A stretch of DNA of 54,182 bases from Marinicella sp. (GTDB lineage: Bacteria > Pseudomonadota > Gammaproteobacteria > Xanthomonadales > Marinicellaceae): the NCBI GenBank assembly GCA_028284365.1, contig JANQRW010000090.1, positions 1-54,182 of the forward strand, read 5' to 3'. How positions within the stretch are numbered: position 1 is the first letter of the stretch; every line of letters starts with the position of its first letter. Shown piece after piece: positions 1-54,182 of the stretch. The notes below the pieces were generated by a model, which was not told the origin of the DNA, did no database searches, and worked only from the letters and a program-made list of their open reading frames with translations. The position numbers and the translations under genes are program-made.

Positions 1-179
1 GTTCATCGGCTATTCTCTTCGCCTCTGATTGGCCTACATGGATGTAGGTCTGTCGCGTGAGTTTGGAACGTAAGCGGCCGCTTCGCTCACGGCTAATCGA
101 GCATTGCATCAAGGCTTCTTGCCTGCGGCAAACCGCCATGATTTCATACTCTGCCTAACCGGCTCAGCAGCTCTCCAAG
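1..179. other. GC-rich non-coding edge with inverted repeats
   Basis: No convincing coding frame was found here on either strand; the frames are broken by stops. The stretch is visibly richer in G and C than its neighbours. It contains a 7-bp inverted repeat CCTACAT/ATGTAGG (33-39 and 42-48, 2-nt loop) and a 12-bp palindrome AAGCGGCCGCTT (72-83). It may be part of a REP-like repeat or a decayed insertion, but it runs off the window edge and cannot be classified. Confidence 0.35.
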
Positions 180-1046
180 TTATTTTTCAACAAAAAAGTG
201 AATTAACTCACCTGTTCTGACCTGAGCCAGCTGTGATAATTGATCTTGGTGCACTATTAAGATTCTGGGATAGCCGCCGGAGGTTTGTGCGTCGTGCATC
301 GCTAATATGGTTTGACCATCTGGTGTGACTTGCAAGCTCCCGGGAACCAAACCTGAACTGGGTATTGAAATCTGTTGCGAAGTATTCAACGGTTCAGCAG
401 TTAAACGAAAACCTTGGCGGTTAGCTACTTGGCTCAATTCATAGGCCTGCCCAAAAGCTTGGGCAATTGTATGATGATCAAAAAGGTTCACCTCGGGACC
501 TGGCATGGCACGAACAATGTGTACGTTTTTTTGCTTAATTTTTTTCCAAACAGGTTTTTGTAAACTCGATACTTTTTGCGGAGATAAAAGTTCAAGCCGA
601 TCACCTCGCTGCAAGGCTCGACCATGAAAACCACCGAGTTTTGCGGATAACAAAGTGCTTCCGCTGCCGGCAAATGCTGACACATTGATACCACCCGCGA
701 AAGCGAGATAAGCCCTAACACCAGTAACTAATCGAACCATGCTGAACCGACTGCCTGAAGATAAATGTACTGTGCGATCTGTAGATACTCTTTGGCCATC
801 TAACTCACAAATAAATTCAGCACCAGCCAGAGCAATTGAACAGCTGACTTCACTGATGAATTCAATACCCTGCCAAGTTACTTCCAACACTGCAGCATTC
901 TTGTCATTTCCAACCATATGATTAGCTATTTGAGCCGATCGCTGATCCATGCTACCTGATTGGGGTATGCCCAAATGGGCCATGCCAAAGCGCCCCAAAT
1001 CCTGCACCGTGGTTAATGTACCTGACTGCGCGATTTCTATGGTCAT
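180..1046 (-). CDS. pxpC: 5-oxoprolinase subunit PxpC
   Basis: This is the biotin-dependent-carboxyltransferase-like subunit (KipA/YbgK family, CT_A_B domain over nearly the whole 288 residues) of the prokaryotic ATP-dependent 5-oxoprolinase, which opens 5-oxoproline to glutamate in the cytoplasm. The N-terminus carries the family's 'TTVQDLGRFGMAHLGIPQSG' block and the C-terminus the 'TSGGYPRI' block. Length is slightly short but within family range. It is the last gene of an overlapping operon: its ATG overlaps the end of pxpB by 4 bp, which suggests translational coupling. PxpA, PxpB and PxpC are all needed for activity in characterised bacteria, and all three are here. Confidence 0.93.
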   Translation of the reverse strand: MTIEIAQSGTLTTVQDLGRFGMAHLGIPQSGSMDQRSAQIANHMVGNDKNAAVLEVTWQGIEFISEVSCSIALAGAEFICELDGQRVSTDRTVHLSSGSRFSMVRLVTGVRAYLAFAGGINVSAFAGSGSTLLSAKLGGFHGRALQRGDRLELLSPQKVSSLQKPVWKKIKQKNVHIVRAMPGPEVNLFDHHTIAQAFGQAYELSQVANRQGFRLTAEPLNTSQQISIPSSGLVPGSLQVTPDGQTILAMHDAQTSGGYPRILIVHQDQLSQLAQVRTGELIHFFVEK

Positions 1047-1765
1047 TGGATATGATGCTGCATTGAAAGGTATTCGTCATAACTGATGGCTTTGAACTGA
1101 ACCAAATCCATTGGGCTCAATAACATCGGTGCAGTTTGACTGTGCCAACTTAACAACTCAGATGGCGTACGTCCAATCACATGCCAACCGCCAGGGCTTG
1201 ACAGCGAATAAATACCGGTTTGAGCATTTGCAACAGCAACACTACCCGCTGGAACAGAAACTGCAGGCGTTGTCTTTCTGGGTAAATTCATAACGTTCTT
1301 GTTACCAGTAAGGTAAACAAAGCCAGGTAAAAAACCCAACATCGCGACCTCATAAAATGGTTTTGTATGTATTGCAATCAATTCGGTTAAACTGAACTTC
1401 AAATGTGAACAAACTGCTGCTAAATCATCTGCCAATCTGTGATCGTAACAAACCGGAATCAGGTGTTTTTTAGGACAATCTTTGTTGGCACCAAGCGCAT
1501 TTATTCTATCTTGTATGACTTGCCACCAATCTATTTCATGATTAACCGGTTCTGAAAACTGCAATACCAGGCTTTCAGTGGCTGGAATGACATTGATTTG
1601 ACTCTTCAGAGGCTGTTCGCATAAGGCGGCTGCCAGCGCATGAATCCATCGCAAACGATTGTCTGATGCGACAAAAATAATCAATAAGGCACAATCACCA
1701 TTGGGGATAATGGCATCAATATTTAAAGCATTTGAGTCATTCATCATACACTCGCCATTCAACAC
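1043..1765 (-). CDS. pxpB: 5-oxoprolinase subunit PxpB
   Basis: PxpB (KipI/YbgJ family, CT_C_D domain) is the partner of PxpC in the 5-oxoprolinase complex. The diagnostic C-terminal part is present: 'GFLPGFVYLTG' near residue 145, the 'LPRKTTPAVSVPAGSVA' block and 'SSPGGWHVIGRT'. The 240 residues are a little longer than many homologues because of the N-terminus. The first ATG lies 7 bp inside pxpA; an internal Met-Met at codons 7-8 would start the protein just after the pxpA stop, so the exact start is uncertain. It is coupled to pxpC by a 4-bp overlap. Confidence 0.93.
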   Translation of the reverse strand: MLNGECMMNDSNALNIDAIIPNGDCALLIIFVASDNRLRWIHALAAALCEQPLKSQINVIPATESLVLQFSEPVNHEIDWWQVIQDRINALGANKDCPKKHLIPVCYDHRLADDLAAVCSHLKFSLTELIAIHTKPFYEVAMLGFLPGFVYLTGNKNVMNLPRKTTPAVSVPAGSVAVANAQTGIYSLSSPGGWHVIGRTPSELLSWHSQTAPMLLSPMDLVQFKAISYDEYLSMQHHIQ

Positions 1766-2529
1766 CTGGGCGGTTTGATGGTGTACCCTGACTCACTTAA
1801 TTTTTGATGCAAATATTCAGCAGTCTGAATTGCAGTGGGGTGATCACCATGCAGGCACAAGGTATCAATATCAACTTTTATCATCTGACCTGTGACTGCT
1901 CTAACCTGATGATTTGCTAACATTTCAATAGCTTGCTCAAATTGTTGTTGAGGTTGTGTAATCAGAGCACCTGTTTGGTTCCGTGGCACCAAAGCTTTGT
2001 CTTCACCATAAGTCCTATCAGCGAAGCCCTCTGCTACGAAATCAAGCCCAACTTTCTCAGCAGCTACAGCCATGGCAGAGTCTGCCAAACCGTACAACAA
2101 CAAATCAGAATCAATTGTAGCAACAACTTCTGCAATCAAGAAAGCCAGTTGTTCATCACCAGCAGCCTGATTGTATAATGCACCATGTGGTTTTACATGA
2201 GATAAAGAACTCCCTGCCAATTCAGTTACATTTTTAACCTTGAGAATTTGTTGTTGCAGTGTTTGTTGCAAATTAGCACCACTGAGATTCATAACTTTTC
2301 GTCCAAAATTTTCCCGATCAGGATAAGAGGGGTGCGCACCAATATTAACCCGATTTTTTTGTGCCACAGACACGGTGTGTTCAATCACAATCAGATTACC
2401 TGCATGCCCACCACAAGCTATGTTACAAGAGCTGATAAATGGCATGATTTGGGCATCTGTGTTCGCCGCGAATACTTGTTCATATTCACCCAAATCACAA
2501 TTCAAATCTATGCTTTTCTGATTCATCAA
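1759..2529 (-). CDS. pxpA: 5-oxoprolinase subunit PxpA (LamB/YcsF family)
   Basis: PxpA is the LamB/YcsF TIM-barrel-like subunit of 5-oxoprolinase. The sequence shows the hallmark 'IDLNCDLGEYE' at residues 7-17, 'SCNIACGGHAGN' near 35-45, 'HVKPHGALYNQ' near 112 and 'EGFADRTY' near 167. Length (256 aa) is standard. Its start overlaps the end of the NRAMP-like transporter gene by 4 bp (ATGA type), so the four genes form one transcript. The context suggests uptake or recycling of pyroglutamate, a product of spontaneous glutamine or glutathione breakdown; the transport part is inference. Confidence 0.95.
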   Translation of the reverse strand: MMNQKSIDLNCDLGEYEQVFAANTDAQIMPFISSCNIACGGHAGNLIVIEHTVSVAQKNRVNIGAHPSYPDRENFGRKVMNLSGANLQQTLQQQILKVKNVTELAGSSLSHVKPHGALYNQAAGDEQLAFLIAEVVATIDSDLLLYGLADSAMAVAAEKVGLDFVAEGFADRTYGEDKALVPRNQTGALITQPQQQFEQAIEMLANHQVRAVTGQMIKVDIDTLCLHGDHPTAIQTAEYLHQKLSESGYTIKPPRC

Positions 2530-3728
2530 GTCAACGCAAAATACAAAGATTTACCACCCAGAAACAAAGCCACAAAAATCACCATCACGCCCAGTATATT
2601 GTGCAGCCAAGTGTTTCGATAGCGACCCAATAAATTGGTTTGATTCATTACATACAATAAAAACATTGCCAGCAATGGCAATAAAATACCATTGGCTATT
2701 TGTGCAAACCAAATGATGGTGATGGGCTTATAACCTGACAGTGCCAAAACCAACCCCGAGAACAACACCACAGCCCAGGCCAGTTTAAATCGCACATCTT
2801 TACCATCAGTAGGCCAATCCAGCATACCCGCCAAAGCATAAGCAGCAGCGAGAGGTGCGGTTATTGATGATGAGATGCCAGCTGCAAATAAACCAATGCC
2901 CATTGAAACTGTTGCCCAAGAACCCAATAACGGCTCTAACTGTACTGACATATCAGCAGCTGATCTGATATTGACTTGTTGTCCAAAGAAAGCGGCAGCA
3001 GCGGTTGAAATAATCGCCAAAGAAATTAAACCTCCAACACCAATCGAAACCACAGTGTCTTTCCTGACCTGAGGTAAGTCAGAAGCATGGTGCCACTTAC
3101 TTTTCACTGCCGAGGCGTGCAAAAACAAATTATATGGCACCACAGTTGTCCCCACCAAGGCCATAACAGTTAACCAAGCACCCTCTGGAACCTGTGGTTG
3201 CAACCCAGCAAACAATGCACTTAAATTAGGCTTGGTCATTACGAATGTAGCCAGAAATGCCAAACTCATCAACAACACCAAACCAATCAAAAATTTCTCT
3301 AAGACTTGGTAACTGCCTTGAAACAACACCACAAAAGCAATTCCAATAATGCCAATAGCCCATGGAAAATTGACATCGGGCAACAGGGCTTCTAAACCCA
3401 AAGCAGCCCCAGCAATGTTGCCACCCTCATAAGCACTGTTACCAATAAAAATAGCCACCGTCACTAATGCAAAAACCGCTGTTTTCAATACCGGGCTTTG
3501 AAATTGTTGTTTGAGCACCTCGCCCAGTCCCTGCTGAGTCACCAAACCCAAGCGTGCCGACATTTCTTGTAACAACATACATGCCACCACCGAAAAAACC
3601 AATGCCCAGATCAAAGCATAACCAAAACCAGCACCTGCCAAAGTACAAGTAGTAACCGTTCCAGGACCAATAAAAGCAGCCGCAACCAGCGTAGCTGGGC
3701 CCACTGAAAGTGTTCGAGTTTTCTTCAT
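2526..3728 (-). CDS. NRAMP-like transporter with altered metal site
   Basis: A polytopic membrane protein of 400 residues with about 11 hydrophobic segments, recognisable as NRAMP/SLC11 type. In canonical Mn/Fe NRAMPs helix 1 carries DPGN and helix 6 carries MPHN, which bind the metal. Here the corresponding stretches read GPGT (residues 21-24) and VPYN (197-200), so the Asp, Met and His ligands are absent. It sits at the head of the pxpABC operon with a 4-bp overlap to pxpA. NRAMPs belong to the LeuT-fold APC superfamily, so an organic substrate such as 5-oxoproline is plausible, though this is inference. Database tools would probably call it a divalent metal transporter. Confidence 0.8.
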   Translation of the reverse strand: MKKTRTLSVGPATLVAAAFIGPGTVTTCTLAGAGFGYALIWALVFSVVACMLLQEMSARLGLVTQQGLGEVLKQQFQSPVLKTAVFALVTVAIFIGNSAYEGGNIAGAALGLEALLPDVNFPWAIGIIGIAFVVLFQGSYQVLEKFLIGLVLLMSLAFLATFVMTKPNLSALFAGLQPQVPEGAWLTVMALVGTTVVPYNLFLHASAVKSKWHHASDLPQVRKDTVVSIGVGGLISLAIISTAAAAFFGQQVNIRSAADMSVQLEPLLGSWATVSMGIGLFAAGISSSITAPLAAAYALAGMLDWPTDGKDVRFKLAWAVVLFSGLVLALSGYKPITIIWFAQIANGILLPLLAMFLLYVMNQTNLLGRYRNTWLHNILGVMVIFVALFLGGKSLYFALT

Positions 3729-3859
3729 AATGTTGTTACCTTAACCCAGTCTTCAGTTTTGATATCATGTCGATTAATAAAAGGAATGCTCTTGAGCTTC
3801 GGTCTCTGTTCCAAACTCGGCTCTCCCAAGTGAATTATTAATTCGTTTAATGATGTCAT
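3725..3859 (-). CDS. small ORF coupled to the NRAMP-like gene
   Basis: A 44-codon ATG frame (begins MTSLNELIIHLGEP, ends WVKVTTL) runs up to the transporter gene and its TGA stop overlaps the transporter's ATG (ATGA). The same overlap type joins the transporter to pxpA. The peptide is hydrophilic and matches no family I know. No clear Shine-Dalgarno precedes its ATG. It could be a leader peptide, a small subunit, or the remnant of a longer gene. Coding status rests mainly on the precise overlap. Confidence 0.42.
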   Translation of the reverse strand: MTSLNELIIHLGEPSLEQRPKLKSIPFINRHDIKTEDWVKVTTL

Positions 3860-3895
3860 GTTAACATAAAGCGTAAATATTCAATTTAAACTGCT

Positions 3896-4605
3896 ATGAA
3901 AAAAACAGCTGTCATTACACTCTTATTGTTTTGCTTAAAGATCAATGCTGCCCAGTTAGATTTATTTCCCCAACAAGACAACACCATCTATGAAACCATC
4001 AGCTTTCCCTTGAGTAATGGTGCCAGCCAGTACTTATTCACTGGTAGGACAGGTAACAATAACGACAACGCACTCAGACGAGCGGTACTTAAATTTGATT
4101 TAAATCAGATCCCAGATCGATCAACCATCAATAGTGTAGAACTGGTGTTAACTGTTTCACGACAAGTTAACAACTCAAATGTTTCATTACACTTAACCGA
4201 ATCTGATTGGGGGAAGGCGCTTCCAATGCTGGCACCCCAGGAGGTGCGGGAGCACCAGCTGAATTGAATGATGCCACTTGGATCAGTGCTTTTAATGGTG
4301 ATGACAAAAACGGTGGTATTTCCTGGCATAATGTGGGCGGTGATTTTGCAACATCGGCATCTGCGACAACAGCGGTCAATAGCTCGGGGACCATCACATT
4401 CTCCAGTCCAAACTTAGCTGCTGATGTTCAAAACTGGATAGATGGAAACAATCAGAACTATGGATGGTTTCTCATCGGTGATGAAATCAATTCCAATTCA
4501 GCTGTGCGGTTCATTAGCAGAGAAAACTTAATGGAACAACCCAAGCTTGTAATTGACCTGAATATCCCTGACTTAATTTTCAGCGGTGGGTTTGAACAGT
4601 TATAA
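3896..4605 (+). pseudogene. frameshifted secreted DNRLRE-domain-like protein
   Basis: Two overlapping frames (3896-4267 and 4207-4605) together give one secreted protein of about 235 residues. The first holds a signal peptide (MKKTAVITLLLFCLKINAA) and the start of a beta-sandwich domain resembling DNRLRE ('RAVLKFDLNQIP'). The second continues it ('DWGEGASNAGTPGGAGAP', 'ADVQNWIDG', 'NYGWFLIGDE', 'VRFISREN'). The switch occurs at a run of five G at 4209-4213; one more G restores a single frame. The C-terminus reads IPDLIFSGGFEQL, resembling the short Asp/Gly-Phe-Glu tails common on secreted proteins of some gammaproteobacteria. It may be a true pseudogene, a phase-variable tract or a sequencing error. 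Confidence 0.72.
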
Positions 4606-4644
4606 CAACCCGCCTGCTCCTGACTTTTATGAAAACAAAACAAC

Positions 4645-5139
4645 TCAAGCCAAAACGCTTGGATTAAGTTGCCACATCGCAAAATTTAAAGCTGCAGCAA
4701 AACTCACCCACATTAAATATGGAGCCAATAAAAACCCTGCCAATTTGTTCAAGCGCCAAAAAGTGATAACAGTAAACAGGATAAAGACCCACAGCACAAC
4801 AATATTCACAAATGACCACAAGCCCAATTGCCACGCAAAAAACAACCAGCTCCACAAGGCATTCAATGCCAATTGGATCAAAAACAACCACCCGGCTGAA
4901 TGCTGCTTTCTAAAACCGCCATGCCGCCAAACCAACCAAGCCGAGAGAGCCATCATCGCATATAAAACAGTCCAAACAGGACCAAATAACCATGCTGGTG
5001 GGGCCCAGTCAGGTTGCACCAAACTGCCATAAAATGACTGTGCCTGAATGGATGCCAAAGCACCAACTGCTGATACAGTAAAACACAACAGCAGAAAAGC
5101 AATCAGATAGATAACTTGTTTTTGAATTGAAATTTCCAC
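4645..5139 (-). CDS. tspO: TspO/MBR family tryptophan-rich protein
   Basis: A 164-residue membrane protein with five hydrophobic helices, the TspO/MBR layout. The family signature is clear near residues 42-63 ('QPDWAPPAWLFGPVWT' then 'LYAMM'), followed by 'NALWSWLFF' near 98 and 'APYLMWVSFAAALNFAMW' near 140. TspO proteins bind porphyrins and sterol-like ligands and are linked to tetrapyrrole handling and oxidative stress. It stands alone, convergent with the frameshifted gene to its left. The many Trp residues agree with the old name, tryptophan-rich sensory protein. Confidence 0.93.
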   Translation of the reverse strand: MEISIQKQVIYLIAFLLLCFTVSAVGALASIQAQSFYGSLVQPDWAPPAWLFGPVWTVLYAMMALSAWLVWRHGGFRKQHSAGWLFLIQLALNALWSWLFFAWQLGLWSFVNIVVLWVFILFTVITFWRLNKLAGFLLAPYLMWVSFAAALNFAMWQLNPSVLA

Positions 5140-5215
5140 AGCAACTAATCCTGAATTAAAAACGGATAACTTAACTTATTCAGTGTCAGCTTAATGTCGA
5201 TTCAATGTTGTCGTG

Positions 5216-6085
5216 TCACTCATAACCATCTAAATGGTCTTTTAATTCACCCATCAATACCCGCTGCCATGAACCGTATGTAGGGTTACCAAAAACATAC
5301 CAGGTCTGACCCCAACGCTGTTTATGTTTATCAACCAATTCAGCCCTTTGTTGGTGGTTGATGTCTTTTTTTACATGAGGTAAAAAATCACCTAAATCAT
5401 CACCAAACAGCATAAGTATGCGGTACTTTTGGGCCACAGTCATGCGTCTGGATTGTTTTTCCGAAGTCCAACTGACATGTTCGTTTTTTAACATCAGATC
5501 GTCAATGTTGACGTTATTAATACCAACACTGCGTAGATTGACCAAAGTATCCATTTTCTGAGGACAAGCACCACCTGCTGCCGTACGTTGCATACATTCA
5601 CGGTTAGTCAAAAAAATCACACGTATACCTTTCCTCAAAGCTTCGTTGATCAACTCAACGGCACCTGGAATCGCTTTGGCCGATCTCAGCGCAACCCAGC
5701 TGTCCCATGTTTGAAGCTCGAATGGTTTACCATTCTTTATCAATTGTGCCTGATATGGAGAGTTATCCAAGACAGTTTCATCCACATCTAAAATAATAGC
5801 TGGCGGCAAACCAGCAAACCCACTTGTTTGCTCCAATGCCGCACTTACACCAGTATCTGCTAATGAGGCAGCTAAATGGTTTTTTGCTGTGTTATATGTT
5901 TGAAGCGCACTGGCTTTAAATTCTGCTGAGTTTTGTAGCCACAAGGTGCTGTTTAAGTTATTGTGCGCTGACTGAACCTGCTTATCATTGTCTTGCATTC
6001 TTGTATTGGTGTGACAAGCAACTAACACGCTCACCAAACACAACACCACTGAAACTTTAAGACCAGAGAAGTTGTTTTTTTTCAT
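5216..6085 (-). CDS. 5'-nucleotidase/acid phosphatase, lipoprotein e(P4) family
   Basis: HAD-superfamily class C acid phosphatase. A lipoprotein signal peptide ends at the lipobox VLVAC (Cys about residue 24 from the chosen Met), so it is probably anchored in the outer membrane facing the periplasm. The catalytic motif is ILDVDETVLDNS, with the two nucleophile-region Asp residues, followed by FLTNRE (motif II) and the FGDDLGDF motif IV. Homologues such as Haemophilus e(P4) dephosphorylate nucleotides, including NMN, so cells can take up nucleosides. The start is placed at MKKNNF because the upstream Met adds only four residues before the basic n-region. Confidence 0.9.
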   Translation of the reverse strand: MKKNNFSGLKVSVVLCLVSVLVACHTNTRMQDNDKQVQSAHNNLNSTLWLQNSAEFKASALQTYNTAKNHLAASLADTGVSAALEQTSGFAGLPPAIILDVDETVLDNSPYQAQLIKNGKPFELQTWDSWVALRSAKAIPGAVELINEALRKGIRVIFLTNRECMQRTAAGGACPQKMDTLVNLRSVGINNVNIDDLMLKNEHVSWTSEKQSRRMTVAQKYRILMLFGDDLGDFLPHVKKDINHQQRAELVDKHKQRWGQTWYVFGNPTYGSWQRVLMGELKDHLDGYE

Positions 6086-6148
6086 GTGATTGAACAAAAG
6101 ATAAATTTAAACCAATTCTACACGCAAGCGATAAATAAATTGTGACAA

Positions 6149-7156
6149 TTATGAGGACATTTTGAGTGACTTGATTGAATTCATAAGAACCGCAGGCTTA
6201 TCCACCCCCAAATAAATGCTGTGTACACCATTAACCGCTTGTTTTAGATGCAGACAAACATTCGGGTTAGCAATTAAGTTGAATACTTTTATACCCCTTT
6301 TCCTAGGCACGTAATCACTGTGTAGATGGATTGACCCGATGTTATCAATGTCTAAATTATAAACATTTAACAATCCCATTCTTATGATTAATTGTTTCTT
6401 ATTAATTGATATAGGGCGGCAGCTCATTGCTCGATACTCTGCAATCATATAAAACAAACCAAACACGGTTAATCCTGTGACCACATTAGCAGCAAAGGGT
6501 GACCAAATAAAATGCAACAGCAGATGAACAATGGGAATTTCAAAAACAATCAACCAAATAAAACCCAATGCCGTACCATGTATGTCATCTTTGCGGTGGT
6601 AACTGAAATGTAAATCACCTTGGTAGTTTTCCTGTTTAATGCGTTTATTGAAAATCAAGAAACTCCACATTCTGGCTTCAAAACACATGATTTTGGCTAC
6701 CAAACCGGAGCCCAACCATTTATAGACCGGCGCTGCAATCGCATCATCCGGGTCAGCAGCTCGATTCAAACCTGCTCGGATGGCCCAATACACCGTAACA
6801 ACCACCGTTAATTCAAATAACAATAACATTGCCAGAATTACAAACCGCCCACTTTCCAGGTAAGACCAAATGACTTTGTTTTCTTCAGGGATGATAATAC
6901 TACCGATCAAAATGGCCAAACACAAATAAACCACAGCTTTGATACTCGCTGCTTTTTTATCAGCCACACAAAACCAGCATAAAACCGGTAAAACCAACAA
7001 ACCATCAAGCATAAACAACCATTCAAATTTCGCTTGTCCATAATCATTGAGGACATTGTTGCTGTTGTAGTAAAAAGCCCAGAAGCCCGCAATGGCAACT
7101 AAATAAATCAGTGGTAGGAACGCCCTAAGTGAGTCTTTCGAATAAGTTAATTGCAT
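6149..7156 (-). CDS. membrane protein of unknown function
   Basis: I do not recognise the family. The 335 residues show hydrophobic segments near 11-28, 47-64, 70-88, 103-126 and two more around 197-240, so probably six helices. The last 90 residues are hydrophilic and strand-rich ('PISINKKQLIIRMG' followed by 'IGSIHLHSDYVPRKRG'), which resembles a bacterial PH-like domain behind membrane helices. The gene lies 32 bp downstream of recG on the same strand and may be cotranscribed. No signal peptide beyond the first helix and no catalytic motif are evident. Confidence 0.75.
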   Translation of the reverse strand: MQLTYSKDSLRAFLPLIYLVAIAGFWAFYYNSNNVLNDYGQAKFEWLFMLDGLLVLPVLCWFCVADKKAASIKAVVYLCLAILIGSIIIPEENKVIWSYLESGRFVILAMLLLFELTVVVTVYWAIRAGLNRAADPDDAIAAPVYKWLGSGLVAKIMCFEARMWSFLIFNKRIKQENYQGDLHFSYHRKDDIHGTALGFIWLIVFEIPIVHLLLHFIWSPFAANVVTGLTVFGLFYMIAEYRAMSCRPISINKKQLIIRMGLLNVYNLDIDNIGSIHLHSDYVPRKRGIKVFNLIANPNVCLHLKQAVNGVHSIYLGVDKPAVLMNSIKSLKMSS

Positions 7157-7188
7157 GTCAGGATTTAACCCTTTAACCCGATTATATT

Positions 7189-9255
7189 TTACACCTTGGC
7201 CAATGTTTGAGCCTGTTTCTGCCAGCGTTTGATGATTAAGTCACAAACTTTTGGGTTACTTTGCATCAAATCGGCAGCCATGGTTTTGGCGAGTTTAAAC
7301 AGTTGGGCATCTTGTTCGGGATTGGACAAGCGAAATTCCATACTGCCTTTTTGGCGAGTGCCAAGTATCTCGCCAGGCCCACGTAGTTTCAAATCCTGTT
7401 GGGCGATTTTAAACCCATCATTGGTTTCCCGCATGGTTTGCAATCTGATTTGTGCATTTTCACTTAAGGGTGCTTGGTACATCAACACACAATGGCTTTG
7501 ACGATTGCCACGCCCTACTCGACCACGTAACTGGTGTAATTGTGACAGTCCCAATCGCTCAGCATTTTCAATCACCATTAAACTGGCGTTAGGCACATCC
7601 ACCCCAACTTCTATCACTGTGGTGGCCACCAACAACTGAATGTCATTGGCTTTAAAACGATCCATGACCTCCTGTTTATCATCACTTTTTAAGCGACCAT
7701 GTATCAAACCCACTTCCAAATCAGGGAATTGGTTTTGCAGTTCTTCAAAGGTGTCTTGTGCCGCTTTCGAACGCATGTGTTCAGACTCCTCAATCAGGGT
7801 ACAAACCCAGTATGCTTGCTCACCATTCGAACAAGCATTGCGAATACGCAACGCCAATTGTGGCATTTTACTGTTATCCAACAGCACTGTATTAATGACT
7901 TTGCGATTGGGTGGCAATTCATCAATTACTGATACATCCAGATTGGCATAGGCTATTTGTGCCAAAGTTCTGGGAATCGGCGTGGCTGTCATGATTAAAC
8001 TGTGAGGTAATGTTTCTCTGCCCAGCCCTTTTTGCCCTTGTCCTTTGTTCTTGAGCATTAATCTTTGGTGCACTCCAAAACGATGCTGCTCATCAATAAT
8101 CACCAAAGCTAAATCACGGTATTCAACATCAGACTGAAACAAAGCGTGAGTACCAATGATGACATCAGCATCACCGCCAATTTCTGCCAAAGCTTCTGTC
8201 CTTGGCCTGCCTTTGATTTTACCAGATAAAAACACCACCTTTTTATCTGCGAAGTAACCTTTCAAAGTCACTAAATGTTGCTCTGCTAAAATTTCTGTCG
8301 GTGCCATCATCACCACTTGCTTACCGTGGACCAATGCCGCTTGCATGGCCAAGGCAGCCACTACAGTTTTACCACTGCCAACATCACCTTGGACTAATCT
8401 TTGCATGGGATAGGAACAACTCATATCCGCCTGAATTTCTTTGATCACCCGTGCTTGGGCGCCAGTTAACTCAAAAGGCAAGCGTGATAGCAACGTTTGA
8501 TTTTGCTTTTGACTGACAGGTAATGCCGGTGCTGTTTGCTGTTGTATCGCGGTTCGAGCCTGGTGCATGGCCAAAAAATGTGCCAGTATTTCTTCAATTT
8601 TTAAGCGCTGTTGTGCCGGATGTGTTTGGTTCAACAGTTGCATCACATCAGCATCTGGTGGTGGCCGATGTACATACAATAAGGCATCAATTAAACTTGG
8701 CATATTCTGTTTATTCAACCAATCTGTTGGCAACAACTCAGACAAGTCAAACTCACCAAACTTCAACAGCTGAACTGCTTGCGCTGTTGATTTCTGCAAT
8801 AACTTTTGTGAAATACCTTCAGACTTTGGATAAACTGGCGTTAAAGATTCAGCCAGCGCGGGTTGCTTCTCACCCAATGAAAATTCCGGGTGTATGATTT
8901 CCATACCGTACATGCCATGTTTAATTTCACCATAAGCACGAATGCGTAACCCAGCCCGCATCTTTATTTTTTGTGAATAGTAGAAGTTGAAAAACTTAAG
9001 CTGCATAAATGCCGTGCCATCATCAATTTCCACCACCAATATGGGGCGCCTGCCTTGCGTTACATAGGATTTGACGATTTCACCTTCGACTTGAGCATGA
9101 GAGAAACCAAGCAAATCTTCAATCGCCGTGATGCAAGTTTTATCTTCATACCGCAGAGGCAAATGGAACAACAAATCCATAACATCATTGATACCAAGGG
9201 TATGTAATTTTTCAGCTGTGGTTTTACCTATTCCTTTGAGTTGGGTCAGTTCCAT
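7189..9255 (-). CDS. recG: ATP-dependent DNA helicase RecG
   Basis: RecG remodels stalled replication forks and Holliday junctions. The 688-residue length matches the family. The N-terminal wedge/OB domain starts with a helix-hairpin-helix-like 'LKGIGKTTAEKLHTLGI'. The helicase core shows Walker A 'GDVGSGKT' near residue 288, a DEQH box in 'VIIDEQHRFGVHQR', motif III 'MTATPIPRTLA', and motifs V-VI 'TTVIEVGVDVPNA' and 'QLRGRVGRG'. It is the distal member of the conserved rpoZ-spoT-ridA-recG order, with about 50 bp between it and ridA. Confidence 0.97.
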   Translation of the reverse strand: MELTQLKGIGKTTAEKLHTLGINDVMDLLFHLPLRYEDKTCITAIEDLLGFSHAQVEGEIVKSYVTQGRRPILVVEIDDGTAFMQLKFFNFYYSQKIKMRAGLRIRAYGEIKHGMYGMEIIHPEFSLGEKQPALAESLTPVYPKSEGISQKLLQKSTAQAVQLLKFGEFDLSELLPTDWLNKQNMPSLIDALLYVHRPPPDADVMQLLNQTHPAQQRLKIEEILAHFLAMHQARTAIQQQTAPALPVSQKQNQTLLSRLPFELTGAQARVIKEIQADMSCSYPMQRLVQGDVGSGKTVVAALAMQAALVHGKQVVMMAPTEILAEQHLVTLKGYFADKKVVFLSGKIKGRPRTEALAEIGGDADVIIGTHALFQSDVEYRDLALVIIDEQHRFGVHQRLMLKNKGQGQKGLGRETLPHSLIMTATPIPRTLAQIAYANLDVSVIDELPPNRKVINTVLLDNSKMPQLALRIRNACSNGEQAYWVCTLIEESEHMRSKAAQDTFEELQNQFPDLEVGLIHGRLKSDDKQEVMDRFKANDIQLLVATTVIEVGVDVPNASLMVIENAERLGLSQLHQLRGRVGRGNRQSHCVLMYQAPLSENAQIRLQTMRETNDGFKIAQQDLKLRGPGEILGTRQKGSMEFRLSNPEQDAQLFKLAKTMAADLMQSNPKVCDLIIKRWQKQAQTLAKV

Positions 9256-9305
9256 ACGAATTCAAATCATTTGGATTGAGATATATGAACACTTCCAATC
9301 GACAC

Positions 9306-9686
9306 TTATTCAACTGCAATGATGGCATCAATTTCAATCAATGAATCTTTTGGCAAACGAGCGACCTGAACAGCAGCTCTGGCCGGGTATGGTTCTTGAA
9401 TGTATTCACCCATCACTTGATTCAATAGGGCAAAATCTTCCAAATCCTGCAAAAAAACATTTAATTTGATGGCATTTTGTAAAGATGTACCTGCTGCCTC
9501 TGCTATGGCCATTAAGTTCTTGAATACTTGATTGGCCTGTACTTCAAATTCGGGTGGCAACATTTCGCCAGTAGCAGGGTTAATTGGAATTTGACCCGAT
9601 GTGTATAAAACTTGATTGTGAACTATGGCTTGTGAATAAGTACCAATAGCAGCTGGGGCTTGGTCAGTATTAATTATTTTTTTCAT
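9306..9686 (-). CDS. ridA: RidA family enamine/imine deaminase
   Basis: RidA (YjgF/YER057c/UK114) hydrolyses reactive enamine/imine intermediates released by PLP enzymes such as threonine dehydratase, protecting other PLP enzymes. The sequence is 126 residues, the usual length, with 'AIGTYSQAI' near the start, 'YTSGQIPINPATGE', and the C-terminal signature 'YPARAAVQVARLPKDSLIEIDAIA'-like block whose Arg binds the carboxylate. It overlaps the end of spoT by 17 bp, so translation is probably coupled to the stringent-response gene, as in related genomes. Confidence 0.95.
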   Translation of the reverse strand: MKKIINTDQAPAAIGTYSQAIVHNQVLYTSGQIPINPATGEMLPPEFEVQANQVFKNLMAIAEAAGTSLQNAIKLNVFLQDLEDFALLNQVMGEYIQEPYPARAAVQVARLPKDSLIEIDAIIAVE

Positions 9687-11850
9687 GATAAACTCGATTA
9701 ACGTTCAAAACTTCTCGATGGCTTGATAACTGATCCATCAAGACTTGTGCATGTTTGGCGCTGGTCACCTCAACAGTAAACACCAACTGTGAAAAGCCAG
9801 TATCCCTATCGGTCTGGTCAATGGTGACAATATTGACATCTTCACCTGCTATAACAGCAGCTAAACTGGCCAAAACACCAGTGCGATTAACCACATCAAC
9901 TTCTATCGAGGTTTTAAAATTGCCATTGGTGTTAATACTCCAGCTACAATATACCTTACGCTCGGGTGAGCTTTTCAAGGTCTCGGCCAAATTAATACAA
10001 CCACTGCGATGGATAACCACACCTTTGGTTGGACTCAGATAACCAGTGATCTCATCTCCTGGTAATGGTAAACAGCAGTTGGGATAATTTACAATAGAGC
10101 CTTCGGTACCATCAATAGACAATGCTTCTTTCGGCTGATAATCTTTGTTCAGTTTTCTTTGTTTCATCAACGGCATCAGCTTTCTGGCTGCAATTGATGG
10201 TAATAGTTCACCGAAAGCAAAGGCCTTTAACAATTCGTCCATACTGTTCAATTGGTAATGCTTTAACACCCTTTTTATGGATTTTGGATCTAGTTTTTCA
10301 AAAGAATAACCAAAGGTGTCTAACGCCCGATCCAACATGCGATGGCCCAAAATCAACGCATCTTCATCTTTGATGTCTTTCAATTCCTTGCGAATGGCTG
10401 TACGGGCTTTACTGGTCACTACAATGCGCAACCATTCTGCATTAACGGTTAAACCTGCTGCAGTTTTTATAGATACGGTATCACCAGTATCCAGCACCTG
10501 AGTTAAGGTTGCCGGATTACCATTAACCACCGCACTTTCAGCATGTGAACCCACTGAGGTATGAATCGCAAAAGCAAAATCCAACACACATGATTTACTG
10601 GGCAATTGCACAATATCGCCTTTGGGTGTGAAGACATAAATTTCATCAACACCCAAGTCACCTTTAAAATTTTCATAAAACTCCAGCGAGCTACCAGAAT
10701 CTTTCTGCAGATTTAACAATGAATTTAACCAGCTTCGTGCATTAGTCAATGAGCGAGTTAGTTGTGCGTTCTTGTGTTTGTAGAGCCAGTGTGCTGCCAC
10801 GCCTGCTTCTGACATTTGATCCATTTCTTCGGTGCGTATCTGCACCTCCAACTTCATACCAAAAGGACCAGTCACCACAGAATGCAAGGACTGATAACCA
10901 TTCTGTTTGGGTACCGCAATGTAATCTTTAAAACCATTCTCATTAGGCGGGTACAAATTATGAATAATCCCTAAAGCCAAATAACATTGATTCAATTCTT
11001 TAACCACAATACGAACACCAAATAAATCATGGATATCTGCAATTTCTACTTGTTTGGTTTTAAGTTTTTTATAAGTGCTATAAGGTGACTTTTGGCGCCC
11101 TGTCACTTCTACATGCATCCCAGAACCTAACAAAGCTTTTTCAATGTTCTTACGAATTTTCTCAACTGCTTTTTGACGATTGCCAGCTATTTTTCTACAA
11201 GCGTCTTTAATTTGTTTGTATTGGTTTGGATGCAAGGCTTTAAAGGCATGATCTTCTAATTCATGCTGAATGGCTTTTAGCCCCATACGCTCAGCTATTG
11301 GTGCATACACATCCAAAGTTTCTTTGGATATACGGCGTTGACCAGAAGCACTCATGGCTGCGATGGTACGCATGTTATGTAACCGATCAGACAATTTAAT
11401 GATGATGACACGGATGTCATCTGCCATAGCAAATAGCATTTTGACAAATGTTTCTGCTTGCGCTTCTTTAAGATTCCTGAATTTTAGTTTATCTAACTTG
11501 GTAACCGCCTCAACCAAATAAGCCACATCCTTATTAAAATAATGCGTGATGTCGTCATGACTAACATCCGTATCTTCAATGGTGTCATGCAAGACACCTG
11601 CAATTAAAGTGTCTATATCAACTCGCAGCTCAGCTAAAACCGTAGCCACGGTAATGGGATGGGTTATATAGGGCTCACCAGACTTCCGAATTTGTTTCTC
11701 ATGGGCATAGGCACCATAATGAACTGCTTCTCGCAGTTTGGCCTTTTCTTCAGGTTTCAGGTAAGGGTTGGTTTTTTCTTTGAGCGTTTTAAAAGCAACT
11801 TGAACAGCTTTGTGGCTCATGGTATCAGACGTGAACGACAATTCACTCAC
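9670..11850 (-). CDS. spoT: bifunctional (p)ppGpp synthetase/hydrolase SpoT
   Basis: A RelA/SpoT homologue of 726 residues with the long-form domain order: HD hydrolase (HDTIEDT at residues 88-94, so the HDxxED hydrolase motif is intact), synthetase ('FKDYIAVPKQNGYQSLHS'), TGS ('DEIYVFTPKGDIVQLP' onwards), zinc-finger-like/RIS region ('NCCLPLPGDEI') and a C-terminal ACT domain. Both active sites look functional, so it should make and degrade the alarmone (p)ppGpp. It follows rpoZ and overlaps ridA, the classical arrangement. The start at MSELSF gives about ten residues before the conserved part. Confidence 0.96.
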   Translation of the reverse strand: MSELSFTSDTMSHKAVQVAFKTLKEKTNPYLKPEEKAKLREAVHYGAYAHEKQIRKSGEPYITHPITVATVLAELRVDIDTLIAGVLHDTIEDTDVSHDDITHYFNKDVAYLVEAVTKLDKLKFRNLKEAQAETFVKMLFAMADDIRVIIIKLSDRLHNMRTIAAMSASGQRRISKETLDVYAPIAERMGLKAIQHELEDHAFKALHPNQYKQIKDACRKIAGNRQKAVEKIRKNIEKALLGSGMHVEVTGRQKSPYSTYKKLKTKQVEIADIHDLFGVRIVVKELNQCYLALGIIHNLYPPNENGFKDYIAVPKQNGYQSLHSVVTGPFGMKLEVQIRTEEMDQMSEAGVAAHWLYKHKNAQLTRSLTNARSWLNSLLNLQKDSGSSLEFYENFKGDLGVDEIYVFTPKGDIVQLPSKSCVLDFAFAIHTSVGSHAESAVVNGNPATLTQVLDTGDTVSIKTAAGLTVNAEWLRIVVTSKARTAIRKELKDIKDEDALILGHRMLDRALDTFGYSFEKLDPKSIKRVLKHYQLNSMDELLKAFAFGELLPSIAARKLMPLMKQRKLNKDYQPKEALSIDGTEGSIVNYPNCCLPLPGDEITGYLSPTKGVVIHRSGCINLAETLKSSPERKVYCSWSINTNGNFKTSIEVDVVNRTGVLASLAAVIAGEDVNIVTIDQTDRDTGFSQLVFTVEVTSAKHAQVLMDQLSSHREVLNVNRVYHEKNN

Positions 11851-11886
11851 ATCTGAAACCCACTTGAATTTTCAGTCAGACTACCG

Positions 11887-12165
11887 TTATTCAGCGTCTT
11901 CATTATCTTGAGTTTCAGCAGCTGCATTCCAAGCTTCCAACTCTCTGGCACGTTTGGCTTCCAGCTCCAACTCAGCCAATATTTCATCATTGATCTCGCC
12001 TTCAGCAATTTCGCGCAATGCCAATACAGTTGGCTTGTCATTTTCTTCTTCTACTTTAGGTTCTTGACCATTGGCGATTAAACGTGCTCTTTTAGCTGCC
12101 ATCAACACCAAATCGAAACGATTAGGTACTTCTTCTAAACAGTCTTCTACAGTTACTCGTGCCAT
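11887..12165 (-). CDS. rpoZ: RNA polymerase omega subunit
   Basis: Omega helps assemble beta' into RNA polymerase and takes part in ppGpp binding. The N-terminal '[20 protein letters not shown]' and '[11 protein letters not shown]' blocks are diagnostic. The protein has 92 residues, with an acidic, Ala/Glu-rich tail. It leads the rpoZ-spoT-ridA-recG gene group, placing a ppGpp-binding RNAP subunit directly before the ppGpp synthetase gene. The 36-bp gap to spoT suggests one transcript. Confidence 0.97.
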
Positions 12166-12238
12166 AACTTTCTCATTAAAATCTAGCTAATCGCGCATTG
12201 TAATCAAATTGAATCCAATTATCAAAGCCTAATTAGCC

Positions 12239-13729
12239 TTATTGACGTCGCCCAAGACCGCCATCAGCCGCTATTTCCTGACGACGTTCACGGTCAGTAA
12301 TCAATGGCTCATAAGCAGCAATAAGCGCATTGATTTCAGCTGATTGGTAATAATCCAGACCGTCTTCTTTTTTCAGATTGCGCAATATTCTTACTGCACG
12401 ATAATTGCGGCCCATATAATGTTCACGACGCGCCATTGCCTCCCCTGCATGCACCGGTTTCAAGGCATTGTAATAAGCGATAGATAACAAGTCATATAAA
12501 TGTGGGCTTTCTGGTTGCAGCTGTACCAACTTCCTGATGTTTTGAATGGCCGCATCGACCCATTCCAGGTCTTTTGATTGCATCATTAATTTGGCCGTTG
12601 TTTCTAATACCACCTCATTATCTGGATATATTTTTAATGCATCATTAATCAATGCATGGGCTCGATTTTTATCCAGGCGTGTCATGATTTCAATCTCTAA
12701 CAAATCTATGATGTATTTCACCCTAGGAGCAGGATCGATTTTTTGCAAAATTTGCCAAGCATTTTCAAATTTGTTATTTTGAAAGTGTAACAAGGCCTGG
12801 CCATAAAGCAAAGCATCACGATCAGATTTTTCAGTTGTTAATGTACCCCGATAATAAGCATTTAGGTCGGTGAATTCATCAGCTGTAAGAACCCTGACCC
12901 TCTCTTTGACGTAATGATACAGTTCTGATTCATTGACTGCTTTCGGTTTAAATGCTTTGATTCGATTCTTGGCTTCGGTTACCCGATTGATAGATAAGGG
13001 GTGCGTACGCAAATATTCTGGTATTTGGTAACGAGGATCTACACGATGTTTTTGCATCAATTTAGCAAAGAAAGTCGCCATACCTTCAGGGTTCAAACCT
13101 GCTTCATACAAGGTATTGATGCCTACTCGGTCTGCTTCATATTCATGATAGCGGGTAAAATTAATGGCCAGTTGCTGTTGGATTGCTGACATACTGGCTG
13201 CGATGGCGATTGGCGCATCTCCGCTACTGGATGATTGTGCTGCAGCCATGGCAGCTAACATCCCAAGTAAAATCGGGGCGGTTGATTTCTGTTGTTTAGC
13301 CAACATGCGCGAAATATGCCTTTGATTAACATGTGCAATTTCATGTGCCAGCACCCCTGCTAATTCACTTTCGTTTTCAGTTTCCAGAAACAACCCCGAA
13401 TAAACCACAATCAATCCACCTGGATAGGCCGCCGCATTAATGATATCTGCAGGTATCATAAAGAAATCAAAAGGTTGTTCCGGCTTATTTGAAAATGCAG
13501 CCAATTGATAGCCCAAGTGATAGGTATATGATGCCACAATCGGATCAGTCATCATAAAATCATATTGGTACATTTGTTGTTTGATGTTTTGTCGATAACG
13601 TTGTTCATCATCAGCTGACAGCACCTTATCCGCTGGATTACCTAAATCTGGTAATTTAAACTCAGCCATAGCTAAACCACAACCAAACTGTAGCATCAAA
13701 CAAATTGTGAATAATCTAATCATCTTCAT
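12239..13729 (-). CDS. bepA: periplasmic M48 metalloprotease with TPRs (BepA-like)
   Basis: BepA/YfgC-type protein of 496 residues that acts in the periplasm on outer-membrane assembly, either helping LptD mature or degrading stalled barrels. A signal peptide (cleavage near AMAEF) is followed by an M48 domain with the zinc motif HEIAH near residue 129 and the third ligand in EYEADRVG near 198. The C-terminal half is helical, with TPR-like repeats, the BepA pattern. It is monocistronic by spacing (73 bp to rpoZ, 110 bp to the divergent tus genes). Confidence 0.92.
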   Translation of the reverse strand: MKMIRLFTICLMLQFGCGLAMAEFKLPDLGNPADKVLSADDEQRYRQNIKQQMYQYDFMMTDPIVASYTYHLGYQLAAFSNKPEQPFDFFMIPADIINAAAYPGGLIVVYSGLFLETENESELAGVLAHEIAHVNQRHISRMLAKQQKSTAPILLGMLAAMAAAQSSSSGDAPIAIAASMSAIQQQLAINFTRYHEYEADRVGINTLYEAGLNPEGMATFFAKLMQKHRVDPRYQIPEYLRTHPLSINRVTEAKNRIKAFKPKAVNESELYHYVKERVRVLTADEFTDLNAYYRGTLTTEKSDRDALLYGQALLHFQNNKFENAWQILQKIDPAPRVKYIIDLLEIEIMTRLDKNRAHALINDALKIYPDNEVVLETTAKLMMQSKDLEWVDAAIQNIRKLVQLQPESPHLYDLLSIAYYNALKPVHAGEAMARREHYMGRNYRAVRILRNLKKEDGLDYYQSAEINALIAAYEPLITDRERRQEIAADGGLGRRQ

Positions 13730-13839
13730 ATTGTAGGTCTAAGACCATTAAAACGGCGTAAAATTCAAACAAATCACGTTGTAATATTTAGTTTTATAAC
13801 AAGACGACAATTAAACCACTGATTGGTTAAAATATCAGC

Positions 13840-14175
13840 ATGAAATTTAACCTCATCATTAATGCCACTGAAGCCTGGGATAGCAGCAGCACCCAAGCAT
13901 TACGCCTATGCCAAACCATCTTAGCTGATGGTCATGAACTGGGTATGGTTTTTTTCTTTGGACATTCAGTAAAGATTGTCAACTCTGCTCAACTTTTGCA
14001 TTCATGGCAACAGTGGCAACAGGCATCTCAAATTAAACTGTTTTTATGCAGTGCGATGGTTCATCAACACCAAGTTACTTTACCTGGCACAGAGATTGAG
14101 GGTTTTAAAGTGGTTGGGTTGGCAAGCTGGATTGATGCCATCGAACAAGCTGATCGAATTATTGAGTTAAATTGA
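13840..14175 (+). CDS. tusD: sulfurtransferase complex subunit TusD
   Basis: DsrE-family subunit of the TusBCD complex, which accepts persulfide sulfur from TusA and passes it to TusE for 2-thiouridine formation in tRNA by MnmA. It is 111 residues long. The active Cys is Cys70 in 'IKLFLCSAM', matching the position of E. coli TusD Cys78. The gene leads tusD-tusC-tusB-tusE-grx; its stop overlaps the tusC ATG by 4 bp. The order D-C-B is conserved across gammaproteobacteria and supports all four assignments. Confidence 0.92.
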   Translation: MKFNLIINATEAWDSSSTQALRLCQTILADGHELGMVFFFGHSVKIVNSAQLLHSWQQWQQASQIKLFLCSAMVHQHQVTLPGTEIEGFKVVGLASWIDAIEQADRIIELN

Positions 14176-14474
14176 TGCGAACCTTATTCATCATCAATCA
14201 ACACATGAATGAAGCTCAAATTGAACAAAGTTACTTGTTGATTCTGGCCATGTTAAATTTTGACCATCATGTCAATGTGGTATTCACTGGCCAGTCTTAT
14301 CGACGACTCATCACTGATGATGCAGCCAAAAAAAAATGGTCGGCCCTGAAAATATACGGTGTAGATGATTTTTTCGAATTAACCGAACACCAAAGTTCAT
14401 GCATTGAAAACATCAAGCACATTAATCATTCAGCCTTTGCACGCCTAAAAAGCCAGGCTGATTTTCTGTCATGA
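14172..14474 (+). CDS. tusC: sulfurtransferase complex subunit TusC
   Basis: A 100-residue DsrE/DsrF-like protein, the structural TusC subunit of the sulfur relay. Similarity is low, but the length, the beta-alpha-beta opening ('MRTLFIINQHMNEAQ') and the 'VNVVFTGQSYRRL' strand-loop fit the family. It lies between tusD and tusB with 4-bp overlaps on both sides. As expected for TusC, it is not the catalytic cysteine subunit; its only Cys (in 'HQSSCIENI') is not in the TusD-type position. Confidence 0.87.
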   Translation: MMRTLFIINQHMNEAQIEQSYLLILAMLNFDHHVNVVFTGQSYRRLITDDAAKKKWSALKIYGVDDFFELTEHQSSCIENIKHINHSAFARLKSQADFLS

Positions 14475-14737
14475 ATACTTTACATATGTACCATTGGCAT
14501 GATGAGAAGAAACTGTTGACCAACTTGGGTTTGTTGACCCAAGGCGACAGTTTGGTGATTTATGGCACATTGAGTGATGATGATTTGTTGTCATTAAATC
14601 ACCACTTAACAGGCTTGAAAAATACTTGGTATATTGTAAACCATCATAAAAGGCCACATATCAGTCACCAGTTCATTAACGAAAGCCAGTGGCTGGAGCT
14701 CATCATCAAACACAAAAATACATTATCATGGAAGTGA
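14471..14737 (+). CDS. tusB: sulfurtransferase complex subunit TusB
   Basis: A short DsrH-like protein (88 residues; E. coli TusB has 95) that completes the TusBCD hexamer. It opens 'MNTLHMYHW' and has 'LTQGDSLVIYGTLSDDDL', the pattern of TusB ('GDALLLLQDG...' in relatives). The TusB function is assigned largely from position, between tusC (4-bp overlap) and tusE (9-bp gap). Divergence is high, which is usual for this small subunit. Confidence 0.85.
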   Translation: MNTLHMYHWHDEKKLLTNLGLLTQGDSLVIYGTLSDDDLLSLNHHLTGLKNTWYIVNHHKRPHISHQFINESQWLELIIKHKNTLSWK

Positions 14738-14746
14738 AATCAAAAC

Positions 14747-15055
14747 ATGACCTTTGAAACCGACCAAGATGGCCACCTTATCAATCGGAAAGATTGGAGT
14801 AGAAAAGTTGCTGAAACTTTGGCAACTGGCGATGGTATCAAATTGAATGAAGATCATTGGCAATTGATTAAGACTGTGCAAAAAATATATGACACCACTG
14901 GCGAAACTCCCCCAATGCGTTTGCTGATAAAATTACTGCGTAAAGAGTTAAATCCAGAAATTGACTCAAGATACCTGTATCGCTTGTATCCAGATGGGCC
15001 GGTCAGATATGCCAGTAAACATGCAGGTCTACCAAAACCCAAACATTGTATGTGA
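14747..15055 (+). CDS. tusE: sulfur relay protein TusE (DsrC family)
   Basis: TusE/DsrC protein of 102 residues. It receives sulfur from TusBCD on the penultimate Cys of the swinging C-terminal arm, visible here as 'AGLPKPKHCM' with Cys101. Other family blocks are 'DQDGHLINRKDWS', 'LNEDHWQLI' and 'GPVRYASKHAGL'. Only the terminal Cys is present, not the second arm Cys of dissimilatory DsrC, which fits tRNA thiolation rather than sulfur oxidation. The gene is directly followed by a glutaredoxin gene. Confidence 0.95.
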   Translation: MTFETDQDGHLINRKDWSRKVAETLATGDGIKLNEDHWQLIKTVQKIYDTTGETPPMRLLIKLLRKELNPEIDSRYLYRLYPDGPVRYASKHAGLPKPKHCM

Positions 15056-15062
15056 GAAAACC

Positions 15063-15323
15063 ATGAATAAAGAAAACGAAATCATCATCTACAGCACTTT
15101 GATTTGCCCATATTGTAATGCCGCGAAACAATTATTAAAGAGTAAAAACCTGGACTATAAAGAAATACGCATTGACCAAGACATTGCACAACGCCAAATA
15201 ATGATGGAAAAATCTGGGCGCACCAGCGTACCACAAATATTTATCAACGGCCAGCATGTCGGCGGTTTTGATGATTTGAATGCTGCCAATCGATCAGGCA
15301 AATTAGACCAAATACTCAATTAA
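15063..15323 (+). CDS. grxC: glutaredoxin 3-like, CPYC
   Basis: A class I dithiol glutaredoxin of 86 residues with the active site CPYC (residues 14-17), the cis-Pro loop 'TSVPQIFI' and the glutathione-binding 'GGFDDL'. The start is placed at MNKENE, 7 bp after the tusE stop, because the longer reading frame from 14961 lies entirely inside tusE. Placement behind tusE may only reflect cotranscription; a role in reducing the relay is possible but unproven. Confidence 0.93.
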   Translation: MNKENEIIIYSTLICPYCNAAKQLLKSKNLDYKEIRIDQDIAQRQIMMEKSGRTSVPQIFINGQHVGGFDDLNAANRSGKLDQILN

Positions 15324-15358
15324 AAGCATAGAGTGCGCTGATCGAACTTGACCATCAA

Positions 15359-16441
15359 TCAGCCCTTCCTAGCAACAGCTTCCTGTTCAGGGGCAATGAT
15401 GCTTTTAGGCCAGGAATCTATGATGGCATTAACCAGAGTTGCCAATGGGATAGCAAAAAACACACCCCAAAAACCCCAAACACCACCGAAAAACAACACA
15501 GCAACGATAATCGCTACCGGATGTAAGTTGTTCACCTCAGAAAATAACCAGGGCACCAAAACATTACCATCTAACATTTGAATGATCCCATAGGAAATCA
15601 TAACGTAAGCAAATGGACCGGTCCAACCAAACTGGAAAAATGCCACCAAAGCAATGGGCAAAGTAACTGCAACAGCTCCAATAAATGGCACCAGCACTGA
15701 AAAACCAGTCAAAGTAGCTAAAAGTATGGCATATTCCAAATCAAAGAATATAAACACAATGTAACTGATTAGTCCAACCAACAATATCTCAAAAGCTTTT
15801 CCACGAACATAATTACCAATTTGCACATCAACTTGATGCCAAACCGACAAGGTCAATTTTGAGTCTTTGGGAATGAATTGTCTCAACCAACTGACAATAA
15901 TCGCTTTGTCCTTTAATAGAAAAAACACCAAAATTGGCATCACCACCAAAAAGACCGCAATTGAAAAAGCACTGAATACAGATGAAACCGTGCGACCAAT
16001 GATGGTTTGCCCCCATTGAGTGATTTCATTGGTAATGCCAGCAATAACAGATTGCACCTGCTCTGGTTCAACCATATTAGGGTATTTCTCAGGCAAAGCC
16101 CTGAGAAAATCCAAACCAGTGGATAAATAAGCTGGTAACGCTTGTGCCAGTTGACTAACCTGGCTGGTCAATTTAGGCACCAGCCAAATGATCAACACCA
16201 GCATAACCACCATAAAAATCAAGAACACCAACCCCACAGCCAAAACCCTCGGAACGTTTAATTTTTCCAAGCGCACAATAACACTTTCTAGGAGATAAGC
16301 CACCACTATACTGGTTAAAAAAGGAGCCAGTGGCTTGCCAAAATAAATAATAAAAACAAAGCCGACTATCAATGCCGAAATCAAAATAACAATTTGTGGA
16401 TCGGAAAAGTTTCTTTTAAACCAACTAGAAATGACATTCAT
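15359..16441 (-). CDS. AI-2E family transporter (PerM-like)
   Basis: An integral membrane protein of 360 residues with about eight helices in the AI-2E/PerM pattern: two N-terminal helices ('IVILISALIVGFVFIIYF'), a helix pair around 60-90, a long extracytoplasmic part ('LRALPEKYPNMVEPEQVQS') and the conserved C-terminal half ('RGKAFEILLVGLISYIVF' and 'LVPFIGAVAVTLPIALVAF'). Members range from TqsA-type quorum-signal exporters to Na+/H+ antiporters and permeases, so the substrate cannot be named. Similar genes commonly sit near bepA, tus-type or purine genes in gammaproteobacteria. Confidence 0.9.
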   Translation of the reverse strand: MNVISSWFKRNFSDPQIVILISALIVGFVFIIYFGKPLAPFLTSIVVAYLLESVIVRLEKLNVPRVLAVGLVFLIFMVVMLVLIIWLVPKLTSQVSQLAQALPAYLSTGLDFLRALPEKYPNMVEPEQVQSVIAGITNEITQWGQTIIGRTVSSVFSAFSIAVFLVVMPILVFFLLKDKAIIVSWLRQFIPKDSKLTLSVWHQVDVQIGNYVRGKAFEILLVGLISYIVFIFFDLEYAILLATLTGFSVLVPFIGAVAVTLPIALVAFFQFGWTGPFAYVMISYGIIQMLDGNVLVPWLFSEVNNLHPVAIIVAVLFFGGVWGFWGVFFAIPLATLVNAIIDSWPKSIIAPEQEAVARKG

Positions 16442-16510
16442 GCTTTAATTATATGCTCGAATGAGCAACATGCCTAATAAATTAATGATAACAAAAGCGC
16501 TAAAAGATAT

Positions 16511-17749
16511 TTAGAACGTATACAGCCAAGAAAGAACAGCTTCTTTATGTTTACCCAGTACCTCATTGCTGACACGACCAAAGTCAGTTCGTCCAAAATT
16601 CAGAGGCATTGGCGCGTAACTTGCATATAAGTCAAGTTCGCCACCAAACAGCGGCGTGGTCAGACCCAATCGAACACTGTATGAAGCAGATATCGCCTCT
16701 AAAATAGTGGTTAAATCCGCATCAGTTGCTGGCGGTTGTTGACGACCCGAATACTCTAAATTTAGTACCGCTCCATTGTTGAACCTGTGGTTAACATTCA
16801 CCGCAAAAACAGTTTGGTCATCCCAATTGAAGTCCGGACTTTCCAAATCATTCAGAAAAGTTAAGAAAATATCTGGAAATGAGCGACTTACAAAGGCATT
16901 GATATCGCTGTAATAACTGTGTGTGGCTTTGAATGTAATGGCATTTTTACTGGTTAAATCAAATCCAAGCGCAACTTTAATTTGCTCAGGGATGTCAAAA
17001 TCAGCTGGATCAGCCTGTACACCCAAAAGGCGACTGAAACCATCCATATCAATTTTAGATTGGTATTCAGTATCAACCGTTAGGCGATTAAAAAGCCGTT
17101 GTGACATACCCAAATTCAAACCCAAACCGTTGCTGGTCTCGGTATAACTCACAGCATATAAATCCAGTTGATCAAAACCATTGATTTCAGACGCCAGGAA
17201 ATTAATATCCGAATAGTTTTGTTGCGCAAATACCACGGCCAGACTTAATTCAGAATCATCATTAACCCGATATGCAAAACCCGGTGCAAAAATACTGCGA
17301 CTGAACGAGTCATTATCTCTGATCAGGAATTGATCAAACTCAAAGGCAGAATCCTGAAAATTAACTGGTTGCAATATCGATTGATCGTAATCGAAAGTAA
17401 AGAAATAAGCTTTACCATCGGTTAACTGACTGATCTCATTAAACCTCTTGGTATTAAAATACAATTTAGCCCCTTCCAAACTTAAAGCATTTGCAAATCG
17501 ATTGGTCTGTGAAAACTGTAAATCAGAGTAGAAATTAGGCAGGATTCGCTGCGCTATATTGTCACGCCAGTGTCCCAGATTCATTTTGCTATGAACTCGG
17601 GCATGACCAGAATAGTGCAAAACCTCGTTATCCACACCAGAAGCAGCTGTTAAATTAAACCATGATAAATCGGCAGCCCTAACTGCAGCTGTGGTAAACA
17701 ACTGTGTAAACAAAATTACTAGTATAAGTTGGTTGAGTGTTCTTAACAT
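16511..17749 (-). CDS. outer-membrane beta-barrel protein, unknown role
   Basis: Signal peptide (cleavage near VRAADLSW) followed by about 385 residues of alternating amphipathic strands, with paired Asp/Asn-rich turns, ending in Tyr-Thr-Phe. A terminal aromatic is the usual signal for Bam-dependent insertion. The strand pattern loosely resembles FadL/OmpP1-like porins ('ALGFDLTSKNAITFKATHSY', 'NVNHRFNNGAVLNLEYSG'), but no specific family block is recognisable. No neighbour hints at a substrate; idh lies 164 bp upstream in the same direction, across an AT-rich gap with no clear terminator. Confidence 0.75.
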   Translation of the reverse strand: MLRTLNQLILVILFTQLFTTAAVRAADLSWFNLTAASGVDNEVLHYSGHARVHSKMNLGHWRDNIAQRILPNFYSDLQFSQTNRFANALSLEGAKLYFNTKRFNEISQLTDGKAYFFTFDYDQSILQPVNFQDSAFEFDQFLIRDNDSFSRSIFAPGFAYRVNDDSELSLAVVFAQQNYSDINFLASEINGFDQLDLYAVSYTETSNGLGLNLGMSQRLFNRLTVDTEYQSKIDMDGFSRLLGVQADPADFDIPEQIKVALGFDLTSKNAITFKATHSYYSDINAFVSRSFPDIFLTFLNDLESPDFNWDDQTVFAVNVNHRFNNGAVLNLEYSGRQQPPATDADLTTILEAISASYSVRLGLTTPLFGGELDLYASYAPMPLNFGRTDFGRVSNEVLGKHKEAVLSWLYTF

Positions 17750-17913
17750 GTATTAGATAGTTCGCCTTCAGATGGATGATGTCAAAAAAACAACAAAATG
17801 TCAATTTTTACAACCTAAAACGTGAAAAAAATCACACATTTAGCTTAATTTGTTGCAAAAACACAACACAAGATTAGATTTAAGACAAAATCCTCACTTT
17901 CAGCTCTACTCAA

Positions 17914-18921
17914 TTACCCGAGCCTTGAGATAACAGCATCGGTGAACTCAGCGGTTTTGGCTGAGCCACCTAAGTCACCAGTCAAGCGATCTTTTGCTAA
18001 TAAAGTGTTCTTGATGGCAGCACGAATACGATTGGCTTTTTCAACATGACCCAAGTGTTCCAACATCATCGCCGCAGCCAGCATCAATGCCGTTGGATTA
18101 GCGATTTTCTTACCAGCAATATCCGGTGCAGAACCGTGCACTGCCTCAAACATAGCCACTTCTTTACCAATATTCGCACCTGGTGCCATACCAAGTCCAC
18201 CAACCAAACCAGCGCACAGATCTGAAATGATGTCACCAAATAAATTAGTGGTAACGATCACATCGAATTGTGACGGGTTCATCACCAACTGCATACAGGT
18301 GTTATCAACAATCAAAGTATTGAATTCAATTTCAGGGTATTCCTTGGCTAATTCTTGAGCCACCTCCAGAAACAAACCTGAAGTGGTTTTCATGATATTG
18401 GCTTTATGTACAGCGGTTACCTTTTTTCTGCCAGCACGTTGTGCAATATCAAAAGCATAACGAACAATGTTTTCCGATGCTTCACGAGTCACTACAATTT
18501 TTGATTCAGCAACCGTGTGATCATCATTGATGGTTTGCCCTTCACTCAAATAAGCCCCTTCAGTATTTTCTCTGATGGTTAAAATATCAATGTCATCATA
18601 GCGTGCTTTGGTGCCCTCAAAAGTCACCACAGGCCGTACATTGGCATACAGATCAAAATGCCTCCTTAAAGCCACATTTATGGAGCTGAATCCTTTGCCA
18701 ACAGGTGTGGTTAGAGGCCCCTTCAAACAAATTTTATTAGCAGCTATGGTATCCAAAGTGTCGACAGGCAACAACTCGTCGGTGGCATCTAAAGCAGCTA
18801 ATCCAGCAACTTTATACTCATAATCAAAATCCATTTCCAAATGGTCTAAAACCCGCAATGTTGCATCCATAATTTCTGGACCAATACCATCACCTTTAAT
18901 GATTGTTATCTTTTGTGTCAT
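17914..18921 (-). CDS. isocitrate dehydrogenase, NAD-type (IDH/IMDH family)
   Basis: Member of the isocitrate/isopropylmalate dehydrogenase family, 335 residues, with the Asp-rich dehydrogenase signature in 'NLFGDIISDLCAGLVGGLGMAPGAN', substrate-binding 'KGPLTTPVGKGFSSINVALRR' and 'TIRENTEGAYLSEGQ'. The phosphate-loop Ser of isocitrate dehydrogenases is present in 'GFSSINVALR'. The short length and 'EAVHGSAPDIAGKKIANP' cofactor loop fit NAD-dependent isocitrate dehydrogenases rather than the roughly 415-residue E. coli Icd. It most likely supplies the TCA-cycle step; homoisocitrate or tartrate dehydrogenase activity is less likely. Confidence 0.86.
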   Translation of the reverse strand: MTQKITIIKGDGIGPEIMDATLRVLDHLEMDFDYEYKVAGLAALDATDELLPVDTLDTIAANKICLKGPLTTPVGKGFSSINVALRRHFDLYANVRPVVTFEGTKARYDDIDILTIRENTEGAYLSEGQTINDDHTVAESKIVVTREASENIVRYAFDIAQRAGRKKVTAVHKANIMKTTSGLFLEVAQELAKEYPEIEFNTLIVDNTCMQLVMNPSQFDVIVTTNLFGDIISDLCAGLVGGLGMAPGANIGKEVAMFEAVHGSAPDIAGKKIANPTALMLAAAMMLEHLGHVEKANRIRAAIKNTLLAKDRLTGDLGGSAKTAEFTDAVISRLG

Positions 18922-19007
18922 TCTCGTTCCTTAATTATTGTTTTATTGAATTGCAGTTTCATTAAACAAGCTGCTTCATACATGAGCAAATTATATCCGA
19001 TTTAAAA

Positions 19008-19469
19008 TCATAATTCTTTGACTACAGTCAATACTTCATCAACATGCCCAGGTACTTTTACCTGGCGCCATTCGTGTAAAACTTGACCGTTTGAATCAAC
19101 CACAAAAGTACTGCGCACAATGCCCATGAATGTCTTGCCGTACATGTTTTTTTCTTTGATGACATCGAAAGCTTGGCACAACACTTCATCCACATCAGCC
19201 ACCAGCTCGAAAGGCATGTCATATTTGTTTTTAAAATTCTGCTGTTTTTTTAAGCCATCCATTGATACGCCAAAAACTTCACAGTCAGCAGCTAAAAAAG
19301 CTTCATATTGTTCACTGAAATCTTTGCTCTCATTGGTACACCCTGGGGTATTCGCACGCGGATAAAAATAAAGCACTGCATACTTACCAACTCGTTCACC
19401 AATACTCCCAACCGCACCATCGGTAAACTGTAATTCCTGTTCCCACACTTTCTTAGTAATTTTAACCAT
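19008..19469 (-). CDS. bcp: thioredoxin-dependent peroxiredoxin Bcp
   Basis: BCP/PrxQ-type peroxiredoxin, 153 residues, that reduces hydroperoxides in the cytoplasm. The peroxidatic Cys is in 'PRANTPGCTNES' near residue 43. The resolving Cys found five residues later in E. coli BCP is absent, so it is either 1-Cys or uses one of the other cysteines ('AADCEVFG', 'VLCQAF'). It is divergent from dapA with only 46 bp between the starts, an arrangement also seen elsewhere (bcp near dapA). Confidence 0.93.
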   Translation of the reverse strand: MVKITKKVWEQELQFTDGAVGSIGERVGKYAVLYFYPRANTPGCTNESKDFSEQYEAFLAADCEVFGVSMDGLKKQQNFKNKYDMPFELVADVDEVLCQAFDVIKEKNMYGKTFMGIVRSTFVVDSNGQVLHEWRQVKVPGHVDEVLTVVKEL

Positions 19470-19515
19470 TGTTTAATACACCCATATGAAAAAAAGCATA
19501 TAATTATGCGCTTTT

Positions 19516-20439
19516 GTGAAAAACATACAAGCACAAATGGGGCAAATTCAAGCTAAAAATTTAACCGGTAGCATGGTGGCCTTAGTGACACCCATGCACT
19601 CAGACGGTCAAATCAACCATACCCAATGGCAACAACTCATCAAAACGCACATAAGTTCCGGCACTGATGGCATTGTCGTTGGTGGAACCACAGGTGAGTC
19701 TGCTTTACTATCAACTGATGAAATGCATGAGTTGGTCAGGATTGCTGTGGAATTATGCGCTGACCATGATATGCTGGTGATTGTGGGCACTGGCACCATT
19801 GACCCAAATAAAGTGATCAAGGCCAATCAACAAGCTGCCACTCTGGGCGCAGACGCTGTCTTGGTCGTCACACCTTATTATCTATTACTCTCACAACAAG
19901 CCCTGTTCAATCATTTCAAAACCATCGCTGAAGCATCAGAAATACCCATTATCATGTACAACGTGCCCAATCGGACCGGTGTTGACCTAGCCAGTGAAAC
20001 CACAGCAAAACTGGCTCAGATTGAAAACATTATTGCCATCAAGGAAGCCAAGTCAGATATGAATCGCATTGATCATTTACTCAAAACTAAAAATTTCAGT
20101 GTGTTATCAGGTGATGACCACAGTTTTGTTGCGGCCATGAGTCGTGGGGCACATGGTGTGATCAGTGTGGCCGCTAATGTTATCCCAAGGTCAATCAAAA
20201 AACTCTGTACTCTGGTACAATTGGGCAACATTAATCAAGCCGAAAGCCTTGATGCAGAAAAAAGGCCATTGTATGATTTTTTATTTCGTGAACCGAACCC
20301 ATGCCCGCTTAAAGCACTTATGGCAGCCGCTGAAATGATTGACACTGGCATCAGAGCACCATTAGAGCTAACTGATATAAAAACAAACGAATTAAACAGA
20401 CACCTCAAAACCATAAGACAGGAGTTAAATACCTTATGA
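19516..20439 (+). CDS. dapA: 4-hydroxy-tetrahydrodipicolinate synthase
   Basis: DapA condenses pyruvate with aspartate semialdehyde in the lysine/diaminopimelate pathway. Family motifs are 'GTTGES' (Thr-Thr), 'PIIMYNVPNRTGVDL' with the catalytic Tyr, and 'IIAIKEAKSD' with the Schiff-base Lys. The frame opens with GTG at 19516; an ATG at 19537 or the Met before 'VALVTPM' would give lengths nearer other DapA proteins, and no strong ribosome site settles it. The next gene, bamC-like, overlaps by 4 bp, the known dapA-bamC arrangement. Confidence 0.95.
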   Translation: MKNIQAQMGQIQAKNLTGSMVALVTPMHSDGQINHTQWQQLIKTHISSGTDGIVVGGTTGESALLSTDEMHELVRIAVELCADHDMLVIVGTGTIDPNKVIKANQQAATLGADAVLVVTPYYLLLSQQALFNHFKTIAEASEIPIIMYNVPNRTGVDLASETTAKLAQIENIIAIKEAKSDMNRIDHLLKTKNFSVLSGDDHSFVAAMSRGAHGVISVAANVIPRSIKKLCTLVQLGNINQAESLDAEKRPLYDFLFREPNPCPLKALMAAAEMIDTGIRAPLELTDIKTNELNRHLKTIRQELNTL

Positions 20440-21056
20440 ACTCATTGTTTAAGACAATACTAATCATTTCAACATGTACACTACTGATCAGTTGCAAACG
20501 CATTATAAAAGAAGAAGCTTATTTACAAGCTGCACCTGCACCTGAATTAAAACAAGCTGCAAATCATGACTTACCGCGCACCACCAATGCTTTAAAAATT
20601 CCAGATATACAAGTTGATGGCTCTGATGTTGCACCAGATTCCATGCCTCCTGAAATGGCTTTTGCTAAACGCCGCAGCAGCGATGAAAATGTGGTCATCA
20701 TTGAAAGTGGAGGCATGCCAACCATTGAGATATTTAATGATCAAGATGCATGGAAGTTAATGACTGGTGATCACGGTTACAATTGGTTGCTATTAGATGA
20801 AGACCCTGATAATTGTCAGGCAACATTCATGTTTTATGACCCCATTACAGAAGAACTGGATCAAGGTTTTTTCAAAAAACTATTCCAAATCAACAACAGC
20901 TATGTTGATCGTTCTGGCGAATACATTTTGACCTGCTTAAAACTGCCACAAAAACAACAAATCTGGTTGCAAACTATGGACTTCAAAGCCCCCTCTTCCT
21001 ATGTGGTTGATGATTTGTTCACTCACATCTTTGAAGCTGCTACAGACACTGACTGA
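20436..21056 (+). CDS. bamC: BamC-like outer-membrane assembly lipoprotein
   Basis: A lipoprotein (lipobox LLISC, Cys about residue 20) of 206 residues. Its N-terminal mature part, 'KEEAYLQAAPAPELK', closely matches the conserved BamC stretch 'EAYLEAAPLAEL', which in E. coli lies along BamD. It has one folded C-terminal domain instead of the two helix-grip domains of the 344-residue E. coli BamC, so this is a short version. Position directly after dapA (4-bp overlap) is the conserved site of bamC (nlpB/dapX). Confidence 0.82.
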   Translation: MNSLFKTILIISTCTLLISCKRIIKEEAYLQAAPAPELKQAANHDLPRTTNALKIPDIQVDGSDVAPDSMPPEMAFAKRRSSDENVVIIESGGMPTIEIFNDQDAWKLMTGDHGYNWLLLDEDPDNCQATFMFYDPITEELDQGFFKKLFQINNSYVDRSGEYILTCLKLPQKQQIWLQTMDFKAPSSYVVDDLFTHIFEAATDTD

Positions 21057-21076
21057 TAACCAATTAATACAAGCAT

Positions 21077-21109
21077 AAAAAAAGCGCCCTCTCAGAAGCG
21101 CTTTTTTTA
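21077..21109. terminator. bidirectional rho-independent terminator
   Basis: A run of seven A, the stem AAGCGC/GCGCTT (82-87 and 98-103 within this block) around a 10-nt loop, and a run of seven T. It can end both the dapA-bamC transcript and the converging fdxA transcript. Confidence 0.88.
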
Positions 21110-21129
21110 TTTATGTTGAAAGTCAGTTC

Positions 21130-21459
21130 TCAATCACCGGTATCAAGCAAATGCGCTTTGTCTTTAACTTGTGCCCAATCATCTGCGTCATCCGGCGCAT
21201 CAACCATAGCAGTAATTACCGGCCATTTTTCAGACAGCTCTTTGTTGATTTCAATAAACTTTTCCTGACCATCGGGCAAATCATCCTCAGGGTAAATGGC
21301 TTCGATCGGACATTCTGGTTCACACAGTGTACAATCAATACATTCTTCTGGATCAATCACCAAGAAATTAGGGCCTTCGTGAAAGCAGTCTACTGGACAT
21401 ACCTCCACACAATCGGTGTACTTACACTTGATACAGGCCTCAGTTACCACAAAAGTCAT
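21130..21459 (-). CDS. fdxA: 7Fe-8S ferredoxin FdxA
   Basis: A 109-residue seven-iron ferredoxin. The N-terminal half holds cysteines spaced for one [3Fe-4S] and one [4Fe-4S] cluster: '[18 protein letters not shown]' and '[12 protein letters not shown]'. The C-terminal extension ('[16 protein letters not shown]') is that of the FdxA family of proteobacteria. It is a low-potential electron carrier in the cytoplasm; its partner is not evident from the neighbours. The gene converges on bamC across a shared terminator. Confidence 0.96.
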
Positions 21460-21526
21460 TCAATTGCTCCTTGATTTGATATAATGCCAAATTATACAAC
21501 AAGCCGTTAAATCGCAGTCAATAAAC

Positions 21527-22783
21527 TTGCTAAACCAAAACCTCATCACATACCACAAATCTGAACACAGATTGCCCCTTGCTGAAATAAGTTCAGCAGC
21601 CAAAAAAATCATCAACAAGTTAGTTGAACATGGTTTTGAGGCATATTTAGTGGGTGGAGCCATTCGTGATTTGTTGTTGGGGCTACACCCTAAAGATTTT
21701 GATATTGCTACTGACGCCACGCCCGAGGATATTAAAAATATTTTCAAAGGCAGGTGCCGCATTATTGGACGCCGATTCCGCCTGGCACATGTTTATATGG
21801 GTAACAGCATATATGAGGTAGCAACCTTCCGTGGTAGTGACCCTGGTGACCGAGTTATGAAGAAGGGGCAAATCATTCGCGACAATGTGTTCGGTACCAT
21901 CGATCAAGATGCCATCAGAAGAGATTTTACCTGTAACGCCTTATATTTTGACTTACAAGAGGAATCCATCCTGGATTTTGCTGCTGGGGTCCATGATTTG
22001 AAAAAAGGCGAATTAAAGTTAATCGGCAACCCTAACAAGCGCTTTGTAGAAGACCCTGTCAGAATGCTAAGAGCTGTGCGTTTTCATGCCAAACTGGGAT
22101 TGACATTATCAGCAGAAATGCGACAACACATCGTCAATAACCGCATGTATTTAAGGAATGTTCCCACTGCAAGGCTGTTTGACGAAACCATTAAAATGTT
22201 TCATTGCGGCAACATGGAAATTGCTTATAAAGAATTATTGGAGTTGAAACTGTTTGAAATCCTATTTCCAGCAGCCGCACAAATCGTACCCAAACAAAAG
22301 CAATGGCATGATTTTTTAATTCAAGCATTCAGTAATACAGATGACAGGCTGAGAAACGGCCTCTCAATAACACCTGTATTTTTAACCGCTTGTGTGTTGT
22401 GGTTAGAGTTTTTACCTATCTATCACCAAATTCTTAACAGCGGCAAGAACTCACATGATGCCTTACATGATGCAACCACTCAGGTCATGGTTAACCAAAG
22501 AGAACATTTAATGGTGCCAAAAGCCATCCAAAACGGAGTCAGACAAATGTGGATGTTACAGCTGAGATTCAAAAAAATGTTTGGCAAAGGCGTTTACAGT
22601 ACCTTGCATCATCCCCGCTTCCGAGCAGCATATGACTTCCTGTTGTTACGCAATACCGTGGATGATAAGCTAAATCAACCAACTGAATTCTGGACTAACA
22701 TTCAAGATATGTCGCCCGAAGGCATTAAAAGCCTGATATTTGGCAAGAAAGTCAAGCGACAAAAAATCAACCAAGAACTGTAA
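21527..22783 (+). CDS. pcnB: poly(A) polymerase I
   Basis: PcnB adds 3' poly(A) tails that promote RNA decay. The nucleotidyltransferase signature is present: 'YLVGGAIRDLLLG' (Gly43-Gly44) and 'KDFDIATDATPEDI' (Asp57, Asp59), then 'FRLAHVYMG', 'RRDFTCNALYFD' and the RNA-binding 'EDPVRMLRAVRFHAKLG'. No ATG lies near the beginning; the frame is open back to 21485 and TTG at 21527 is the best visible start. E. coli pcnB is also translated from a rare start codon that limits expression, so weak initiation may be conserved. folK follows 15 bp later, as in E. coli. Confidence 0.94.
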   Translation: MLNQNLITYHKSEHRLPLAEISSAAKKIINKLVEHGFEAYLVGGAIRDLLLGLHPKDFDIATDATPEDIKNIFKGRCRIIGRRFRLAHVYMGNSIYEVATFRGSDPGDRVMKKGQIIRDNVFGTIDQDAIRRDFTCNALYFDLQEESILDFAAGVHDLKKGELKLIGNPNKRFVEDPVRMLRAVRFHAKLGLTLSAEMRQHIVNNRMYLRNVPTARLFDETIKMFHCGNMEIAYKELLELKLFEILFPAAAQIVPKQKQWHDFLIQAFSNTDDRLRNGLSITPVFLTACVLWLEFLPIYHQILNSGKNSHDALHDATTQVMVNQREHLMVPKAIQNGVRQMWMLQLRFKKMFGKGVYSTLHHPRFRAAYDFLLLRNTVDDKLNQPTEFWTNIQDMSPEGIKSLIFGKKVKRQKINQEL

Positions 22784-22798
22784 ACACTCACCTTCTTA

Positions 22799-23329
22799 AT
22801 GATGCACTCTGATCACCAGCAAATTTGTTTTCTTGGGCTTGGCAGCAATCAGGGCGAAAAAGCTCGAAATCTACAACAAGCCATCAAACACATAAGCCAG
22901 CTTCCAAACACAACATTCATTGAATCCGCACCATGGTATATCTCAAAGCCGTGGGGGGTTACTGAACAAGACGAGTTCCTGAATACAGTTATTAAAATCA
23001 AAACCAAACTCAAGCCATTGGCTTTGCTTAAAGCGATCAAGAAAATTGAATACAGCGTCATGAACCGACAAGTCAACAAACGCTGGCACAGCCGCAACAT
23101 TGATATTGATATTCTCTTGTATGCTCAGCAATCCATAAACCGGCCTCAATTGACCATACCGCATCAACATTTAACAACACGCTGCTTTGTGGTTAGGCCA
23201 CTGCTACAATTAAGCCCACAGCTTTCAACTCAATTAAAACAAAAAATAACCGCACACCACAAAAACCACCAATGTGCTTCTGAATTAAAAACATATAAAA
23301 AGACCAGGAAATTCAATAGTAGGCGGTAA
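22799..23329 (+). CDS. folK: HPPK, folate biosynthesis
   Basis: 6-hydroxymethyl-7,8-dihydropterin pyrophosphokinase, 176 residues. The family signature is visible: 'FLGLGSNQGEKARNLQQAI' at the start, 'ESAPWYISKPWG', 'FLNTVIKI' and 'RWHSRNIDIDILLY' with the Mg-binding Asp pair and catalytic Arg/His region, then 'TIPHQHLTTRCFVVRPLLQL'. It is cotranscribed with pcnB by spacing, a conserved gammaproteobacterial pair. The Lys/Arg-rich last 25 residues extend past the domain. Confidence 0.95.
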   Translation: MMHSDHQQICFLGLGSNQGEKARNLQQAIKHISQLPNTTFIESAPWYISKPWGVTEQDEFLNTVIKIKTKLKPLALLKAIKKIEYSVMNRQVNKRWHSRNIDIDILLYAQQSINRPQLTIPHQHLTTRCFVVRPLLQLSPQLSTQLKQKITAHHKNHQCASELKTYKKTRKFNSRR

Positions 23330-23416
23330 AAAAACCATTAATTCGTTGTTTTTTTACAACAACTAATAAAAAAACAGCATATTTGTTGTATTTTTTTAAC
23401 AAATAAACAAATTCGT
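23330..23416. other. AT-rich spacer with weak hairpins
   Basis: This gap after folK is very AT-rich, with repeated TTGTTGT-type words. It contains an inverted repeat ATTTGTT/AACAAAT (23381-23387 and 23398-23404) around a T-rich loop and a 5-bp GTTGT/ACAAC hairpin near 23345. Either could help end the pcnB-folK transcript, but neither has the usual GC-rich stem. Confidence 0.35.
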
Positions 23417-23417
23417 G

Positions 23418-23446
23418 TTGCTTTTATACAAATGCTGTTGTATTAT
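23418..23446 (+). promoter_or_regulatory. sigma70-type promoter for candidate sRNA
   Basis: TTGCTT (23418-23423) and TATTAT (23441-23446) are separated by exactly 17 bp. No open reading frame starts close downstream; pgi starts 145 bp later, beyond a terminator. Transcription would begin near 23453. Confidence 0.55.
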
Positions 23447-23452
23447 TATTCA

Positions 23453-23546
23453 CAGTTTTAGAGTAAATCATTAAAACTCCAAGACAAGCAGGGCACAAAA
23501 GTAAAATATCGTATTTAACCCATCCAATTTGGATGGGTTTTTTTTT
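23453..23546 (+). ncRNA. candidate small RNA, about 94 nt
   Basis: Between the promoter at 23418-23446 and the terminator at 23517-23546 lies a non-coding unit with the shape of a Hfq-type sRNA. It has a 5' hairpin AGTTTTA/TAAAACT (23454-23460 and 23472-23478), an unstructured A-rich middle (23479-23516), then a strong terminator stem with nine T. No peptide of useful length is encoded. I do not recognise it as a known RNA family. The alternative is an upstream leader of pgi that ends early, i.e. an attenuator. Confidence 0.5.
23517..23546 (+). terminator. strong rho-independent terminator before pgi
   Basis: An 11-bp perfect stem AACCCATCCAA/TTGGATGGGTT (23517-23527 and 23529-23539) followed by a run of nine or more T. 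The loop by strict pairing is a single base, so a few inner pairs must open. It ends whatever is transcribed between folK and pgi. Confidence 0.85.
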
Positions 23547-23590
23547 GCCTATCAGCTACAATAATCCGTTTGTAGAATCCATAGGTTTGA

Positions 23591-25123
23591 ATGCGCAATA
23601 ATCCAATTTGGCAACAACTGACACTCCATGCCCAGAAAACCAAACTCAAAGATCTGAGTCACTTGTGGCAACAACCTGATCGCCATAACAAGTTGACTTT
23701 TGAATCAAAGAATATCTACCTTGATCTATCCAAGAATTGGATAGACGATGAGGCTTTGAATCACCTGTGTGAATTAGCCTCCCAAGCAGGACTGAAAGAA
23801 GCGATAAAAAAGCTGTTCAATGCCGAAGTTGTTAATACCACTGATCAATTGGCCGCCACTCACACAACTCTGCGTGACCCAGCCCACCCCAATCACAGAA
23901 ACAACACCAAAGCACTTTTTAGTTTAGCTGATGCAGTAAGTACCGGGCAAATCAAAACAGCATTTGGCAAACAAGTCAAACAATTAGTCAACATCGGCAT
24001 TGGCGGTTCCTATCTGGGGCCGCGACTTGTGGTTGAGTCATTGACTGAACTACAAAGCGAAAGCAGAATTCCAGTTTACTTTGCAGCCAGTGTGGATGAT
24101 TCCTTGATTAACCAACTGTTTCAATCCATAGACATTGAACACTGTCTGTTTTGTATCAGTTCAAAAAGTTTTTCTACCGTCGAAACACTGATGAATGCGC
24201 GCGCCATTCAAACCAAATTAAAAGAAATTTCAGGTTATCAACCCACACAAGAGCAAAGTTCGTTGATGGCCATCACCGCCAATACGAAACGCGCCATTGA
24301 GGTTGGCATCCCAAAGTGCATGGTACTGCCATTTGATGCTTCTGTTGGTGGTCGGTTCTCACTGTGGTCTGCAATCGGCTTCCCAATTGTTCTGGCTGCC
24401 GGTAAGGAACAGTTTCAAGCATTGTTGCATGGCGCACATGAAATGGATCTACATTTCAGAAATAAACCCTTTACAGAAAATATTCCGGTACTGATGGCAT
24501 TGATGTCAATTTGGTATCGCAACTTCATGGGTTTATCAGCCTACAGTTGTTTGCCCTATGATGCTCGCCTACGCAGCTTACCCAAGTGGCTACAACAATT
24601 GATGATGGAGAGCACCGGTAAGATGCATAATGTAAAGGGTGAAGTGATTGACTACCCAACCACGCCGTGGGTATTTGGAGATCATGGACAATTATCCCAA
24701 CACGCATTCTTCCAAGCCTTTCACCAGGGTGTGGACGCCTTGCCCCTGGATTTTATTGGTGTATTAGAACACAATTCACCAGCCCAAGACTTTCTGCTCT
24801 ATAACATGATTGCACAAGGTGCAGCTTTAATGCGTGGCAAAGAAGAAGATCACAGCATGAAAGGTTGCCCTGGTAATAAACCCAGCACAACCATACTGTT
24901 AAAAGATTTATCTGCAGAATCGGTTGGTCAACTACTGGCCATGTATGAACACATGATATACACCCAATCTGTGATCTGGAACATCAATTGTTTTGACCAA
25001 CCTGGTGTTGAACTAGGAAAGTCAATTGCCAGAGACATCCAAGAACATGTAGAAAATAACACTTTAAATGAGGTCGCTTTAGACCCATCTACAATGGCGT
25101 TGATAAAAAAAGTAACTGAATGA
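23591..25123 (+). CDS. pgi: glucose-6-phosphate isomerase
   Basis: Pgi interconverts glucose-6-phosphate and fructose-6-phosphate. The 510-residue protein carries both family signatures: 'VGGRFSLWSAIGFP' near 252 and the late 'HSMKGCPGNKPSTTILL' region, plus 'GIGGSYLGPRLVVESL' (phosphate binding, near 137) and 'DHGQLSQHAFFQAFHQG' near 360-376. It is slightly shorter than E. coli Pgi (549). It is followed 3 bp later by an apbC gene, but the two have no evident functional link. Confidence 0.96.
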   Translation: MRNNPIWQQLTLHAQKTKLKDLSHLWQQPDRHNKLTFESKNIYLDLSKNWIDDEALNHLCELASQAGLKEAIKKLFNAEVVNTTDQLAATHTTLRDPAHPNHRNNTKALFSLADAVSTGQIKTAFGKQVKQLVNIGIGGSYLGPRLVVESLTELQSESRIPVYFAASVDDSLINQLFQSIDIEHCLFCISSKSFSTVETLMNARAIQTKLKEISGYQPTQEQSSLMAITANTKRAIEVGIPKCMVLPFDASVGGRFSLWSAIGFPIVLAAGKEQFQALLHGAHEMDLHFRNKPFTENIPVLMALMSIWYRNFMGLSAYSCLPYDARLRSLPKWLQQLMMESTGKMHNVKGEVIDYPTTPWVFGDHGQLSQHAFFQAFHQGVDALPLDFIGVLEHNSPAQDFLLYNMIAQGAALMRGKEEDHSMKGCPGNKPSTTILLKDLSAESVGQLLAMYEHMIYTQSVIWNINCFDQPGVELGKSIARDIQEHVENNTLNEVALDPSTMALIKKVTE

Positions 25124-25126
25124 ATC

Positions 25127-26149
25127 ATGACCCATTTGACCAAAAACATTGACCCAGTCACAAACCAAGCGTTTGAGAAATCAATTGACTTTAAAGCCAA
25201 TAAATCCCGAATAGAATTTCGTTATCCAATAGGTTCTTTTGAATCAAAATACCTCAAAGAGCTTAAAGCCATAACCAACACCACAACCCTCGATATTAAA
25301 CAACACATCAGACAACATGCGGTTAAAGATAAAATCAAACCAATCATAGGGGTCAAAAACATCATTGCCGTTGCTTCTGGCAAAGGTGGTGTAGGCAAAT
25401 CCACAATGAGTGTGATGTTGGCCAAATCATTGCAACAACTGGGTGCCACAGTAGGCATTTTGGATGCGGATATTTATGGCCCCAGCATTCCTAAAATGCT
25501 CGGTGTGAGCCAAAAGCCTGAATCTCCGGATCAAAAATCCTTTCTACCTGTCGATGCTGATGGCTTACAAACGATGTCTCTGGGTTATATTTTAGGCGAA
25601 AAAGACCCCGCTATTTGGCGCGGGGCGATGGTGACTAAAGCATTGATGCAAATGATTGAAGACACCCGTTGGTCACAATTGGATTACTTGATCATGGACT
25701 TACCACCTGGTACAGGTGATATTCAATTAACCATGATCCAAAAAATTCCAGTCACAGCAGCAGTACTGGTTACAACACCACAAGACATTGCTCTGTTGGA
25801 TGCACAAAAAGCACTCGCTATGTTTCAAAAAGTCGAAATACCAGTGCTAGGGGTGATAGAAAACATGAGTACTTATGTATGTGCAAACTGTGGTCAGGAA
25901 GCTCATATTTTTGGCAAAGATGGCGGGGCCAAAATGGCAACTGAATTTAAGGTTCCTTTGCTCGGACAAATGCCGCTGAATATTGAAATCAGAACCCATA
26001 TGGATGGTGGTAGCCCAACAGAAATATGGCAAGCAACCCATCCATTGAATGAAAAAGCATTGATGATTGCCTTACGTACTGGACAAAACTTGGCTAAATG
26101 CCCCATTAAATTCAGTTTAACAGACAGTTTAAAATTACATAAAATTTAA
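25127..26149 (+). CDS. apbC: Fe-S cluster carrier ATPase ApbC (Mrp)
   Basis: Mrp/NBP35-type P-loop ATPase that carries Fe-S clusters to target enzymes. The deviant Walker A 'GKGGVGKS' is at residues 85-92, followed by 'LDADIYGPSIPKMLG', 'DLPPGTGDIQLT' and the cluster-ligand pair in 'YVCANCGQEAHIFG' (CxxC), which bridges the dimer. The roughly 75-residue N-terminal extension is short and does not clearly match the MIP18-like domain of long forms. Length is 340 residues. It sits between pgi and dcd, likely cotranscribed with both. Confidence 0.94.
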   Translation: MTHLTKNIDPVTNQAFEKSIDFKANKSRIEFRYPIGSFESKYLKELKAITNTTTLDIKQHIRQHAVKDKIKPIIGVKNIIAVASGKGGVGKSTMSVMLAKSLQQLGATVGILDADIYGPSIPKMLGVSQKPESPDQKSFLPVDADGLQTMSLGYILGEKDPAIWRGAMVTKALMQMIEDTRWSQLDYLIMDLPPGTGDIQLTMIQKIPVTAAVLVTTPQDIALLDAQKALAMFQKVEIPVLGVIENMSTYVCANCGQEAHIFGKDGGAKMATEFKVPLLGQMPLNIEIRTHMDGGSPTEIWQATHPLNEKALMIALRTGQNLAKCPIKFSLTDSLKLHKI

Positions 26150-26174
26150 CCAACAACATTAAAAACAAACAATT

Positions 26175-26744
26175 ATGAGTATTAAGTCAGACCATTGGAT
26201 TCGCCGCATGGCAGCAGAGCAAAACATGATCAGCCCATTTGAGGCCGGCCAAGTACGTACCACAGCCCGTAATAATAAAATTATTTCATACGGCACTTCC
26301 AGTTATGGCTATGACGTGCGTTGCTCGGATGAATTCAAAATATTCCACAACATCAATTCAGCAGTGGTAGACCCAAAAAAGTTTGACCGTAAAAGTTTCG
26401 TTGATGTTAAATCTGATGTCTGTATCATCCCACCCAATTCATTTTGTTTGGCTCGAACAGTTGAATACCTGAAAATTCCACGCAATGTTTTGACCGTTTG
26501 TTTGGGTAAATCTACCTACGCCCGTTGCGGCATCATCGTTAATGTCACACCATTAGAACCCGAATGGGAAGGTCACGTCACTTTAGAATTCTCAAACACC
26601 ACACCTCTACCAGCAAAAATCTATGCCAATGAAGGTGTGGCACAATTCTTATTCTTTGAATCAGATGAAATCTGTGATGTATCCTATAAAGATCGCGGCG
26701 GTAAATATCAAGGCCAACAAGGCGTGACCTTGCCCAAAGCCTAA
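26175..26744 (+). CDS. dcd: dCTP deaminase
   Basis: Dcd converts dCTP to dUTP, the main source of dUMP for thymidylate in gammaproteobacteria. All standard blocks are present in 189 residues: '[11 protein letters not shown]', '[20 protein letters not shown]', '[16 protein letters not shown]', '[33 protein letters not shown]'-type core (quoted here only by its order) with the catalytic Glu, and '[12 protein letters not shown]' at the C-terminus. It follows apbC by 25 bp, a common bacterial pairing. Confidence 0.96.
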
Positions 26745-26748
26745 TTCA

Positions 26749-27522
26749 ATGAAAATCAACATCATCGGTAGTGGCTGGCTGGCCCAGCCTTTGGCCAAAG
26801 AACTGAAAGCTGTTGGTGATGATGTTTTACTGACCGCAACACACGCTGGTAAAGTAAAAGACCTGTCAGCCCATGGCTTTAATGCCATTCAATACCAATT
26901 GGGCGATGCTGTTCAGTCCTCAGATCCGTTATTTGATGCTGATGTATTGATTATCGCCATAACCAGTAAAGATATTGCCGGCTATAGTGAATTGTTGTCA
27001 CAACTAGATTCATCAATCACTCAACACCTCATTTTCATCAGCTCCACATCGGTTTATAAAAATTGCTCAGAAGCACACGATGAAACAAGTCAGCAGCTTA
27101 ACCGAGCTAACCCTTTGGTAAAAATTGAACAAATCATCAGCTCACACCCCAAAGCCACCATCATTCGCTTTGCTGGATTAGTTGGACCCGGTCGTCACCC
27201 TGGTCGTTTCTTTGAATCTGGCAAACCCATCAAAAACCCACAAGCTCGGGTTAATCTAATTCACTTGAATGATTGCATAGGCATCATAAAAGCCATTATC
27301 AAACAACAATCCTGGGGAGAAATTTTCAACGGTTGCGCCGACAACCACCCAAAAAAAGGCGAATTCTATCCAACCATGGCAAAGCAATTGGGGTTACCCA
27401 AGCCCAAAACTGCGAATACTCATGCTGAGGCGTCAGATAAAATCGTAAAAAATAAAAAAATCAAAACACAATTAAAGTATGTCTTTAAGTTCCCTGATGT
27501 TTATCATATGACCTTCGAGTGA
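26749..27522 (+). CDS. extended-SDR NAD(P)-binding protein (YeeZ-like)
   Basis: A 257-residue Rossmann-fold protein of the NAD-dependent epimerase/dehydratase type. It opens with 'INIIGSGWLAQPLAKEL', a glycine-rich nucleotide loop, and has 'FISSTSVYKN' in place of the Ser/Tyr active strand, then 'IIRFAGLVGPGRHPGRFF' and 'VNLIHLNDCIGII', which match the YeeZ family. The usual YxxxK pair is not obvious, so catalytic activity is uncertain. It follows dcd by 4 bp and converges on the next operon with only 2 bp between stop codons. Confidence 0.82.
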   Translation: MKINIIGSGWLAQPLAKELKAVGDDVLLTATHAGKVKDLSAHGFNAIQYQLGDAVQSSDPLFDADVLIIAITSKDIAGYSELLSQLDSSITQHLIFISSTSVYKNCSEAHDETSQQLNRANPLVKIEQIISSHPKATIIRFAGLVGPGRHPGRFFESGKPIKNPQARVNLIHLNDCIGIIKAIIKQQSWGEIFNGCADNHPKKGEFYPTMAKQLGLPKPKTANTHAEASDKIVKNKKIKTQLKYVFKFPDVYHMTFE

Positions 27523-27524
27523 TA

Positions 27525-27959
27525 TTAACGCTTTCGACCCAGTTTTATGTGTGCCCAAAGCAGCAGTGGCAATGAACCACCCATAGCCAGATGCAAGTAT
27601 GAAACAATCACCCTGATGTCTTCATTAGCCAGATAATACAAGAGGTATGCCGTTACGGCCTGAATCACTATGAATGAGGAAATTGTGATACCGATTTTAC
27701 GCAGCCTTTTGGTTTTCCATGTCATGGGTATGTGGTTACTTAGTATGGAACCGAACAGCATCAACATGATAAAAGCAGCAGCACCATGAACCAATAAGAC
27801 ATTGAATTGCCAAGGGTGCTTTTCTGGCCCAAAATCACCCGTTACTGTAATCCAATTATTCATCACGAAGAACAAGACACCACTGACCCAGCTTATAAAA
27901 AGCCCTAAATACAAAGTACGCCTGAACCAAGGCTCAATTTTTACCCTGACAGCACTCAT
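27525..27959 (-). CDS. four-helix, His-rich membrane protein (cytochrome b-like)
   Basis: A 144-residue protein with four transmembrane helices (about 16-34, 54-74, 90-110, 118-138) and histidines at 48, 58, 76, 123 and 137. Those at 58, 76, 123 and 137 lie in or at the ends of helices, as expected for heme b ligands in DUF4405/cytochrome b561-like proteins. Such proteins often accompany FMN-binding proteins and ApbE and are thought to bring electrons across the inner membrane. It is the last gene of the Fur-controlled operon and overlaps apbE by 4 bp. Heme binding is inference. Confidence 0.7.
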   Translation of the reverse strand: MSAVRVKIEPWFRRTLYLGLFISWVSGVLFFVMNNWITVTGDFGPEKHPWQFNVLLVHGAAAFIMLMLFGSILSNHIPMTWKTKRLRKIGITISSFIVIQAVTAYLLYYLANEDIRVIVSYLHLAMGGSLPLLLWAHIKLGRKR

Positions 27960-28762
27960 AATAAAAATACTTCAGCCTCAAAATGATCAAAAACAGGATG
28001 GCTTGAGCCCACTTGAGCGGCTACTTTCGTTAATGCATCAGCAATCATACACCGATCGGAAAAAACGCTCACGGTCTGGGGCATTTCTATCGCTTGGCCT
28101 TGGGTGGTATCATAAATGGCACTGTTGCCATCTAAGTAGTAACTCGAGCTGGTTGCAATGGCTGCGTTGCGCATGGTTAATTGATGCATGCTTTTATTGG
28201 TGTCTGGAACCAATGTTGAATAATTTTCCCAATTGTATACTTTCAAATCACCACCAGCATTTACCGAAGCTTGTTGTAAACTACCACTCAGTTCATACTC
28301 AATACACTGCAATGCTAAATCCACCGCATAACCTTTAGCGATACCCCCCAGGTCAAGCAACAATGGTTTTTGAAAAAAAACTGTGTTATTGGATAAGACC
28401 ATCACTGATAAATCCATGGAGAAATCCGAAGGCATATGATTTGAAGGCAACAACCCGTCTCTGATTAAGCAAGGCGCTACGCTGACATCAAACACACCAC
28501 CTGAATGATAATGAAGATCTTGAGCGAATTTCAGAACCAAATACATAGCTTCTGAAACTTGCACTGGTTTTAAATAGGCAACCTGATTGATTTGGGAAAG
28601 CTCACTTTGGGTGTCATGAAAACTCATAACCTGTTGTACAGACTTAATCGCTCCAAATGCCAATTCACTGACTTTGAGTAAGCTCAAATCATCACAATCT
28701 GCCACAATACTTACTTCGACCATGGTGCCCAAAAGTGGCTGACAACGACTGATTGTTGACAT
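27956..28762 (-). CDS. apbE: FAD:protein FMN transferase ApbE
   Basis: ApbE cleaves FAD and attaches FMN covalently to a Thr/Ser of target proteins. The 268-residue sequence has 'LLGTMVEVSIV' at the start, 'GVFDVSVAPCL', 'LLLDLGGIAKGYAVD' and 'ASVNAGGDLKVY', plus 'DALTKVAAQVG' near the end, where family members have the Mg-binding 'ADALSTA'-type block. The mature domain starts at the first Met, with no signal peptide or lipobox, unlike most ApbE. This implies cytoplasmic action on the Tat-exported FMN-binding protein encoded 3 bp upstream. Confidence 0.94.
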   Translation of the reverse strand: MSTISRCQPLLGTMVEVSIVADCDDLSLLKVSELAFGAIKSVQQVMSFHDTQSELSQINQVAYLKPVQVSEAMYLVLKFAQDLHYHSGGVFDVSVAPCLIRDGLLPSNHMPSDFSMDLSVMVLSNNTVFFQKPLLLDLGGIAKGYAVDLALQCIEYELSGSLQQASVNAGGDLKVYNWENYSTLVPDTNKSMHQLTMRNAAIATSSSYYLDGNSAIYDTTQGQAIEMPQTVSVFSDRCMIADALTKVAAQVGSSHPVFDHFEAEVFLL

Positions 28763-28765
28763 CGA

Positions 28766-29305
28766 TCAAATGTGCTGCAACACCTGATCCCAAGTGTGTG
28801 TTAAACGGTTGATGCCATCTGTCACATGACGACATGACATGGTGGCACCCGATATGTTTTTAATGTGTTGATCGAGTTTCAAAACCTTTTCCATACCTTT
28901 GCCATGGAACTGTGCCCGCCATTTAGGGTTCATAATTTCATCACCATATGACTCACGGTAGGTTAAAACCTCAATACCAGTGACTTTGCCATTGGCATCC
29001 AAACCAACTGCCAAATCAATAAACTCATGTTTACCAATCACTTGATCTATGATTAACCATTGGTTCTCTTTTGAACGAAAACCTTGCACCACATCATGCC
29101 TGACTCGGGTTTTAGAGCTCGATTTAATTGACTTCATTTGTGCTTTGCTCAGGGTAGCTTGAAATGCCTCCATTGCAAGGTCTGGCCAAATAATTTGTCT
29201 GGCCTGATCAACACTGAGGTAAGTCTTGGCCACAACGCAAGAGGAGCCGAACAACATGCCAGCTCCTATCACCAGTGATTTTTTATTAAATTCTCTGCGT
29301 TTCAT
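28766..29305 (-). CDS. Tat-exported FMN-binding domain protein
   Basis: A 179-residue protein with a twin-arginine type N-terminus (KRREFNKKS, then a hydrophobic stretch) and a C-terminal FMN_bind domain. The flavinylation motif is 'ISGATMSCRH': Ser152-Gly153-Ala154-Thr155, with Thr155 the expected FMN attachment residue, as in NqrC/RnfG. The ApbE enzyme that would load it is the next gene. Since Tat moves folded, cofactor-loaded proteins and the ApbE lacks a signal, flavinylation before export is the simplest reading. It probably shuttles electrons in the periplasm. Confidence 0.88.
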   Translation of the reverse strand: MKRREFNKKSLVIGAGMLFGSSCVVAKTYLSVDQARQIIWPDLAMEAFQATLSKAQMKSIKSSSKTRVRHDVVQGFRSKENQWLIIDQVIGKHEFIDLAVGLDANGKVTGIEVLTYRESYGDEIMNPKWRAQFHGKGMEKVLKLDQHIKNISGATMSCRHVTDGINRLTHTWDQVLQHI

Positions 29306-29311
29306 ATCTGT

Positions 29312-30253
29312 TTAATCAAATTCAAACCCAACAGTTGCACCCACATGAACACGTTCGTGCTCATCCCAGTTCCGGCCATTTTCACTGAATGAAAATGGTG
29401 AGCCACCACCAGCAACTTGCCATAAAATTGAACCTGTAATCCACCACTTCTTCTCAGCATAATGCAAAGAAGGCCCCAAGTAATTACCACGCTGATGCTG
29501 TGAACCAATCCTGAAGTCAGATAAATCAAAACTAGAACGGTCTAAATCAGGGTTAAAAACACCATCTTCCTGAGGATTCAAATAATCTGACTGATGTCTG
29601 AACTCAAGACCAACAAACCACTTAGGCTTAAACCGATAAGCAGCAGCCAATGATGCATCAAAAGCAATCTCCTCTTCTAATACACCAGGTGAAGTTCTTC
29701 GCTCCATTTCCATTTTCAAATTAGCCACCAACTGTAAAGTATTATCCAGAAAGTTCTTCTGCACTGCTGTAGATAACACAAAGCTGTCTTGGTTGATGTC
29801 GGCACCATCTAATCGGTATTTGTTACGGTTTTCATAAGCAACACCAAAAGTCAAACCAACCGGGTCTTTATATACGCTGAGTACATTGTACTTCAACCCA
29901 ATTTCAAACCCACCTACCTGGGTACGATCAAATGTTTCGCCAGCACCCCCTTGCGTTTCAAACATCGGATTTAATTCTGGGTCATCCACTGAATAGTCAT
30001 GATCAAAAATCATCAACTCGCCATATAATGCAAGTTTATCGGTGATGCCATACTCAATTTCAGGTCGAATGTCATTAAAAACATAATCACCTGAATCTTT
30101 ATCGCGGCGCGAAATAACACCTACTTTATACTCCAAAGCCCCTTTGGGGAGGACATCAGTTCCTTTGGCATACATCCATAATGATTCTTCTGCCTGAACC
30201 TGTGTGGCCATAAACATAGCTGCAACAACAGCCGTTTTGATAACTTTTCTCAT
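29312..30253 (-). CDS. DUF6662-like outer-membrane protein
   Basis: A signal peptide (MRKVIKTAVVAAMFMATQ, cleavage near VQAEE) precedes about 290 residues of beta-strand pattern ending in 'VGATVGFEFD'. Blocks such as 'LWMYAKGTDVLPKGALEYK' and 'RPEIEYGITDKLALYGEL' match what I know as the DUF6662 family, often found beside FMN-binding proteins and ApbE. It is likely an outer-membrane barrel. It is the first gene after the Fur-controlled promoter, 6 bp before the FMN-binding gene, so it heads this flavin operon. Its function is unknown. Confidence 0.78.
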   Translation of the reverse strand: MRKVIKTAVVAAMFMATQVQAEESLWMYAKGTDVLPKGALEYKVGVISRRDKDSGDYVFNDIRPEIEYGITDKLALYGELMIFDHDYSVDDPELNPMFETQGGAGETFDRTQVGGFEIGLKYNVLSVYKDPVGLTFGVAYENRNKYRLDGADINQDSFVLSTAVQKNFLDNTLQLVANLKMEMERRTSPGVLEEEIAFDASLAAAYRFKPKWFVGLEFRHQSDYLNPQEDGVFNPDLDRSSFDLSDFRIGSQHQRGNYLGPSLHYAEKKWWITGSILWQVAGGGSPFSFSENGRNWDEHERVHVGATVGFEFD

Positions 30254-30282
30254 GATGTGAAATTTACGTGAATAAAACGTGA

Positions 30283-30310
30283 ATTATAGATAAATGAGAA
30301 TCATTGTCAA
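30283..30310 (-). promoter_or_regulatory. sigma70 promoter overlapped by a Fur box
   Basis: Read on the minus strand, TTGACA (30305-30310) and TATAAT (30283-30288) are both perfect and 16 bp apart. A 19-bp Fur-box-like palindrome at 30290-30308 matches the GATAATGATAATCATTATC consensus at 14 of 19 positions by hand alignment and covers the spacer and -35. Fur bound to iron would block this promoter, which drives the DUF6662-FMN protein-apbE-membrane protein operon. Confidence 0.82.
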
Positions 30311-30312
30311 AT

Positions 30313-30331
30313 AAAAATGATTATTATTTGC
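30313..30331 (-). promoter_or_regulatory. second, weaker Fur-box-like site
   Basis: A second 19-bp stretch rich in ATGAT/ATTAT words matches the Fur consensus at about 13 of 19 positions by hand. It lies just upstream of the first box, so two Fur dimers could bind in tandem. It is AT-rich, so some of the match could be chance. Confidence 0.5.
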
Positions 30332-30353
30332 AGAAATAATTTAATGCGACTTA

Positions 30354-31631
30354 TCAGTAAACAATGGCTTTAATCTGTGCCTCTAATTCTTGTACCAATT
30401 CGGTGTAATGTTCACCTGTACCAGGCCCCGCGAATCCTGAATGAATGTTAACCACCTGATGGTTTCTGTCCAGAAAAATACTGGTTGGATAGGCCACTAC
30501 TTTATCCAAAAAACCTAAAACCTTGGCTGCCTTTTTTTTATCATTCATACCAGCACGCAATAAGGGATACCGTATGCCATAGCGTTTTTTAAATGCGGCA
30601 ATTTGTTTTTTGTCACGTTCAACATCATCTGTAAATTCAAAAGCCAAACCCACAATTTCAAGACCATCACCATGGTATTTATCATAAAAATCAACCAACA
30701 CTGGTGCTTCATCATTACAGTTAGGACACCAAGTGCCGAATAAATTAATTAACACAGGTTTTCCTTGAAATCGTTTGTCAGACAGTTGAACCAAATTACC
30801 ATTCAAATCCTCAAAAGCAAAAGAAACCATATTATCTTCAGTGGTCACCTTAACCATGTTCCACGAATCTGGCAACACAGCATGAGCATCGTCATTGCGC
30901 TTGGCATTCCATGTGGCATGATAAGTGTCTCTGGACCAAAAATGACCATTAACAAGCCTGCCTGCTTTCAACTCCGCTTCAAACAAAAAGGCGTGCGCCC
31001 CATCAAAAGCCGACAGTTTCAATTGACCACCAGAGGCTGTACCCGCTAAAAAGCGGTAATCCCCGGTTGGCGTCAGAAAAGTACCTTTGACTTGATCACC
31101 ATTTTGTTGGAATTCGCCCACAGCAACAGAATCACCATCCTCATCATTGAACTGGGCTTCCCAAATACCACCAACCACGCTTTTCTCAAGTAAATCATTG
31201 GTTCTTTCGAATCGATATGGATAGCCCCTGGTGGCTTGAAAAGGCAGTTTCGATATGTGTCCGGGTGCTGTTTTCGACCATTCCCCGATCATGCCATCAC
31301 CTGAAGAAGTCACTTTGGCCTGTATGCGCGCATCATACCAATTAAACTGAATTTCCAGTTCATCACCACGAATAATCACCAAAGAAGTATCGGCACGCTC
31401 GGTCCCATTTAAAATCTTGGCTTCATAACCACCACTGGTTTTAACCAGCTGAATACCAAAAGGCAACTCTCCCCCTGGCGATTGTAAAACACCACGCCAC
31501 AGACCAGCCAATGACGGCAAACTTTTAACAGTTTCCTCTTTGTTGACATGGTTTTGAGGTTGAACAACATCATTATCAGAACCACAAGCAACAACAAACA
31601 AGAATAAAATTAAAACGAATAATTTTTTCAT
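30354..31631 (-). CDS. lipoprotein with C-terminal TlpA-like thioredoxin domain
   Basis: The start is placed at MKKLFVLILFLFVVAC, a clean lipoprotein signal with Cys16, rather than 30 codons earlier; AAAGG lies upstream of it. The mature protein has about 250 residues of beta-rich sequence made of two similar halves ('LWRGVLQSPGGELPFG', 'IWEAQFNDEDGDSVAVG') and then a TlpA/AhpC-TSA thioredoxin fold with 'FGTWCPNCNDEAP' (Cys302, Cys305). It is probably a periplasmic thiol reductase on a lipid anchor. It lies upstream of the Fur promoter, so it is in a separate unit with the small lipoprotein. Confidence 0.85.
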   Translation of the reverse strand: MKKLFVLILFLFVVACGSDNDVVQPQNHVNKEETVKSLPSLAGLWRGVLQSPGGELPFGIQLVKTSGGYEAKILNGTERADTSLVIIRGDELEIQFNWYDARIQAKVTSSGDGMIGEWSKTAPGHISKLPFQATRGYPYRFERTNDLLEKSVVGGIWEAQFNDEDGDSVAVGEFQQNGDQVKGTFLTPTGDYRFLAGTASGGQLKLSAFDGAHAFLFEAELKAGRLVNGHFWSRDTYHATWNAKRNDDAHAVLPDSWNMVKVTTEDNMVSFAFEDLNGNLVQLSDKRFQGKPVLINLFGTWCPNCNDEAPVLVDFYDKYHGDGLEIVGLAFEFTDDVERDKKQIAAFKKRYGIRYPLLRAGMNDKKKAAKVLGFLDKVVAYPTSIFLDRNHQVVNIHSGFAGPGTGEHYTELVQELEAQIKAIVY

Positions 31632-31665
31632 GTTAAAAAGACCTTTATCTATCAAATTGCTTTCA

Positions 31666-31926
31666 TCAAAGTTCATCCAATAACTGATCAGCTGCGGTAC
31701 AGGCCGCCTGTAAATCATCATCTGAACCTTTCAGGCCCTGACTGATGTCATTGGCTTTTTTTGACAATTCCATGAGTTTACCCATATCACCCGTGGTGGC
31801 AATTTCCTGCACTTTGGCCGTGATTTGCATTAATTTCTCTTGCAGTTCCTCTTCAGTACAATTCGATGCACAACCTGAAAAACCAAATACAGCAACACCT
31901 ACCAAAATAATATTCTTAAATTTCAT
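31666..31926 (-). CDS. small lipoprotein, helical
   Basis: An 86-residue lipoprotein: signal MKFKNIILVGVAVFGFSGC with Cys19, then about 65 residues predicted as two charged helices ('EEELQEKLMQITAKVQEIA', 'LQAACTAADQLLDEL'). Two more Cys (23 and about 76) could form a disulfide. An AGAGGG ribosome site precedes the ATG. It is 34 bp before the TlpA-like gene and likely cotranscribed. I do not know its function. Confidence 0.75.
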   Translation of the reverse strand: MKFKNIILVGVAVFGFSGCASNCTEEELQEKLMQITAKVQEIATTGDMGKLMELSKKANDISQGLKGSDDDLQAACTAADQLLDEL

Positions 31927-32079
31927 ACCAACCCTCTTTAATGTTTAGAAACAGCATCTTAACAGAATATTATTTCCACTAACTGTTATATACCTTTCAT
32001 TTTAGCGCTTTAATTTGTTTATGTTCTACGACCAAATATTAGGGAGCGAGCTTTGCGAGCGATCCCAATGATTTTTTTG

Positions 32080-32451
32080 TTAAATTTTAACTTCTAGCAT
32101 GGATATAAGTTGATATGCATAGTTTTGATATTTTCCATGTAGATAAAATTCATCATTTTCTTTGGTATAAATTTTCACCACAAACGTATCTAAGCCATTC
32201 GGCAAAATATGGGCTTCAATTATTTCACCTCTGTCTGTAGTAACTCTGACTGCTTTATAGCTTACATTCGGAATTCTCTTTACTGGAATTTTAGTGGTAC
32301 AATCGGAAAGTAACATTTTCACAGTTTTCGCTATTTGAGCCTCTTTTACTTTATCAAAAAGAATCTCCTCTGTTTTTCCAATGAGTTCAACATTTGCTGC
32401 AGCTGGATTCAACCACCAAGAAGCTAAAATTAAAAATACATAATTTTTCAT
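32080..32451 (-). CDS. small exported protein of unknown function
   Basis: Begins at MKNYVFLILASWW, which gives a signal peptide cleaved near PAAAN; a longer frame to 32538 has no such start and runs back into the cassette boundary. The mature part (about 100 residues) has no family I recognise ('VKRIPNVSYKAVRVTTDRGEI'). Its TAA overlaps ATTTAAC (minus strand), which fits the first core site of an attC perfectly, but the rest of an attC cannot be folded here. It is the distal end of the integron array or the first fixed chromosomal gene beyond it. Confidence 0.6.
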   Translation of the reverse strand: MKNYVFLILASWWLNPAAANVELIGKTEEILFDKVKEAQIAKTVKMLLSDCTTKIPVKRIPNVSYKAVRVTTDRGEIIEAHILPNGLDTFVVKIYTKENDEFYLHGKYQNYAYQLISMLEVKI

Positions 32452-32568
32452 AAAATTTAACGTCTTTGGCACAAGCTTAGTCAGAGTGGAACCTTCTGCC
32501 ATATAATTGCGAAGCAATGGCAAAAAGTGTAACGGCAATTAAGTCCTGTGCACAAACTTATTCATACT

Positions 32569-33057
32569 CTACCTGATTAATATTTTATTAACCTTAACAT
32601 AAAGCCATACACTCATACCTGCCAGTATAACACTTAAAATTGTATAGACGTTAAATGTCATAATCACAGGCACAACAACACCTTTGGGAGTGCAAGTATG
32701 ACAATAATGCCATTCACTGCGAGTAACCTGCCAAGATGCATAGGCAGGGAAACAGCAGATATAAACAAATATTGCGATCTTTTTGATGGCTTTACCATTC
32801 TTATATTTTAAGATTCGAGCAGTTATTAGTGTCACTATGCTCATGATAAATACATAAGATATGTATGCAGCTATTTGAAGTTTCTTATCCCATTCAAAGA
32901 GGCCACAAGAAACAGGTAATCGAAATGCACAACTATCAGTTACGCTTGAAGCAAGAAAACTTAAATATTCATGAACGATTAATCGTGAAAATATAAATAA
33001 AAAAACTAACAGAAAAAGTGATGCCAGCGTAAGAAAAAAATACCGTATATATCTCAT
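32569..33057 (-). CDS. integron cassette 8: four-helix membrane protein
   Basis: A 162-residue protein with hydrophobic segments near 7-28, 60-82, 93-108 and 130-155. A Cys-rich pair of loops ('SCAFRLPVSCGLFEW' and 'HYCHTCTPKG') lies outside the helices and may form disulfides or bind metal. No family is recognised. The gene starts 20 bp after attC7's core site, typical cassette spacing. No well-formed attC follows it; a stemless remnant (core GTGTAAC at 32527-32533) is all that is visible, so this cassette may be locked in place. Confidence 0.68.
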   Translation of the reverse strand: MRYIRYFFLTLASLFLLVFLFIFSRLIVHEYLSFLASSVTDSCAFRLPVSCGLFEWDKKLQIAAYISYVFIMSIVTLITARILKYKNGKAIKKIAIFVYICCFPAYASWQVTRSEWHYCHTCTPKGVVVPVIMTFNVYTILSVILAGMSVWLYVKVNKILIR

Positions 33058-33076
33058 CTATAACTACCTCACTGGC

Positions 33077-33153
33077 GCATAACGCTGCCATAAACGGCGA
33101 GCCGTCAGGCCAGTCCAGCGCGCTGAGCGTACGAGCTTAATGCTTTGTTAGGC
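33077..33153 (-). repeat. attC7 recombination site
   Basis: Imperfect palindrome of 77 bp with core sites GCATAAC (33077-33083) and GTTAGGC (33147-33153) read on the plus strand. It contains the TAAACGGCGAGC word shared with other sites in this array and a central CAGTCC. The stop codon of the cassette-7 gene lies inside the site's first core, as is common. Confidence 0.85.
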
Positions 33154-33534
33154 TTTCTCATTTTTAAGCACTTTAGACAAGACTACAGACGTGATAACAA
33201 GATATAAAACTGTAGCAATGTGCTTTGCAACAACACCAAGCGGAGCCTCTGCCTGGTATGCCAGATAACCATCTGTTAATGGCATTACTGTACCAAATAA
33301 AGCCGCCCACATAAGAACTTTAAACGCTCGAAAGTAAAGCAAAACACCAATTATTAGAGATATGAATAGCGTACGAGAAGCATATATTTGTACCCAATCT
33401 ATGTCTTCATTTGAAACAAGGGCTGTACCGCGAACATCAGCGAAAGCGACTGGGTCTAAATAGGCAAACACCCCATAGAACCCTTGAAGCAAAGCCATCA
33501 GTAAAACCAATACAAACCCTATTTTTCTTGTCAT
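33148..33534 (-). CDS. integron cassette 7: small membrane protein
   Basis: A 128-residue protein with four hydrophobic helices (about 5-25, 50-68, 70-86, 100-122). It resembles the general pattern of DUF4267-like small membrane proteins ('WVQIYASRTLFISLIIGVLLY'), but I cannot confirm this. The loop 'FADVRGTALVSNEDIDW' is the longest hydrophilic stretch. A good ribosome site (GGAGA) lies before the ATG. It is bounded by attC6 upstream and attC7 downstream, so it is a complete cassette of about 494 bp. Confidence 0.72.
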   Translation of the reverse strand: MTRKIGFVLVLLMALLQGFYGVFAYLDPVAFADVRGTALVSNEDIDWVQIYASRTLFISLIIGVLLYFRAFKVLMWAALFGTVMPLTDGYLAYQAEAPLGVVAKHIATVLYLVITSVVLSKVLKNEKA

Positions 33535-33570
33535 TTTTATTTCTCCTGTATGTTGTGTTTGTTCTATAGA

Positions 33571-33627
33571 GCCTAACGCCCAAAGCAGCGGGCGGCGAAG
33601 CCGTCCGACTGCCTTTGATTGTTATAT
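33571..33627 (-). repeat. attC6 recombination site
   Basis: A short, 57-bp attC. On the plus strand it begins GCCTAAC and ends GTTATAT. The arms pair CAAAG-CAG with CTG-C-CTTTG, with one unpaired base, the extrahelical base that gives attC its strand polarity. It ends the fos cassette. Confidence 0.9.
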
Positions 33628-33628
33628 T

Positions 33629-34027
33629 TTAGTACCACTTCAGCCCTTTATAGGGACTAGATTTCAATTCTTCCAGTCTGGATTCAAGGCTGCCAACGTG
33701 AATCTCCAGCTTATGCCCATCGGGATCAAGAATATAGAGTGACTCTCCTTCACTTGTATTTTTCTTCCACGTTTCTGCGCCAGACGAGAGTACTTTACTG
33801 CAATAAGAGTGAAAGTCAGCTTCGGCCACGGTGAAGGAAATATGGCTATAATCTTTTGCAGGCGAAACATCATCAACGGACAGACATACCCACAAATCAC
33901 TAACAGATAAATATGCACCGGAGTCCCATTTTACCACGGGTTTCATCCCCAAGATTGAAGCATAGAAAGTGAGCGATTTTTCTAGCTCACTTACTGCAAT
34001 GGTGATGTGATTCAGTCCCTTTAGCAC
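33629..34027 (-). CDS. fosA-like: integron cassette 6: FosA-type fosfomycin thiol transferase
   Basis: A 132-residue glyoxalase/bleomycin-resistance-fold protein very close in pattern to FosA, which inactivates fosfomycin by adding glutathione. It opens 'MLKGLNHITIAVSELEKSL' and carries 'WDSGAYLSVSDLWVCLS' and 'DPDGHKLEIHVG'. Metal ligands His7, His62 and Glu108 correspond to His7, His64 and Glu110 of Pseudomonas FosA. Lys88, Ser92, Glu93, Ser96, Tyr98 and Arg117 match the K+ and fosfomycin-binding residues. It is a complete cassette between attC5 and attC6. Many mobile fos genes are integron cassettes; this one is in a chromosomal array. Activity is inferred, not shown. Confidence 0.9.
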   Translation of the reverse strand: MLKGLNHITIAVSELEKSLTFYASILGMKPVVKWDSGAYLSVSDLWVCLSVDDVSPAKDYSHISFTVAEADFHSYCSKVLSSGAETWKKNTSEGESLYILDPDGHKLEIHVGSLESRLEELKSSPYKGLKWY

Positions 34028-34042
34028 GATATCTCCGAGAAA

Positions 34043-34133
34043 ATATAACGCTCACATAAACGGCGAGCAACTTGTTGCGAGTCCTTTTTGGCGCCAAAGG
34101 CGACAAAAACTTGGTTTGATGTGATTGTTATAC
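34043..34133 (-). repeat. attC5 recombination site
   Basis: A 91-bp palindromic site with plus-strand cores ATATAAC (34043-34049) and GTTATAC (34127-34133). The outer arms pair over TCACAT-AAAC against GTTT-G-ATGTGA, with a single unpaired base. An inner hairpin pairs GCAAC with GTTGC. Confidence 0.92.
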
Positions 34134-34139
34134 AAGCTC

Positions 34140-34496
34140 CTATTTATATCCAATCTTTGCTAAAGAAGCCTGAATCACTTCTGGCTGGTAGCCATAAATA
34201 ACATCTTCTCCAATAATTGATAGCGGAACTCCGCTCCCACCCAAAGAACGAAATTCAAACTGAGCGATTATTGATTTTTCTATATCATACTCTGTATAAG
34301 ATATGCCATTTTTATTTAATGTTTCCTTAAGTTTTTTACAATACGGACACCAACTTGCCGAATATATTATTATTTTTTCACTCCCTTCACTCGGTTGATA
34401 AATTTTGGGCCCAATATACCCCAAATAAACGACCACTATCGCTATTGATGTAAGGCTGGAATACACAACTCTTCTTAAAGTAAATCGTTTTTTCAT
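34140..34496 (-). CDS. integron cassette 5: membrane-anchored glutaredoxin-like protein
   Basis: The start is set at MKKRFTLRRV because the longer frame begins inside attC4. The 118-residue protein has one N-terminal hydrophobic helix (about 10-30), so its C-terminal domain probably faces the periplasm. That domain is glutaredoxin-like: 'IIIYSASWCPYCKKLKETL' with Cys50 and Cys53, and a cis-Pro loop 'GSGVPLSII'. Soluble glutaredoxins lack such an anchor; a thiol-disulfide role outside the cytoplasm is inferred. It is bounded by attC4 and attC5 and forms a complete cassette of about 466 bp. Confidence 0.82.
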   Translation of the reverse strand: MKKRFTLRRVVYSSLTSIAIVVVYLGYIGPKIYQPSEGSEKIIIYSASWCPYCKKLKETLNKNGISYTEYDIEKSIIAQFEFRSLGGSGVPLSIIGEDVIYGYQPEVIQASLAKIGYK

Positions 34497-34508
34497 TTTC
34501 ACTTTTCT

Positions 34509-34563
34509 GTATAACGCTTGGTTCAGGTGAGCCGAAGGCGTCACCTGGAACCACTTGTTACAC
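34509..34563 (-). repeat. attC4 recombination site
   Basis: A compact, 55-bp attC. Plus-strand cores are GTATAAC (34509-34515) and GTTACAC (34557-34563). The arms TTGGTT-CAGGTGA and TCACCTG-G-AACCA pair with one extrahelical base, a textbook attC shape. The reading frame of cassette 4 runs through half of it. Confidence 0.93.
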
Positions 34564-35194
34564 GCTGGTCGGTACGAATTTCATTTGTTTTTGTTACATG
34601 GTAATGACGTTCGACATTTTTTGTGATTTCTCCCCAGACAGAGTTTTTTACCCAGCTTTGGTGCAGCGCAAATGCTTCTTCATCTGTGAATTCTTCATAG
34701 ACCATGAATTTATTAGGATTATACTCTTGCTGTTCGACGTTAAAGACCAAACAGCCAGGCTCTGACCTTGTTTTTTGGATATGAACAGGAAGCTCTTTGA
34801 GAACAACTGATAAATCTTCATCAGAAACGATGATATGACCTTCGAGAGTAACTTTTGAAATGATCGGTTCGATTGTTTTGCAAGGAACCCAGCCTACTTG
34901 CCCCGACGAATTTTCTGACCAAGCCCACTCATTTAGAACCTTTTTAATGAATAGAACCTCTCCAAGCTTTGTTGATAGCTCCGTTGCGTTATAGTCTTTG
35001 GCTGCTGTTGATTGAGTAGTTCCCAAGTTAATGTATTGTTCTGGAGCCCATCCTTCGTTTCCACATTTTGTCGTTACTCGAACCCACCCTTGATATTCAT
35101 CATCTCTAACTCCAACAGAAAGCTTTTCTCCCTTTTGGAATTTTATTGGGTCTGGATAAGCTGAGGTATATTTCTCAATTACTTGATATTGCAT
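34541..35194 (-). CDS. integron cassette 4: SH3-SH3-ABM domain protein
   Basis: A 217-residue soluble protein with three domains: two SH3-like modules (residues 3-56, with 'GWVRVTTKCGNEGWAPEQYI', and about 66-111, with 'GQVGWVPCKTIEPI') and an antibiotic-biosynthesis-monooxygenase (ABM) fold at 113-203 ('SEPGCLVFNVEQQEYNPNKF', 'VYEEFTDEEAFALHQ'). ABM proteins are small heme/quinone-type or cofactor-free oxygenases. The last dozen residues are translated from attC4, so the tail is made by the recombination site. There is no signal peptide. I know of no named protein with this order, and the function is unknown. Confidence 0.83.
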   Translation of the reverse strand: MQYQVIEKYTSAYPDPIKFQKGEKLSVGVRDDEYQGWVRVTTKCGNEGWAPEQYINLGTTQSTAAKDYNATELSTKLGEVLFIKKVLNEWAWSENSSGQVGWVPCKTIEPIISKVTLEGHIIVSDEDLSVVLKELPVHIQKTRSEPGCLVFNVEQQEYNPNKFMVYEEFTDEEAFALHQSWVKNSVWGEITKNVERHYHVTKTNEIRTDQRVTSGSR

Positions 35195-35209
35195 GATTTC
35201 TCTTGAAGC

Positions 35210-35284
35210 GTATAACGCCTTAAACAGCGGCGAACGAAAGTGAGTCCGGCAGCGCTAGCTGCGAACTGATTTAACTTGTTAGAG
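35210..35284 (-). repeat. attC3 recombination site
   Basis: A 75-bp site with plus-strand cores GTATAAC (35210-35216) and GTTAGAG (35278-35284). The arms TTAAACAG and CTGATTTAA pair imperfectly, and an inner AGCGCTAGCTGCG hairpin and a GAGTCC word are present as in the other sites. Confidence 0.87.
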
Positions 35285-35290
35285 GTTTTA

Positions 35291-35596
35291 CTATTTTTTA
35301 CGATCTTCAAAAGCTTTCCAAGGGTGTTTTTCTAAGATTTCGTCGCGTTCTTTTAGGTCATGCTTAGATTTAAAATAAACGATAATACTAATCATCGAGA
35401 AGCCTATAGCGAAATAAATACCTGTTTCTAATCCTAGCTGGCTTACAGAAAAGATTAATATAGCAATGAAAACCAAAGTGAATATGATAAATTTTGACTT
35501 AAAGGATGCTTGTTTCGCTAGTTTTCCAGATATTGGTTTGTTAAGAGCATTAGAGAGTTTATTACTTCCGCAAATACCTTTATCGATTTCTTTCAT
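35291..35596 (-). CDS. integron cassette 3: small two-helix membrane protein
   Basis: A 101-residue protein with a hydrophilic N-terminus of about 33 residues, two helices (about 35-52 and 58-76) joined by a short loop, and a charged C-terminus ('KSKHDLKERDEILEKHPWK'). The tail 'KHPWKAFEDRKK' is rich in Lys and aromatic residues. No family is recognised. It forms a complete cassette of about 398 bp between attC2 and attC3. Confidence 0.68.
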   Translation of the reverse strand: MKEIDKGICGSNKLSNALNKPISGKLAKQASFKSKFIIFTLVFIAILIFSVSQLGLETGIYFAIGFSMISIIVYFKSKHDLKERDEILEKHPWKAFEDRKK

Positions 35597-35607
35597 TATT
35601 CATGTAC

Positions 35608-35697
35608 CTCTAACGCCGCGCACAGGGGCGGCCAAATAAGCGCAGCGTTTTGGGCGTCCCAGCGACCAACGGGAGCGGTTGCTGCGACTTGTTAGTG
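35608..35697 (-). repeat. attC2 recombination site
   Basis: A 90-bp site with plus-strand cores CTCTAAC (35608-35614) and GTTAGTG (35691-35697). It has GC-rich inner arms (GGGGCGGCC, CGCAGCG and GTTGCTGCG). The stop codon of the cassette-2 gene lies inside a core, as for several other cassettes here. Confidence 0.85.
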
Positions 35698-36168
35698 TTT
35701 AGCTTGCTTGAAGCCACGGATTACCCAGCCAATAGACCAGCCTAAGATTAGTAGAGCAATAGATGGTATTAACCACCAAAGTAATGACTGCAAATAGTGA
35801 TTATTTTGCTTGCTGGGCAATTCATCTAGCTCTTTCTCAAATCTCTCATTAATGGCAGCCACTTGGGTAGAAAATATTTTTTGCCCTTCAGATGGGGTTT
35901 CAACTATTTTTCTTAGCGAATCAATAATTTCGTTATTTGTTCTATCTTTGAATAGAATATCCTTAATTTTATATGAATAGATCTCTTGGCCTTCGGCTTC
36001 CGATATTTTTTCAGCAATAACGTCAGTTGCTTCGGTCACCCACCTATACTCAATATATGAAAGACTTGGTTTCGTTTCATAAGAAACTGCAATTATGAGA
36101 ATTCCATACACAACAATTAAAACTATCCATAGTCTAAACCAGCCACCTAGTTTCATATTTTCTCCCAC
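35692..36168 (-). CDS. integron cassette 2: membrane protein with central coiled-coil-like domain
   Basis: A 158-residue protein with a helix near each end (about 11-28 and 129-150) and roughly 100 charged residues between them, probably outside the membrane. The middle is helical and Glu/Lys-rich ('QVAAINERFEKELDELPSKQ'). A second start at MKLGGW, four codons in, is equally possible. No family is recognised. The architecture (two helices flanking an extracytoplasmic helical domain) is common among sensors and envelope-stress proteins, but nothing here fixes a role. Confidence 0.7.
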   Translation of the reverse strand: MGENMKLGGWFRLWIVLIVVYGILIIAVSYETKPSLSYIEYRWVTEATDVIAEKISEAEGQEIYSYKIKDILFKDRTNNEIIDSLRKIVETPSEGQKIFSTQVAAINERFEKELDELPSKQNNHYLQSLLWWLIPSIALLILGWSIGWVIRGFKQAKH

Positions 36169-36170
36169 AA

Positions 36171-36260
36171 CACTAACGCCCGGCTAAACGGCGAGCCACG
36201 CAGTGGCGAGTCCAGTGGAGCGCCGTAGGCGCGCAACGGTGTTTAAGCCGCTTGTTAGGT
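36171..36260 (-). repeat. attC1 recombination site
   Basis: A 90-bp palindromic site with plus-strand cores CACTAAC (36171-36177) and GTTAGGT (36254-36260). The arms CGGCTAAAC and GTTTAAGCCG pair with one unpaired base. It shares TAAACGGCGAGCC and GCGAGTCC with attC5 and attC7. It closes the first cassette. Confidence 0.9.
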
Positions 36261-36262
36261 TT

Positions 36263-36952
36263 TTATTGGTCGAATGCATTACCTTTGCCCAAATTACATT
36301 GCTTGCACTTAGATTGTAGGTTTTCTTCGACGGTTTCTCCGCCTTTAGACCAGGGTAGAATATGATCGACGTGTAACTCGACTCCCCGCTCCTTAATTGG
36401 GCTTGCACCACAAGATTGACAAGTAAAACCATCTCGAGACAGAATCCTGAATCGCATACGGTCAGATATGTTGCGACTGGTTCTTCTTTTCTTGGGTTTT
36501 GTTTCTTTGTTTTCTTGAGGCTGCAAGACTTCTTCTTGCTCTTCGGAGGGTGAGCTTTCATTGATATAAGTTACAAATGCTTCTAAGGCTTGCCGATAGC
36601 CACCAAAGCGCTCCCGATAAATATGTTCAGTATATTTAGATAGCGGCTTCACTAAGTCTCTAGTTACCGGCTGCCTCCCCAAGGCTATCCAGACATTTTC
36701 TAGATTAATGAATAGATCACGATCAGAAACATCCTTTTCTTCATTAATGTCCAAGCCTGCTGCTTTCAGAGCAGAATTCCATGACCCAAAGCGAGAAGCC
36801 ATAGTGCTTGAGGAGTACTTTCCAACCTCGCTATAAGATCTGTAGTTCAAAGGTTCGTTGCTCTTTGAAAGAGCCTCATAGCTTGCCCTTAGATCATCTA
36901 TAAGTTCTTCTTTACTGACGTTTCGATTAAATTTTTCTAGTTGAAACTTCAT
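36263..36952 (-). CDS. integron cassette 1: HNH endonuclease with HNH-associated repeats
   Basis: A 229-residue protein. Two helical repeats of the homing-endonuclease-associated type (HNH_repeat) lie at about 32-67 ('SRFGSWNSALKAAGL') and 85-125 ('RERFGGYRQALEAF'). A basic linker (KKRRTSR, 154-160) leads to a C-terminal HNH nuclease with 'LHVDHILPWSKGG' (His194, His197), Asn211 and a zinc ribbon CxxC pair (Cys178/181, 216/219). All catalytic features look intact. It is the attI-proximal cassette, so it should be the most recently inserted and the best expressed from Pc. It may be a defence or selfish nuclease. Confidence 0.9.
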   Translation of the reverse strand: MKFQLEKFNRNVSKEELIDDLRASYEALSKSNEPLNYRSYSEVGKYSSSTMASRFGSWNSALKAAGLDINEEKDVSDRDLFINLENVWIALGRQPVTRDLVKPLSKYTEHIYRERFGGYRQALEAFVTYINESSPSEEQEEVLQPQENKETKPKKRRTSRNISDRMRFRILSRDGFTCQSCGASPIKERGVELHVDHILPWSKGGETVEENLQSKCKQCNLGKGNAFDQ

Positions 36953-36965
36953 CGATGCTCCAGAA

Positions 36966-36972
36966 ACCTAAC
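36966..36972 (-). other. attI core site, junction with first cassette
   Basis: On the minus strand GTTAGGT fits the integrase core GTTRRRY and lies 14 bp before the ATG of the first cassette gene. It matches the distal core of attC1 exactly, as expected after cassette insertion. The rest of attI should extend from here towards intI. Confidence 0.75.
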
Positions 36973-37017
36973 AATTTATTATGTGTACATTGATGCTTAA
37001 TATCATCTGATTCTCCT

Positions 37018-37125
37018 GATATAAGTGCACTGTTTTTAATAGCTTTTTATTATAAGTCATTGATTTCTCACTTTGTAGGAAATTATTACTGCACTAATAA
37101 CTGGTTATAGGCGGATATAAGTGCA
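37018..37125. repeat. repeated GATATAAGTGCA motif in the attI/intI leader
   Basis: GATATAAGTGCA occurs at 37018-37029 and 37114-37125, and the reverse form TGCACT occurs at 37090-37095. The last can pair with AGTGCA at 37120-37125. These could be the direct repeats to which IntI binds in attI, or operator sites for a regulator of intI and the cassette promoter. Confidence 0.6.
37049..37054 (-). promoter_or_regulatory. possible cassette promoter Pc, -10 element
   Basis: A perfect TATAAT on the minus strand about 95 bp upstream of the first cassette gene, in the position expected for Pc. The best -35 at 17-bp spacing (37072-37077) is poor, so the assignment is tentative. Confidence 0.3.
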
Positions 37126-37145
37126 TGAAATCACTAATATCCGCC
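37110..37145. promoter_or_regulatory. 14-bp inverted repeat directly upstream of intI
   Basis: The arms GGCGGATATAAGTG (37110-37123) and CACTAATATCCGCC (37132-37145) are complementary at 13 of 14 positions around an 8-nt loop. The site ends 25 bp before the intI start. It lacks a T-run, so it is not a simple terminator. It could be an operator, a cruciform, or an mRNA hairpin that limits intI translation. It overlaps one GATATAAGTGCA motif. Confidence 0.75.
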
Positions 37146-37170
37146 GAAATCTTAATAAATGTGCATAATT

Positions 37171-38133
37171 ATGAAACTGTTAGATCAAGTCGCTGTTAAA
37201 TTGCGTTTTCTGCATTACAGCGAGAACACCTTAACCACCTATACCTCCTGGATAAAAAAATACATCCTTTTCCATCAAAAAAGACATCCTACCGAAATGG
37301 GCAAAGCTGAAATTGAAATGTTTTTAAGTCACCTTGCTGTTGAAAGAAAAGTAGCTGCCACAACTCAAAACCAAGCTTTTAATGCGCTTTTATTTCTCTA
37401 CAATCAAGTATTGAACATATCTTTACAAGATGAAAATATCAATGCACTGCGAGCAAAACAGCGAGTGCACCTTCCAGTCATATTGAGTACCAAAGAAGTC
37501 AAAAAAATCATCTCTTGTATGCCGGATAATATCTATGCTTGTATTCTTAAAACTATTTATGGTTGTGGCTTAAGGTTGAAAGAAGTGCTCAATCTAAGAA
37601 TAAAAGACATTGATTTTTCTTATAATCGTATGATTATTTGGGACAGTAAATCTTTAACAGATAGAAGCTTGCCACTTCCTAAGCAATTGATCCCTGCATA
37701 CCAGAAGCTCATTGCCGAGAATCAAACTCAACATGAAAATGATATAAGAAACGGTCATGGTTCTGTCGAGTTACCCAATGCATTAAAAAGAAAATACCCT
37801 AATGCTGACAAGGAATTCAAGTGGCAATATCTATTCCCAATGAATAAAGTATCAAAGGAGCCAAAAACCAATGTGATTCGACGACACCATGTCTTAGAAA
37901 ACACCTTCAGTAGAAACTTAAAAAAAGCCGTAAGCAAGTCTGGGATTAATAAAAAAGTGACTGCACATACATTCAGACACTCTTATGCCACTCATTTATT
38001 GCAAGCTGGCATTGATATCAGAACCATTCAGGAGTTGTTGGGACACAAAAGTTTAGAAACTACCATGATTTATACTCACGTGATTAAGGAACTCAGTCAG
38101 AAAAACCGATTCAGCCCTTTAGACTATCTTTGA
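37171..38133 (+). CDS. intI: integron integrase IntI
   Basis: A tyrosine recombinase of 320 residues from MKLLDQ (an ATG four codons earlier is possible; neither has a clear ribosome site). Catalytic residues are Arg135 ('[13 protein letters not shown]'), Lys160, His266 and Arg269 ('[13 protein letters not shown]'), His292 ('[11 protein letters not shown]') and Tyr301. The integron-specific insert between the Lys and His motifs is present (about 188-222: '[20 protein letters not shown]' then a Trp and 'LFP'), which separates IntI from XerC/XerD. It is transcribed away from the cassettes, the standard integron arrangement. The gene is intact and probably active. Confidence 0.95.
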
Positions 38134-38209
38134 AATAATTCCACTTAATACGTGCAAATAAGCCTTTGGAAACCTCAATAAACTTGATTAACGAGATAGT
38201 TGAGGTATA

Positions 38210-38235
38210 CGTTCCCACACCGAATCGTGGGAACG
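38210..38235. repeat. REP-like hairpin CGTTCCCAC/GTGGGAACG
   Basis: A perfect 9-bp inverted repeat (38210-38218 and 38227-38235) around an 8-nt loop, in the 233-bp gap between intI and the peptidase gene. No T-run follows on either strand. The sequence resembles the widespread 'GTTCCCACG...CGTGGGAAC' repeats linked to REP/RAYT elements, from memory. The same gap has two further small stems, GTGAGC/GCTCAC (about 38280-38306) and TTTCAGC/GCTGAAA (38335-38351); no gene is evident. Confidence 0.5.
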
Positions 38236-38366
38236 AAAATAAAAAGAAGTGGTTTATGTTACCTAAATGTGTGCAGTTGGTGAGCCTCGGCAAAACAGAA
38301 GCTCACTCATAAAAATTCAGTTAATGGTTACGGTTTTCAGCCATGCTGAAAGGAGTGGCCATTGAA

Positions 38367-40490
38367 TTACTTTAGCTGAGTCCATAAATGAGTAAAAGCC
38401 AAAGCCAATCGCTCTGCCAATTGTTCATTGGTACTCGAACCTCCATGTCCTCCTTCAGTATTTTCGTAATACCAAATCGGATAACCATATGACATCATTT
38501 TCGCGGCCATTTTTCTGGCATGTCCTGGATGAACCCGGTCATCACGAGTTGATGTGTAGAAAAAGGTCGCCGGATATTCTGTGTCTTGCTTTAGGTTCTG
38601 ATAAGGGCTGTATTTTTTGATATAAGCCCATTGTTCAGGGACATCAGGGTTGCCAAACTCTCCCATCCAACTGGCACCTGCTAACAGTTTGTTGTAACGT
38701 TTCATGTCAAGCAAAGGCACACCACAGATCACAGCACCGTATAAGTCAGGTCGACGGGTCATGGTTGCACCCACTAATAGACCACCATTTGAACGACCTT
38801 CAATCCCCAGGTGTTGTGGAGAAGTGATTTTACGTTTAATCAAATCTTCCGCAACAGCCTCAAAATCCTCATATGATTTGGTCTTATTCTCAAGCAAGGC
38901 AGATTTATGCCACTTAGGTCCATATTCACCACCACCTCGAATGCTGGCAGATACATAAACACCACCACGGTCTAACCACATCTTCCCGTAGGCGCCTTCC
39001 AAAGCTTCATATGAACCGGAATAAGAAGGCGTTAAGGAATTTCTGAAACCTCCGTATGAAAAAATATGTGTTGGATTACTTCCATCAAACGCTGTGTTTT
39101 TGTTCATGATGATAAAGTAAGGCACAAAAGTTCCATCTTTCGATCGAGCAAAAAATTGTTCAACTTGATAGGGTGATGGATCAAAGCTTTGGGCTTGAGA
39201 TTTAACCGCTTTGGGCTTTAAAGACTTACCATTAACATGATACAAAGTAGGCGGCGTAATAAAAGACTCATATTCTGCGAAAAAGCTGCCACTTTCATCA
39301 TCAACTGCAGTTACATTGATCGCACCGTTATCAGGGAATTCAATTGCGTCTACATCCCAACCATTATCAACAGGTTTATAAACATAAACTTTACTGACCA
39401 CGTCAGTAAGTATGGTTGCGATGACAGCATCATCTGAGGTTGAAATACTTTCAATGTTTTCATTGGCTCTGGGGCTGAGAAACACCGACCAATCATCATC
39501 TTCAACCAAAGTCTTGCGGCCTGTTAATACGTCTGGATTCATCATCAGAACAGTCCCCTCAGATAAAAACTGACCTTGGTACTGCCAATCTTCCTTCAAA
39601 GAAACTATCATTTTCCCCTGAAAAACCCCGTTGATCACTGCGGACTCAGGGATAGACATGGGTAAGGTTTTACCACCAATTAACTGATAATATTTACTGG
39701 TCCAAAATGACGTATTATCAACAATAAAATCTTTAGCCTTTACACCTTTACCTGATCTAAAAGCAAACACAGAGACTGATTTTTGATCAACTTCCATCAA
39801 TGTTTTTGCTTCTGATAAGGCTGTGCCTCGTTGCCATAATTTCATGATTCTTGGATAGCCTGATTCTGTCAGCGAACCGGGGCCAAAATCCGTAGCTACA
39901 AACAAATGGTCTTTATCTCGCCAGTTAACACCCATCTTTGATTTAGGTAACTGAAATCCACCTTCAATGAACTTTTTGGATTTCATATTAAACTCTTTCA
40001 GCTCCACAGCATCGCCACCACCTGGTGACAATGACACCAGGCATCGTCGGTATTTTGGTGACAGACAATTCATGCCTTTAAACACCCAATTACCTTCGTT
40101 TTCGGTGTTGTATTGATCCATATCCAAAACCGTTTGCCATTTTGGATGATCATTTTGATTGAAATCTTTGATCTTGGCGCGGCGATAAATACCGCGTGGG
40201 TTTTTATCATCCTTCCAGTAGTTATAAACCCATTCTCCTCGTTGGCTTACTGAAGGAATCCTGGATTTGTTATTCAAAGTAGATAAAGCCTCATCATATA
40301 ATTCTTGGTATATAGGCTTTGACTTGTATTCATCGGCCGTGTTTTTATTTTGTTCATGCACCCAATCCATAGACCTTTCTGCATCAATGTCTTCCAGCCA
40401 CATGAATACATCATTGCCCGAATCTTTGGCCAAAACATTAAGAGAAAACAACAAACCAAGTAATAAGATTTTTCGCATCATTGTGTCCAA
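38367..40490 (-). CDS. prolyl oligopeptidase family serine peptidase (S9A), exported
   Basis: A 707-residue peptidase with a signal peptide (cleavage near VLAKDSG; Met5 may be the true start). The N-terminal region begins with 'DVFMWLEDIDAERSMDWVHEQN', the prolyl-oligopeptidase lid, followed by the beta-propeller. The C-terminal alpha/beta hydrolase domain carries the nucleophile in 'GIEGRSNGGLLVGA', the Asp in 'STRDDRVHPGHA' and the His in 'EGGHGG'. It should cut short proline-containing peptides in the periplasm or outside the cell. It is an intact single gene next to the integron. Confidence 0.93.
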   Translation of the reverse strand: MDTMMRKILLLGLLFSLNVLAKDSGNDVFMWLEDIDAERSMDWVHEQNKNTADEYKSKPIYQELYDEALSTLNNKSRIPSVSQRGEWVYNYWKDDKNPRGIYRRAKIKDFNQNDHPKWQTVLDMDQYNTENEGNWVFKGMNCLSPKYRRCLVSLSPGGGDAVELKEFNMKSKKFIEGGFQLPKSKMGVNWRDKDHLFVATDFGPGSLTESGYPRIMKLWQRGTALSEAKTLMEVDQKSVSVFAFRSGKGVKAKDFIVDNTSFWTSKYYQLIGGKTLPMSIPESAVINGVFQGKMIVSLKEDWQYQGQFLSEGTVLMMNPDVLTGRKTLVEDDDWSVFLSPRANENIESISTSDDAVIATILTDVVSKVYVYKPVDNGWDVDAIEFPDNGAINVTAVDDESGSFFAEYESFITPPTLYHVNGKSLKPKAVKSQAQSFDPSPYQVEQFFARSKDGTFVPYFIIMNKNTAFDGSNPTHIFSYGGFRNSLTPSYSGSYEALEGAYGKMWLDRGGVYVSASIRGGGEYGPKWHKSALLENKTKSYEDFEAVAEDLIKRKITSPQHLGIEGRSNGGLLVGATMTRRPDLYGAVICGVPLLDMKRYNKLLAGASWMGEFGNPDVPEQWAYIKKYSPYQNLKQDTEYPATFFYTSTRDDRVHPGHARKMAAKMMSYGYPIWYYENTEGGHGGSSTNEQLAERLALAFTHLWTQLK

Positions 40491-40595
40491 TTATTCAAAA
40501 GAACAAAGATATTAACAGTTTGGGCCAAAAAATTCATCAGCTGGGCCTTTAAAAATGATTTTGAAAGCTGTTGCCCAAATTTAGGTCTAATCAAC

Positions 40596-41336
40596 ATGAA
40601 ACTTATAAAAACAACCACCGCTTTAAGTGTACTTTTAATGACTTCAAGTGTTTGGGGGCAAGAAATCACTTTTACCAGTTCCCCTGAACAAACCACTATG
40701 ATTGAACTGTATACATCAGAAGGGTGCAGCTCTTGCCCACCGGCAGATCAATTTTTAAGTCAATTTCAAAGCTCAGATGAAATATGGACAAAATACATCC
40801 CTATGGCTTTTCATGTCGATTACTGGGACTACATTGGCTGGAATGATGTGTTTGCCTCATCTGAATTCTCCAATCGCCAAAGAAGCCATAAGAGACAAGG
40901 TAACATCAGCTCTGTCTACACGCCGGGTTTTGTGGCCAATGGATTAGAATGGACTGGTTTTTTCAAGTTGTGGCGCGCGCTTCCTGAACCCAATAAATCA
41001 CCAGGTGTTTTAACTTTGGAAGTAGACCGTCATTTGGCAAAAGTAAGCTTCCCATCAAGTGGCGAATTAAAGTTTAATTTGGCCGTACTCGGCATGGGAC
41101 TCGTTACAGAAGTTAAGTCAGGTGAAAATGCTGGGCACCAATTAAGTCATGATTTTGTGGTTTTGAACCATCAATCCGCTTCTGACAAACAACAACACAC
41201 TTTCAACCTACCTCTGATCCTGAAACACAAACCAGAACAATTTTCACTGGTTGCATGGGTCAGTAAAAAAGATTCGCTTAAACCAATTCAAGCGGTTGGT
41301 GGTTTTTTACCTGATGGAATCATCAAGAAACTTTAG
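40596..41336 (+). CDS. DUF1223 exported thioredoxin-fold protein
   Basis: A signal peptide (cleavage near VWGQE) is followed by a DUF1223 domain: 'MIELYTSEGCSSCPPADQFL' with a CxxC, 'PMAFHVDYWDYIGWNDVFAS' and 'SVYTPGFVANG'. The 246-residue length is typical. The CxxC at the position of the thioredoxin active site suggests a redox or copper-related role in the periplasm, but the family has no settled function. It converges on the frameshifted gene with a 14-bp overlap. Confidence 0.9.
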   Translation: MKLIKTTTALSVLLMTSSVWGQEITFTSSPEQTTMIELYTSEGCSSCPPADQFLSQFQSSDEIWTKYIPMAFHVDYWDYIGWNDVFASSEFSNRQRSHKRQGNISSVYTPGFVANGLEWTGFFKLWRALPEPNKSPGVLTLEVDRHLAKVSFPSSGELKFNLAVLGMGLVTEVKSGENAGHQLSHDFVVLNHQSASDKQQHTFNLPLILKHKPEQFSLVAWVSKKDSLKPIQAVGGFLPDGIIKKL

Positions 41337-41704
41337 ACAGCCTCGAAGCCTTAATTCGATAAATCTCCAGCCATTTGCCATCAGGCTGTTGCTGTTCTAA
41401 GGAAAGCTGCTGAGCAGCTTTCCATTGGCGCCCTGATGCTGGTTCGGCTTGATCCAGAGGTGGTGAAACCCAGTCATCTTGTATTTGCATGACCATTAAC
41501 AATGGTATAAAAATGCCACGAAGCACCTGATCCGGCTTGCCATTGACCATCCTTACCCAGTGATGCGTCTTTGATCTGCCAGTGCCCCAATAAATGCCTC
41601 ATCTCGCTGTTTTTAATTTGTTCAGAAAACAAGCCCAAGTCGGCATGACTGATGCCACACATCTGGCAAGCCATGAACATCCAGATCACTAATCTACTGT
41701 GCAT
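41323..41704 (-). pseudogene. frameshifted DUF1579-like exported protein
   Basis: Two frames (41704-41474 and 41550-41323) join into one protein of about 125 residues. The first gives a signal peptide (MHSRLVIWMFMACQMCGISHA) and 'HLLGHWQIKDASLGKDGQW', ending after 'YTIVNGHA'. The second continues 'IQDDWVSPPLDQAEPASGRQW'. Removing one A from the triple A (41484-41486, TTT on the plus strand) restores 'GHAIQDDWV', the expected family sequence. It is either a pseudogene or a one-base sequence error. It overlaps the TPR gene upstream by 11 bp, so it was once part of that operon. Confidence 0.72.
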
Positions 41705-42668
41705 TTTTATCTACCTCATTGCTGGGAAAATAAAACCCGTTAAACCAAGGATACCAAGTCTTACCACCATCAATTGATTCTTCAAAAAATTGCTGCACCA
41801 CACCATCTTCCAATGGTGTCCAGGTGCCCCTGAATGCCCTGACTTGGGGTTGTTGTTGCTTTGATGCGTAGAATATTTTTCCTTCTAAACGCATGACTTT
41901 TATTCCACCAATTTCAATCAGCCCGCCAGCGTAATCAGCCACTGTGCCGCCACCGCTGACCCACCTTTGAACCCACTGTTGTTTGATGCCATCATAATAG
42001 TTCATACTCATACCGGTACTGCCACCTGCACCCTGCCAGTCCTCCATGATCAAACAACCTTGCTCTGCCTGGGTGATTGAATTTTTTCCTGCCATTGGAC
42101 CTGTTTTTGCCAAATCTCCATATACGTCCCACCTGCCAAGCCAAAAATCAAATTCTCGATATCTATCATCGTACATACAAGGCCTGAGATTCTTGTCCAT
42201 GGCCTGACTGACCAGTGTGTATTGTTGAGTATCGCGGTGTGCCTCAAAAACAGGATCAGTTCGAAGGTTACTCAAGTTGCTGTAACCCTGTTCAGCGGCG
42301 GTCTGAAGGCTGCGCCACATGTCATTCGTTTTCCCTAACAGGCTGAAGGCTTGAGCCTTTTGAAACTGTATAAAAGAGGCCGGAATTTGTTGTGGTGCAT
42401 TCAGCTGAGCGTTGGCATTCAGTGCTGCTTGTCCCTGCTTAAGCTGAATGTGCGCATTGGCTAAACGAAACCAGGCCAATTCATTCTGAGGCTGTAATTG
42501 GGTCAGTTGGCCATAGGTTTTAATCACTTCAGGCCATTTTTGTTCAGCGTGGTATTTAGCGGCTTTGGTGACCAGGTCATCATTGGCTGATGCGCCATTG
42601 ATACAAAGCACCGCTAAAGACCATAAAATCAGATTCATCATTGTTGAACGCTTCATCATATTTACCAA
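41694..42668 (-). CDS. exported TPR protein with C-terminal DUF1579-like domain
   Basis: A 324-residue protein with a signal peptide (cleavage near ASANDD), TPR-like helices at about 30-140 ('AAKYHAEQKWPEVIKTYGQL', 'AWFRLANAHIQLKQGQAALN') and a beta-rich C-terminal domain starting 'REFDFWLGRWDVYGD' and continuing 'IMEDWQGAGGSTGMSMNYYD'. The 'FWLGRW' and 'DW' motifs link it to DUF1579-type lipocalin-like proteins, so it shares a domain type with the broken gene downstream. Function is unknown. The AraC-type regulator upstream may control it. Confidence 0.78.
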   Translation of the reverse strand: MVNMMKRSTMMNLILWSLAVLCINGASANDDLVTKAAKYHAEQKWPEVIKTYGQLTQLQPQNELAWFRLANAHIQLKQGQAALNANAQLNAPQQIPASFIQFQKAQAFSLLGKTNDMWRSLQTAAEQGYSNLSNLRTDPVFEAHRDTQQYTLVSQAMDKNLRPCMYDDRYREFDFWLGRWDVYGDLAKTGPMAGKNSITQAEQGCLIMEDWQGAGGSTGMSMNYYDGIKQQWVQRWVSGGGTVADYAGGLIEIGGIKVMRLEGKIFYASKQQQPQVRAFRGTWTPLEDGVVQQFFEESIDGGKTWYPWFNGFYFPSNEVDKNAQ

Positions 42669-42783
42669 CTGCCAATAATTCCATGTTTACCAGCTTGTAT
42701 TTTTAGTTGGTATTATTCTGACTGAAGCAAAACCATCACACTATCAAAAAATTGCTCAAAGCAGATGTGGCACTAAGATAACC

Positions 42784-43602
42784 TCAATGCAGCTGAAATT
42801 GTTCTCTGGTTTGACTCGGTGTCATGCCAAACCTTGATCTAAAGCTGGCTGACATGTGGCTGTGGCTACTGAAACCATAATCAAAAGCCAAATCAATTAA
42901 ACCTTTTCCAGTGCTGTTCAATTCCAAAGACAACAGATGCAGGCGCTGCCGTTTGCGGTATTGGTTGATGCCTTCACCATTAACGACTTTAAATACCCGC
43001 GATAAGTGATAAGGTGATGTGTGGTGGATTTTTGCTAATTGCCTAAGCGACAGGTTAGCACTTAAATCTTCATGCAATGTGGCTTTTACTTGTTCAACTA
43101 ATTGCTGGTGTTTTACTTGATTCCGATTAAAAACCCGATCGGCTTTGTTACTGTGAAACAATAAGTGTTGAAACAGACCGATTACCTCTTCCTCAATTTC
43201 CAAAACATTCAGGGTATTACCTTGGAATACCTTTTGCAACAGCATTAACTGGCTTAAAAAAACATTGGCCGGACACAAGGTGTTTTCCACCTCAAAATGA
43301 TCTCGCTCTTTGCGTGATAGTTCAACCATTAATTGATCATCAATACGAAACCAATGGCAAATATCACCTACTTGTGAAATTGCAAAACGCTGATAAACCT
43401 GACCTTGATTGTAGAAATTAACCAAGGTAGGGTCTGAAACAAACGGTTCAGACCCTTCATGTTGAATCCAAATACAGGTTTTCGGGAAAACAATGATCGG
43501 GGCATCCACACAGCCTTGTTCAGAAAACATGGCATCTTGTGGGCTGATGGTAAATTCACCCACTTCCACTAAATCCGATTTAAACAAGGACTTCTCATGC
43601 AT
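42784..43602 (-). CDS. AraC family transcriptional regulator
   Basis: A 272-residue regulator. The C-terminal 100 residues form the double helix-turn-helix of AraC/XylS proteins: 'LSLRQLAKIHHTSPYHLSRVF' and 'IDLAFDYGFSSHSHMSASFRSRFGMTPSQTRE'-type second motif (order given, not quoted in full). The N-terminal part is a cupin-like sensor ('WIQHEGSEPFVSDPTLVNFY'), as in regulators that read small signals or antimicrobial compounds. It lies 115 bp upstream of the TPR/DUF1579 gene in the same direction and is the natural candidate to regulate it. Confidence 0.92.
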   Translation of the reverse strand: MHEKSLFKSDLVEVGEFTISPQDAMFSEQGCVDAPIIVFPKTCIWIQHEGSEPFVSDPTLVNFYNQGQVYQRFAISQVGDICHWFRIDDQLMVELSRKERDHFEVENTLCPANVFLSQLMLLQKVFQGNTLNVLEIEEEVIGLFQHLLFHSNKADRVFNRNQVKHQQLVEQVKATLHEDLSANLSLRQLAKIHHTSPYHLSRVFKVVNGEGINQYRKRQRLHLLSLELNSTGKGLIDLAFDYGFSSHSHMSASFRSRFGMTPSQTREQFQLH

Positions 43603-43684
43603 GTTTTTATTCTAATGCAATACAATCAAATCAACACGGCCAAAAGTAATAAATTTGATGGTTAACAGGCCCTAGCAAACGCTT

Positions 43685-44614
43685 CTAAAAGATTGATTGC
43701 CCTGTATCTGTGGTGAACTGTTCCAGGAATTTCAAACCACGATAAGAGTTCCCTTTTTCATTTAAACGGGGGCTCCATACAGCAATACTGAATTCATTAG
43801 GCAAGACTGCAACAATACCGCCACCAACACCACTTTTACCGGGCAAACCGACTTTGTAGGCAAAGTCACCTGCTTCATCGTAAAAGCCACAGGTCAGCAT
43901 GATGGCATTGATTCGCTTGGTTTGACTTCGGTTGAGCAAACGATGCTGTTGATCAATGGTTTGACCATTGTTAGCAAAAAGCAAGAAAGTTTTGGCTAAC
44001 TGCTGACAATTGATTGACACCGAACAACAATCAAAATACAAATCCAAGACTTCATCCACATCGTTGTGTATGTTGCCTAATGATTTTAAAAAGTTAACCA
44101 GGGCCACATTGCGATGGCCTTCGTTCTTTTCAGATTCTGCCACTTTTTTATCAAACTGGATACTTTCATCACCAGCAAAAGCCCTGATCATTTCCAGTAA
44201 TGCTTGTCTCGGGTTTTCATACAAGTCAATCAAGATGTCGCTGATAACAATTGCACCCGCGTTAGAAAAGGGGTTACGAGGTATACCATCATCATGCTCT
44301 AGAGTGCCCAATGAATTGAACGGCGTACCTGATGGTTCCACACCAACCCGTTGCCATAATTGCCCGCCTAAACGCGCATATGCCATACTTAACAACAACA
44401 CTTTGACGATACTTTGTAATGAAAACTGTGGTTCCCAATCACCCGCACAATAAATCTCACCACTGACGTGGGCTAAACAAATCCCAAACTGCTCATCATC
44501 AATACCCGCTAATTCAGGAATGTATGAGGCCACTTCACCATAGTTTTTACGCAGTAACAGGTCTTGATAAATGTGCTCAATGATTGGTTGGTAATTAATG
44601 ATTGATTTGTTCAT
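43685..44614 (-). CDS. glsB: glutaminase
   Basis: GlsA/GlsB-type glutaminase (serine-dependent beta-lactamase-like fold) that hydrolyses glutamine to glutamate and ammonia. The catalytic Ser-x-x-Lys is Ser68-Ile-Val-Lys71 in 'FSLQSIVKVLLL'. Other blocks are 'NPFSNAGAIVISD' (Asn near 119), 'SEKNEGHRNVALVNFL' and 'GLPGKSGVGGGIVAVLP'. It has 309 residues, the usual length. The gene is 12 bp after rapA on the same strand, so it may be cotranscribed. Symbol glsA or glsB cannot be chosen with certainty. Confidence 0.94.
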   Translation of the reverse strand: MNKSIINYQPIIEHIYQDLLLRKNYGEVASYIPELAGIDDEQFGICLAHVSGEIYCAGDWEPQFSLQSIVKVLLLSMAYARLGGQLWQRVGVEPSGTPFNSLGTLEHDDGIPRNPFSNAGAIVISDILIDLYENPRQALLEMIRAFAGDESIQFDKKVAESEKNEGHRNVALVNFLKSLGNIHNDVDEVLDLYFDCCSVSINCQQLAKTFLLFANNGQTIDQQHRLLNRSQTKRINAIMLTCGFYDEAGDFAYKVGLPGKSGVGGGIVAVLPNEFSIAVWSPRLNEKGNSYRGLKFLEQFTTDTGQSIF

Positions 44615-44626
44615 AAGAGCTGCTCA

Positions 44627-47488
44627 CTACATGGTAACCAAAACTCGAATAGAGTCCAACTGTGGTTGGGTGTTGTTGATGGCAATGATGGCTTGCTCCA
44701 AGTTATCTTGTTGATGAGTGATTTCAACATCGCGGACTTGACCATTGCTGGTAGCCAATTGTTTCAGGCGTTTAATTTCTTGTTCAAGATTTACTGTCAC
44801 TAGATTTGTCGCATGCTGTTTAATTTCAGGTAGTTTTTGGTGCATCAAAGCATCGGTCTTTTCCAGTAAAGATTTCACCGCACTGAGTTTTGCTTTTAAC
44901 ACCTCAACAGCCACATTCATAGGTACTGAGCTTTTGAATTTATTGATCAAAGTTTCGGTTAATTTATTGCCCACATCAACCCCAGCCTCAGCCAATAAAA
45001 AGCGCTGATTGATGGGAGGTAAATAGCGCGAAAGTTGCATGCTGCTTTTTCCTGAAGCCTGAATCAAATAACGGCACTCAAGAAAGATTTGTCCAGCGTT
45101 CAGTCCCGAATTTTGTAACACTGCAAAAGCTGAATTACCCTGTTCTTGGTTGATGATTAACTCTAATACCTCAGTCACCATTGGATGTTCCCAGGTGATG
45201 TAATGAAAAGTCTCGTTGGCCAGTGCAACCTCCCGGTCATAAGTGATGGTCATGCCATCTTCGATCAAATAAGGGAAATAACCATGCATTTCATCAGTGG
45301 GTCGGATGATTTCGCTACCAGCGCGGTGTTCCTCATAATGTACCCCAAACAAATCAAACACTTTGTGCATAAAGCGTGTTAACTTTTCAGCTTGCTCGAA
45401 TGCCTCAGCTTGTGCGGTCAAAACTGTCGCTTCTGTTGGTCGACATGAATTGTATTCAAGCAAACGATCACGACCTTTGGTCATTTGTAACAACAAACTT
45501 TCGCTCATGGTCTGACTGTCTGAAATTAATTGATCTAATTCCTTAGCAGTTAAATTTTGTTGTAATTTTTTACTGAATTCAGCATAGACATGATGCGCTG
45601 CCGGATTGGTTCGTTGAAACAGATTCAATCCTTGAGCATACCACTTAAACCACTTTTCCTGCGCGCCACCAACCAAGTAAGACACATGAATTTGTATGGT
45701 TTCAGTTTGACCAATCCGATCTAACCGGCCTATCCTTTGCTCCAATAAGTCAGGATGACCTGGTAAATCAAAGAACAACAAATGGTGAGCAAATTGAAAA
45801 TTCCGCCCTTCACTGCCAATTTCGGAACACAATAACACGTTGGTGCCATTATCCATATCGGCAAACCATGCTGCCGCTTGATCCCGTTCGATCAGGCTCA
45901 TACCTTCATGAAATACGGCCACATGGATACCAAGTACATCTCTGAAATGTTGTTCCAATTGCAACACCGTTTCAGCATGCGAAGCAATGATAAGAATTTT
46001 TTCTTGTTTCAGTGCTTTAATTTGTTCACTCAACCATGCAACACGGGGATCGTAAGTCAACCAGGCCATTGGCTGTTCATCTTCAACTATCCTCTCCGGA
46101 GACAATGACTCGTTGTTTGGACTGTTTTTATAAGCATCAGGTAATGCCAACTCATAACGATGTAACTGACGTTCAGGAAAACCCTTGACCGATTCTCTGG
46201 TGTTACGAAACAATACCCGTCCGGTACCGTGCTGATCCAGTAATTGATTGATCACAGACAAGCCCGTTTCAGGTTCATCATTGATGGTCTTGATTTGCTT
46301 CAATAATTCTTGGTTGATGTGTCTTTTAAGCTTGGCAGAAATGGCTTGAACATCAATTGCTTGATTGGTGTTAACTGCTTCAATCAATACCTCAATGGCA
46401 TCTGCCACTTGTTCAAACTCTTCTTCCTCAGCAATAAACTGAGTAAAATCATGATATCGATCTGGATCTAACAAACGCAAACGTGCAAAGTGGCTTTTAC
46501 GGCCTAATTGTTCTGGCGTTGCAGTTAACAACAAGACACCTGGAATTTTATTGGCAAATGATTCAATGATTTGGTAAGCCATAACTGAATCAGTAACTGC
46601 TTGGTTTTCGGCTATTTCACCTTCAAACCACTCTAAATGATGCGCTTCATCAACCACCATTAGATCCCATTGAGCCGACAGTATCTGCTCTTCTCTTAAG
46701 GGGTTTTCAAGAATCATTTCTAGTGGTAACAGCACCAATTGAGTTGATTCAAAAGGGTTAGCAAAACCACTGGACTGCTCAATTTCCTGACATTTCTCTT
46801 CATCAAATACACTGACTTGTAAGTTGAAACGCCGCAACAATTCCACCATCCATTGATGTGTCAGACTTTCTGGTACAATGATGATGGCCCGTTGTGCCCG
46901 ATTGGTCAGTAATTGTTGGTGCAAGATCAGGCAGGCTTCGATGGTTTTACCCAGTCCCACTTCATCTGCCAACAACACCCTGGGGGCATACCTTTTACCG
47001 ACAACATGTGCAATGTATAGCTGATGCGGCAATAACGCCGTACGACAACCGGTTAAACCATAGAGTTCAGAGGACTTTAAACGCTGCTGATGATGTAAAG
47101 CTGCCTGGCGTAAGTCATACCACTTCAATTTATCAATTTGCGCATTCAGCAAACGATCGGCTGGACGATCCAGAGAAATATTATCATTGATTTCAGATTC
47201 TGGAATCACATCTTCTTCGCCGTCATCTTTGATTCCAAAATAGATGTTCAAACCATTGAGATTCTTGACTTCTTTGACTTTAATCTGCCAGCCATCCTTG
47301 TGTTGTAAAGCATCATCAACTTGTGCCTCATAACGGCTTAATGGAGCTGAGTCCTTGGCATATATCCGTTCCTCATCGACCGCATCAAACATCACTTTAA
47401 CCATGCGGTGATTTTCCGCCACCACTCGCCCCAAGCCTAATTGCAAATCGGCGTTATTGATGTAGCGTTGTCCAATAATAAATTGCAT
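44627..47488 (-). CDS. rapA: RNA polymerase-associated helicase RapA
   Basis: RapA (HepA) is a Swi2/Snf2 ATPase that recycles RNA polymerase stuck after termination. The 953 residues match E. coli RapA (968). The N-terminal Tudor-like domains open 'FIIGQRYINNADLQLGLG'; Walker A is 'LADEVGLGKTIEACLIL' near residue 175, the DEAH box is in 'DLMVVDEAHHLEW', and the helicase C lobe has 'LLCSEIGSEGRNFQFAHHL' and 'QRIGRLDRIGQT'. The C-terminal RapA_C region follows. It is transcribed with glutaminase. Confidence 0.97.
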   Translation of the reverse strand: MQFIIGQRYINNADLQLGLGRVVAENHRMVKVMFDAVDEERIYAKDSAPLSRYEAQVDDALQHKDGWQIKVKEVKNLNGLNIYFGIKDDGEEDVIPESEINDNISLDRPADRLLNAQIDKLKWYDLRQAALHHQQRLKSSELYGLTGCRTALLPHQLYIAHVVGKRYAPRVLLADEVGLGKTIEACLILHQQLLTNRAQRAIIIVPESLTHQWMVELLRRFNLQVSVFDEEKCQEIEQSSGFANPFESTQLVLLPLEMILENPLREEQILSAQWDLMVVDEAHHLEWFEGEIAENQAVTDSVMAYQIIESFANKIPGVLLLTATPEQLGRKSHFARLRLLDPDRYHDFTQFIAEEEEFEQVADAIEVLIEAVNTNQAIDVQAISAKLKRHINQELLKQIKTINDEPETGLSVINQLLDQHGTGRVLFRNTRESVKGFPERQLHRYELALPDAYKNSPNNESLSPERIVEDEQPMAWLTYDPRVAWLSEQIKALKQEKILIIASHAETVLQLEQHFRDVLGIHVAVFHEGMSLIERDQAAAWFADMDNGTNVLLCSEIGSEGRNFQFAHHLLFFDLPGHPDLLEQRIGRLDRIGQTETIQIHVSYLVGGAQEKWFKWYAQGLNLFQRTNPAAHHVYAEFSKKLQQNLTAKELDQLISDSQTMSESLLLQMTKGRDRLLEYNSCRPTEATVLTAQAEAFEQAEKLTRFMHKVFDLFGVHYEEHRAGSEIIRPTDEMHGYFPYLIEDGMTITYDREVALANETFHYITWEHPMVTEVLELIINQEQGNSAFAVLQNSGLNAGQIFLECRYLIQASGKSSMQLSRYLPPINQRFLLAEAGVDVGNKLTETLINKFKSSVPMNVAVEVLKAKLSAVKSLLEKTDALMHQKLPEIKQHATNLVTVNLEQEIKRLKQLATSNGQVRDVEITHQQDNLEQAIIAINNTQPQLDSIRVLVTM

Positions 47489-47639
47489 AAAAAAGCGCTG
47501 AATACAAAGTCGGCTATTTTAACAGTGTTTAAAATAATTACATCTCCCATCGAATCAAATACAGAGACTAAAATAAATCTGCTGATTGGTCACTCCAGAG
47601 CGTCGTGTAATTAAGTTCGGTATCAGCTAAAATCAACTC

Positions 47640-48557
47640 ATGCAAAAACTCCTTATCATTTTCAACCCCAATGCTGGCAGTGGACGCAGTCAAAAGTACC
47701 TGCCATTGATCGAAGCTTATTTAGAACAAAAACAAATCTGCTTTGAGTTATTAACCACTACTTATTCTGGCCATGCAAAAAAAATAGTGGCAACAACAGA
47801 TTTAACTCAATATTCCGGCGTACTTGCCGCTGGTGGTGATGGTACATTGTTTGAGCTGGTTAATGGCTTGATGCAACATAAAGCAAATAGGCGCATTCCA
47901 CTCGGTGTCATACCGGTAGGTACCGGAAATGCATTTGCCCGTGAATTGGGTTTGTTACCAACCGATTGGCGAGAAGGTTTGGACATTGTCTTACAACAAC
48001 AAATCCAAATGATAGACCTGGGTTTAGCCAACACCAATCAGGAATCACTCTACTTTATCAACATCATTGGTATGGGTTTTGTGGTTAACGCCGGCCAAAC
48101 CACCACCAAGATAAAAAAGCTCGGTAAATCTGCTTATACCTTAGCCACCCTCTGGGAAACGGCCAAATTGAAAAAACACAACGTTAAACTCACCATGATT
48201 GATGCCGAAGGTAAAAGTATTGAACTGACAGAAGATTTAGTCTTTGTTGAAGTGGCTAACAGCCGCTATACAGGCACCTCATTTTTGATTGCACCAGAGG
48301 CCAAAATTGACGATGGCTTATTGGATGTGATTGTATTGAAAAAAATTTCACGGCCAAAAATCTTGAGCTTGTTTCCAACCATTTACTCTGGCAAACATAT
48401 CAATTATAAAGAAGTGATGACCCACAAAGTCAAAAGTATCACCATTGAAACCAAACAGCCCATGCCACTGATGCCTGATGGTGAATTTATTGGATCCACA
48501 CCAGTAAGAATCGAATGTCTAAGTTCAGCAATAAAAATATATTCAACGGGGCACTAA
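47640..48557 (+). CDS. YegS/LCB5-type lipid kinase (diacylglycerol kinase catalytic domain)
   Basis: A 305-residue cytosolic lipid kinase of the DAGK_cat family. It shows 'IIFNPNAGSGRSQKYLP' at the start, the nucleotide-binding 'AAGGDGTLFELVNGL' (GGDGT) near 60 and 'GVIPVGTGNAFAREL' near 92. The C-terminal beta domain ends with 'LMPDGEFIGSTPVRIECL'. Substrate is probably a diacylglycerol or similar glycolipid. The start codon at 47640 is the first in the block. It converges on the DUF2855 gene. Confidence 0.92.
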   Translation: MQKLLIIFNPNAGSGRSQKYLPLIEAYLEQKQICFELLTTTYSGHAKKIVATTDLTQYSGVLAAGGDGTLFELVNGLMQHKANRRIPLGVIPVGTGNAFARELGLLPTDWREGLDIVLQQQIQMIDLGLANTNQESLYFINIIGMGFVVNAGQTTTKIKKLGKSAYTLATLWETAKLKKHNVKLTMIDAEGKSIELTEDLVFVEVANSRYTGTSFLIAPEAKIDDGLLDVIVLKKISRPKILSLFPTIYSGKHINYKEVMTHKVKSITIETKQPMPLMPDGEFIGSTPVRIECLSSAIKIYSTGH

Positions 48558-48575
48558 ACTAAAACCACACCCTTA

Positions 48576-49661
48576 TCACATTTTAACAATCAACCCTTGC
48601 TTTGCTGGCATCTTACCTTGATTAATGGCAGTAAAATAATTACTTAAACCTTGGAGACCGTTGGCGTGTTTGATACCTAACCATCGCCTGCTATCAATCG
48701 CAGCTCTTTGCATAAATTGAGCTGCTTTAGATTCAAATACAGTTGCCCCCCAATCTTGATAACGCTTTTGGATATGGGCAGGTGCAAAGAACATTTTACT
48801 GCGTGCAGCGATATATCCCTCACCCATACCTGTTTCATCCAAGTGGGTAAACCCAACATGAGATGAAAACAGCATGTTCTCACCCAAATGACTGTGAAGC
48901 CTGCTTATGATTTGACCACTACCAGACATATCTACTACCACTGTTTTCTTAGTGGCATCAATGCCATTAATCTGATCATAATTAAAAGTGTCTTGATAAT
49001 AAGCAGTTGATTCTACAAATGCTTGATTACCAGCCGAAGTAAGCCCGATAACCTTTGGCGCAGCGGCATCTTCATGTAGCGCGTAAGCCAAACCTAAACT
49101 GGTTTTACTGGAGGCGCTGATGATGATAATTTGTTCAGCACCATGCCATTGTTGGCTAGCCAACATGTCATGCAAACAGAAAGATGTGATGTGTAAAGGA
49201 AACAGCAACATGCGCAAATCATCATGCTTGGCATCATAACCAGATTCAGCCAGCACCCTTCGATAAATATTGTATCCGGGAGCCAAGCCTGTACGATGCT
49301 CAGAACTGTCAAACCAATTCAATCGGTTGACTTTTGCTGGCCGCATCACCAATTCTTGAGCGGTTGGGAAATAACCAAATAAACGCTCTCCCACTGGTAC
49401 TTCGTTATGCGCTGATGCAACCACTTCAGCAAAGCCCCAAACCGGAATGATGCCATACTGATTATCATCATTTTTCGCTGCTGGAAAAAATTGCCAGTAA
49501 TTCAACTTATCACCCATCGCCCAATAGGTGATGTTGTTAGAGGTGAATGAAAAGGCCTCAACCTTCGCTTTAACCTGCCCCGAAGATAAGTCATGTGAAT
49601 CTCCAACTTCAATAACACGGGTTTGTGACAGGTCTTTTTTATTAACTTGAAACTCTTTCAT
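48576..49661 (-). CDS. DUF2855 family protein, quinone-reductase-like
   Basis: A 361-residue protein related to medium-chain dehydrogenase/reductases. The N-terminal GroES-like part contains 'VKAKVEAFSFTSNNITYWAMG' and 'YGIIPVWGFAEVVAS', and the Rossmann part has 'QIIIISASSKTSLGLAYAL'. These are the conserved blocks of DUF2855. The usual MDR zinc ligands are missing. The reaction is unknown; an NADPH-dependent reductase or ring-cleaving role is possible. It is 27 bp downstream of the adenine deaminase gene on the same strand and may be in its operon. Confidence 0.88.
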   Translation of the reverse strand: MKEFQVNKKDLSQTRVIEVGDSHDLSSGQVKAKVEAFSFTSNNITYWAMGDKLNYWQFFPAAKNDDNQYGIIPVWGFAEVVASAHNEVPVGERLFGYFPTAQELVMRPAKVNRLNWFDSSEHRTGLAPGYNIYRRVLAESGYDAKHDDLRMLLFPLHITSFCLHDMLASQQWHGAEQIIIISASSKTSLGLAYALHEDAAAPKVIGLTSAGNQAFVESTAYYQDTFNYDQINGIDATKKTVVVDMSGSGQIISRLHSHLGENMLFSSHVGFTHLDETGMGEGYIAARSKMFFAPAHIQKRYQDWGATVFESKAAQFMQRAAIDSRRWLGIKHANGLQGLSNYFTAINQGKMPAKQGLIVKM

Positions 49662-49688
49662 TTTTTTATCTTTTGGTTTGTTGTTTTT

Positions 49689-50696
49689 TCAACTGGTGGT
49701 TTGTTCATAACTATCTAACATCCCGTGCATTGTCCCCTTTCTGTCATTGTCAGCAAAACTGGCATCAATCGCATTGTGCGTCATGCGCAATAACTCATCA
49801 TCTGTGATACCACAATGTTGTTGTACAGCCATCATATTTTCAGAGAGGTAAGCCCCAAAATGAGCTGGATCATCTGAGTTAATAGTTACATTCAGCCCCA
49901 ACGCCAACATTTGTTTAATTACGTGCTGGTTCATGTGTTCAAAAACATGCAAGCTCACATTAGAACAAGGACAAACAGTCAATGGTATTTGTGACTGTTG
50001 TAGGTATGCGACCAACTCAGGATCATCCAAACTTCTGATACCATGATCGATGCGTGAAACCTTGGCATCATGTATCGCTGACCAGATATAGTCGGCCGAT
50101 CCCTCTTCGCCTGCATGGGCAACGGTTGGCAAACCTGTTTTAGTGACTTGCGTAAAAATTTCCTTGAACATACTGGCTGGATAGCCCACTTCTATCGCAG
50201 CCAGGCCCATGGCTAAAAATCGTTCAGTGTGGTGTTGATAAAACTGCCAATCTTCAGCAGCTTTTTCAGGACCCAAATGTCGAATAAAGCTGGGTATCAT
50301 GCCTCCCGAAATACCCCATTCTTTTGCAGCTTGTTTAAAGCCAGCTTCAATTCCATCAAGTACCATTTCAGGTGGTAAGCCACGATCAGTATAAGTTCTG
50401 ATGTCACAAAACACTTCGGTATGTATGATGTTCTGCTGCTGACATTTCTTTAAATAGGACAGCGTCAAAAGATAAAAATCTTCTGCTGATTTGATAACTT
50501 CAGTACCTTGAACATATAAATTGACGAATTCTTCCAAGTCTTTGAACTGGTAGGCTGATTCAACTTCTTCCAGAGTTTTATAAGGTAAATCGACTTTGTT
50601 TTTTTCAGCTAAATGCAGCAGCATTTGAGGCATCATTGACCCCTCAATGTGCATGTGCAGCTCTACTTTTGGCATCTTGGTTATGAATTCAGACAT
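49689..50696 (-). CDS. adenine deaminase (adenosine deaminase superfamily)
   Basis: A 335-residue metal hydrolase of the ADA superfamily. The zinc motif 'KVELHMHIEG' (HxH) is at residues 10-19, then 'TVAHAGEEGSADYIW', 'IDHGIRS', and 'NVTINSDDPAHFG' with the paired Asp. Blocks such as 'LPLTVCPCSNVSLHVFEHM'-type text and 'TYTDRGLPPEMVLDGIEAGF' resemble the bacterial adenine deaminase group (Aah1-like) more than E. coli Add. It should convert adenine to hypoxanthine in purine salvage; adenosine deamination cannot be excluded. Confidence 0.85.
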   Translation of the reverse strand: MSEFITKMPKVELHMHIEGSMMPQMLLHLAEKNKVDLPYKTLEEVESAYQFKDLEEFVNLYVQGTEVIKSAEDFYLLTLSYLKKCQQQNIIHTEVFCDIRTYTDRGLPPEMVLDGIEAGFKQAAKEWGISGGMIPSFIRHLGPEKAAEDWQFYQHHTERFLAMGLAAIEVGYPASMFKEIFTQVTKTGLPTVAHAGEEGSADYIWSAIHDAKVSRIDHGIRSLDDPELVAYLQQSQIPLTVCPCSNVSLHVFEHMNQHVIKQMLALGLNVTINSDDPAHFGAYLSENMMAVQQHCGITDDELLRMTHNAIDASFADNDRKGTMHGMLDSYEQTTS

Positions 50697-50803
50697 GGTT
50701 ATATTTTTTTAAACAAAACATGATACCACTTTCTTGTGGTTTTCATGTGGCACATTATTCAGCGAAGACGTAAAATAGCTGTCTACTGAAAAAAAATCAC
50801 CTT

Positions 50804-51760
50804 ATGAATACTGACTATTTAGACTTTGAACAACCACTGGCAGAACTTGAGGCCAAAATCAATGAGCTGCAAAATGTCAGCGATGACAATTCAATGGATA
50901 TTGATGAAGAAATTCAAAGACTGAAAGCCAAACTTAAATCAAAGACCGAAACCATTTTTTCTAATTTAACGGATTGGCAAATCACTCAACTGGCTCGCCA
51001 TCCCAAACGCCCTTATACCATGGACTACATCAATATGATGTTTACTGACTTTGAAGAACTCCATGGTGATCGGGCTTTTGCAGATGATGCCGCCATAGTA
51101 GGTGGTTTAGCAAAATTGGATGGTGAGTCAGTGATGGTCATTGGTCATCAAAAAGGTCGCAATACCAAAACTAAGATCAAACGCAATTTTGGCATGCCCA
51201 GGCCAGAAGGTTATCGTAAGGCTCTCCGACTGATGCGTATGGCAGAGCAGTTTAATATCCCAATCCTAACTTTCATTGACACACCAGGAGCTTACCCAGG
51301 AATCGGTGCTGAAGAACGAGGTCAGTCAGAGGCCATTGCTAAAAATCTGGAAGTCATGTCACACCTGAAAGTGCCCATCATCTGTACCGTCATTGGTGAA
51401 GGTGGTTCAGGTGGCGCATTGGCCATTGGTGTTGGCGATGTGACTTTAATGTTGGAATACAGCACCTACTCTGTGATTTCTCCAGAGGGTTGTGCTTCTA
51501 TACTGTGGCGCAGCGCAGAAAAAGCACAAGATGCTGCTGAAGCACTGAGTATTACCTCTGAGAAGTTAAAAGCACTTGGCCTGGTTGACCAAGTTATCGA
51601 TGAACCTTTAGGCAGTGCCTATCGTGATACTGAGTATGTGGGACAACAGTTAAAAGCAGCCATCACTGCTCATTTGAATCAGTTGAAAGAGTTAGACACG
51701 TCAGATTTGATTCAAAAGCGTTACGAAAAACAGATGTCTTATGGTGCCTTTAGCGAATAA
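50804..51760 (+). CDS. accA: acetyl-CoA carboxylase carboxyltransferase alpha subunit
   Basis: AccA makes malonyl-CoA together with AccD, starting fatty-acid synthesis. The 318-residue length is standard. The coiled N-terminus ('[17 protein letters not shown]') is followed by '[14 protein letters not shown]', '[19 protein letters not shown]', '[20 protein letters not shown]', the oxyanion-hole '[19 protein letters not shown]' and '[15 protein letters not shown]'. It begins a plus-strand operon: its end overlaps the tilS start by 20 bp, with xseB and ispA following. Confidence 0.97.
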
Positions 51761-53009
51761 AGGTTCGCTGCTCAAATTTGAAGCTTTCCCACCAGCAAAA
51801 CGATATTTTGTTGCTTACAGTGGTGGTATCGACTCCACAGCTTTGCTCCATGCTACTTGTCAGATACCAGAAATCAAGCAGAAACTGTGTGTCATCCATA
51901 TCAATCACAATATTCAACCAGAAGCAGAACAGTGGGTAAAACATTGTGAAAGTTTTTGTAAATGGTTAGACGTGCCATTGGTTGTTGAATCGGTGTATCT
52001 AGATTCAAGCAGTGAAAACAGTTGTCGCCAAGCCAGATTAGCCTGCTACAACAAACACCTCTTAAAGGGCGACTGTTTGTTAATGGCACATCATGCCGAT
52101 GATCAAATTGAAACCATATTATTTCGCTTGTTACGGGGCACTGGATTGAATGGTTTAACAGGCATGTCTCCCATTCAGTCCATGAATCATTATCAAATCT
52201 TTAGGCCTTTTTTGTCTGTAAACAAAACTGAATTGGTATCTTATGTAAAAGCACACCAGTTAACGCATGTCTCAGATTTGAGCAATATGGATAATAGTTA
52301 CAGTCGCAATTACATCCGCAACAACCTCATTCCAGCACTCCAAAATTACAATAAACAAGCGTTTGCAAACATCATCACAACTGCCGAAAATTTAAGGCAA
52401 AGTGAAGAATTGTTGCGACAATTTATCAGTTGTAGTAACCCATTGAAAATAAATCAATACAGAACAACCAAAAGTCTATCTGCAGTTCTTTATCATTGGT
52501 TGCTACATCTTGGCCAAGTAGCTCCTAGCCACAAGCAACTTAACCAATTTGCTCATGACTGCCTCCGTGCAGCAGTAGATAAGAACCCAGAATTAATTTT
52601 CAATAAAAACAAGTTGTTCAGATGGCGAGGACAAATTTATGCACTGCGCCAACTAGCTGATCCCCAACATGCGAGTCACTCAATTGAACTACAACCAAAC
52701 CGAAAGGTACCCCTGGATCACGGTCACTTGCTATTAACCAGTGATACAACAGAAACATTAAATGTAATAATTAAACACCAACAAGGTTTTGAATCCATAC
52801 AAACAGATTTAAAACGACCACCCAGGTCCCTAAAAAAATTGTTCCAAGAAAATCAGATACCACCCTGGATTCGTCAAATCATTCCCTATATTTATGTAGA
52901 TGATAAATTGGTGGCAGTGGGATCACAATTTATAAGTCATTCATTTCAGCATTACTTGAAGCAAAATAAAACACAAATAGAATGGTTATCACCAAAGTTT
53001 CTTTTGTAA
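51741..53009 (+). CDS. tilS: tRNA(Ile)-lysidine synthase
   Basis: TilS attaches lysine to C34 of tRNA-Ile(CAU), changing its codon reading from AUG to AUA. It has the N-type PP-loop '[13 protein letters not shown]' (SGGxDS) near residues 29-36, '[13 protein letters not shown]', '[21 protein letters not shown]', a central TilS domain and the C-terminal TilS_C module ('[20 protein letters not shown]'). Length is 422 residues. The start overlaps accA by 20 bp; the pairing accA-tilS is usual in gammaproteobacteria and suggests coupled translation. Confidence 0.95.
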
Positions 53010-53018
53010 AATACCCTC

Positions 53019-53216
53019 ATGAGCCAAACACAATCATTTGAAAAGAAATTAGAACAACTCTCAGTTGTTATTGAAAAAATGGAACAAACTGACGTCGGTT
53101 TAGAAGAGTCACTCAAACTTTACGAACAAGGCATTAAGCTGACTCGTGAGTGCCAAAAAATCATTACAGATGCTGAACAAAAAATTGAACAGTTGATGGA
53201 ACAATCTGGTGAATGA
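53019..53216 (+). CDS. xseB: exodeoxyribonuclease VII small subunit
   Basis: XseB is a small helical subunit that pairs in several copies with XseA to form the single-strand exonuclease ExoVII. The 65 residues show the family pattern 'FEKKLEQLSVVIEKMEQTDV' and 'LEESLKLYEQGIKL', with heptad-like spacing. Its last codons overlap the GTG start of ispA by 8 bp, the conserved xseB-ispA arrangement. The large subunit gene is not in this window. Confidence 0.96.
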   Translation: MSQTQSFEKKLEQLSVVIEKMEQTDVGLEESLKLYEQGIKLTRECQKIITDAEQKIEQLMEQSGE

Positions 53217-54081
53217 TAACCAAGTATTGATTGATCGCATAGATCAATTTCTTACAGTTCAATTAGATGAATTAAAAATACACAAAACTGGTCAGTTGGT
53301 TGCAGCGATGGAATACACCTTATTAAATGGTGGCAAACGAATGCGTCCATTATTAGTCTATGCCACAGCTGAAAGTACTGGTCTTAATACAAACGTTGCT
53401 GACCACATTGCCGCGGCCATTGAAATGATCCATGCATATTCCTTGATTCACGATGATTTGCCAGCCATGGATGATGATGATTTACGCCGTGGTCAGGCCA
53501 CATGTCACATTAAATTTAATGAAGCCACTGCCATTTTGGCCGCTGACGCGCTACAAGCTTTGGCATTTGAATGCTTAACTGCAACACCCACGAGCTCAGA
53601 TGTCGTTCTTCGGATGATTAAAAAATTAAGTGGTGCAGCCGGTTCAATAGGCATGGTTGGCGGGCAAATGTTGGATTTGGAAGCTGAAGGTCAATCATTG
53701 GATATTAATCAGCTACAGGACATTCATGCAAGAAAAACAGGGGCTTTGTTACAAGCTTGTGTAATGATGGTTACTGACTGTGATGAAACTATATCAGTAG
53801 ATAAACGCAATCATTATGAGATGTTTGCCAAGCATTTTGGTATCACTTATCAGATCATTGATGACATACTGGATGTAACTGTTGACACAGCGACGTTAGG
53901 TAAGCCAGCTCAATCAGACATCAAGAACCACAAAAGCACATACCCCAGTTTATTGGGTCTGACAGATGCCAGATTAATGGCTGCCAAGCACGTTGAGTGT
54001 GCCCGCACTCACCTCAATCATGTACCTGCTAATAAACGGCTGGCAGATCTATTGAAGCACATATCCCAAAGATCATTCTAA
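53209..54081 (+). CDS. ispA: farnesyl diphosphate synthase
   Basis: IspA makes C15 farnesyl diphosphate from IPP and DMAPP, feeding quinone and peptidoglycan lipid-carrier synthesis. Translation starts at GTG, inside xseB. The first Asp-rich motif is in 'IHDDLPAMDDDDLRRG' (residues about 82-97), and the second is 'DDILDVT' near 223. 'LLNGGKRMRPLLVYA' binds IPP. Length is 290 residues. In E. coli dxs follows xseB-ispA; here an rRNA operon terminator comes next, so dxs is elsewhere. Confidence 0.96.
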   Translation: MNDNQVLIDRIDQFLTVQLDELKIHKTGQLVAAMEYTLLNGGKRMRPLLVYATAESTGLNTNVADHIAAAIEMIHAYSLIHDDLPAMDDDDLRRGQATCHIKFNEATAILAADALQALAFECLTATPTSSDVVLRMIKKLSGAAGSIGMVGGQMLDLEAEGQSLDINQLQDIHARKTGALLQACVMMVTDCDETISVDKRNHYEMFAKHFGITYQIIDDILDVTVDTATLGKPAQSDIKNHKSTYPSLLGLTDARLMAAKHVECARTHLNHVPANKRLADLLKHISQRSF

Positions 54082-54099
54082 AGCCAGTATATTCAAACC

Positions 54100-54134
54100 A
54101 AAAAAAAGCCCCAACACATCATGTTGAGGCTTTT
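54100..54134. terminator. bidirectional terminator between ispA and the rRNA operon
   Basis: An 11-bp stem with one mismatch (54106-54116 and 54122-54132), a 5-nt loop, and a run of eight U for minus-strand transcripts. It is oriented best to end the rRNA operon; on the plus strand only four T follow. Confidence 0.85.
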
Positions 54135-54146
54135 CTACTTATAAGA

Positions 54147-54182
54147 TTCTGGCGATGTCCTACTCTCACATGGGAACTCCCA
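54147..54182 (-). rRNA. rrf: 5S rRNA, 3' end only (partial)
   Basis: The reverse complement of the last 36 bases reads as the 3' part of bacterial 5S rRNA (TGGGAGTTCCCATGTGAGAG, then AGTAGGACATCGCCAG). About 80 nt and the rest of the rRNA operon lie beyond the window. The strand is minus, towards ispA, and the terminator at 54100-54134 is placed as expected. The exact mature 3' end is uncertain by a few bases. Confidence 0.9.

Follow-up and report, generated by a model that had tools for sequence, protein, structure and literature searches.

A chromosomal integron of Marinicella between prolyl-oligopeptidase and redoxin-domain genes, with a second cassette cluster at an older locus

The 54,182-nucleotide window (the whole stretch of DNA analysed) carries a complete chromosomal integron, a known type of system in a new example from Marinicella. 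Its platform would have arrived between the genes for a prolyl-oligopeptidase and a redoxin-domain protein within this lineage, and a cassette cluster is still present at an older locus. We put the probability of this reading at about 0.85. An intact intI, an attI boundary, paired attC sites, a lineage-specific block and conflicting gene trees within the genus are all seen in the sequence (Table 1). The original prediction of a complete chromosomal integron, with intI opposed to its cassettes, is thus confirmed, intI lying on the plus strand and the cassettes on the minus strand. No paper pairing "Marinicella" with "integron" was found in the literature searched, supplements aside.

Table 1. 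Features of the integron and its surrounding block, in window coordinates
Feature	Position	Strand	Support or remark
Lineage-specific block between conserved flanks	32005..38197		edges uncertain by tens of bases
intI, integron integrase, 320 aa	37171..38133	+	TIGR02249 score; relatives' start positions
attI core GTTAGGT (ACCTAAC on +)	36966..36972	-	conserved flank TAACAAYTTATTA (window +) toward intI
attC1 (bottom strand = window +)	36171..36260	-	R1 34.6 bits, E 2.9e-6
attC2	35608..35697	-	R1 29.3 bits, E 5.8e-5
attC3	35210..35284	-	R1 33.0 bits, E 7.1e-6
attC4, compact, overlapping end of gene 4	34509..34563	-	R1 40.8 bits, E 8.8e-8
attC5	34043..34133	-	R1 35.2 bits, E 2.1e-6
attC6, compact	33571..33627	-	R1 41.1 bits, E 7.4e-8
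attC7, weakest of first seven	33077..33153	-	R1 18.6 bits, E 0.024; R2 23.4 bits, E 7.5e-4
attC8, degenerate, one R box altered	32455..32567	-	R1 21.0 bits, E 0.006
Possible eroded attC9, weak	32024..32085	-	R1 11.5 bits, E 1.3
Cassette 1, HNH nuclease with homing-endonuclease-associated repeats, 229 aa	36263..36952	-	PF18780 77.5 bits, PF01844 49.1 bits
Cassette 2, 158 aa	35692..36168	-	no Pfam family up to E 0.05
Cassette 3, 101 aa	35291..35596	-	no Pfam family up to E 0.05
Cassette 4, SH3 domains fused to ABM domain, 217 aa	34541..35194	-	PF07653, PF00018, PF03992
Cassette 5, glutaredoxin-like, 118 aa	34140..34496	-	PF00462 46.1 bits
Cassette 6, FosA-type fosfomycin-resistance glutathione transferase, 132 aa, GTG start	33629..34027	-	NF000496
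Cassette 7, DUF4267 protein, 128 aa	33148..33534	-	PF14087 45.4 bits
Cassette 8, 162 aa	32569..33057	-	no Pfam family up to E 0.05
Possible cassette 9, 123 aa	32080..32451	-	gene starts directly after attC8

The open frame of IntI spans 37159-38133 on the plus strand and is longer than the gene counted from the ATG at 37171, the equivalent of which is used by most relatives' IntI frames. IntI is an integron-type tyrosine recombinase, scoring 397 bits against the curated integron-integrase model TIGR02249 (cut-off 265), in agreement with the intact integrase claimed earlier. Its best match among solved structures is 2a3v (IntI4), with 275 bits. Where most other aligned rows have the motif GKGxKDR, SKSxxDR is found here. 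The XerD and XerC models also match IntI (147 and 138 bits), but far below their cut-offs of 330 and 335. With TIGR02249 passed and eight model-supported attC sites on one strand, the idea of a phage or Xer-type recombinase lying next to chance palindromes is refuted and has practically no probability left. The attI core was found where it had been predicted, adjoining intI. Its flank is identical in 14 of 20 aligned rows, whereas the cassette side diverges between rows, two row pairs excepted. In a check for a LexA box made by eye, the intI promoter showed no motif in common with the upstream region of this genome's own lexA.

The attC sites were searched for in the whole window, filters off, with R1, a covariance model trained on relatives' sites only. 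R1 recovered all seven sites listed originally (sites 1-6 with 29-41 bits, E 7.4e-8 to 5.8e-5) and an eroded eighth that had been missed. These eight, with pairing arms and unpaired bases, are the top R1 matches in the window; all lie on the same strand at gene ends, and the next match has E 0.9. Because of the degenerate attC8 the array extends to at least 32455. A ninth attC was not accepted, since its R1 score is low (Table 1) and R2, a model without attC7 among its training rows, gave no match at 32024-32085 up to E 2. The gene at 32080-32451 may nevertheless be a further cassette; its protein is present in 1 of 61 genomes searched, this genome only. Thus the eight cassettes counted originally are present, and the full count may be nine. 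The sites are 55-113 nt long, model flanks included, with similar boxes and differing loops. Of the words said to be common to attC1, attC3, attC5 and attC7, AAACGGCGAGC is exact in attC1, attC5 and attC7 and GAGTCC in attC1, attC3 and attC5; the statement thus holds in part.

A loose palindrome scan was discarded because it found roughly equal numbers of matches in the window and in resamples, and a stricter scan for pattern plus stem was adopted. Over the whole window the strict scan found all seven palindromes, within a 3.2-kb stretch of the plus strand, together with two further plus-strand and two minus-strand matches, one of the latter inside the region. On 200 resamples of the 6.2-kb region, drawn with a first-order Markov model, it gave 63 matches in total, or roughly 0.3 per resample. 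Folding energy alone proved a poor test and does not support every site, the bottom-strand z scores being -0.9 to -4.0 for sites 1-6, +1.4 for site 7 and -0.3 for site 8. At the gathering score, Rfam matched nothing in the window or in L136.

The 31 relatives' attC sites were hand-picked from the strict scan, mostly upstream of intI, and other matches on both strands were omitted. The alignment holds 28 of them, after one site unlike the rest, one with an odd left arm and one near copy were dropped. Pairing holds in 93.4% of cells, against 35-48% when slid, and the covariation score is 0.44, against 0.09 in shuffles; both figures lean toward pairing because the sites were chosen with a stem score. 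Pairs changed on both sides numbered 11, compared with 9.3 in shuffles (53/500), which is not above shuffles. Of the first-look candidates in the genome-wide attC searches, 150 of 756 were scored in one and 150 of 671 in the other. In 23 loci from Campylobacterota, R1 had no match at E <= 0.05. When 12 of them were scanned more loosely, long TAACG...TTGTTA sites showed up near some intI genes, with match counts not above expectation.

Since intI is intact and attI conserved, it is plausible that the integron is live, as the original prediction also held. The competing view is that the integron is in decay and has stopped working. It draws on the degenerate attC7 and attC8 and on gene 9, which lacks a clear attC, but the intact intI and attI and the good scores of attC1-6 make it unlikely.

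The chromosomal setting is evident from the relatives, in which the two flanking genes stand side by side. Homology to genomes G005 and G015 stops at 31970-32026 and resumes at 38195-38198. In five of the six other genomes of the genus that have both flanking genes (G004, G007, G010, G013 and G017), these are merely 132-785 bp apart, and R1 has no match at E <= 1 between them. From sequence comparison, which rests on one strain of this Marinicella species, this suggests that the present copy reached its place recently. Alternatively, the platform could be old at this locus and have been lost wholly or partly from the relatives. G005 and G015 carry weak attC-like sites here (19.2 bits, E 0.011; 18.6 bits, E 0.015), so an older array may once have stood at this locus, and small cassette-like genes are found there too. 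Against this, five genomes are bare, and no other intI 3' flank resembles the one here, although several of the flanks compared are only 1.7-3.3 kb long. We regard an old platform at this site as improbable.

"Sedentary" is the usual label for chromosomal integrons, and the original prediction applied it to the array. The label is not supported for this copy, because five of six comparable relatives are bare at the locus and the IntI tree of the genus disagrees with its RpoB tree; a fixed locus with vertical descent is likewise not what the genus displays, only part of it having the radA locus in common. IntI of G007 and G009 is 94.7% identical, compared with 87.8% for RpoB. The RpoB data reject G007 and G009 as one clade (p-AU 2.8e-76), and the IntI data reject a clade of G007, G013a, G000 and G003 (p-AU 2.1e-5). 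These tests cover groups of the genus rather than this genome's own IntI alone, and the clades were picked after earlier trees had been inspected. The RpoB tree holds 17 of 18 genomes (G010, a fragment, was left out; G005, G008, G009 and G016 are partial) and the prolyl-oligopeptidase (POP) tree also 17 of 18 (without G008); IntI of G017 is partial. A larger IntI tree started from 10 Marinicellaceae proteins, 32 loci out of the 65 in L019-L083 and 15 out of the 19 in L084-L102, which belong to the same order or family. Of these 49 remain; L030 (internal stop) and the same-order L084, L086, L091, L094, L096, L098 and L102 (missed by the pattern) were lost.

G003, G005 and G017 have in common an older integron locus next to radA, so some positional stability is real. 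In the present genome, a cluster of five attC sites on contig C86 lies on the far side of the radA locus, with no integrase detected, and adjoins the genes flanking the integrons of G003 and G017. Taken together, the bare sites, the radA locus and the IntI/RpoB conflict indicate that integron platforms have moved within Marinicella. One possible course, to which we give clearly less than even odds, is a move within this genome, in which the platform left the radA side, its cassette cluster stayed, and it landed at the present locus. The C86 cluster fits such a move. So does the radA gene itself, which lies on a different contig, with homology to G003 ending right after it and no intI found there. 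However, G003 is the RpoB sister of this genome, with 98.3% identity in RpoB and only 74.1% in IntI, and has its integron at another locus. A simple move of an inherited copy would therefore have to be followed by a replacement in one of the two lineages.

In the preferred reading, the platform would have settled between the prolyl-oligopeptidase and redoxin-domain genes during the history of this lineage, coming from another Marinicella or from elsewhere in its own genome, and a cassette cluster is still found at the second, older integron locus. The substrate of IntI is most likely the folded bottom strand of the attC sites, and the enzyme would insert circular cassettes at attI. Because insertion would occur at attI, newcomers are expected to enter next to the HNH gene, and the cassettes captured first would be those at the left end, near which attC8 and perhaps an attC9 would be decaying. 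We infer recombination activity, capture order, expression from an attI-side promoter, and the source and route of the platform. A more speculative and rather doubtful proposal is that the whole platform (intI, attI and array) is a unit that needs neither transposon nor plasmid to move between loci and species of Marinicella. The route would perhaps be IntI acting at the platform's own edges, or hotspots beside repeat hairpins, with cassette clusters left behind. If true, this would make the chromosomal integron itself a mobile element. How a chromosomal platform changes place becomes testable in Marinicella, because bare sites, occupied sites and cassette clusters with no detected intI can be aligned.

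One of the closest known systems is the Vibrio cholerae chromosomal integron, whose IntI4 (2a3v) aligns with residues 11-316 of IntI and whose intI is likewise opposed to the cassettes. The Vibrio array is very large, whereas the Marinicella array has just eight or nine cassettes. Xanthomonas belongs to the order Lysobacterales, as does Marinicella. Its integron at ilvD resembles our case in the chromosomal setting and in attC clusters elsewhere in the genome. PMC12444791 describes one ancestral locus, which dominates in Xanthomonas, with mostly vertical descent; in contrast, Marinicella has at least the radA locus and several other surroundings of intI, and transfer of intI. Disagreement between intI and host trees has already been published, according to passages of PMC2426708 and PMC8618304. 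With mobile class 1 integrons the array shares its short length, varied attC sites and a resistance-type cassette, but no transposase family was found among the proteins scanned in and adjoining the Marinicella block.

None of the cassettes has a full-length match in the other loci compared, many of whose arrays are cut by contig ends. The sole match there covers 46 residues of the HNH protein with 39% identity, in L027; PADLOC gave weak matches to the HNH part of cassette 1 and nothing else. Because attC lengths and loops vary and full-length cassette matches are lacking elsewhere, the array is consistent with cassettes drawn from more than one source.

Cassette 6 is of the FosA type, scoring 193.2 bits against the Fos_GSH equivalog NF000496 (cut-off 180), and solved FosA chains match its protein. 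In an alignment to 5v3d inspected by eye, the metal- and substrate-binding residues are preserved. Cassette 6 is predicted to confer fosfomycin resistance. A FosA-type cassette outside pathogens enlarges the environmental pool of resistance-type cassettes. Like FosG and FosC2, cassette 6 passes the Fos_GSH cut-off, but it scores too low for the models specific to FosC2 and FosG, and its identity to these enzymes in the plasmid collection reaches 61-62% at best; over its eight best plasmid records the range is 60-62%.

The window locus is a real, complete integron of a known kind, and its features in Marinicella include an eroded far end and a FosA-type cassette. We take the host to be a species of Marinicella (order Lysobacterales, family Marinicellaceae) with a 3.1 Mb genome in 91 contigs, one of which (C50) is the entire window. 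The original prediction claimed seven attC sites. The covariance model R1 was trained on 28 sites of relatives only, for whose selection a TAACG...TGTTA motif was combined with a stem score, and was searched against the full window on both strands with filters off. All seven sites were recovered among its top eight matches, the eighth being 32455-32567 (attC8); the next match had an E-value of 0.9. In the R1 alignment, 93.4% of cells were paired vs. 35-48% with the partners slid, counts that are biased towards structure because the sites were chosen by pattern and stem score. Among 25 loci from more distant integrons, R1 also found sites in 13, for a total of 31; every one lies upstream of intI on the plus strand. 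It found no site at E ≤ 0.05 in the 23 Campylobacterota loci. Long TAACG-type palindromes missed by R1 lie near Campylobacterota intI genes, in counts not above expectation.

The integrase is the sole TIGR02249 match above cut-off in its genome. XerD and XerC models scored 147 and 138 bits vs. cut-offs of 330 and 335, and the top solved-structure match was 2a3v (275 bits). A quick tree of 49 rows, supported by SH-aLRT only, placed it inside a starred set (100) made up of 10 rows from Marinicellaceae and 8 from Campylobacterota. The loop motif was SKSxxDR in 16 of these 18 rows (one NKS, one unmatched by the pattern) and GKGxKDR in 25 of the remaining 31 (two SKG or AKG, four unmatched). Upstream of intI, TAACAAYTTATTA was exact in 14 of 20 aligned regions; the other six deviated by at least one base, and in two of them the crossover has GAAC. 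The rows diverged on the cassette side of attI, except for two pairs: L115/L116, which come from one genome, and L015/L016, which are near-identical copies. Between attI and intI, an inverted repeat with 14-nt arms and repeated RTGCA words occupies 37110-37145, and a related repeat was seen by eye at this interval in several relatives.

Cassette 6 is predicted to be FosA-type by model score (NF000496, 193.2 bits, cut-off 180). The narrower FosC2 and FosG models gave 185 and 171 bits, below their cut-offs of 250 and 240. Eight plasmid records showed 60-62% identity to this cassette and the rest less than 60%; a class-wide search of 369 genomes added one match at E ≤ 1e-40 (48% identity). In the other loci compared, where many relatives' arrays end at contig ends, neither the eight cassettes nor the ninth gene had a match over the full length (E ≤ 1e-3). 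The ninth gene was present in one of 61 genomes searched, its own. The SH3/ABM fusion matched six other genomes of 369, through its ABM part only.

Features of the integron and of the compared loci (window coordinates unless a locus is named)
Feature	Location	Remark
intI	37171-38133	TIGR02249 397 bits, cut-off 265
Cassette 1		HNH nuclease with homing-endonuclease-associated repeats; nearest attI
Cassettes 2 and 3		Proteins without Pfam family
Cassette 4	34541-35194	SH3/ABM protein
Cassette 5		Glutaredoxin-like protein
Cassette 6		FosA-type protein
Cassette 7		DUF4267 protein
Cassette 8		Protein without Pfam family
Ninth gene	32080-32451	Directly after attC8, inside lineage-specific block
Left neighbour of block		AhpC-TSA/redoxin-domain protein
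Right neighbour of block		Prolyl oligopeptidase
Second attC cluster	L136 (G000:C86) 6885-10082	Five attC sites, 19.8-39.8 bits
Single attC site	L137:7131-7245	26.4 bits
Long TAACG-type palindrome	L022 1864-1991	Near Campylobacterota intI
Long TAACG-type palindrome	L023 3203-3330	Near Campylobacterota intI
Long TAACG-type palindrome	L026 5897-6026	Near Campylobacterota intI
Long TAACG-type palindrome	L035 153-276	Near Campylobacterota intI
Long TAACG-type palindrome	L038 69-196	Near Campylobacterota intI

Alignment to genomes G005 and G015 set the block limits at ~32005-38197. The right flanking gene was found in 18/18 genus genomes and the left one in 7/18 (E ≤ 1e-60). Their matches lie 132-785 bp apart in five of the six other genomes with both (G004, G007, G010, G013 and G017), 4.1 kb apart in G005 and 6.7 kb apart in our genome. 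G005 and G015 carry different small genes at this locus with weak attC-like sites; one of these sites resembles a site in G011, with a mean column identity of 85%. A hairpin, TTCCCAC...GTGGGAA, stands immediately beyond the right block edge (38212-38233), and a similar one at the corresponding edge in G005 and G015. The G013 gap contains an 86-aa gene and repeats; at this integron-free site (L167, ~3950-4235), repeated stretches with AGAAGTGGTGTGAGGTCTACCTT copies were noticed.

IntI scored above cut-off in 13 of the 18 genus genomes, one match being partial and borderline. Its gene's 3' neighbours were shared within each of the groups G003/G017, G005/G015, G002/G009/G012 and G006/G014; none was shared with our genome. 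In G003/G017 this neighbour is radA (TIGR00416, 639 bits), which also adjoins a second G005 intI cut by the contig end. The C86 cluster of five attC sites in our genome is adjoined by genes from the opposite side of the G003/G017 arrays; it holds seven small proteins without Pfam family and stops 0.9 kb before the end of the contig, on which intI was not found. Our radA sits on contig C78, where homology to G003 stops immediately past it; the stretch read around it had no intI and no R1 match at E ≤ 0.5, and radA has lost the G003/G017-type neighbourhood there. G013 has one attC match (36.8 bits, L218 7255-7327) 0.9 kb from radA, and the stretch read there gave no match to intI. In G004 and G010, the two sides of the radA locus are 1.3 and 1.6 kb apart with neither intI nor an attC match. 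From these comparisons, radA seems to mark an older integron site for this part of the genus; the window platform seems to be separate from it and of later date.

The window platform itself may have come by transfer or by a move inside its own genome, and its setting allows the study of platform changes of place. Judged from sequence, we read intI as having moved horizontally within the genus, given the conflict between IntI and RpoB and the low IntI identity to G003. G007 and G009 share 94.7% identity in IntI, 87.8% in RpoB and 66.1% in the prolyl oligopeptidase. RpoB rejected the two as a single clade (p-AU 2.8e-76), and IntI rejected a clade of G007, G013a (a G013 row), our genome and G003 (p-AU 2.1e-5). 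G003 is the RpoB sister of our genome at 98.3%, and their IntI identity is 74.1%.
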